From contig JAYEKW010000135.1 in assembly GCA_034716895.1 (NCBI GenBank), positions 1 through 35,200 of the forward strand: a stretch of DNA of 35,200 nt. Reading direction: 5' to 3'. Of this stretch, positions 1 through 35,200 are shown piece after piece. The position numbers and the translations under genes are program-made. The notes under the pieces were generated by a model that saw only the letters and a program-made list of their open reading frames with translations, ran no database searches and was not told the origin of the DNA. Origin of the DNA: Candidatus Neomarinimicrobiota bacterium. GTDB taxonomy: Bacteria > Fidelibacterota > UBA8477 > JABMPR01. Numbering within the stretch: the first letter of the stretch is position 1; each line of letters starts with the position of its first letter.

Positions 1-459
1 CAGATCGAATCAGAACTTGATGATCAGCAAGTACGTGTTCAGGCAGCTGAAGAAAAAATGCTGCGAGTAGTTGCTGAATATGAAAATGGTAAAAAACGTC
101 TTGAGCGAGAGAAAGAACGGTCTCTGGCTTTTGCTAAAGATCGAGTACTGATAGGTCTATTTCCCATTGTGGATAACCTTGAGCGTTCGGCAAAGTTTGA
201 ACAGGAGCACGCAACAAAGGATAGTGAGCAGCATGGCGTAAAGCTTGTATTGGAACAGATCAAGAAGTTTTTGCTGGTTACCGATAATGTGGAGAGCTTT
301 GATCCCATGGGGGAAGCTTTTAATCCTGAACTGCATGAAGCCATGGCGATGCAGCCTGTTGAAGACCAGGAATCTGGCATTGTGATCGAAGTATTTGAAA
401 AGGGGTATAAAAGCGGTGACCGGGTTCTTCGGGCAGCCAAAGTAGTTGTGAGTCAATAA
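1..459 (+). CDS. grpE: GrpE, nucleotide exchange factor of DnaK (5' truncated by window)
   Basis: The reading frame is open from base 1, so the true start lies outside the window. GrpE is the cytoplasmic co-chaperone that releases ADP from DnaK. The visible part has a charged helical coiled-coil segment followed by the C-terminal beta domain. It carries the family signature: an NPELHEAM stretch, then [16 protein letters not shown] and a final RVLRAAKV segment. dnaJ follows after only 2 nt, the usual chaperone pairing, so the two are almost certainly co-transcribed. The identification is firm; the length of the N-terminal part cannot be judged. Confidence 0.96.
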
Positions 460-461
460 CG

Positions 462-1616
462 ATGGAAAAACGTGATTATTATGAAGTTCTGGGCCTTTCT
501 AAAGGTGCCGAAAAGGATGCGATAAAAAAAGCTTACCGTAAGATCGCCATGAAATATCATCCGGATAAAAACCCTGGTGATTCTGAAGCGGAAGCAAAGT
601 TCAAAGAAGCTGCAGAGGCTTATTCGATTCTGAGCGATGGACAAAAGAAAGCCCATTACGATCAATTCGGCCATGCTCCGGAAGGCGGGATGGGAGGCCA
701 TCCATTCGAAGGCTTTGGCGGAGGCGGATTTGGGGTTGATCTCTCAGATGCATTGCGGATCTTTATGGATGGCTTCGGCGGTGGCGGAGGTGGTCTAGGT
801 GATATTTTTGGTGGTGGTGGAAGTCGAAGTAGAGGTCGTGCCCGTGGAGCTGATCTTAAGGTGAAATTGCCGCTTACACTGGAAGAGATCGCAACCGGCA
901 TCACAAAAAAGATCAAGGTAAAACGTTTTGAGAAATGTTCAGAATGTGGAGGCAGCGGTGCTCGAAAGGGAACTGGTACATCAAATTGTTCCGTCTGTCA
1001 TGGTCGAGGAGAGGTTCAACAGGTCTCCCGATCCATGTTTGGTCAATTTGTAAATATTCAACCCTGTTCAAATTGTGATGGTACCGGTGAAGTGATCGCA
1101 CATCCGTGTCGAAATTGTCGGGGAGATGGGCGCGAGCGCAAGGAATCGGTTGTTTCTGCCAAGATTCCTGCTGGTGTGCATGCTGGTAATTACATGACCT
1201 TGCGAGACGAGGGAAACCAGGCGCGTCGGGGTGGTCAACAAGGCGATCTGATCATTCTCATTGATGAAAGAGAGCATGATCTTTTCATTCGGGATGAAGA
1301 TAACATCTATCTTGAGATCGTCATTAATATGGCTCAAGCGGTGATGGGTACTGAACTTGAAATTCCCACACTCACAGGCAAAGTGAATTTGAAAATTCCG
1401 GCTGGCTCTCAGTCCGGAAAAATACTAAGATTGCGGGGGAAGGGAATTCCGCGCCTGAATAGTCACATTGTGGGTGATCAAATGGTTAAAATTCAGGTTG
1501 AAACTCCCAAAAAGCCAAGTAAACAAGAGCGTGAAATATATCAGAGGTTGGCCGACTACTATAGCGGACAACGTAGTGCAAATAGTATCTTTAGAAAAAT
1601 AAAATCCTTACTATGA
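462..1616 (+). CDS. dnaJ: Chaperone DnaJ (type I Hsp40)
   Basis: Delivers unfolded clients to DnaK and stimulates its ATPase. The 384-residue protein has the complete type I architecture: a J domain (about 1-70) with the HPD motif at 33-35, a Gly/Phe-rich linker (about 72-130, very glycine-rich), and a zinc-binding domain with four CxxCxGxG-type repeats starting near C159, C176, C202 and C216. The C-terminal substrate-binding beta domains follow. Length is normal for the family (about 375-390). The ATG lies 2 nt after the grpE stop, with only a weak ribosome site, consistent with translational coupling. The conserved start residues fit this ATG. Confidence 0.98.
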
Positions 1617-1629
1617 TGAAGCAGGAAAC

Positions 1630-2091
1630 TTGCTAAATTTCACCCGTCAAGAACGCGTAGTTATTTATTTTTTAATTATCACCCTGGGGGTTGGGGCGGT
1701 GTTGAAATTAGTAAGAAATCGAAACTTTGATACTCAACCGATAGCGACGCGTTTTTATGAAGAGGAGCAACGCTTTAAAGAGATCTCATCCCAGATCAAT
1801 TCAGAAGAGTTGCAGATTGTTGAAAGTACAGATGATACACTCCCTTTGGCTGAGGAAGTAGAGCAGATCGAACCCGCAATTTCCGGGATAGGATATGGAA
1901 AGATCAATATCAATACTGCCGGAGAAAGTGAGCTTGTCAAGTTGCCGGGGATAGGACCTGCAATAGCCAAACGGATTAAAGCTTATACGGATCAAAATGG
2001 TCCTTTTAAGAATAAAGCAGAAATTATCCTCGTCAAGGGGATCGGAGAAAAATTGTATGCCCGGATTGAGGGCCTTGTTACGATAGAGTAA
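1630..2091 (+). CDS. ComEA-like helix-hairpin-helix DNA-binding protein, membrane anchored
   Basis: A 153-residue protein with an N-terminal transmembrane segment (about 10-27), an acidic low-complexity stalk (about 40-85), and a C-terminal helix-hairpin-helix domain (about 93-153). The domain has the hallmark ININTA start, LPGIGPAIAKRI and a second hairpin VKGIGEKLYARI. Such proteins bind double-stranded DNA outside the inner membrane and feed it to ComEC during natural transformation. The start is a TTG at 1630 preceded by AGGAAA. An ATG at 1614 was rejected because it hits a stop after six codons. ComEC is not in the window. The following PilM/PilN-like genes support a DNA-uptake or pilus-related role, but that link is inferred from context. 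Confidence 0.85.
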   Translation: MLNFTRQERVVIYFLIITLGVGAVLKLVRNRNFDTQPIATRFYEEEQRFKEISSQINSEELQIVESTDDTLPLAEEVEQIEPAISGIGYGKININTAGESELVKLPGIGPAIAKRIKAYTDQNGPFKNKAEIILVKGIGEKLYARIEGLVTIE

Positions 2092-2104
2092 TCCAGGAGG
2101 ACTC

Positions 2105-4336
2105 GTGAGTAAAGAAATTTTTGGCAGCCATAGAATCAATTCAATTGTAATTATAATATTGATAGCATTGTTTGTTAGTGTGATCTACTTCCCGAAGACC
2201 ATTTGGGATTATGAGGATGAACTCCGCGATGAAGCGCGATTTCGCATGAATACGGTCACATTAGCTGAAAAGTTACATTATCAGTTGGCAAAGAGTTATA
2301 CTGCTGATCCAAATCAATTAGTCACTGTTGTAAATAGCGTCAGGGATAGTTTATTGGCGGCTGAAAGTGATACGAACTATAGTTTTTATGGTCCTCAAAA
2401 AATTTCACTGCCAGGTCGTTCAGTTACGGTAAATTACTCAGATGAATATCGTCAGTTTTACTCAGAACAGCATTTAGAACTATTCAAACTACTTAAACCC
2501 CATCACTTTATGGATTCAAAATCCATCAAACTATTCCTTGACACGGTCAGAACTGGTTTTGAACAGGGCAACTATACAGGGGAACAGTCACTGGAAATAG
2601 ACAGTGTAATGCTCAGTTTTGAAATATCAGAAAAGTATGATATTCTTTATCAGAACATCAAAACCTCAATGTTTAATGCGCTTACCGGTAGTTTTACCAG
2701 ATATCCAGATTTCTCCAACCCTTTGGTCGATGCAGTGTTGGATAGCATCAAAATCAACCCTGCTTTAAGCGGACGGGTTGATTTCAACAATATCTATGAT
2801 GGTTCTGTGAGAATCGATTTTATCATTCCTTTCAAATTTGCTGAAAACCTTGAGAAAACCAAGTTGGTATTAAAAAAACAATTTGTGATAGACTCTTATG
2901 ATTCTGCAACCTATGGAGACACCCTTTACAATATGGCGTTGGCAGAGTTTATGATCCAGAATGATACGCTTGAATTTATGCCGGATTACCTAACCCTTAT
3001 GTATGCTGATACCAGTGAGGAGATCATTGAGATTCCGGTTGAGATCAAGGTTGAGGATATGGAAATCGCTTTGGCAAAACGTCGAAATACTCTCTACACC
3101 ATGCTGACCGGGTATGATGAACCAAGTGAAACTATTGCGAATCACGTGATCAATGTTGCCTTGGATTCACTGGAATCACCAGGCGTTGGAGTTGATTCCA
3201 TTCATCTTGATATTGATCTCACCGATGCCGTCTTTAACATTAACATCCATGATAACATCATTGAATATTTCAATAAAGTCAGTCTGGATCAGGCTTATTA
3301 CAAAACATTTGTGAACTTAGCTGATCTGGATTGGAATCAGTCAGCGATAGAGGTTGTGGAATATGTTGCTACCGCTTTGAAACGGAAATCTGATTACAAA
3401 AAATGGCAAGTAGTGGAAGCTAGCACAGATACATTCTACGTAGACGTGTTTGATGAATATCTTCGTAAATATGATGATATGAATTTGGCTTTATACGAAA
3501 AGTTGACAGGTGAATTCAGTAACGTCTTTGATTTTGCAAGTGAGCTTGTGGCTGAAGCTGAGCATCTTGCAAGTGTAGATTCACTTAATTGGAGCGGTGC
3601 TCAGGTGATCGAATTTGAGCCGGATACAGTCCTTGTTGATGTATTTCCACTGTATCTGGAAGAATATGACAATACTTTCACCATCAGTCGTGATACAGTT
3701 GTTCGAGCTTATGACAGCACTTTCATTGGTGTATGGGCTAGAAGTAAAATTGGGGTTACTCAGGATTTTTCAATTGATTCTTTGAATTTTTTGATTGCTA
3801 TGGATAATTCAGAATATCGTTACAGCTTTGAAGGCACAGACAGTGTCCGCTCAATGAATGTTTTAGGGAAAAGTGATACTGCACGAGTAGAACGGGTTTA
3901 CTCTGGAATGGATAGCTATATCATGATTTTTTCTGATGATAGTGTTATGGAAAATCTTTATCGCATAACTGATGAAGCTGCTCTCTTTGACTCTATCCAG
4001 ATCGACAGTCTCTTTGTAGTTTCTGATGAATTTGTTGTAGGAGAGCAGGAAAAAGACCTGTTCATGGCCAAGGATTCATTCGGTGGTTGGCAGGATACTG
4101 TGATCAGTAAGAAATACACTAAGAAGGAACTGTTCAGTAGCTATTTGCTTACACCTATGCATACCAGGTGTACGGTTACCGATCTGCCATATCGTATCAC
4201 CATTCGTTATAACGTCCATCAAACCATTGAATCACCTATCCAGAATCCCATCGAAACGAGACGCTATCTTTTCTTTACTCAATCGGACTCTAGTCATGGA
4301 AGCATTGAGGATGGTGAAGAAAGTTGGGTTAAATAA
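2105..4336 (+). CDS. Large envelope protein of unknown function with three internal repeats
   Basis: I do not recognise this 743-residue protein. It starts at GTG 2105 behind a strong AGGAGG site (2094-2099). One hydrophobic helix near residues 12-30 should anchor it in the inner membrane, leaving about 700 acidic, Asp/Ser/Tyr-rich residues outside the cytoplasm. The chain appears modular: an aromatic-xx-LTG motif recurs at about residues 193, 334 and 467 (spacing 141 and 133), each followed by a helical segment and a strand-rich part. A second repeat, DTxxVDVFxxYLxxYD, occurs near 440 and 504. It lies between the ComEA-like gene (13-nt gap) and the PilM-like gene (16-nt gap). A scaffold or pilus-alignment role is possible, but no function can be assigned. 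Confidence 0.75.
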   Translation: MSKEIFGSHRINSIVIIILIALFVSVIYFPKTIWDYEDELRDEARFRMNTVTLAEKLHYQLAKSYTADPNQLVTVVNSVRDSLLAAESDTNYSFYGPQKISLPGRSVTVNYSDEYRQFYSEQHLELFKLLKPHHFMDSKSIKLFLDTVRTGFEQGNYTGEQSLEIDSVMLSFEISEKYDILYQNIKTSMFNALTGSFTRYPDFSNPLVDAVLDSIKINPALSGRVDFNNIYDGSVRIDFIIPFKFAENLEKTKLVLKKQFVIDSYDSATYGDTLYNMALAEFMIQNDTLEFMPDYLTLMYADTSEEIIEIPVEIKVEDMEIALAKRRNTLYTMLTGYDEPSETIANHVINVALDSLESPGVGVDSIHLDIDLTDAVFNINIHDNIIEYFNKVSLDQAYYKTFVNLADLDWNQSAIEVVEYVATALKRKSDYKKWQVVEASTDTFYVDVFDEYLRKYDDMNLALYEKLTGEFSNVFDFASELVAEAEHLASVDSLNWSGAQVIEFEPDTVLVDVFPLYLEEYDNTFTISRDTVVRAYDSTFIGVWARSKIGVTQDFSIDSLNFLIAMDNSEYRYSFEGTDSVRSMNVLGKSDTARVERVYSGMDSYIMIFSDDSVMENLYRITDEAALFDSIQIDSLFVVSDEFVVGEQEKDLFMAKDSFGGWQDTVISKKYTKKELFSSYLLTPMHTRCTVTDLPYRITIRYNVHQTIESPIQNPIETRRYLFFTQSDSSHGSIEDGEESWVK

Positions 4337-4352
4337 ATCAGGCTGAGGCTGT

Positions 4353-5294
4353 ATGCTTGCTATCCATATTTCGCATGACACTCTGAAATACGCCCAACTG
4401 GTTAATTTCAAAGGCATCCCTTTCATTGAAAGTCTAGGGCAGGTAAGTATTAAGGAAGGGTTACAGATTCCTGATACTACAAATGCTGAAGTGATTCGTA
4501 GTTTAGCTGATCAGATTTCAGATATTCGAAATTCAGCTGAATTTCCTGATAATTCAACCCACATCGTTATCGATAATGACTGGTTCCCATTGCTGGTACA
4601 TGAGGTCGATAGCGTCTTGAGTGGGGCTGACCAGGATAAATATTTAAAGTGGCGTGTCAGCGAAATGCTGGAGAATGCAGTATCGCAATATACCTTTGTG
4701 CATCAGGAAATGAATACTGGTGGTGCAACTGCTGTGCAGTTCCTTTCTGTGGGTATTCCGCAATCATTTGATAACTGGCTTGAAAAGGTAATTGCACCGT
4801 CTGAATTGAAGGTTAAAAATGTGATTCTGGATATTCAGGCAATTGGTGACTTGCTTACCGCCAGCGGACAATTTGACCCTGAAGGGGGTATCCAGGTGGT
4901 TATGAATAATCGCGAGGATGCTATTTCTTGTTATATCTATAAAGGACTTGAATTCAGCGGACTCTTTCAGGCTTCCCTGAACTGGGATTATAAGATTACA
5001 ATGGATCATGTGCGGGGTGACTTACAATTGATAACCCAGGTTAAAACAGCTATTGAAAAAGCGATAATGGGAAAACATGATCCTGAAAATATCATTACCA
5101 ACCTCTTCTACTTCAATTCAACAGGCGATCCTGCAGCACTTAGCAACTTGAGTAAATACCAGAATAGTTGCAAAACCCTGGATCTGGCTCATCACTTTAA
5201 CTTCAGAGACCCTGAGTTTGATAATATCGATGAGTATGCTATTGTATTAGGTGCTCTTAGCAGTGAGATACAGGAGCGTTTCAGTGAAGATTGA
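4353..5294 (+). CDS. PilM/GspL-like actin-fold protein (putative pilus/secretion assembly ATPase-like)
   Basis: A 313-residue soluble protein with no signal peptide. Its first 20 residues (LAIHISHDTLKYAQL) match the opening beta-hairpin typical of ASKHA/actin-fold proteins such as PilM, and the rest reads as two alternating alpha/beta subdomains. The canonical phosphate-binding glycine motifs are weak, so nucleotide binding is uncertain. PilM sits on the cytoplasmic face of type IV pilus systems and binds the N-terminal tail of PilN. The next gene encodes a protein with such a tail and overlaps this one by 11 nt, which strongly supports a PilM-PilN-like pair. Assignment is by architecture and context rather than strong motif identity. 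Confidence 0.6.
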   Translation: MLAIHISHDTLKYAQLVNFKGIPFIESLGQVSIKEGLQIPDTTNAEVIRSLADQISDIRNSAEFPDNSTHIVIDNDWFPLLVHEVDSVLSGADQDKYLKWRVSEMLENAVSQYTFVHQEMNTGGATAVQFLSVGIPQSFDNWLEKVIAPSELKVKNVILDIQAIGDLLTASGQFDPEGGIQVVMNNREDAISCYIYKGLEFSGLFQASLNWDYKITMDHVRGDLQLITQVKTAIEKAIMGKHDPENIITNLFYFNSTGDPAALSNLSKYQNSCKTLDLAHHFNFRDPEFDNIDEYAIVLGALSSEIQERFSED

Positions 5295-6399
5295 CCTGCG
5301 GAAAGACACAGGTATTCTTGGATCCAGGAAATTCTTAAACTCCATATCTGGGGAGCAGGAATTATCTGGGGATGAACAAATTATTGAGACCCTTCGCAAA
5401 CGACATGCTCACGACGATGATGAACCGGACCACGAAAAAGATCCTAAAGAAGCCAGCCCAAGCAAAGAAGGTACCGAAACGTCCAAAGGAAACCTTTGGC
5501 AACTGGTTGTTGTTCTGATCATTGTTCTGTTTTTAGGTGGTACCTATCTGAACACCAAAGATCTTCTCGCTCCTAGAGTTGATATTGTAAAAGGATATTG
5601 GATGGAAAAGTTCGGATTCTATCCAGAAGCAGAAGTAGATTCAGAGTACATTTACTTCGATACACTGTATGTGAATGATATCCTGTCAGATGAGTTATTT
5701 GATGAGCTTATGCCAGTAACTGAGGACATTGCTGCACTTGCTGATTCCATAGCAACCCTTCCACCTGAGAGCTTGGTTTTAGATTATAAACCGGAAAATG
5801 ATACGATGGAAACTGAACCTTATTTGCAGGTTTCAGAGACACCGATTCACCTGTCTGATGATGACATTAAGATCATCAACAATCGTTCTCTACTGCTTAT
5901 GCTCACTGAAATGATTGGTGTTTTTCCAGAAGATATTGGTCAGGCTCACCTGTTTCTCAAACGGGACGCACTCAGAATGACTGCGCCACGATCAGATTCC
6001 TGGGTTCCCAAAATGCAATCAACCATGGATAAGTTTGTTCTTGGCAGTTTTGACGAGAGTTATGGGAACGGAAATATCAAAATATCCAGCAAGTATGAGA
6101 TCATTATGAATGCTGAGCAGGATTTTGAAGCGCAGCTTTTAGATGAAATGAGGCTTCTGGATGTATTAGCCCATCCATTCAATGATTATTTGGAACAGAT
6201 CATTATTGACCTGTCTCAAGGTGTGGAAGATAATCCCGCTAAATTCATTTTTTCTGGAACGACTCAAGAAATGCAATATGTATTATCTTCGTGGTCAGAA
6301 ACTCGTAGTAATTACCTGCTCAGATCTGTGGATATCAACTTTGAGAATAAAAAACTCAGATTAACCTTTGATGTCCTCTTTTTTAAATATAATCCATGA
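5284..6399 (+). CDS. PilN/GspL-like bitopic inner-membrane protein
   Basis: The best start is GTG 5284, behind AGGAG (5271-5275) and overlapping the previous stop. This gives 371 residues; an upstream ATG at 5251 is possible but lacks a ribosome site. Layout: a short cytoplasmic tail (about 1-70) with a charged Asp/Glu/Lys/Pro stretch, one transmembrane helix (about 72-95, LVVVLIIVLFLGG), a long periplasmic region, and a C-terminal ferredoxin-like segment. That segment ends FSGTTQEMQYVLSSW and then RSVDINFENKKLRLTFDV, resembling the FSG-x-x and final strand seen in PilN/GspL-type proteins. Its stop overlaps the rsmD start as ATGA. Likely partner of the upstream PilM-like protein; exact family uncertain. 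Confidence 0.55.
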   Translation: MKIDLRKDTGILGSRKFLNSISGEQELSGDEQIIETLRKRHAHDDDEPDHEKDPKEASPSKEGTETSKGNLWQLVVVLIIVLFLGGTYLNTKDLLAPRVDIVKGYWMEKFGFYPEAEVDSEYIYFDTLYVNDILSDELFDELMPVTEDIAALADSIATLPPESLVLDYKPENDTMETEPYLQVSETPIHLSDDDIKIINNRSLLLMLTEMIGVFPEDIGQAHLFLKRDALRMTAPRSDSWVPKMQSTMDKFVLGSFDESYGNGNIKISSKYEIIMNAEQDFEAQLLDEMRLLDVLAHPFNDYLEQIIIDLSQGVEDNPAKFIFSGTTQEMQYVLSSWSETRSNYLLRSVDINFENKKLRLTFDVLFFKYNP

Positions 6400-6932
6400 C
6401 AAGAATCATAGGTGGGGAATGGCGGGGTCATTCTCTGCCGAAGTTGAAAGGTGGGTCTGTAAGACCGACTACGGATAGAGCACGAACTGTTCTGTTTGAT
6501 ACTCTGCATGATGTAAATGGAATGAAAGTACTTGATCTCTACAGCGGGACTGGAGCACTGGGATTTGAAGCTCTAAGTCGGGGAGCACGCTCCTTGGTCT
6601 CCATTGATTTGGACAGCAACTATATCCAACAGCAAAAGACTTGGATCAAAACACACGAAAAGCCATTTAAAGCCTATATCGGTGATGTAAATAAAGTTCT
6701 GGACAGAATAAGTGCCACATTCGACCTGATCCTGGCTGATCCGCCATATGCAGAAGGAATTCCTCCAGAAGTACTCACTCATATTGAAAAGCATGTTGCA
6801 GTTGGTGCAATATTTGTCTATGAAAGAAACAGAAGAAGTGAGAGCCCGTTAGGTTCAAAGATTTTTGATTTGGTGAAGGAAAAAGTGGTTGCAGAAACAA
6901 GAATTCAAATATATAAGGCGGTCGAATTATGA
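6396..6932 (+). CDS. rsmD: 16S rRNA (guanine966-N2)-methyltransferase RsmD
   Basis: An S-adenosylmethionine-dependent methyltransferase acting on 16S rRNA in the 30S subunit. The 178-residue protein (usual size) opens with RIIGGEWRG, and has RPTTDRARTVLFD, the SAM-binding motif LDLYSGTGALGFEALSRGA, an acidic turn after strand 2 (SIDLD), and the catalytic DPPY at 115-118. The start overlaps the previous stop by 4 nt, and the end overlaps coaD by 4 nt. The rsmD-coaD pair is a very common bacterial arrangement, which strengthens both calls. Confidence 0.96.
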   Translation: MTRIIGGEWRGHSLPKLKGGSVRPTTDRARTVLFDTLHDVNGMKVLDLYSGTGALGFEALSRGARSLVSIDLDSNYIQQQKTWIKTHEKPFKAYIGDVNKVLDRISATFDLILADPPYAEGIPPEVLTHIEKHVAVGAIFVYERNRRSESPLGSKIFDLVKEKVVAETRIQIYKAVEL

Positions 6933-7423
6933 AGAATCGTTTAGCAATATATCCTGGTACTTTTGACCCAATAACGCTAGGGCACCTTGATATTATTGAG
7001 CGATCTGTCTCTATCTTTGACGAAGTAGTCGTTTCTGTCGGTCGTAATATCGGCAAAAAGCCCCTGTTCTCTGTCGAAGAGCGCATTGAAATGATCCAAA
7101 GGACAACCTCCCATCTTTCCAATGTCCAAGTAACCTACTTTGATGGATTGATCGTGGATTATGCCCGTAAAATGAAAGCCATAGCCATGATCCGCGGGTT
7201 AAGAGCCATGTCAGATTTTGAATTCGAATTTCAAATGGCCCTTGTCAATCGTACCCTTCATCCTGATCTGGTACAGGTATTTCTCATGCCCCATGAAGCA
7301 TATACCCATCTTAATTCAACCATTGTCCGTGAGGTTTCCAGCTTCAATGGTGATATCAGCCCTTTTGTGACCCCGTATGTCGCAGAAGTACTCCATGAAA
7401 AATTTCATCGCAAACCTGTATGA
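6929..7423 (+). CDS. coaD: Phosphopantetheine adenylyltransferase
   Basis: Catalyses the penultimate step of coenzyme A synthesis, joining 4'-phosphopantetheine and ATP to give dephospho-CoA. The 164-residue protein has the nucleotidyltransferase opening YPGTFDPITLGH with the T-x-G-H motif at 16-19. It also has the IRGLRAMSDFEFEFQMALVNR substrate-binding block and the C-terminal STIVREVSS...DISPFV segment corresponding to the second ATP-binding motif. Length and motifs are fully typical. It overlaps rsmD by 4 nt and precedes the FmdB-like gene by 13 nt. Confidence 0.98.
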   Translation: MKNRLAIYPGTFDPITLGHLDIIERSVSIFDEVVVSVGRNIGKKPLFSVEERIEMIQRTTSHLSNVQVTYFDGLIVDYARKMKAIAMIRGLRAMSDFEFEFQMALVNRTLHPDLVQVFLMPHEAYTHLNSTIVREVSSFNGDISPFVTPYVAEVLHEKFHRKPV

Positions 7424-7436
7424 TAAAGATGATATA

Positions 7437-7730
7437 ATGCCCACTTATGAATATGTATGTCTGAAATGCGGTTACCATTTTGATGCTTTTCAGAAAATGT
7501 CAGAAGCCCACCTGGATAAATGTATAAAGTGTCAGGGCAGTGTCCGTAGAGTGGTCAGCGGTGGTAGTGGCTTGATCTTTAAAGGATCAGGTTTCTATAT
7601 CACCGATTATACAAAGGGTTCGGACCCTAAGAAAACTACCGGTAATGAGAATAGATCAAAAAAATCCAGGAGTGAATCAAAACCGGTTTCAAGCGCACCA
7701 TCAGTAAAAAAAGCGGCAACAAATACCTGA
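7437..7730 (+). CDS. FmdB-family zinc-ribbon protein
   Basis: A 97-residue protein starting MPTYEYVC, the diagnostic FmdB/CxxC_CXXC_SSSS opening. The start at 7437 is chosen because of that motif. The four zinc ligands are C8, C11, C29 and C32, followed by a basic strand (SVRRVVSGGSGLIFKGSGFYITDY). The tail is a disordered Lys/Ser/Pro-rich stretch typical of the family. The function of these proteins is not well established; a regulatory role has been proposed. It is the last gene of the + strand run. The 87 bp between it and the convergent glgC contains no obvious strong terminator. Confidence 0.88.
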   Translation: MPTYEYVCLKCGYHFDAFQKMSEAHLDKCIKCQGSVRRVVSGGSGLIFKGSGFYITDYTKGSDPKKTTGNENRSKKSRSESKPVSSAPSVKKAATNT

Positions 7731-7817
7731 GAACCTATAGCAATCCCTTTACTGAGTCAATCGAAGTGTTTCTACAATTAATTTAGTAAACGCGCACACA
7801 CAGAGCAGCAATTAGAA

Positions 7818-9062
7818 TTAGATCTCGTAATTATCCGGAATTGTTGTGTTCTTTGGAATGATAATAATACCATCCTTGATAATGACTGTGTCACTCTTGA
7901 ATTCCATCAATCCAGCTTTATTGATCAACTTGACATTTTTACCAATTCTGACATTCTTATCGATGATTACATTATTTAGTTCACAATTATCACCAATGCC
8001 TATGTGAATAGCTGCCTGAGCGACCATTTCGTAATAGTCTGCTCCCATGTTGTACACGCGATTAAAAGTGACCCCGTCACCGATCACACTGCGGATTCCC
8101 ACAATTGAATCCTTGATCACAGCATTCCCTATTTTACAACCTTCACAGATGATCGAATGTTCGATTTTTGCTCCTCGAATCTCACTGCCAGGTAAAAAAC
8201 GTTGCCTGGTGTAGATCGGATAATCTTCATTGTAAAATGTGAATTTAAATTTTTCTTCTGTGAGCGCGATATTGGCCTCAAAAAAGGTTTTGATGGTTCC
8301 AATATCTTCCCAATATCCTTGAAACCGATAGGCTGTTGTCTTGTAGGTTCCAATTGAATGAGGAATGATATTTTTGCCGAAATCATCGCCCTTGATTTTC
8401 AGGACCTCTTTCAGGATTTCCTTCCTGAAAATATAGATACCCATGGAGGCTAAAACATTTTTCTCTCCGTCGATCTCCTCAGCTAATTCATTGATCAGAT
8501 CAGGAGATTGCGGTTTTTCTACAAACCGAGTGATAGAATCAGAGTTGTCAGCTTTTAAAACACCCAATTCCGGTGCTGTTGAAAGGGGCATGGGACGGAC
8601 TGCAACCGAAACATCAGCTTTAGTATCGAGGTGGTGTTTAAAAAAATCAGAATAATCCATCTTATAGAGATGATCACCGGCTAAAATGATATAGTGAGTG
8701 GCACTCATTTGCTCAAAACGATCCCAGTAAGAACGAACAGCATCAGCTGTACCTTGAAACCAGTCCTTGTTCTTGTTCGTTTGTTGGGCAGCCAGGATCT
8801 CGATATCACCCCGGGAAAAGATGTCAAATTTGTAGGTGCGGGATATGTGTCGATGTAGAGAGGTCGTGTTGAATTGGGTCAGTATATGAATGAGATTGAT
8901 ACCGGAATTAATGCAATTACTGATGGGAACATCGATGAGCCGATATTTGCCGCCAATATGGACGGCTGGTTTTGCACGATAAGATGTGAGGGGAGACAAG
9001 CGTTCGCCACGCCCACCACCGAGGATTATGGCTCCCAGTCTGGTTTTATTAGATTTTAGCAT
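7818..9062 (-). CDS. glgC: Glucose-1-phosphate adenylyltransferase (ADP-glucose pyrophosphorylase)
   Basis: Makes ADP-glucose from glucose-1-phosphate and ATP, the committed step of bacterial glycogen synthesis. The 414-residue product has the nucleotidyl-binding loop GGGRGERLSPLTSYRAKPAV, the GGKYRLIDVPISNCINSGI block, the sugar-site GDHLYKMDY and the GIYIFRKEIL region. A left-handed beta-helix of hexapeptide repeats occupies about 290-414. Length is standard. It lies 10 nt downstream of glgA on the same strand, the last gene of the unit. Allosteric effectors cannot be predicted from sequence alone. Confidence 0.97.
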   Translation of the reverse strand: MLKSNKTRLGAIILGGGRGERLSPLTSYRAKPAVHIGGKYRLIDVPISNCINSGINLIHILTQFNTTSLHRHISRTYKFDIFSRGDIEILAAQQTNKNKDWFQGTADAVRSYWDRFEQMSATHYIILAGDHLYKMDYSDFFKHHLDTKADVSVAVRPMPLSTAPELGVLKADNSDSITRFVEKPQSPDLINELAEEIDGEKNVLASMGIYIFRKEILKEVLKIKGDDFGKNIIPHSIGTYKTTAYRFQGYWEDIGTIKTFFEANIALTEEKFKFTFYNEDYPIYTRQRFLPGSEIRGAKIEHSIICEGCKIGNAVIKDSIVGIRSVIGDGVTFNRVYNMGADYYEMVAQAAIHIGIGDNCELNNVIIDKNVRIGKNVKLINKAGLMEFKSDTVIIKDGIIIIPKNTTIPDNYEI

Positions 9063-9072
9063 GACAATCCTT

Positions 9073-10488
9073 TCACTTTTTATATAGCTTGAAATAGTTT
9101 AAAGCAGAACGATCCCATGAAAAGTCTTGTGCCATGGCTCGTTTCAGTAATTCGCTCCAGGATCGTTTATCCTTAAAGATCTTCAATGATCGCTTCAAGG
9201 CATCTTTGAGATGCTCTACATTATATCGCCTAAACACAAAGCCGGTTCCCCTACCAGCATTCCAGTCAACTACTGTATCTCCCAGTCCACCAGTATGATG
9301 TACAATGGGAATGGTTCCATAACGCAGACTGTATAACTGGTTTAGACCACAGGGCTCGAACCGACTGGGCATGAGAAACATATCTGATCCAGCCTCTATC
9401 AAATGAGCCAAAGGCTCATTGAAACCGTCATCAAAAGTGATGCGGCCGGGATGCCGTAGGCTTGCTTCACGGAGCTGTTGGGCAATTGCAGGATCACCTG
9501 AACCGAGAAAAATGAGCTTGGCACCCATTTCAACCAGCTCGTCTAATAATTCAACGATAAGAGGAAATCCTTTATTTTCTACCAGACGTGAGATGGAACC
9601 AAGCAGGGGTGCCTCAATGTCATCATCCAAATCGGTTTGGCGGAGTAATTCCCTTTTGTTTAATTGTTTTCCATCGAGATCCTTGGCAGAAAAATGAAAA
9701 GGCGTGTATTTATCTTTGCCCGGATTCCAGTATTCAGTATCAATACCATTTATGATTCCGGAAAGTTTACTTTCAGCTGCAAAAACATGCTTGTGACTAT
9801 GCTCATCAAGATTCAGTCCGTCCAGCAATTCCCGAGCATAACCAGGACTAACGGTGGTTACCTGATCAGCGTGGTCAATACCTTCCAGGAGGGCGCTATA
9901 ATTGTCCCATTGTGTTTTGGTAAGCTGACTCCTAATTGGCAGAGGCAACAGTTTCATTTCATCCTGTGAGAAGTGACCATGATACAGAAAATTATGAATG
10001 GTATAAATAGTTCGGATAGTCATTCCAGCATTATTAACCAGAACAGGTAACAGCCCAGTATGGTGGTCATTACAGTGTAAAACATCTATCTCAAAATATT
10101 TTTTCTTCAGAAGATCCAGCACAACGAGCTGAAAGAAGAAGTACCGAAGATTATTGTCTTCAAATCCTACACCATTGGATTTTGTGTAGAGTCCGTTTCG
10201 TTCAAAGAACTGGTCACTTTGAATAAACCAGGTCTGAAAACTATTATCGACATTCTCAATTTTGAAAAGTGAATAGGGCAGAGTCTCATCACCCAGAATA
10301 ATGGTACCAGTAATCGCAGCAGAAATAATCTGATGCTTTTCTTTGTCGATTTGACCGTACAGTGGTGTGATAACCTGGATTGAAGAAACATAAGGTGAGA
10401 GGGCTGCTGGCAGACTGCCGGCAACATCTGCTAAACCACCTGCCTTGGAAAAAGGAGTGACTTCGGCAGATACAAATAGAACGTTCAT
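9073..10488 (-). CDS. glgA: Glycogen synthase (ADP-glucose alpha-glucan transferase, GT5)
   Basis: Elongates alpha-1,4-glucan with ADP-glucose made by the adjacent glgC product. The 471-residue GT-B enzyme begins NVLFVSAEVTPFSKAGGLADVAGSLPAAL. The substrate loop is KAGGL where many family members have KTGGL. It has the NDHHTGLLP and TIHNFLYHG blocks in the N-domain, and the C-domain block PSRFEPCGLNQLYSLRYGTIPIVHHTGGLGDTV with the catalytic Glu of EPCGL. Length is normal (about 470-490). Its start overlaps the EEP-family gene by 4 nt, indicating translational coupling. Confidence 0.97.
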   Translation of the reverse strand: MNVLFVSAEVTPFSKAGGLADVAGSLPAALSPYVSSIQVITPLYGQIDKEKHQIISAAITGTIILGDETLPYSLFKIENVDNSFQTWFIQSDQFFERNGLYTKSNGVGFEDNNLRYFFFQLVVLDLLKKKYFEIDVLHCNDHHTGLLPVLVNNAGMTIRTIYTIHNFLYHGHFSQDEMKLLPLPIRSQLTKTQWDNYSALLEGIDHADQVTTVSPGYARELLDGLNLDEHSHKHVFAAESKLSGIINGIDTEYWNPGKDKYTPFHFSAKDLDGKQLNKRELLRQTDLDDDIEAPLLGSISRLVENKGFPLIVELLDELVEMGAKLIFLGSGDPAIAQQLREASLRHPGRITFDDGFNEPLAHLIEAGSDMFLMPSRFEPCGLNQLYSLRYGTIPIVHHTGGLGDTVVDWNAGRGTGFVFRRYNVEHLKDALKRSLKIFKDKRSWSELLKRAMAQDFSWDRSALNYFKLYKK

Positions 10489-11513
10489 TTGGCTCTGTTG
10501 TCCGAGTAACTAATCCGACACAAAATCGGAAGGTGATCAGAATAGCCCCCCTGGTATTTGCCGCTGCGGTACATCCGAAACGGCCAACCGGCATATTTGC
10601 CACCGGGTTCAAGCAAATATTTCGGGCTAAAAGGTGTGGTGCTTTGGTTTGTCCACTTAAATCCGTGTTCATCTTCCATTCCAGATGATATGATGACCTG
10701 ATCCAGAACCCCCCAATTTCCACGGTACATATAGGTTCCGTGATCCGGGTCAAGATGAAGATTCCAGGTAGTATTGATCAAATCTCCGGGGAAATAAGTG
10801 CTGGATCCTTGCGAACCAGCTCTGAGAACCTGCAGTAATGAAGGATCATTTGGATGATCATTGAAATCACCCATGATGATAATATCAGTGTGGGGATCAA
10901 TGGTCAGAATCTCATCGATACGGTTGCGGAGAGTTGCGGCAACACTTCGTCTTAAAGGGTCGGTTTTGGCCTGGCCACCCCAACGGGAAGGCCAGTGGTT
11001 GATGAAAACATGTAGTTGGCTTTTTTGTTTTGAGCCGGAAAAGGTGAATATTGCTTCAATGATATCCCGGGTTTTTTCATCACCAGCCAGGAAGATGGGA
11101 ATAAAGTGGGCTTGAATAAGGTTCAGTTTCCCTGAATCAAACAGGAGACCACAATCAATACCCCGTTCATCGGGTGATTCTTTGTGGATGATCTCAAAAG
11201 CACCCTGCAAATAAGTCTGGTTAAGACGCTGCAGAACAGAATAGTTCTCGATCTCTGCCAGTCCCAGTAATGCAAGATCTTGATCTTGATCGATATGGTG
11301 GATCACCTTGCTCAGATCCTGGAATTTCTTGACTAAGCGTTTCTCTGTCCATAAATATTTTCCTGATGGCGTAAAATCATCATCACGAATATCCAGGGCA
11401 TCAGTTGTGTCAAACAGGTTCTCAATATTCCAGAAACCAACTTGAAAGGAATTCTGGCCAATAACATTTGAAATACTACCGGCCAGAATAATTAGGACGA
11501 GAACAGAATGCAA
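10485..11513 (-). CDS. Secreted endonuclease/exonuclease/phosphatase (EEP) family protein
   Basis: A 342-residue protein with a cleavable-looking signal peptide (first ~19 residues, hydrophobic, ending VIGQ). It then has an EEP (DNase I-like) fold: VGFWNIENLFDT at the start, a metal-binding Glu in LGLAEIEN, NHWPSRWGG, the catalytic MGDFNDHPND block, and a terminal SDHLPIL. These residues are those that bind metal and act as base in the superfamily. The substrate is not predictable: exported EEP proteins include DNases, phosphatases and sphingomyelinase-like enzymes. It sits 8 nt after the symporter stop and overlaps glgA by 4 nt, so it could salvage phosphate or organic phosphoesters for the same pathway. 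That is inference. Confidence 0.8.
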   Translation of the reverse strand: MHSVLVLIILAGSISNVIGQNSFQVGFWNIENLFDTTDALDIRDDDFTPSGKYLWTEKRLVKKFQDLSKVIHHIDQDQDLALLGLAEIENYSVLQRLNQTYLQGAFEIIHKESPDERGIDCGLLFDSGKLNLIQAHFIPIFLAGDEKTRDIIEAIFTFSGSKQKSQLHVFINHWPSRWGGQAKTDPLRRSVAATLRNRIDEILTIDPHTDIIIMGDFNDHPNDPSLLQVLRAGSQGSSTYFPGDLINTTWNLHLDPDHGTYMYRGNWGVLDQVIISSGMEDEHGFKWTNQSTTPFSPKYLLEPGGKYAGWPFRMYRSGKYQGGYSDHLPILCRISYSDNRAK

Positions 11514-11521
11514 AAAGATAA

Positions 11522-13618
11522 TTACATCTCTTTTTCAGCGCGCAATTCTCTGCCCTGAGTAAAAAGGCCGGATTCTGCCAGACCTTCTGTCAGATATACG
11601 ATACCAGCCTCATTATGCGGATCAGAAAATTTTGCGTGAACAGATTTAAGACCACCCAGCCAACCGCGCTTGTCACAGAGATAAACAAGGTCACCTGTTT
11701 CAGCTTTCATTAAAGCCATGTCCTCAGTTGAAAAACGCATGGTGGGAACATCACTTTCCATCAGTTTCCAATGGACCAATACCTTTTCTCCCAGCTGATC
11801 ATTTGGATCGCCGCCTTTAAAGTATTTTCTGGCGATATCAATAGAACCAGCTGTTAATCCAACCGTACTTATTTCCTCGTCGTAGTGCACGAAATAGGTG
11901 ACAGACAAGGGTACCAGAATAATAACACCGATTGCAGCCGCTACCTGAAGACCAATGTCTAAGCCACCAAATATTACCACAGCAAATAATAAAACTGATA
12001 AACCAACCGAACTGTTCATGATAATTTTAGCATTTGGGTTATTGCGAACTTTGGAAATTAGACTTACCTGCCAATGAGTTGTCAGGGTTGCCAATACAGC
12101 CACACCAGAACAGACCACCGTATTATACAGAGCTCGTATATATGAGTATGGGTGAGAAGCATTCATTTCAACACCATGGTCAAAGGGGGCGATTAACAGA
12201 CCGGGATACCTGGCACCCAGGATCATCAGTGCAACGCCACCTACAAAGGTTGTAATGACTGCCGATGGTGTAAATCTCTTCCAGAATACACCCAGGAATA
12301 TTCCCACTACAAGAGGAGGGGTTAACGTCGAGTGAAAATAGCCGTGAGCCTCATAGACTGTGGGGAAGTTTTTAAATGCTAATACGGCTAGGACTCCGAG
12401 AATTGTTACACCAATGGAAGCATAGCGAGCAGCACCTAATTCTCTACGATCTGTTTCAGCATCAGATCCTCTTGCTTTCTTAAGAAACAAGCGGATGGGG
12501 CGATACACATCATTGATGTAGATTGCCGCAGTGGCGTTGATCAAGGTGTCAACAGTACTCATCAATGCAGCAGTTAATGCAGCCATGATAAACCCAAACA
12601 TTCCAGGGCTGGCGATGATGTTTGCCACAACGACAAAAATTTGATCAGGAGAAACAGAAGGGCTGATAATGTCAGGGCTGGTAATTGAAATTGCTTTACC
12701 TATCCAGCCGGCATTTCCAACCACAATGGCCGAGATCGGGAGCACAAAGAGAATGTTAATTCCAGCTGCTTTGCGACCTTCGTTGACATTTTTACAGGCC
12801 ATGAAGCGCATAATTAGTCCCTGGTTCATGAATAAGAATCCAATGGAACCAGCAATAGCATCCTGCCAGAATATGCCTACAAAATTAAAATCAGGGGGAC
12901 TGTTGAAATCTGCCATGGGAAGCTTCCATTCAGTCGGTAGCAGATTCCAGAATATGTCAAACCCTCCCAGGTAGGTGATTCCGAAGAAAAAGAGTAACAA
13001 ACCTGCAAACAGCAGGATAAAGCCTTGAATCAGATCCGTAAAGATAACGGCAGTTTGACCGCCAAAAGTTATGTAGATACCAGTAATTATGGCGATAACA
13101 ATGATAGCACCCATAAGTGTAACAGGAATGGTCATTCCAAGCAGCGTGAATGCAGCAGGTAACATGGGAATAACGGCTTTACCAAGGGTGAGAAAGCCTA
13201 TTCCTATGTATCCAATCATATATAATAACAAAAGAAGGGTAGCTAAAAATCGGGCTGAAGGACTAAACCTTTTTTCAAAATATTCAGGGATCGAGCGAAT
13301 CTTGGAGTAAACAATGATAGGAAGCCAGCCGAACATAAAAAAGGCAATGAAAAACCAATCATTCAGGTAGGTCATGGTAGATGATATCCCATGTTCAAAA
13401 CCCTTGGCTGAGTATTTTACAAAACTGTGGCTGCCTACTCCGGTGGCAACGATTGACATAGTGATCAGCCACCATGAAAAGCGACGTCCACCAAAGAAAA
13501 AGTCGGAAGTATTTTTTGTATATCGGCCGAAATAACTGCCAAACAACATGATAACTAAAAAATATACCACCATGACGATCCAGTCAGTAGTGGTACCAAT
13601 ACTATGAAAGGTCTGCAT
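11522..13618 (-). CDS. Sodium:solute symporter (SSS family) with C-terminal cytosolic extension
   Basis: A 698-residue polytopic membrane protein with about 13-14 predicted transmembrane helices. The N-terminus contains the SSS hallmarks: FFFGGRRFSWWLITMSIVATGVGSHSFV, followed by the SKIRSIPEYFEKRF block. The family couples Na+ to uptake of sugars, amino acids, organic acids or similar solutes; the substrate cannot be read from the sequence. After the last membrane helix there is a hydrophilic tail of roughly 110 residues, longer than in the simplest SSS transporters. The ATG shares its first base with the stop of the upstream small membrane gene. Co-transcription with glgA and glgC suggests a carbohydrate substrate, but weakly. 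Confidence 0.88.
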   Translation of the reverse strand: MQTFHSIGTTTDWIVMVVYFLVIMLFGSYFGRYTKNTSDFFFGGRRFSWWLITMSIVATGVGSHSFVKYSAKGFEHGISSTMTYLNDWFFIAFFMFGWLPIIVYSKIRSIPEYFEKRFSPSARFLATLLLLLYMIGYIGIGFLTLGKAVIPMLPAAFTLLGMTIPVTLMGAIIVIAIITGIYITFGGQTAVIFTDLIQGFILLFAGLLLFFFGITYLGGFDIFWNLLPTEWKLPMADFNSPPDFNFVGIFWQDAIAGSIGFLFMNQGLIMRFMACKNVNEGRKAAGINILFVLPISAIVVGNAGWIGKAISITSPDIISPSVSPDQIFVVVANIIASPGMFGFIMAALTAALMSTVDTLINATAAIYINDVYRPIRLFLKKARGSDAETDRRELGAARYASIGVTILGVLAVLAFKNFPTVYEAHGYFHSTLTPPLVVGIFLGVFWKRFTPSAVITTFVGGVALMILGARYPGLLIAPFDHGVEMNASHPYSYIRALYNTVVCSGVAVLATLTTHWQVSLISKVRNNPNAKIIMNSSVGLSVLLFAVVIFGGLDIGLQVAAAIGVIILVPLSVTYFVHYDEEISTVGLTAGSIDIARKYFKGGDPNDQLGEKVLVHWKLMESDVPTMRFSTEDMALMKAETGDLVYLCDKRGWLGGLKSVHAKFSDPHNEAGIVYLTEGLAESGLFTQGRELRAEKEM

Positions 13619-13920
13619 CAGGCCCTCACTTTCTCTTTAAGCCGAAGCGTAACAATGACAAATACGGCTACCAATATCAGAAGAACTATGAGTACAGTGT
13701 AGGGAGAGATGGACCCCAGGGCTGCCCAGGTCAGCAAAGCATGCATGGTGAGATACCAAACAAATCCAAAGATCAGGATCCACATCCATTTTCTGTGCGA
13801 ATGGCGTTTTAGGTCGAATGATCCCGCTTTCAAAGTTATGAATATTCCTGATAAAAATAGGATTCCTCCAAGTCCATAGAGGTAAATGAAAGGTAGCCAG
13901 GAATGTGAAAATAAGTCCAT
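13618..13920 (-). CDS. Small three-helix membrane protein, partner of the symporter gene
   Basis: A 100-residue protein with three hydrophobic segments (about 10-32, 43-67, 72-93) separated by short basic loops (KRHSHRK). I do not recognise the family. The start is well supported by AAGGAGTTAACATG on the - strand. Its stop overlaps the symporter ATG by one base (TGATG), so the two are translationally coupled and the protein may assist or regulate the transporter. It is the first gene of the - strand unit, and the promoter should lie in the ~130 bp shared with the divergent mtaB. Confidence 0.75.
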   Translation of the reverse strand: MDLFSHSWLPFIYLYGLGGILFLSGIFITLKAGSFDLKRHSHRKWMWILIFGFVWYLTMHALLTWAALGSISPYTVLIVLLILVAVFVIVTLRLKEKVRA

Positions 13921-14041
13921 GTTAACTCCTTATGTATTTGGTAAAACAAAGTAATTTTATGACCTGATTATCAAACAGAATTCGGTACACCCACGCGTTA
14001 AATATGGAGTTATTTCTCCTTTGTCTTGAACCAGACCCTCC

Positions 14042-14047
14042 TATAAT
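14042..14047 (+). promoter_or_regulatory. Putative -10 box (TATAAT) of mtaB, possible leaderless transcript
   Basis: A perfect TATAAT ends 6 nt before the mtaB ATG, with a TTTGTC/TTGTCT -35-like hexamer 15-16 bp upstream. If used, transcription would begin at or next to the ATG. There is no Shine-Dalgarno sequence in this short space. Whether this lineage uses a sigma70-type -10 of this form is assumed. Confidence 0.4.
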
Positions 14048-14053
14048 AGCGCG

Positions 14054-15358
14054 ATGAATAATTTACCAAAGAAGGTTGCTTTCCATACTTTGGGCTGTAA
14101 GCTGAACTATGCCGAGACCTCTACCATAGCGCGGCAATTTGAAGCGGCTGGGTACCAGCATGTAGATTTCAAATCACCGGCAGATCTCTATGTGATCAAT
14201 ACATGTTCCGTGACTGAGAATGCTGATCGTGAATTCAGAAAGATCGTTAATCGGGCGAAACGACTGGCGCCAGAGTCTAAGATCGCCGTCATCGGTTGTT
14301 ATGCCCAACTCAAACCGGAAGTGATTGTAGCAGAATCAGATGTCGATCTGGTTTTAGGGACCCACGAAAAATTCAATTTACTACATCATATTGAATATGG
14401 CGACATGCGTTTTGATCCCCTGGTTATTCAGGATACCAAAATTAATGAGATTCATGGTTGCACCCCGTCATTTTCGATTGGAGACCGGACGCGTTCATTT
14501 CTGAAGATTCAGGATGGTTGTGATTATCCTTGCACATATTGTACGATCCCATTGGCGCGGGGTAAAAGCCGTAGTCTTGATCCACAGACCGTGATTAACC
14601 AGGCGCAGGAGATTGCCTCACAAGGTGTTAAAGAGATCGTTCTCACTGGTGTTAATGTAGGCGATTATCGCTATGGAGAAGGTCTGGTTCTGTTGGATCT
14701 TCTAAAACGACTTGATGACGTGGAAGGGATCGAGCGTATTCGAATATCATCCATTGAGCCCAATCTGCTGACAAATGAAATAATTCGGTATGTCAGTCAA
14801 GCCAATAGCATTTTACCTCATTTTCACATTCCGCTTCAGTCTGGTTCGGATAAAGTATTGAGTTTGATGAAACGTCGTTACGGGGTTACCGTATTTAGAG
14901 ATCGGGTCAATACTGTGCGAGCACACATGCCTGAAGCCGGAATCGGAGTAGATGTGATCGTCGGTTTTCCTGGAGAAGACGGCAACAATTTCGATGAGAC
15001 CTACGCATTGCTTGATTCACTTTCAATCAGCTATCTGCATGTATTCACGTATTCCGAGCGTCCTGACACGCCTGCGATCGCCTTCCCCGGTAGAGTCGAA
15101 GTGCCGGAACGAAAATGGCGGAACCGAGTGTTGACAGAATTATCGAAGACCAAGAACCAGGCTTTCGCGTTAAAACAGATCAATACATCGCAGGATGTCC
15201 TGATCGAAACATTCAAAAATGGCCTGCTTACAGGAATGACCGAGAATTATTTAAAAATTCACATCCCTGGTGATACTCATAAATTAGTAAATCGAATTAT
15301 TAAGGTGGAAATTACTGCTCTGAATGACAAGCGCTTGATGGGTTCGATCATAGTATAA
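14054..15358 (+). CDS. mtaB: tRNA (N6-threonylcarbamoyladenosine37) methylthiotransferase MtaB
   Basis: A radical-SAM enzyme that converts t6A37 to ms2t6A37 in ANN-decoding tRNAs. The 434-residue protein has an N-terminal MTTase domain with three Fe-S cysteines (C15 in LGCKLN, one in NTCSVT, one in IGCYAQ). The radical-SAM CxxxCxxC is C156-C160-C163 (DGCDYPCTYCTIPLARG), followed by LQSGSDKVLSLMKRRY and a C-terminal TRAM-like region. The HTLGCKLN opening distinguishes MtaB-type proteins from MiaB and RimO. It is transcribed alone, divergent from the symporter/glycogen unit and ahead of a long bidirectional terminator. Confidence 0.92.
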   Translation: MNNLPKKVAFHTLGCKLNYAETSTIARQFEAAGYQHVDFKSPADLYVINTCSVTENADREFRKIVNRAKRLAPESKIAVIGCYAQLKPEVIVAESDVDLVLGTHEKFNLLHHIEYGDMRFDPLVIQDTKINEIHGCTPSFSIGDRTRSFLKIQDGCDYPCTYCTIPLARGKSRSLDPQTVINQAQEIASQGVKEIVLTGVNVGDYRYGEGLVLLDLLKRLDDVEGIERIRISSIEPNLLTNEIIRYVSQANSILPHFHIPLQSGSDKVLSLMKRRYGVTVFRDRVNTVRAHMPEAGIGVDVIVGFPGEDGNNFDETYALLDSLSISYLHVFTYSERPDTPAIAFPGRVEVPERKWRNRVLTELSKTKNQAFALKQINTSQDVLIETFKNGLLTGMTENYLKIHIPGDTHKLVNRIIKVEITALNDKRLMGSIIV

Positions 15359-15488
15359 AAACCATATATACTTCATTCTGCGTGCTCCAGATGCTGTCTA
15401 GATATCGTTATTATTCGTCTTTACGAAGACCGCGGGGGTGTGTCAATCTCCAACTCTTTCCCTAATAGTATGACTGCAAATTTGTAGG

Positions 15489-15537
15489 AAAATAAAAAGA
15501 GGCTGTCTCAAATTTTGAGACAGCCTCTTTTTATTTT
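15489..15537. terminator. Strong bidirectional terminator hairpin between mtaB and the OFA transporter gene
   Basis: A perfect inverted repeat of 24 bp arms (15489-15512 and 15514-15537) around a GAGGCTGTCTC core. A-rich outer arms give a U-tract on either transcript. It lies between two convergent genes, 14 nt from the OFA stop and about 130 nt from the mtaB stop. Confidence 0.9.
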
Positions 15538-15551
15538 TTAATTGCTAACTA

Positions 15552-16805
15552 TTAGGATGCTACAGGCTTCACAGCAGGTTTTACCTGTGACATGATAACT
15601 GCCGCTATCAGGCACAACACACCACAGATACTGAAAGCCAATGGGAAATTACCCATATCACCCAGGTAACCACCCATGATGGGACCAAGTATTCCACCAA
15701 AGCCATAGGCCAGGAAGACCCAACCATAATTTTGCCCAATAAATTTGGCACCGAAAGTATCAGCTGTAATGGTGGGGAAGAGAGAGAAGTTTCCACCAAA
15801 ATTAAAACCAATGAGAGTTGCTCCTAGATACAACAAGGCAGGTACACCGGCCATCCACTGGAATAAGATCACAAATATTCCTTGTGTAGCCATCATGATT
15901 ACAATAGACCGCTTACGACCCAGCTTGTCACTGATTGCGCCCCAGGCGATCCGACCCAGTCCATTAGCCAGCGAAAAGAAAACTGCCATGGCTGTTCCAG
16001 CTATGGCACTGGCAGAGATCTGATCAATACCATTAGCTGTGAGCGCTACCATAGGAAAGAGTTTCATGAGTCCAATACTCATTAATCCAGCACTGGCACC
16101 AAAAGCAAAAATAATAAAAATGAAATAGTACTGAGGTGTCCTTAGCATTTCGGCACTATTGAAGTCATTCATGCCCGTGTCAGTAGAACCATCTACCGCT
16201 ACTGGGGGGGTATAACCCTGAGGCAACCAACCATCTGCCGGGAACTTCATCCAGATCGCACCCAGGATGATCATGAACATAAATATTGCTCCTAGAGCAG
16301 TGAAGGTCGTGCTCAAACCATAAAGGGCGATGAGTGTGCCCCAGGAACCAGCTAATTTGACCCATAATGTGGCGCCAAACCCAAAGCCAGCCACTGCTAA
16401 CCCTGTAATCAAACCTTTCTTATCTGGAAACCAACGCATGCCAACTGCAATAGGTACTACATAGGCCAGTCCAATACCTGCACCACCGATCACACCAATG
16501 AAGATCAATAAAGCTATAAAACTGGTTCCACCGAATAGACCTGCTAACAAATAACCAGAACCGAGTACAAATCCACCAGCCATGGCTACTTTCTGGGGTC
16601 CCAGTTTTGGCATGATTCTACCGGCAATCACCATGACAACAGCGAAAAAGAAGAGTCCAGTGGCAAACACGCCCTGGGTCATAGCTTTGGTCCAACCCGC
16701 TTCAACTAGTGAGGGGGTGAAAACTGACCAGGCATAAATTGCACCCAGAGCAAGCTGAATCAGGATAGCACCTACAACTACAAACCAACGATTTTTAATT
16801 TCCAT
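15552..16805 (-). CDS. OFA-family MFS transporter (oxalate/formate antiporter-like)
   Basis: A 417-residue 12-helix major-facilitator protein. The start is set at 16805 (MEIKNRWFVV), preceded by a good GGAGG, rather than a longer frame starting at 16898 without a ribosome site. The family signature is the opening NRWFVVVGAILIQLALGAIYAWSVFTPSLVEAGW. It continues with MVIAGRIMPKLGPQKVAMAGG, GGAGIGLAYVVPIAVGMRWFPDKKGLITGLAVAGFGFGA and NGLGRIAWGAISDKLGRK. Characterised relatives move small carboxylates such as oxalate/formate or pyruvate/lactate. The divergent malic enzyme produces pyruvate, so a monocarboxylate substrate is attractive but inferred. Confidence 0.9.
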   Translation of the reverse strand: MEIKNRWFVVVGAILIQLALGAIYAWSVFTPSLVEAGWTKAMTQGVFATGLFFFAVVMVIAGRIMPKLGPQKVAMAGGFVLGSGYLLAGLFGGTSFIALLIFIGVIGGAGIGLAYVVPIAVGMRWFPDKKGLITGLAVAGFGFGATLWVKLAGSWGTLIALYGLSTTFTALGAIFMFMIILGAIWMKFPADGWLPQGYTPPVAVDGSTDTGMNDFNSAEMLRTPQYYFIFIIFAFGASAGLMSIGLMKLFPMVALTANGIDQISASAIAGTAMAVFFSLANGLGRIAWGAISDKLGRKRSIVIMMATQGIFVILFQWMAGVPALLYLGATLIGFNFGGNFSLFPTITADTFGAKFIGQNYGWVFLAYGFGGILGPIMGGYLGDMGNFPLAFSICGVLCLIAAVIMSQVKPAVKPVAS

Positions 16806-16887
16806 TTTTCCTCCGAAATTTACTTTATGAACATTCTGATGTGATTGAGTAAAAAAAATATTTGAACATATCAACTTTATTTGCATG

Positions 16888-16910
16888 AATGATGCCAAGG
16901 TAGCATCATT
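16888..16910. promoter_or_regulatory. Operator-like palindrome between OFA transporter and malic enzyme genes
   Basis: AATGATGC and GCATCATT form perfect 8-bp arms separated by 7 bp, in the 211-bp region between two divergent genes, about 83 bp from one start and 107 bp from the other. The size and symmetry fit a dimeric transcription-factor site. A role is inferred from placement. Confidence 0.45.
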
Positions 16911-17016
16911 TTTGCATAATTGTGTTGTTGCAAAACAAGAATATTAGCAAAGGGTTCATTAAAACATGTATTGACCCTGTAACGTTTAAATGATTCTTCA
17001 AAAGAAGGGGAACACC

Positions 17017-18717
17017 ATGAGTATCGTAAAAAGACGTCGTTATCAAATGGGGAGTATGGATGAGCCACTGGAAGTCATTGTCAGGGGTACTGATATTCTG
17101 AACGAACCGCTCTTGAACAAAGGAACCGCCTTCTCGCTGGAAGAACGCAATGATCTGGAACTTCGGGGACTTGTTCCACCCAAGGTAGTGGAATTAGACG
17201 AACAGGTTGAAAGAGTGATGGAGAATTATCGCAGGAAAACCGATCCAATGGAGAAATTTATCTTCTTGACCAGCCTTCATGACCGGAACGAGACATTATA
17301 CTATAAAGTGCTCACAGATAATCTCATGGAAATGACCCCCATCGTTTATACACCAGTTGTGGGAGCCGCCTGTCAGCAGTTTGGACATATCTATCGGAAA
17401 AATCGCGGGATGTATCTCAGTCTCCACGACAAGGGGCATATACGGGAGATATTTAACAACTGGAAGCAGGATGAAGTTGATATTATTGTGATCTCAGATG
17501 GCAGTCGGATCTTGGGTCTGGGTGATCTGGGTGCTAACGGGATGGGCATCCCCATAGGTAAACTAGCTTTATATGTTGCTGGCGGCGGAATATATCCTTG
17601 TAAGACGCTGCCAATTCTACTGGACACCGGTACCAATAATCAGGAATTGCTGGACGACCCCCTTTACCTCGGGCTTAACCAGAAACGGGCTGATGATGAT
17701 GAATATTACAAGCTGGTTGATGAGTTCGTGAACGCTGTACAGGATCGCTGGCCAAAAGCATTGATCCAGTGGGAAGATTTCACCAATAACCATGCCTTCC
17801 CAATCCTGAAAAAATATCGTGAAAAAGTGTTGTGTTTTAACGATGATATCCAGGGTACCGGTGCAGTAGCGTTATCCGGTCTTTTGGGTGGGATGCGGAT
17901 GAAGAAGGAAAAACTGTCTGAGCAACGAATCATTTTCTATGGAGCTGGATCTGCTGCAGTTGGTATTGCAGATACCATTGTAGCTGGCATCATGGAAGAA
18001 AGTGGCATGAGTGCCGAAGAGGCCAGGAAACTATTCTGGCTGTTGGATAGTCAGGGACTGGTTGTGAAGAATGGTCCGCGTGAGCTGCAAACTCATAAGA
18101 AACCCTATGCCAGAGAAGAAGCTCATATTGACAATTTGATGGATGTGATCAAATCAATTGAACCAACTATTCTGGTGGGTGTCAGTGGCCAGGGACAAAC
18201 TTTTACCGAAGCGATTATAAAAGAGATGCATAAGCATGTTAAGCAGCCCATTATCTTCGCCCTTTCGAATCCAACTTCAAAATCAGAGTGTACTGCGGAA
18301 CAGGCTTATCGATGGACAAAAGGAAAAGTGATCTTTGCCAGTGGTAGTCCTTTTGATCCGGTACGGTATAAGGGAAAAATCTATATCCCTGGACAGGGGA
18401 ACAATATGTTTATCTTCCCAGGTGTTGGATTGGGAGCAGCCCTCTGTCAAGCCAGTGAAGTAACAGATGCCATGTTCTATACTGCAGCTAAAACCCTGGC
18501 CGACATGGTCACTGATGAAGAGCTTGAACTGGGAACGGTCTATCCGGACCTGAGAAAGATCCGTAAGATCTCTGCGACAATTGCCGCAGCAGTTTGCCAG
18601 ATTGCCTTCGATGAGGGTCTGGCAGGAATTGAAAAACCAGAGGATATTCGCAAGTTTGTCAAAGAGAATATGTTCCAACCGGTGTATCCACGCTATGTAG
18701 CTGCCACTGAATCCTGA
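17017..18717 (+). CDS. NAD(P)-dependent malic enzyme (large, decarboxylating form)
   Basis: Converts malate to pyruvate and CO2 with reduction of NAD(P)+. The start at 17017 (MSIVKRRRYQMG) follows AAGGGG; a frame beginning at 16990 lacks a ribosome site. The 566-residue length and motifs match the eukaryotic/SfcA-like class: the FLTSLHDRNETLYY region, YTPVVGAACQQFG, SDGSRILGLGDLGANGMGIPIGK with the catalytic and metal-binding area, CFNDDIQGTGAVALSG, the dinucleotide loop FYGAGSAAVGIAD and ALSNPTSKSECTAEQAY. Cofactor preference cannot be decided by eye. It diverges from the OFA transporter and ends in its own terminator. Confidence 0.95.
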   Translation: MSIVKRRRYQMGSMDEPLEVIVRGTDILNEPLLNKGTAFSLEERNDLELRGLVPPKVVELDEQVERVMENYRRKTDPMEKFIFLTSLHDRNETLYYKVLTDNLMEMTPIVYTPVVGAACQQFGHIYRKNRGMYLSLHDKGHIREIFNNWKQDEVDIIVISDGSRILGLGDLGANGMGIPIGKLALYVAGGGIYPCKTLPILLDTGTNNQELLDDPLYLGLNQKRADDDEYYKLVDEFVNAVQDRWPKALIQWEDFTNNHAFPILKKYREKVLCFNDDIQGTGAVALSGLLGGMRMKKEKLSEQRIIFYGAGSAAVGIADTIVAGIMEESGMSAEEARKLFWLLDSQGLVVKNGPRELQTHKKPYAREEAHIDNLMDVIKSIEPTILVGVSGQGQTFTEAIIKEMHKHVKQPIIFALSNPTSKSECTAEQAYRWTKGKVIFASGSPFDPVRYKGKIYIPGQGNNMFIFPGVGLGAALCQASEVTDAMFYTAAKTLADMVTDEELELGTVYPDLRKIRKISATIAAAVCQIAFDEGLAGIEKPEDIRKFVKENMFQPVYPRYVAATES

Positions 18718-18740
18718 CAAATAATGATATAAGCTCAAAG

Positions 18741-18769
18741 CTCCCGACACCCGCCTGGGTGTTCGGGAG
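18741..18769 (+). terminator. Rho-independent terminator of malic enzyme
   Basis: CTCCCGACACCC and GGGTGTTCGGGAG form a GC-rich stem with one bulge, followed by an AT-rich TTTATATTTA stretch, 23 nt after the stop codon. Confidence 0.8.
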
Positions 18770-18790
18770 ATTTATATTTAATGTTGCCTA

Positions 18791-18971
18791 TTAAGCTGGC
18801 CTGAGATAGCCGTATGCATCAGGAGTCATCACCTCGCAGCAGTGTAAGTTCTTTTGCCACGAAGACACAAAGGCTCAAAGAGCCATTCAGGGATTTTATA
18901 GAACATAGTGCCTTAGTGACTTTGTGGCTATATATGTAAAATATACTTACGGATAACATGGGCCGGTTTAA
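18791..18971 (+). mobile_element. MITE-like element, copy 1 (181 bp, TA-flanked)
   Basis: Begins TTAAGCTGGCC and ends GGCCGGTTTAA, imperfect 11-bp terminal inverted repeats (9 of 11 match), flanked by TA at 18789-18790 and 18972-18973. Inside are a long palindrome (gtaagt at 18844 pairing with acttac ending 18950; 19-bp arms 18856-18874 and 18910-18928 with three mismatches), a hairpin GGCTC-AAA-GAGCC at 18872-18884, and CCTGA/TCAGG near the left end. It encodes no protein. A second near-identical copy is at 25549-25762 and a third starts at 35167. TA target duplication is typical of IS630/Tc1-mariner-type elements, so this is probably a non-autonomous derivative. Confidence 0.75.
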
Positions 18972-18973
18972 TA

Positions 18974-19278
18974 ACATCAATTGTACCAATTACATCTCCA
19001 AAGTGCGCTATAAATTCAAGGGATATTTATATTTATCAAGCTTCAAGTTTTTAGCCTGCCTGCGCGAAGACCGACTTCGGCATAGGCAGGCATAGCTGCT
19101 TGTCAGGTCGTAGCATGTAGTGTGGAGACTGATAGATATGGTAGGAACTTTAAGTGCAGAGAAATGGAAAAAGCTGAAGAAGGTAACGCGCAGTTTGAAA
19201 TAAAATTGGTATTAAAAAACATTCTAAAGGTCGAATCAAACGCTGATAATGATTAAAATCCTGCTATATTCATTCAAA
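18974..19278. other. Non-coding stretch after the MITE-like element, with a REP-like hairpin
   Basis: Between the repeat and the glycosidase gene I see no convincing gene. It holds a palindromic unit at 19054-19091, then a short open frame of 21 codons (19138-19203) without homology I recognise and without a good ribosome site. The rest is AT-rich leader of the glycosidase gene with TATATT at 19265-19270 as the only promoter-like element, lacking a good -35. Confidence 0.5.
19054..19091. repeat. REP-like palindromic unit
   Basis: GCCTGCCTGCGCGAAG pairs with CTTCGGCATAGGCAGGC around a 5-base loop, with a small internal irregularity. It is much more GC-rich than its surroundings. Units of this form (GCCTGCC...GGCAGGC with a GAAG/CTTC inner stem) are scattered in many bacterial genomes. 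Only one copy is in this window. Confidence 0.6.
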
Positions 19279-20229
19279 ATGAACAAACACTTATTTCATA
19301 CGATTCTGACGATGGTATTGCTTTTTGCCTGCAATGGGAAGCAAAACGCATCACTTGAAAAGGGCGGTCCTAAACTTGAATGGGCTCCTATTGATTCCAT
19401 CAATCTTGTTTTGCCAACGGGACTTCAGGTGTATCATGCCATCAATGTTGATCCAAATCTGAGAGCCTGGTATGTGAGGGTTGATGAATCACTGCCGGAG
19501 ATTGAAACTCGCGTAGTCGCATCAACGGACCATGATGGCATAGAGACGGTTTCAGACTTCGCCCAGAGGCTTCAGGTGCCGGTCGTGATCAACGGCGGTT
19601 ACTTCAGAATGGATCTGAATCCTGCAAAACATGTGGGCATTCTCAAAGTTGATGGTGAATTGATCCACTCAGCCACACCTTCAGTACTACGCGGCGAACA
19701 AAGGTTTTACCTGCACAGGGCTGCCATCGGTTTTCATGCAGATGATCAAATCGATATTGAAAGAGTATCCAGTCATGGTGATTCGGTCTATAGCTGGGAA
19801 ATGCCCATTGAGAATTTACCGGGTGTGCCTGGTGCCAGAAGAGATACTGTCCATCGTTGTGCATGGTCATACCGAGATATTCTTGGGGGTGGCCCGCAAC
19901 TGATCCGTGATGGCAGGATTGATATATCGGTTAATGAAGAAGTATTCTTCGGAACCAGTATCCCGCAGGTTCATCCCAGAACCGCAGCTGGTATTACGAG
20001 CTCTGGTGATCTGATATTACTGATAGTGGATGGAAGACAATTGATCAGCCGGGGAGTTGATCTTGAGGAGTTAGCAGAGATCCTGTATGATCTGGGATGC
20101 CAGGAAGCCATTAATCTGGATGGGGGAGGTTCATCAGCATTGGTTGTCAATGGCGTCCTGTTGAATCGGCCCTCTGGAACCACCACACAGCGACAAGTAA
20201 TGTCTGCCATCGCTGTTTTTGCGAAGTAA
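19279..20229 (+). CDS. Phosphodiester glycosidase (NAGPA-domain) lipoprotein
   Basis: The start at 19279 is chosen because it gives a classical lipoprotein signal: MNKHL, a hydrophobic core, then the lipobox LFAC with C18 as lipidation site. A frame from 19249 would spoil it. The 316-residue protein contains the phosphodiester glycosidase (NAGPA) domain: VVINGGYFRMD, RCAWSYRDILGGGPQLIRDG, HPRTAAGITSSGDLILLIVDGR and INLDGGGSSALVVNG. Family members remove sugars linked through phosphodiesters; the human enzyme uncovers mannose-6-phosphate. The bacterial substrate here is unknown, plausibly an envelope or environmental glycan. The gene appears to be transcribed alone, ending in the hairpin at 20241-20270. 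Confidence 0.9.
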   Translation: MNKHLFHTILTMVLLFACNGKQNASLEKGGPKLEWAPIDSINLVLPTGLQVYHAINVDPNLRAWYVRVDESLPEIETRVVASTDHDGIETVSDFAQRLQVPVVINGGYFRMDLNPAKHVGILKVDGELIHSATPSVLRGEQRFYLHRAAIGFHADDQIDIERVSSHGDSVYSWEMPIENLPGVPGARRDTVHRCAWSYRDILGGGPQLIRDGRIDISVNEEVFFGTSIPQVHPRTAAGITSSGDLILLIVDGRQLISRGVDLEELAEILYDLGCQEAINLDGGGSSALVVNGVLLNRPSGTTTQRQVMSAIAVFAK

Positions 20230-20240
20230 ATGGTATAAAT

Positions 20241-20270
20241 AAAAAAACCACCTCATAGAGATGGTTTTTT
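20241..20270. terminator. Terminator hairpin (copy A), bidirectional
   Basis: AAAAAACCACCT pairs with AGATGGTTTTTT (one mismatch) around a short loop. It can end the glycosidase transcript on + and anything reading from the tRNA side on -. It is a near copy of the hairpin at 20359-20389. Confidence 0.75.
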
Positions 20271-20309
20271 GTCGGAATCGGTCTACGCTCTATCGAGCTG
20301 CGCCCTGAC
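20271..20309 (-). pseudogene. Probable degenerate tRNA fragment (tRNA-Pro-like)
   Basis: Read on the - strand, a D-arm-like GGCGCAGCTCGATAGAGCG runs directly into GATTCCGACAAAAAACCATCT. The last 19 bases are identical to the acceptor end plus terminator of the intact tRNA-Pro 119 bp away. Anticodon and T arms are missing. This fits an internally deleted tandem copy of the tRNA and its terminator; the D-arm match is only partial, so the call is tentative. Confidence 0.4.
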
Positions 20310-20358
20310 ACGCCGTGAGATAAATCTGTAATATTAAAAACCTCTACGTTTCTGCGAG

Positions 20359-20389
20359 AAAAAAAACCACCTTACAAAGATGGTTTTTT
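20359..20389 (-). terminator. Terminator of the tRNA-Pro gene (copy B)
   Basis: On the - strand the discriminator base of the tRNA is followed by C and then AAAAAACCATCT/AGGTGGTTTTTT, forming a hairpin with a run of U. It lies immediately after the tRNA 3' end. Confidence 0.8.
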
Positions 20390-20390
20390 G

Positions 20391-20465
20391 TCGGAACGGG
20401 GAGATTTGAACTCCCGACCTCTTGACCCCCAGTCAAGCGCGCTAACCGGGCTGCGCCACGTTCCG
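20391..20465 (-). tRNA. tRNA-Pro (anticodon GGG)
   Basis: On the - strand the 75-nt sequence folds as a full cloverleaf: acceptor CGGAACG/CGTTCCG plus discriminator A, D stem GCGC/GCGC, anticodon stem CTTGA/TCAAG with loop CTGGGGG (GGG at 34-36), and T arm GGGAG-TTCAAAT-CTCCC. CCA is not encoded. The G in the discriminator-adjacent first pair position (C1-G72) is typical of bacterial proline tRNAs. It lies 78 nt downstream of the merR-like gene on the same strand. Confidence 0.95.
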
Positions 20466-20543
20466 GTGCTTAATTTTAAAGCGGCCTAATTAAAGCCATG
20501 AATGGCTCTGAATCAAGCAAGCTTTGTGGTGGATCAAGAAAAA

Positions 20544-21008
20544 TCAGGAATCAATTAATTCAATAAGCTCTTTTAGTTCAGATCTCAGGTTCTTCAGAAA
20601 AGTTCGATATCGAACAGGGTTCATGGAAGCCTTTGAGGTTGGGTCGCTACTGATCACGGGTTGTGGTAGTGGTTCAGGCTCTACAGCACCTGGAGCAGGA
20701 ACAACAGGGGCTACAGTCGCAGCTTCTTCAAGACTGGAGATGTTGAGTGCCTTGCCATGTTCTTGCAGTTCTTTAAGCTTTTGTCGGGCACCTTCAATCG
20801 TGTATTTCTTTTTATAAAGCAAAGTCTTGATAAAATTGACCAGCTCAATATCCTTTTCCCGATAAGTGCGATTACCAGCGCGGTTCTTTGCAGGGGAGAG
20901 CTGAGGAAATTCAGATTCCCAGTAGCGCAGGACATATTGCTTGAGGTCAGTGGCGTCACTTACTTCGCCAATTGAATAATACAGTTTTTTAATGGCTTCT
21001 CTTGGCAT
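20544..21008 (-). CDS. MerR-family transcriptional regulator
   Basis: A 154-residue protein with an N-terminal winged helix-turn-helix (about 8-78): YYSIGEVSDATDLKQYVLRYWESEFPQL, then AGNRTYREKDIELVNFIKTLLYKKKYTIEGARQKL, the standard MerR DNA-binding layout. A Pro/Val/Ala-rich linker follows (about 98-122), and then a short helical C-terminus (SELKELIELI) that is likely to dimerise. No metal-binding cysteines or ligand domain are visible, so it is not a classic metal sensor. It resembles the stand-alone short MerR proteins often found beside housekeeping genes in the FCB group. Its target is unknown; the tRNA-Pro follows on the same strand. Confidence 0.85.
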   Translation of the reverse strand: MPREAIKKLYYSIGEVSDATDLKQYVLRYWESEFPQLSPAKNRAGNRTYREKDIELVNFIKTLLYKKKYTIEGARQKLKELQEHGKALNISSLEEAATVAPVVPAPGAVEPEPLPQPVISSDPTSKASMNPVRYRTFLKNLRSELKELIELIDS

Positions 21009-21190
21009 GCTGGAAGCGCCCTATCTTAAATTGGTATTTATCACTTGAACCATTACTTTAATTATAACCCCTTATTTATCGTTCACCAAGGCATTAATAG
21101 TATTGCTGAAACCTTTTTTAGGGATAATTCAAACTCAAGTAAAACGAAATGTAGTGTTGTTATCCATTGAGGTGGGAATAAATTTTCCGC

Positions 21191-21658
21191 GTGAATGAAC
21201 CGAGTCATATTAAGCTGGTATTGCGAAATAAGCGCGCCTATTACGAGTACGAGATTCTGGAGAAGTTTGAAGCCGGTATCTCATTGCGAGGTACCGAGGT
21301 CAAATCCATTAGGGCTGGTAAATTGAATATGGGTGATGCCTATGCCAGTATGCGCCAAGGCAGCATTGCGCTTTTTAATCTTCACATTTCTCCCTGGGAA
21401 ACCGCCAATGCCTTTGATCAGCATGAGCCAACACGCCCAAGACACCTGCTTCTGCATAAAAAGGAGATCAGAAAACTAAGTCACCAGATACAGGCAAAAG
21501 GTTACACACTGCTTCCTCTGAAACTCTATTTCAAAAATGGCAAACTGAAGGTAGAATTAGGCCTGGCCAGAGGTAAGAATATTCATGACAAGCGTCAAAC
21601 TTCCATGAAACGAGACGCTGATCGAGAGATGGATCGTGCCAGAAAATATCGACCTTAA
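21191..21658 (+). CDS. smpB: SsrA-binding protein SmpB
   Basis: Binds tmRNA and brings it to stalled ribosomes for trans-translation. The 155-residue protein (usual size) starts at GTG 21191. It has the characteristic N-terminal NKRAYYEYEILEKFEAGISLRGTEVKSIRAGK, then DAYASM, ISPWETANAFDQHEPTRPRHLLLHKKEI and YTLLPLKLYFKNGKLKVELGLARGKNIHDKR. The C-terminal tail is basic, as required for decoding-centre contact. The GTG has only a weak GGTGGGA site further upstream. tyrS follows after 17 nt. No tmRNA gene was recognised nearby. Confidence 0.97.
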   Translation: MNEPSHIKLVLRNKRAYYEYEILEKFEAGISLRGTEVKSIRAGKLNMGDAYASMRQGSIALFNLHISPWETANAFDQHEPTRPRHLLLHKKEIRKLSHQIQAKGYTLLPLKLYFKNGKLKVELGLARGKNIHDKRQTSMKRDADREMDRARKYRP

Positions 21659-21675
21659 AATATTCGGAGTTTATT

Positions 21676-22890
21676 TTGAATTTCCCTCCAGTTAAAGAAC
21701 AGATCGACCTGTTGTCCCGTGGTGTTGAAGAATTCGTATCGCCGGAAGCACTTCAACAAAAGCTTGAAGTCGCTGAAAAGAATGGCAAACCACTTAAAGT
21801 AAAACTTGGGGCAGACCCCAGTAGACCTGATCTGCATATCGGACATGCTGTTGTTTTGCGTAAACTTAGACAGTTTCAGGATCTTGGTCACCAGGGCATT
21901 CTGATCATTGGTGATTTCACTGCTTCCATTGGTGATCCAACAGGTCGGAATAAGACTCGTCCCAGTATCTCTCTGGAAGATGCCAGAAATTTTGGCAGAT
22001 CCTATCTTGAGCAGGCTTCTCTGGTATTAAAGCAGGAAAGCCTTGAGGTCGTCCATAATTCAGATTGGTTGAACTCCATGAATTTCTCTGAAGTGATCAA
22101 AATGGCCGCTCAGGTTACGGTTGCCCAAATGTTGGAGCGAGATGATTTCTCCCAGCGCTACAAAGGGGGCACTCCAATTTCAGTGCATGAATTCCTGTAT
22201 CCACTGGCTCAGGCCCAAGACTCGGTCCATCTCCACTCAGATGTTGAATTAGGCGGTACGGATCAACTCTTTAATTTGCTCATGGGACGTGAATTGCAGA
22301 AAAAGAGCGGACAATCCCCTCAGATAATCATGACCCTGCCGCTTCTTGAAGGAACTGACGGTGTTGAGAAGATGTCAAAAAGCTATGACAATTATATCGG
22401 TTTATCTGATTCGCCTGCAGAAATGTTTGGCAAAGTCCTTTCCATACCAGATAACATGATCATTAAATACTTAACCCTGACTACCAATCTTTCCATGGAA
22501 GCAATCGGAGAGATCGAAATAAAGATGCAATCCGATGGAAATCCGCGTGATTTCAAGCGACAACTTGCCAGAGAATTGATCAAGGTCTATTACAGTGAAT
22601 CTGAAGGAGAGGCCGCTCAGGAAGCGTTTGATAAGCTTTTTATAAAGAAAGATATACCAGACGAAATGCCTGAGCTGACACTTTTCACATCGGATTCAAG
22701 TACCTTGCTCTCTGCATTGGATCAGAGTGGGTTATTTGCCAGCAAAGGGGAAATCAGAAGATTGATCAAGCAGAATGCTGTCAGTATTAATGGTGAAAAA
22801 ATTAACGATGAATACCTGTCTTTTGAACACCAGGGCGAATTTGTGATCAAGGCCGGGAAGCGTAAATTCTTGCGGATCATCTGTTCCTGA
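21676..22890 (+). CDS. tyrS: Tyrosyl-tRNA synthetase
   Basis: Charges tRNA-Tyr. The 404-residue class I synthetase has HIGH at 54-57 (PDLHIGHAVVLRKL), the GDFTASIGDPTGRNKTR block, the tyrosine/tRNA region VELGGTDQLFNLLMGRE, and KMSKS at 232-236. A C-terminal S4-type RNA-binding domain covers about 340-404 (ASKGEIRRLIKQNAVSINGEKI). The KMSKS form and shorter anticodon region match the second TyrRS subtype rather than the E. coli-like one. The start codon is TTG at 21676, with CGGAG 6 nt upstream; no better ATG is available because the conserved N-terminus begins here. Confidence 0.96.
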   Translation: MNFPPVKEQIDLLSRGVEEFVSPEALQQKLEVAEKNGKPLKVKLGADPSRPDLHIGHAVVLRKLRQFQDLGHQGILIIGDFTASIGDPTGRNKTRPSISLEDARNFGRSYLEQASLVLKQESLEVVHNSDWLNSMNFSEVIKMAAQVTVAQMLERDDFSQRYKGGTPISVHEFLYPLAQAQDSVHLHSDVELGGTDQLFNLLMGRELQKKSGQSPQIIMTLPLLEGTDGVEKMSKSYDNYIGLSDSPAEMFGKVLSIPDNMIIKYLTLTTNLSMEAIGEIEIKMQSDGNPRDFKRQLARELIKVYYSESEGEAAQEAFDKLFIKKDIPDEMPELTLFTSDSSTLLSALDQSGLFASKGEIRRLIKQNAVSINGEKINDEYLSFEHQGEFVIKAGKRKFLRIICS

Positions 22891-22940
22891 TCGATCTGTT
22901 GATCATACCAGGATACCGCTTTAAATTTCCGAATTATTAA

Positions 22941-23825
22941 ATGATAGAATTAGTTGAGGTCTCAAAACAGTTCGACTCCATTTTAGCTGTGGATGCACTC
23001 AGTATTCGGGTTGAAGAGGGACGTATCTGTGGATTCCTGGGTCCCAATGGAGCTGGAAAAACGACCGCTATTCGCATGCTGATGAATATCATTCATCCAG
23101 ATAAAGGAACCATCCTGTTTGACGGATCAGAGCAAAGACCACCTGCTCACAGAATTGGGTATCTGCCAGAAGAACGCGGACTTTATCAAAAGATATCGGT
23201 TTACGAGACCCTGCAATACTTCGCCAGATTGCGCAAGGTCCAGGATGCCCATCAAAAAATAACTTCATATTTAAAGAGATTTGACCTGGAAAAGCGGCTT
23301 GGTTCAAAGGTCAATGAGCTTTCCAAAGGCAATCAACAAAAGTTACAATTCATAAATACTATTTTGCATAACCCGCAATACGTCGTACTGGATGAGCCAT
23401 TCTCAGGATTGGATCCAGTTAATCAAATCTTGCTTAAAGAGATACTTGAGGAACTCAAAGCGGCTGGAAGAACTATTATTTTCAGTTCTCATCAGATGGA
23501 TCAGGTCGAAAAGGTCTGCGATGATGTGGCCTTGATCGATCAAGGTAAAATGATCCTGGCTGGAAAAATGAATGAAATCAAAATGGCTCATGGAACGCCG
23601 CAGCTGCAGATAACACCTCAACAGGACTCAGATCTCGAGCATCCCTTTTTTACAGATCAAGCAACTGAGATCAGAACTGGATCAGCTTACTTTTCATTGA
23701 CTGACATTGATAAGCAAAAACTTATCGAAAGAGCAAACGCACAATTCGATCTACGCAGCGTTAAGATCACCGAGCCAGGTCTGGAAGAGATATTCATTGA
23801 TCTGATTCGGGGTGCGAGCAAATGA
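22941..23825 (+). CDS. ABC transporter ATP-binding protein (NatA/ABC-2 type)
   Basis: The 294-residue ATPase of an ABC-2 export pair. Walker A is GPNGAGKT (34-41), the Q-loop region is GYLPEERGLY, the signature motif is a variant LSKGNQQK (about 133-140), Walker B is YVVLDEPFSGLDP, and the switch His is in FSSHQMDQVE. The final ~80 residues form the C-terminal extension seen in NatA-like proteins. It overlaps the permease gene by 4 nt. The substrate is unknown; NatAB-type systems extrude sodium or toxic compounds, others lipids or peptides. No clear ribosome site precedes the ATG. Confidence 0.93.
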   Translation: MIELVEVSKQFDSILAVDALSIRVEEGRICGFLGPNGAGKTTAIRMLMNIIHPDKGTILFDGSEQRPPAHRIGYLPEERGLYQKISVYETLQYFARLRKVQDAHQKITSYLKRFDLEKRLGSKVNELSKGNQQKLQFINTILHNPQYVVLDEPFSGLDPVNQILLKEILEELKAAGRTIIFSSHQMDQVEKVCDDVALIDQGKMILAGKMNEIKMAHGTPQLQITPQQDSDLEHPFFTDQATEIRTGSAYFSLTDIDKQKLIERANAQFDLRSVKITEPGLEEIFIDLIRGASK

Positions 23826-25054
23826 AATATCTTGATATAGCCTGGTTTGAATATTGCCGGCGCATTCGCTCAAAATGGTTTATTATCAGTACTTTTGGCA
23901 TGCCTATATTGATTCTGGGGATCAGTCTTGTAACTGGATATATGACTGAGGCTGGTTCCGGAATAGAAAGCAAGCACTTTGGGTTGATCGATGAAACTGC
24001 CCGGTATGGCAAAGCACTCACAGAAGCGCTGGACCAACGATATGTCGATCTGGACACACCTCTTTTGGATATTGCGGTCTCCCAGGGTCAGTTCCTGGAA
24101 ATGCAGGATCAATTTGATATTCTGGTAAATGAGCGCGCGCTGGATGGTTATTTTGTGATCCCGGCTGACTTCGATATTGACCCAAAAATACACCTTTATT
24201 CTCGTTCCAGTTCCACTGTTCGCTTAACCGAGGTCATTGAAGCAGAACTAAAGGATATTCTGATTAGTGAAAGAGCCGAATCTCTACATTTGTCTCCAAC
24301 AGAGTTGGCTATTCTGTTTTTTGATGTGAATGTGGAGCACTATGAACTTGGCTCTACTGATAAACGGGATACTGATGAACTTATTGCCGATTATATTGCT
24401 CCCTTCATTTTCATGTTTCTATTGTTTCTAGGCATATTTACCGGTGGACAATTACTGCTGAGAGCCATACTGGAGGAGAGATCCTCAAGGGTGATCGAAG
24501 TTTTGCTATCCACCGTTAGTTACAACGACCTCATGGGTGGTAAAATACTAGGGTTGGGACTATTGGGTTTAACGCAATCAGCCATATACCTGACAGTCGG
24601 GATACTTGCTGGAAACTATTACGGTCTATCGCTGGTGACCCCCATAATCGGACTGCTCTATTTTGTTTATTTTATTTTGGGATATTTGCTTTATGCCGGT
24701 ATCTATATAGGTGTAGGTGCATTGTTCGATTCAGAGCAGGAAGCCCAACAGGCAATTCAGATCATTACCTTCATTGCTGTCATTCCCATGGTTCTTTGGA
24801 CCCTGGTTATCGAAAATCCAAATTCCACCCTGGTCAATGCACTGTGCTATTTGCCTCCTGTGACCCCCTTCTTCATGATGATAAAGATTGCCGTGGGGGA
24901 AACCACCATCATACAGACGATCCTTACTATTGCCCTCATGATTATAAGCGTCTATGGCAGTATTCGTTTGGCAGCAAAAATATTTCGCACTGGAATCCTA
25001 TTGTACGGAAAAAAGATCAGCTTACCAGAGATCATCCGTTGGATACGTGCTTAA
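23822..25054 (+). CDS. ABC-2 type permease (NatB-like)
   Basis: A 410-residue membrane protein with the ABC-2 exporter layout: one N-terminal helix (about 20-42), a large extracytoplasmic domain (about 45-190), and five to six helices from about 195 to the end. The block between the first two helices of the second half, LLRAILEERSSRVIEVLLSTVSYNDLMGGKILGLGLLG, is the diagnostic ABC-2/NatB coupling region. The 4-nt overlap with the ATPase gene shows they form one transporter. Substrate unknown. The next gene, thioredoxin, has its own ribosome site 72-92 nt later. Confidence 0.9.
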   Translation: MKYLDIAWFEYCRRIRSKWFIISTFGMPILILGISLVTGYMTEAGSGIESKHFGLIDETARYGKALTEALDQRYVDLDTPLLDIAVSQGQFLEMQDQFDILVNERALDGYFVIPADFDIDPKIHLYSRSSSTVRLTEVIEAELKDILISERAESLHLSPTELAILFFDVNVEHYELGSTDKRDTDELIADYIAPFIFMFLLFLGIFTGGQLLLRAILEERSSRVIEVLLSTVSYNDLMGGKILGLGLLGLTQSAIYLTVGILAGNYYGLSLVTPIIGLLYFVYFILGYLLYAGIYIGVGALFDSEQEAQQAIQIITFIAVIPMVLWTLVIENPNSTLVNALCYLPPVTPFFMMIKIAVGETTIIQTILTIALMIISVYGSIRLAAKIFRTGILLYGKKISLPEIIRWIRA

Positions 25055-25146
25055 TGATTTTGATGAATAGTTGGTCTTGACATACATGGCTTCGCATTTA
25101 TCTTCTTCAGGATTTTTAAAACAAATTGAACGCCAAGGGAGAGAAA

Positions 25147-25476
25147 ATGGCTGATAATGTAAAAGAACTTACTGACGGAAACTTCGACGCGGAAGTAATT
25201 AATTCTGATTTACCCGTTCTGGTGGATTTTTGGGCAGTCTGGTGCATGCCCTGTAAAATGGTGGCTCCAGTGGTTGCTGAGATCGCCAAAGACTATAAGG
25301 GAAAACTCAAAGTGGGTAAACTTGATGTCGATGGCAATCCTGGCGTCGCGCAAAAATATGGGATTCGCAGCATTCCCAGCTTGTTGATATTTAAGAATGG
25401 TGAAGTTGCTCAGATGCTGGTTGGTGCCGTACCAAAACCGCAGATAACCGCCAAGGTGGATGCCGTTATCGGTTGA
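25147..25476 (+). CDS. trxA: Thioredoxin with WCMPC active site
   Basis: A small 109-residue redox protein that reduces disulfides in cytoplasmic proteins. The start at 25147 is chosen because AGGGAGAG lies immediately upstream and it gives the normal thioredoxin length. The fold is complete: [31 protein letters not shown], the [29 protein letters not shown] segment with cis-Pro (IPS), and [10 protein letters not shown]. The active site is C33-M34-P35-C36, Met replacing the usual Gly. A terminator and then the second MITE-like copy follow. Confidence 0.93.
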
Positions 25477-25502
25477 TTTCCCGCTCCATAGATGTTTTAA
25501 AA

Positions 25503-25526
25503 AGGACCGTCCTGAGTGGCGGTCCT
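25503..25526 (+). terminator. Rho-independent terminator of trxA
   Basis: AGGACCG and CGGTCCT form a perfect 7-bp stem around a 10-base loop, followed by CTTTATTTT, 26 nt after the stop codon. Confidence 0.85.
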
Positions 25527-25548
25527 CTTTATTTTAGCGGCGGTGATA

Positions 25549-25762
25549 TTAAGCTGGCCTGAGATAGCCGGTTGCATCAGGAGTCATCACCTCGCAGCAG
25601 TGTAAGTTCTTTTGCCATGAAGACATCCATCTTCGCTCGAAGAGCTACGCCGGAGAAGCAAAGGCTCAAAGAGCCATTCAGGGAATTTATAGAACATAGT
25701 GCCTTAGTGACTTTGTGGCTATACATGTAAAATATACTTACGGATAACACGGGCCGGTTTAA
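25549..25762 (+). mobile_element. MITE-like element, copy 2 (214 bp, with 33-bp internal insert)
   Basis: Same terminal repeats (TTAAGCTGGCC ... GGCCGGTTTAA) and TA flanks (25547-25548 and 25763-25764) as copy 1, and nearly identical along its whole length. The one large difference is a 33-bp insert at 25626-25658 within the left arm of the central palindrome; the length difference of the copies is exactly 33. It lies 22 nt after the trxA terminator, and its right end is about 60 bp from the TPP riboswitch. Confidence 0.75.
25626..25658. repeat. 33-bp insert in MITE-like copy 2
   Basis: Absent from copy 1 at the equivalent site (between 18867 and 18868). It contains CTTCG-CT-CGAAG, a small perfect palindrome, and is more GC-rich than the host element. 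No clear target duplication is seen. It resembles a short dispersed palindromic repeat that moved into the element. Confidence 0.6.
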
Positions 25763-25773
25763 TAAAATAAACA

Positions 25774-25823
25774 CGGCACATTATCTCATCACAAAACAGA
25801 TATTTCTCTCTTATATTGTGCCG
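25774..25823. repeat. Inverted repeat just upstream of the TPP riboswitch
   Basis: CGGCACATTAT and ATATTGTGCCG are 11-bp arms with one mismatch, separated by 28 bp. The right arm abuts the riboswitch aptamer. It may be a promoter-region operator or an alternative leader structure; nothing decides between them. Confidence 0.4.
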
Positions 25824-25909
25824 CTAACCGGGGTGCCTGCGATCATAAATGAGACCGGGCTGAGAACAAACCCTATGAACCTGATCTGGATCATGCCAGC
25901 GTAGGGAGA
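25824..25909 (+). ncRNA. Thiamin pyrophosphate (TPP) riboswitch, THI element
   Basis: The conserved THI-box pieces are present in order: GGGGTGCC (25830-25837), GGCTGAGA (about 25858-25865), CCCTATGAACCTGATCTGG and then ATCATGCCAGCGTAGGGA, ending at 25907. The match to the consensus is near perfect, with GATCAT where most have GATAAT. The terminal AGGGAG (25903-25908) is also the only Shine-Dalgarno candidate for the receptor ATG at 25915. TPP binding should therefore block translation initiation. No transcription terminator is visible after the aptamer. Confidence 0.95.
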
Positions 25910-25914
25910 CAAAC

Positions 25915-28230
25915 ATGCTTCGTAATTTTATTTTAACCCTTCTATCATTCACAATATTTAGCCAGGGATCATTTGCTGCAGACGCTCACATAAATGGCCG
26001 TGTTCTGGATCTGTATACTGGAACTGCAATTCCTGGTGTTGAAGTATTTTCTAAAAGTCAGGGTGTGGTCACAGATGTAAGTGGAGAATTCCGGTTGATT
26101 CTGGATCAGAATGATAAAATCACGGTCCGCTGTATGGGCTACGAAACACAGGTTTGGATGGCCGGAAATGCTCCTGACGAGATATTGCTTAAAACCAAGG
26201 TCCTTGCAGGACAAAGCATTCGTGTTACGGCAAACCGGGTTATCCCCGGGATCACTCCGGTGGCATACTCAGTATTGGATGCTGATGAGATCAAAGCTCG
26301 CTATTCAGTTGAAGATGTGCCCATGATCCTCAGTTCAGAAGCTGGAGTGCATGCTTATAGTGAATCCGGGAATGGTACTGGATATTCCTATGTTTCGATC
26401 CGTGGCTTTGATCAAAGTCGCATCTCCGTGATGCTGGATAACGTTCCCCTGAATGACAATGAAAGTCACCAGGTCTATTGGGTTGATCATGGTGATATCT
26501 TAAGCAATGCCGAAGATGTTGAGATTCAGCGTGGTGTTGGGAATAGTCTATATGGAGCCAGTGCATTTGGTGGATCGATCAATATCAATACTGCAATCCG
26601 GTCGGAGCAGGAAACACTTGATCTGCAAATATTGAAAGGCTCGTATAATACTGAAAAGGTCCGCGTGGAGTATCAGTCCGGAAAACGATTTGGTGATCCG
26701 CTTGGCATCACTGCACGATTTTCCGTGCTTAATTCAGATGGGTATCGGATCGACTCACGCTCGGAACAGCGATCACTGATGGTGGCTATGGAGCATCGAG
26801 CCCCAGGATTGACGAATCAGATCAGGGCTATTCTGGGGAAAGAATATAGCGTGCTTCAATGGGACGGTGTAAGCATTGACTATCTGCATGATTCAAATCT
26901 TCGTCGTCAGAAAATGTCCTGGACCGTTCCATTTACAGATGACTATTTTCAGCAGATATATTCATTGAATACTCATTTTTTGATAAATCAACACTCAAGT
27001 CTGCGTAATGTTGCCTATCTGGTGGTGGGGAAGGGCTATTACGAAGTCGAAAAATTCAATCAGGACTATTTTAGCTATAACCTGGATGTGAATGACTTTT
27101 ACCCAGACAGTACGGAGATGCTTTTAGAAACTTCTTTTCTGCGGCGTAAGTGGATCAATAATTATTATTATGGAATAGCTCCAGTATGGACATTCGAAGC
27201 AAAACAGTGGCGCACTGATATAGGCCTGGAGTTGCGACGCTATACAGGGGATCACTTTGGTGAATTACTTGATATAACGGATTCGACCTTGACCTCGTTA
27301 CTACCAGATCCTTATCAGTATTATGCTTATGAAGGTAATAAATATCTGGTGACCACATTTGGACATGCTCTGGTCCAGATGTCAACACGTGTGAGCGCAA
27401 CTCTTGATCTACGAGTGCAGTATATTGATTGGAATCTGGATCAACAACAGATCGGACATGCCTCCGGCGTCAATTTGAACGCAAGCTGGCAGTTCCTGGA
27501 TCCCCGGATCGGTCTGCGCTATGAATTATCGGAAAAACTGAGTGCTTTTGCCGGGATCGGGTCTGCCCATAAAGAACCTGCAGATGCACAGATCATTGAA
27601 GCTGATGATGTTTGGAGCATACCTGTCTCAGCACCTGCAGAGGGCGTGATCAATTCAGAACTGGGGCTTAACTGGTTCAGCGGACAGCATCAGTTTTCGC
27701 TGAATCTGTACCGAATCGCTTATCAAAATGAACTACTCAGTGATATCTATGATTTTCAGGATGGCAGCTTTGGAGTTAGATCGGCTGAAGTCACTCAACA
27801 TCAAGGAATTGAGTTTGATCTGAGAACGGTTCTCAACCGGTCACTCAAATTAAATGTAAACGGCAGTTTTGCACAGCATCGGTTCATTGCAGGTGAGTTG
27901 CAGGGGAATCGTCTGGCTAATGTTCCAGAGATCCTGGCCAATGGACAGATACGCTATGAGATCAAGGATCAATTCTTTTCAGCTCTGAACATGAAATATG
28001 TAGGTAAACAGTATATCGATCAGGAAAATAGTGAAGCGCTGTCCATCCCTGGTTATTTATTAACTGATTTATCCATTCACACTCGTCTGCTCAATGCTGG
28101 GCTACAGTTCAGGATCAACAATGTGTTTGATCAAAAATATGCTACCTACGGATATGCTTACTATGGTGGTTACTATTGGCCGGGGGCTACCCGTAACTAT
28201 TCAATAAGCTTGAGTTATCAATTCCATTGA
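25915..28230 (+). CDS. TonB-dependent outer-membrane receptor, TPP-riboswitch controlled (probable thiamin-related uptake)
   Basis: A 771-residue outer-membrane receptor. Residues 1-22 form a Sec signal peptide (ending FAADA). A carboxypeptidase-regulatory-like beta domain follows (about 25-95: INGRVLDLYTGTAIPGVEVFSKS...VTDVSGEF). The plug domain (about 110-220) has SYVSIRGFDQSRISVMLDNVPLND and EIQRGVGNSLYGASAFGGSINI, and a 22-strand-type barrel runs to the end, finishing YSISLSYQFH with an aromatic near-terminal residue. The riboswitch directly in its leader implies repression when TPP is plentiful, so the likely cargo is thiamin, its phosphates or a precursor. Substrate specificity is inferred from regulation only. 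Confidence 0.92.
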   Translation: MLRNFILTLLSFTIFSQGSFAADAHINGRVLDLYTGTAIPGVEVFSKSQGVVTDVSGEFRLILDQNDKITVRCMGYETQVWMAGNAPDEILLKTKVLAGQSIRVTANRVIPGITPVAYSVLDADEIKARYSVEDVPMILSSEAGVHAYSESGNGTGYSYVSIRGFDQSRISVMLDNVPLNDNESHQVYWVDHGDILSNAEDVEIQRGVGNSLYGASAFGGSININTAIRSEQETLDLQILKGSYNTEKVRVEYQSGKRFGDPLGITARFSVLNSDGYRIDSRSEQRSLMVAMEHRAPGLTNQIRAILGKEYSVLQWDGVSIDYLHDSNLRRQKMSWTVPFTDDYFQQIYSLNTHFLINQHSSLRNVAYLVVGKGYYEVEKFNQDYFSYNLDVNDFYPDSTEMLLETSFLRRKWINNYYYGIAPVWTFEAKQWRTDIGLELRRYTGDHFGELLDITDSTLTSLLPDPYQYYAYEGNKYLVTTFGHALVQMSTRVSATLDLRVQYIDWNLDQQQIGHASGVNLNASWQFLDPRIGLRYELSEKLSAFAGIGSAHKEPADAQIIEADDVWSIPVSAPAEGVINSELGLNWFSGQHQFSLNLYRIAYQNELLSDIYDFQDGSFGVRSAEVTQHQGIEFDLRTVLNRSLKLNVNGSFAQHRFIAGELQGNRLANVPEILANGQIRYEIKDQFFSALNMKYVGKQYIDQENSEALSIPGYLLTDLSIHTRLLNAGLQFRINNVFDQKYATYGYAYYGGYYWPGATRNYSISLSYQFH

Positions 28231-28389
28231 TTGTTCTGATTTTGTTAAACAGCAGGGTAGGTGAGCAACATAATTGATCGAAATAGCCGATATTTTGGTC
28301 GCTTAAAGATGAATAAAATCACCTAAAATATTTTTGGTATATATTTGCTTTCTAATGAGTAATATGTAACGCGTTAGAGAGGGAAGTTT

Positions 28390-29484
28390 ATGCGAAAAAT
28401 AGATTTGGTGGTTGGGGTTCGTCCGGATTTTATACGGGCAGCGGCTTTGAATAGCGCATTCTCCAGCTATGAAGATACAATAGATCTAAGAATCATACAC
28501 ACTGGCCAGCATTACGATCCGGAACTAAGTCAGGATCTATTGGAACAGTTGCATCTGGATCATATCAGCACGATATTGCCGTTTGAAGGTGGTGAGGAAG
28601 CCCGCCAGTTAGCGGTTTTGATGATAGCCTATGAAGATCAGATCAAGTTTGATCCACCTGACCTGCTCTTGGTCATCGGTAATTCGAATTCGGCTCTGGC
28701 AAGTGCTCTGGTTGCATCAAGACACGGTATTCCGATGGCCCATATTGATGCTGGTATCCGCGACTTCACTCCCGTTCACATTGAAGAACAGAATGATCTG
28801 CTTATCGATCGATTGGCTCAAATCCTTTTTACATCCAATGAAGAAAGCGTGATTAATCTGATTCGGGAAGGAATTGATAATAGTCAGATCATTGAGGTTG
28901 GGAACATTCGCGCCGATGCGGTCTTTATGAATCTGGGCTATGCCGAGGATAGTAATATTCTTGATCGAAGCGGACTGAGGGAGGGTGCCTACATCCTGAT
29001 GACCCTGCATCACAACCATACCTTACAGCAAACTGATTTTCTGGTTTCCTTATTTACGATGCTGGAGGAACTATCTGAGAGGCTTTTGATCCATGTGGTG
29101 CTTCACCCAAAAGCCATGAACCTGCTTGAGGACATCCCGGGACTAATACTCGAATTCACCGACAACCTTCAACTTGTGTCGTCCCGCAATTATCATGATA
29201 TGTTAAAGCTGCTAAAATATGCTGCACTGGTTCTCACGGATTCACAAGGACTGCAGGAAGAATCAACGGTACTTGGCATCCCATGTTTAACTATTGGGCA
29301 CCAAACCAACAGACCCATCACATTGGCCAGGGGTACAAATTCTTTAGTTGGGTTTGATATCGATGAGATCAGAACTAAGATATTAAGCATCATGGAGGGT
29401 GAGGTTATGGCAGCCCATCCTGTTAACGGTTGGGATGGAAAAGCTGGTCAAAGAATTGCAAAATTCATTTCAGATTTTAGCTAA
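28390..29484 (+). CDS. Divergent UDP-GlcNAc 2-epimerase-like (WecB family) protein
   Basis: A 364-residue GT-B-fold protein related to the non-hydrolysing UDP-N-acetylglucosamine 2-epimerases, starting after GAGAGGGAAG. Recognisable blocks are VGVRPDFIRAAAL (GTRPE-type loop), HTGQHYDPELS, MAHIDAGIR, EVGNIRADAV, LHHNHT and LTDSQGLQEESTVLGIPCL. Aligned by eye with E. coli WecB, D95 corresponds to N98, E117 to D120 and R135 to D136, while E131 (E132) and H213 (H207) are kept; the late TERPE is TNRPI. It stands alone, without polysaccharide genes. It may be catalytically altered or have another substrate. Confidence 0.8.
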   Translation: MRKIDLVVGVRPDFIRAAALNSAFSSYEDTIDLRIIHTGQHYDPELSQDLLEQLHLDHISTILPFEGGEEARQLAVLMIAYEDQIKFDPPDLLLVIGNSNSALASALVASRHGIPMAHIDAGIRDFTPVHIEEQNDLLIDRLAQILFTSNEESVINLIREGIDNSQIIEVGNIRADAVFMNLGYAEDSNILDRSGLREGAYILMTLHHNHTLQQTDFLVSLFTMLEELSERLLIHVVLHPKAMNLLEDIPGLILEFTDNLQLVSSRNYHDMLKLLKYAALVLTDSQGLQEESTVLGIPCLTIGHQTNRPITLARGTNSLVGFDIDEIRTKILSIMEGEVMAAHPVNGWDGKAGQRIAKFISDFS

Positions 29485-29589
29485 ATAGCCGATAGTCCAG
29501 AGGCTGATGGTAGCTAGTAAATACATGGGGTGTTCACATTAATCTAGCGTCATTTATATAAAGTATTACCGGGGTGATTGAACAGATCA

Positions 29590-32382
29590 ATGAATAAAAT
29601 TAGAGTCCTTATTGTAGAAGATGAACGTTTGGCAGCAGAAGATCTGTCTTTCAGATTGAAAAAACTGGATTTCAGTGTTATTGGTATTGTCTCAACAGGA
29701 AAAGATGCCATCAAACTCGCTGCAGAAGCCAACCCGGATATTATCCTGATGGACATTCAGCTACTGGGAAATATTGATGGGATCGAAGCTGCTCGCTTGA
29801 TCCATAAGCAAAAACCCATCCCCGTGATATTTGCCAGCGCTTATGGAGATGATGCTCACATCACCAAAGCTCTTAAATTGGCAAATCCATACGGATTCCT
29901 GCATAAGCCGGTAGATGACAAAGCAGCACTGACCATGATCAAGATCGCCATGTCCCGGTTTAACAAGGATCAGGTGATCCGCAGGATCAACCTTTTGCTT
30001 AAGCTCAAGGATAGACTTTATCGTAAACTCAGTGTTTCACAGACAGCTTCCGAGATCAGTACTCATGTCAGTAATACACTGGCATCCGCCAGCATGCTGG
30101 CTCAAACCTGGATGATGATCTGGGAAAAGACACCAGATTTCACGTTCCAAGACAGCAATGGATTACCTGATAAAGCATTCCAGAATTATCTGGATCTGAT
30201 TGACTATAACGAGCTGGGTGAACTGGACACTATTTTGCCAGATAAGGTTATGGCAGAACTAATCGACGGGCCAGCCTATCTTGTGCCTTTGAGATTAGAA
30301 TCAAAGACCATTGGTGTAATTGGGTTTTCTCCAATAGCGGATGTTGAATTGGATTCCAAAGAGTTGGCAATTGTAAGCGATATTTCGCAGCTTGTTACTC
30401 AAACCCTTCAGAATTCCTATTTGCTGAAAGAAAAGGAGAGTTCCCGTTATCATATTGCTGAATCTGAAGATCGCCTAAAAGCGATTGTTGAAAAATCGAC
30501 TACTGGAATATTTCTGGTCAATGACCAGTATCAGTTTGAATATATAAATGATCGACTTTGCCATTTGTTGGGTCGTGAGAAATCTGAATTAATTGGTTCC
30601 CCATTCATTGACTATTTGGGGTCTTCCCGTGAATTGGTCACGGAACGTTATATTGCCCGACAGGACGGTGAAGATGTACCCAGCGAATATGAAATAGATT
30701 TTATCAGACCAGATGGTGAGATCCGTAATGCGATCCTCACTGTGAATACCTTCAAAGATGCACTGGGAAGGGTTAATACAGCAGGGCATTTATTGGATAT
30801 CACCGATCAGAAGATGGCTAACCTTGAGTTATCAAAATTGAGCAAAGCAGTTGAACAAAGTCCAGTTATGACGGTGATTACTGATCCTGAGGGAACTATC
30901 GAATTTGTAAATGCAGAGTTCACAAAAGTAACCGGATATTCCCCCGAAGAGGCTATCGGGCAAAATCCACGCATTCTGAAATCAGGCCTCCATGACAAAG
31001 CGTTTTATGAAGACCTCTGGGCTACAATCACATCGGGCAAAACCTGGACTGGGGAAATAACCAATAAAAAGAAAAATGGGGAAATCAATTGGGAAAAGAT
31101 TTCAATTTCACCAATTCGTGATGCAGAAAAAAGGATCACGCATTATGTGGCAGTAAAAGAGGATATTTCTCAGTTTAAACGTGAGCAGGAAAAAGCACAA
31201 AAGAACCAGAAGCTAAGAGATATCCTGTATGGGATCACATCAGCCGCGATCAAGGCAAATGATGTTGCTACAGTATATGAGAACGTATACCAGCAAATAA
31301 GTCAGATAATAAGCACCAGCAACTTTTTGGTAGCGATGTTGAACAAAGAGGACAATCGTATCTATTTTCCTTTTGAACGAGACCACTTTGACACCGATAT
31401 GCCGATTAGCATCATATGTGACCCACAGACATCACTTACAGCGAAGACAATTATCTCAGGAAAAATGTTGCACGTTGAATCTGATGAGATCCGTCAACTT
31501 ATGCTTGATGGGAAGGTAAGACTGGCTGGTGATGTGCCTAGTGTTTGGCTGGGGATTCCACTCAAGGTTAAAGATGAGATCATCGGTGCTTTTGTTTTAC
31601 AGGAATATGATGGTATCACTCAATATGACATCGAAGATGTCCATTTGCTTAACCTGGCAGCCGGTCAGGTGGCACTCACTATTGACCGGGCACGTAAGGA
31701 TGATGCTCTCCGTGAGTTGGCAGTTGAACTAACCAATGCCAATGGCATGAAAGAATTGCTTCTGGATATCATTACCCATGATCTTAGGAATCCGGCAGGC
31801 GTTATCAGTGCCATTACTGAGATGCTTGAGGCAGAGGACAACAGTAACGAAATGTACGAGATCCTCAAGAGCAGTAGTGACAGCTTGATGAAGGTCATCG
31901 AAAACGCTACCGTTCTGTCAAAATTAAGCATTGGTGAAAGTATCGCGAAAGAAGACTTCGATCTTGTCCCATTCCTCTCAGAGATCGTGTCAGAGTTTAG
32001 CTCACAGTTGGCAACAGTTTCCATGAAATTAGAGATGTACTTGCCTGAAACGCTCATGATTTGCGCTAATCCGATTCTATCTGAGATCCCGAAGAACTAT
32101 ATCAGCAATGCCATCAAATACGCATCAGAAGGTCAGAAAATCGATCTCATTCTGGGGGAGGAAGAGGGTCGGGTAGTGCTCCGTGTAAATGATTACGGTA
32201 CCCTTATTCCTGAAGATAAAAGAGAAGCTGTGTTCCATCGTTCAGTACAATTAGCTAGAGGTGAAAAGAAGGGGCGCGGGCTTGGTCTGGCCATTGTACA
32301 GCGAATTGCAACTGCCCACGATGCTGATGTTGGAGTTGAACGATCGCCTACTGGCGGAAATAGCTTTTATCTAAAGCTCTAA
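29590..32382 (+). CDS. Hybrid response regulator / sensor histidine kinase (REC-GAF-PAS-PAS-GAF-HK)
   Basis: A 930-residue soluble signalling protein with no membrane segment. The start at ATG 29590 is preferred; a TTG at 29578 is too close to the GGGGTGA site. Domains by residue: receiver 1-120 with phospho-Asp D55 (ILMDIQ) and HKPV; a GAF-like region about 135-290; PAS 1 about 300-410; PAS 2 about 415-535; GAF about 545-700. The HisKA-type helix has H730 (THDLRNPAG), and the HATPase spans about 820-930. The N box (NYISNAIKYA) and the G2-like GRGLGLAIV are present, but the G1 box is DYGTLIP instead of DxGxGIP. No partner regulator is adjacent; signal unknown. Confidence 0.88.
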   Translation: MNKIRVLIVEDERLAAEDLSFRLKKLDFSVIGIVSTGKDAIKLAAEANPDIILMDIQLLGNIDGIEAARLIHKQKPIPVIFASAYGDDAHITKALKLANPYGFLHKPVDDKAALTMIKIAMSRFNKDQVIRRINLLLKLKDRLYRKLSVSQTASEISTHVSNTLASASMLAQTWMMIWEKTPDFTFQDSNGLPDKAFQNYLDLIDYNELGELDTILPDKVMAELIDGPAYLVPLRLESKTIGVIGFSPIADVELDSKELAIVSDISQLVTQTLQNSYLLKEKESSRYHIAESEDRLKAIVEKSTTGIFLVNDQYQFEYINDRLCHLLGREKSELIGSPFIDYLGSSRELVTERYIARQDGEDVPSEYEIDFIRPDGEIRNAILTVNTFKDALGRVNTAGHLLDITDQKMANLELSKLSKAVEQSPVMTVITDPEGTIEFVNAEFTKVTGYSPEEAIGQNPRILKSGLHDKAFYEDLWATITSGKTWTGEITNKKKNGEINWEKISISPIRDAEKRITHYVAVKEDISQFKREQEKAQKNQKLRDILYGITSAAIKANDVATVYENVYQQISQIISTSNFLVAMLNKEDNRIYFPFERDHFDTDMPISIICDPQTSLTAKTIISGKMLHVESDEIRQLMLDGKVRLAGDVPSVWLGIPLKVKDEIIGAFVLQEYDGITQYDIEDVHLLNLAAGQVALTIDRARKDDALRELAVELTNANGMKELLLDIITHDLRNPAGVISAITEMLEAEDNSNEMYEILKSSSDSLMKVIENATVLSKLSIGESIAKEDFDLVPFLSEIVSEFSSQLATVSMKLEMYLPETLMICANPILSEIPKNYISNAIKYASEGQKIDLILGEEEGRVVLRVNDYGTLIPEDKREAVFHRSVQLARGEKKGRGLGLAIVQRIATAHDADVGVERSPTGGNSFYLKL

Positions 32383-32416
32383 ATCCACTGATCCCGTTTC
32401 ATTTTTACGAATATCC

Positions 32417-32450
32417 AATTAGAAATTACTAATTAGAGATTACTAATTAG
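32417..32450. repeat. Short tandem repeat upstream of lepA
   Basis: AATTAG recurs at 32417, 32431 and 32445, exactly 14 bp apart, with the intervening bases (A/G-A-ATTACT-like) nearly the same. The run ends 9 bp before the lepA start and leaves no Shine-Dalgarno sequence there. Confidence 0.6.
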
Positions 32451-32459
32451 ATTCGATGC

Positions 32460-34259
32460 ATGTTAAGAACTGAAATAAGAAATTTTTGTATTATTGCCCA
32501 CATAGACCACGGTAAATCCACTTTGGCCGATCGTTTGTTAGAAGAGACCCACACTATTTCACAAAAACAGATGATGGATCAGGTGCTGGACGATATGGAT
32601 CTGGAGCGTGAGCGTGGGATCACCATAAAGTCTCATCCGATTCAGGTCAAGTATACTGCCAGAGACGGCATGGATTATATGCTTAATTTGATTGACACTC
32701 CAGGTCATGTTGATTTTAGTTATGAAGTATCCCGGAGTCTGGAAGCCTGTGAAGGTGCCTTGCTTCTGGTCGATGCTGCCCAGGGAGTGGAAGCCCAAAC
32801 CGTGAGTAACGCCATGCTGGCGGTTGAAAGTGGTCTTGAGATCATTCCCATCATCAATAAGATCGATCTTCAGGCAGCCCAGATCGATAATGTTAAAACT
32901 CAGATCGTTGATCTCCTGGGATGCGATGAGGATGAGATCATTCAGGCATCAGCCAAAGCAGATATTGGGATCCAGGAGATTCTGGAAGCCGTCATTGAAA
33001 GAATTCCCGCACCGACAGGAAATGTTGATGCACCACTGAGAGCTCTGGTATTTGATAGTACATATGATTCTTACCGGGGTGCCATTGCTTATGTCAGGGT
33101 AGTGGAAGGACAGCTGAAGCCACGTGAGATGATGCGGTTTATGGCCAGTAAGGATGAATATGAAGTAGCCGAACTGGGATATTTCAAACTTAAGAAAGTT
33201 AAAGGAAAGCTCCTGAAAGCTGGTGATGTGGGCTACATCATCGCCAATATCAAAGATATCAGCCAGATCAAGGTTGGCGATACTATTACAACTGCGAAGG
33301 ATGGTGCCAACGAAGCCCTGTCAGGCTACCGCGAAGTCAAACCGATGGTCTATTCCGGCGTATATCCCATCCTTTCTGACGACTATTCCAACTTGAGAAA
33401 TGCCCTTGAAAAATTAAACCTGAATGATGCGGCACTTACCTGGGAACCGGAAACATCAGGAGCCCTCGGCTTCGGATTCAGGGTTGGCTATTTGGGTTTA
33501 CTCCATATGGAGATCGTTCAGGAGCGCCTTGAACGTGAATTTGCAATTGAACTCATCACAACTCAGCCCAACGTTAAATTTCAGGTCAACCGTAAAGACG
33601 GCTCCCAGGTTATGGTTGACAAACCAAGTGATCTTCCAGAGCCTGGTGATATTGACAGTATTCATGAGCCTTATGTAGCTGCAGAAGTCCTAACTCCGCC
33701 TACCTACATTGGCAACCTGATGAAACTGATCATTGACAAACGAGGTATCTACAAATCAACCCATTACCTGGATGAGTCCAAGGTCCAGATCTACTTTGAG
33801 ATTCCCCTGTCTGAGATAATATTTGATTTCTATGATATTTTGAAGAGCACCTCACGAGGGTATGCGTCTTTTGACTACGAGACCATCGATTTTCGGAAAG
33901 GGGATCTGGTAAAACTGGATATTCTGATTTCATCCGAACGGGTGGATGCGCTATCACAGATCGTTCACAGGGAAAAAGCCTTTGACCATGCCCGCAGACT
34001 CTGTGCAAAATTAAAAGAATTGATTCCAAGACAACAATTTGAAGTTCCTATCCAAGGTTCTGTTGGCCAGAAGATTATTGCCCGGGAAACCGTTAAAGCT
34101 CTGCGTAAAAATGTCACCGCCAAATGCTACGGGGGCGACATCAGCCGCAAGAGAAAGCTACTGGAAAAGCAGAAGGCCGGTAAAAAACGCATGAAACAGG
34201 TCGGACGGGTCGAAGTGCCTCAGGAAGCCTTCCTGGCAGTCCTGAAATTAAATGATTGA
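32460..34259 (+). CDS. lepA: Elongation factor 4 (LepA), ribosome-associated GTPase
   Basis: A 599-residue translational GTPase, the standard size. G1 is AHIDHGKST, the switch region has [19 protein letters not shown]3 is [12 protein letters not shown] and G4 is NKIDL. The central domains follow, with [26 protein letters not shown]. The LepA-specific C-terminal domain is rich in Lys/Arg ([32 protein letters not shown]) and separates it from EF-G. It is thought to act on stalled or assembling ribosomes. The ATG at 32460 has no ribosome site; an ATG at 32456 is out of frame. Downstream there is no clear terminator. Confidence 0.97.
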
Positions 34260-34351
34260 CGGATCCTGAATTACAAAATCCCACTGGGTGAGCCCGTGAA
34301 GGGTTGTTTTGCAATTTCCGGTCAATTCACGCAAAATATTAAGTGTCGCTC

Positions 34352-35071
34352 ATGGCAAAAACGATATCTCCTTTCAATCATTACTTGAATAGTTCCAAAA
34401 CTATCCATTATGGGTTGATCCTGACGCTACCGCTTCTGGCTATTTATGAGTTTGGCATCCATGTGCTGTTTCATGAAAACTTTTTTGAACTACGCAATAG
34501 TGGTGAGATCCTGCTGCGCAGCTTATTTGAATACTTTGGTTTAACAGAACCGACCATCATTTCAGGTATTTTAGTGGGAATCTTTTTGCTGGTGATGGTC
34601 CGCGGTTACAGGATAGAAAGAAAACCGGGTCTGCATGCTAACTTCTTCATCTACATGCTGATGGAAAGTATGCTCTGGGGTAGTATGCTTTTCGTGGCCA
34701 TGCAGGCGTTTACCCAAATACCTCTGCAGTTGATCACCTTTGAAGATAAGTTAGCCACTATGAATTTGGCTATTGGCGCCGGTATCTTTGAGGAATTGAT
34801 CTTCAGAATGATCGTTATGAGCGCACTTATTGTGATCATGGAACGTGGGCTATCAGTCTCCAGAAAGTGGGCTGTTGGCCTGGCGATTCTTTTCTCTGCT
34901 GGTATTTTTGCCGCCTTCCACTTGCTTATGGAGTCTTACTCTCTTCCCATATTCTCACAACGCGTGTTTGGTGGGTTATTGCTGGGAACCTTATACCGCT
35001 ATCGTGGTTATGGTATCAGTGTCTATGCTCATGTTGTGTATAATTTTATCGTTTTAGCCGGATCATGGTAA
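34352..35071 (+). CDS. CPBP-family intramembrane metalloprotease
   Basis: A 239-residue polytopic membrane protein (about seven helices) of the CPBP/Abi family. The three catalytic motifs are in place: EELIFR with E147-E148 and R152, FAAFH with H190, and HVVYN with H227 and N231. These are the residues that bind zinc and act in type II CAAX prenyl endopeptidases and their bacterial relatives. Bacterial members have been linked to self-immunity, protein maturation or unknown roles; no substrate gene is beside it. The start at ATG 34352 is chosen over a GTG at 34343; neither has a strong ribosome site. The third MITE-like copy starts 95 bp later. Confidence 0.88.
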   Translation: MAKTISPFNHYLNSSKTIHYGLILTLPLLAIYEFGIHVLFHENFFELRNSGEILLRSLFEYFGLTEPTIISGILVGIFLLVMVRGYRIERKPGLHANFFIYMLMESMLWGSMLFVAMQAFTQIPLQLITFEDKLATMNLAIGAGIFEELIFRMIVMSALIVIMERGLSVSRKWAVGLAILFSAGIFAAFHLLMESYSLPIFSQRVFGGLLLGTLYRYRGYGISVYAHVVYNFIVLAGSW

Positions 35072-35166
35072 GTCCATAAGGTTCTATTCTTACCAGGATG
35101 AAACTGAATGCATCGATTCGTTTTTTCAGACTTTATTCAGTTCATGATGATCTCGAACTTTGATTA

Positions 35167-35200
35167 TTAAGCTGGCCTGAGATAGCCGTATGCATCAGGA
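35167..35200 (+). mobile_element. MITE-like element, copy 3 (left end only, cut by window)
   Basis: The last 34 bases are identical to the left end of copy 1 (TTAAGCTGGCCTGAGATAGC and onward), preceded by TA at 35165-35166. The orientation is the same as the other copies. The element presumably continues beyond the window. Confidence 0.75.

Follow-up and report, generated by a model that had tools for sequence, protein, structure and literature searches.

The short repeat at positions 18791-18971 of the window, the whole stretch of 35,200 nucleotides analysed here, is a MITE: it is short, occurs in many copies, has no transposase gene, carries inverted repeats at its ends and is flanked by a TA duplication. 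The family to which it belongs is, with high confidence, moved in trans into TA sites by a transposase of the IS630 (Tc1/mariner) type, a mobility inferred from sequence. The window is contig C135 of a 95%-complete assembly of 3.45 Mb in 258 contigs. Published work on MITEs in Neomarinimicrobiota was not found in a literature search, and the family is new for this phylum; its kind is already known from the precedents RUP/IS630-Spn1, Correia and Nezha. The features of the window that bear on this reading are as follows.

18789-18790, no strand: TA at the left of copy 1, as also on this side of 21/21 complete copies in the genome
18791-18971, plus strand: copy 1 of the MITE, a subfamily A member of 181 bp that lacks the 33-bp insert
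18791-18817, plus strand: left terminal inverted repeat of copy 1, TTAAGCTGGCCTGAGATAGCCGTATGC, matching the left end of a same-genus IS630 at 20/27 positions
18856-18874, plus strand: left arm of the internal palindrome of copy 1, GCCACGAAGACACAAAGGC
18910-18928, plus strand: right arm of the internal palindrome of copy 1, GCCTTAGTGACTTTGTGGC, with 3/19 mismatches
18945-18971, minus strand: right terminal inverted repeat of copy 1, reverse complement TTAAACCGGCCCATGTTATCCGTAAGT, matching the right end of the same-genus IS630 at 18/27 positions
18972-18973, no strand: TA at the right of copy 1
25547-25548, no strand: TA at the left of copy 2
25549-25762, plus strand: copy 2 of the MITE, a subfamily A member of 214 bp that has the 33-bp insert, in the interval between a thioredoxin terminator and a TPP riboswitch
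25626-25658, plus strand: 33-bp internal insert of copy 2, TCCATCTTCGCTCGAAGAGCTACGCCGGAGAAG
25763-25764, no strand: TA at the right of copy 2
35165-35200, plus strand: third MITE copy, cut through by the contig end, its TA at 35165-35166, continuing in contig C50
18754-18767, plus strand: terminator-like hairpin of a malic-enzyme gene, with copy 1 starting about 20 bp further on
25503-25526, plus strand: terminator-like hairpin of a thioredoxin gene, with copy 2 starting 20 bp further on

A preliminary description of this DNA had proposed two copies with matching ends and TA on both sides, and both were recovered at exactly the positions given above. By base comparison, TTAAGCTGGCC agrees at 9 of 11 bases with TTAAACCGGCC, the reverse complement of GGCCGGTTTAA, as had been claimed; the ends are of the TTAAGACGGCC/TTAAACCGGCC type, and their inverted similarity is longer than these 11 bp, reaching ~23-27 bp inward from either end. 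The 19-bp arms with three mismatches and the pairing of gtaagt with acttac in the palindrome of copy 1 were likewise found as described. Copies 1 and 2 are 96% and 93% identical in their aligned halves and differ by the 33-bp insert present in copy 2; neither contains an open reading frame of 80 aa or more, in agreement with the earlier statement that no protein is encoded. The third copy had escaped the preliminary description, as had the 33-bp insert of copy 2 and the greater length of the inverted similarity. The end of the window (35049-35200) overlaps contig C50, in reversed orientation, over 152 bp with 98.7% identity, and C50, on which lies a complete copy with 99% identity to copy 1, is probably the continuation of the window contig.

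In the genome as a whole the family comprises at least 35 BLAST matches and at least 21 complete copies, with part of the first-look candidates left unscored. The complete copies stop at the proposed terminal repeats with TA directly outside, on the left border in 21/21 and on the right in 20/21, so that the borders expected from the preliminary description hold across the genome. All 21 begin at TA|TTAA-type ends, and every complete copy that was aligned has a TTAARCYGGCC-type sequence at either end; the copies measure 176-216 bp (393 bp in a composite). The terminal motif was matched 88 times in the own genome and six times with a reversed-pattern control; the abundance of the family is far beyond chance. 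Beyond TA, no excess of bases common to both flanks was detected among the 21 complete copies, and the target duplication is therefore 2 bp long. A piggyBac-like duplication of TTAA was considered and rejected, given that full IS630 ends have TTAC or TTAT at this place and that left and right variants differ within one copy.

Two subfamilies, A and B, were distinguished, each about 91-99% identical within and about 82-90% between, together with outlying copies of about 66-78% identity, including one in the same-genus genome G005. In each subfamily some copies have the 33-bp insert and others lack it, a patchiness which suggests some recombination between copies. It was rejected as an independent mobile unit, since 19 of the 20 genomic occurrences of its core lie within copies of the family. 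Composite copies, in which a second MITE is nested at the same internal place, were found at no fewer than three different sites (C151, C10, C54), and the recurrence of the same nested insert at several sites indicates that the outer MITE moves end to end as one unit, the composite having itself been transposed to several sites.

The nested element, found inside some copies of the first MITE, has ends of the form CCTG(A/C)AT(A/T)ATTCAT and a 4-bp TTAG duplication; nested or composite loci were recorded at C151:5036-5432 of the own genome, G000 (L018, L027, L085), as well as at contig ends of C10, C54 and C85. At least five more short TA-flanked families with similar ends and unrelated interiors were seen in the own and in same-genus genomes (e.g., C51:8840, C114:5540, C85:564 and C141:4725; in G001 C40:9940 and C114:31248), and one group among them has ends of another IS630 type, TATTAAACCGGCGGACATTAATT.

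Empty sites were searched for in the genus by joining the flanks of several copies via a single TA. For the copy L022 on contig C227 an empty site with a single TA was found on contig C38 of the own genome (151 bp ungapped, 98%), and the joined flanks also align ungapped in five other genomes. For the copy L013 on contig C136 the empty site lies in the same-genus genome G001 (202 bp ungapped, 86%) and carries TG, not TA. Both sites have one dinucleotide at the junction, in keeping with the transposition model of the preliminary description, which called for a single TA at sites without the element. At L013 an open frame runs through the junction only when the flanks are joined with exactly one TA; in 75 plasmid records the restored frame has matches to IS4-family transposases, and the MITE had therefore landed in a different insertion sequence. 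At the window sites themselves the junction could not be aligned base by base in relatives because the intergenic DNA has diverged. The interval occupied by copy 2 is element-free in 12 of the 13 same-genus genomes examined; in the thirteenth, G001, a different MITE occupies it, which is an independent insertion. At the site of copy 1 the comparison is complicated further by a transporter gene that other species have between the flanking genes. An element related to the nested MITE was observed in the G001 interval orthologous to this site (L298).

With regard to the source of mobility, the preliminary description had suggested an IS630-type transposase acting elsewhere in the genome. The type is upheld by IS630 elements with similar ends in two related genomes; the location is less well supported, as the own assembly did not yield such an element. 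The single DDE_3 transposase element of the own genome, on contig C115 (L047, 870-2095), is of IS630 type, has a different end (TAGTAC...) and has its transposase frame split into open reading frames of 153 aa and 206 aa; with 8-10/27 matches its ends are unrelated to those of the MITE, and it was rejected as the source. An IS630 with MITE-type ends was not found in the 95%-complete, 258-contig assembly, in which repeats break contigs, and among the terminal-motif sites listed for this genome no pair stands at insertion-sequence distance.

In the same-genus genome Tobar14m-G35 (G017), about four copies of an IS630 were found with both ends resembling those of the MITE. Compared with the window copy, 20/27 and 18/27 positions are identical (shuffle p < 1e-4). 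Four contigs stop about 135 bp inside this element, whose opposite end lies on another four contig ends, so that it is represented by its two ends alone, the middle being unassembled. Open frames begin with MEKTDARKLS... at one end and close with ...NYFKHPKIAYAG-stop at the other; in tblastn this second frame proved similar to IS630 transposases, and Pfam assigned no class to this 39-aa C-terminal fragment. A fully assembled IS630 is present in G103 (L254), which belongs to another family of the phylum. Its transposase of 344 aa matches NF033545 (E = 3.8e-65) and DDE_3 (E = 2.7e-38), no solved structure being matched by sequence, and the element is bounded by TATTAACTCGGCAAAGGATAGTCGTATGA and TATTACTCCGGCGATGATTAAACGTATGA, the same end type as in the MITE. 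When 84,980 genomes were scanned for the motif TATTAARCYGGCNNNNRWTARYCGNA, 33 matches were obtained, 27 of them labelled Neomarinimicrobiota or Marinimicrobia, a distribution that also identifies the phylum of the host.

The anatomy described here is what the IS630 mechanism predicts for a non-autonomous passenger. Elements of the ISY100 type are cut and pasted into TA, which is duplicated (PMC2170065). By analogy, an IS630 transposase acting in trans would bind the terminal inverted repeats of ~27 bp, excise the MITE in a cut-and-paste step and insert it at a TA, which would thereby be doubled. The source transposase may have been lost from the own genome or be unassembled in it, and the mover would presumably belong to this group of IS630 rather than to another kind of transposase. 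Duplication of TA is not unique to IS630, and an IS5-type element has been proposed as the mover of Correia elements. A non-IS630 transposase of that sort, also leaving TA duplications, would be compatible with the absence of a matching transposase from the assembled own genome; however, along some 27 bp the ends of the MITE match those of IS630 elements from this genus and this phylum, more distant members of the same IS630 group (Azotobacter, Microvirga plasmids) also begin with TT(A/G)ATCC(A/G)GC directly after TA, and searches with the terminal pattern revealed no non-IS630 element with such ends. We therefore regard a mover outside IS630 as improbable.

Slightly less probable still is that the repeat is maintained chiefly for a role as structured RNA or in regulation (an RNA processing site, terminator or attenuator) and has incidentally transposon-like ends. 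Many copies do lie beside genes, copy 1 folds better than its shuffled versions (z = -3.1) and copy 2 slightly so on the plus strand (z = -1.9), and Correia elements are substrates of RNase III (PMC10969869). Against this, the reverse strand of copy 2 folds at chance level (z = 0.4), the covariation term of the alignment amounts to just -0.13 kcal/mol with double changes in 5 of 35 pairs, such as any diverging inverted repeat can yield, orthologous sites in relatives are empty, and some copies interrupt genes. Moreover, a predicted terminator precedes each of the window copies by about 20 bp, which makes read-through transcription into them doubtful. The large RNA hairpin that the preliminary description had expected upon transcription stands as a prediction; a transcribed, functional hairpin is unsupported and improbable in view of the negligible covariation, the chance-level fold of the reverse strand and the terminators upstream. 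On the favoured reading of a family moved by IS630, the palindrome is most likely neutral filler or a by-product of MITE architecture, not a functional RNA. That the family is an assembly artefact, or spread solely via recombination or gene conversion between intergenic regions, as the fragmentation into 258 contigs, several of them broken inside copies, and the patchy 33-bp insert might hint, is hardly credible in the face of unrelated flanks, precise ends, TA borders, gap-free empty sites and the same terminal structure in independently assembled genomes.

Several further palindromes were observed. The motif GCCACGAAGRCACAAAG...CTTTGTG(T/A)C occurs at 18856-18928 of the window, in the nested MITE of L085 and in G005 (L151), that is, in elements with different terminal repeats, as if it were a filler hairpin common to unrelated MITEs. 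A GC-rich palindromic repeat at 19055-19091, GCCTGCCTGCGCGAAGACCGACTTCGGCATAGGCAGGC, is dispersed in several same-genus genomes with 88-97% identity and reaches six or more copies in G014. Hairpin copies with A- and T-runs (AAAAAAACCACCTCATAGAGATGGTTTTTTGTCGGAA) at 20241-20277 and 20360-20396, 92% identical and 119 bp apart, adjoin a tRNA gene on the minus strand (20391-20465). At 15489-15537 lies a perfect, terminator-like inverted repeat of 24 bp with a 1-nt loop (AAAATAAAAAGAGGCTGTCTCAAA), and a similar hairpin, GAGGCTGTCCCAAA, follows the thioredoxin gene in G006 and G013.

One IS630 terminal code (TATTAAACYGGCNNNNRWTARYCGTA) is met throughout Neomarinimicrobiota on many short elements whose palindromic interiors are unrelated. 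It is a tentative thought, which we hold to be possible rather than likely, that such MITEs arise by repeated hairpin capture; in that event the transposase would take up any hairpin-forming stretch between two matching ends, instead of the MITE descending from a full insertion sequence by deletion. To this marine phylum, known nearly only from metagenomes, the present analysis adds a MITE family not described before, for which there is evidence of precise insertion and a probable source of the transposase. The family helps to explain why assemblies of Neomarinimicrobiota break at short repeats, and its terminal motif can be used to annotate non-coding repeats across the phylum; the general understanding of how MITEs work is unchanged by it.

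Among known systems, IS630/Tc1-mariner elements such as ISY100 and that of G103 (L254) share with the MITE the insertion at TA and its duplication, and the IS630 of G103 and G017 also have terminal inverted repeats of the same sequence type. In contrast to these, the MITE is without a transposase gene, and it resembles them only in about the final 27 bp at either end. RUP of Streptococcus pneumoniae is likewise short, gene-free and furnished with inverted terminal repeats resembling those of an IS630, and is thought to be moved in trans by IS630-Spn1 (PMC3049150). It differs from the MITE in sequence, length (107 bp) and host phylum, and the IS630 with matching ends sits here in relatives, none having turned up in the assembly that holds the MITE. 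Correia elements of Neisseria have a TA duplication, as does the MITE. They also resemble it in size, in their inverted repeats and in having copies beside genes (PMC10969869), but possess another terminal sequence and another presumed transposase, and RNase III processing and promoters are features known from Correia elements. Nezha of cyanobacteria is proposed to be mobilised by an insertion sequence with similar ends (ISNpu3-like; PMC3049150), as we propose for the MITE; it has another sequence and another host, and the two are likened by description.
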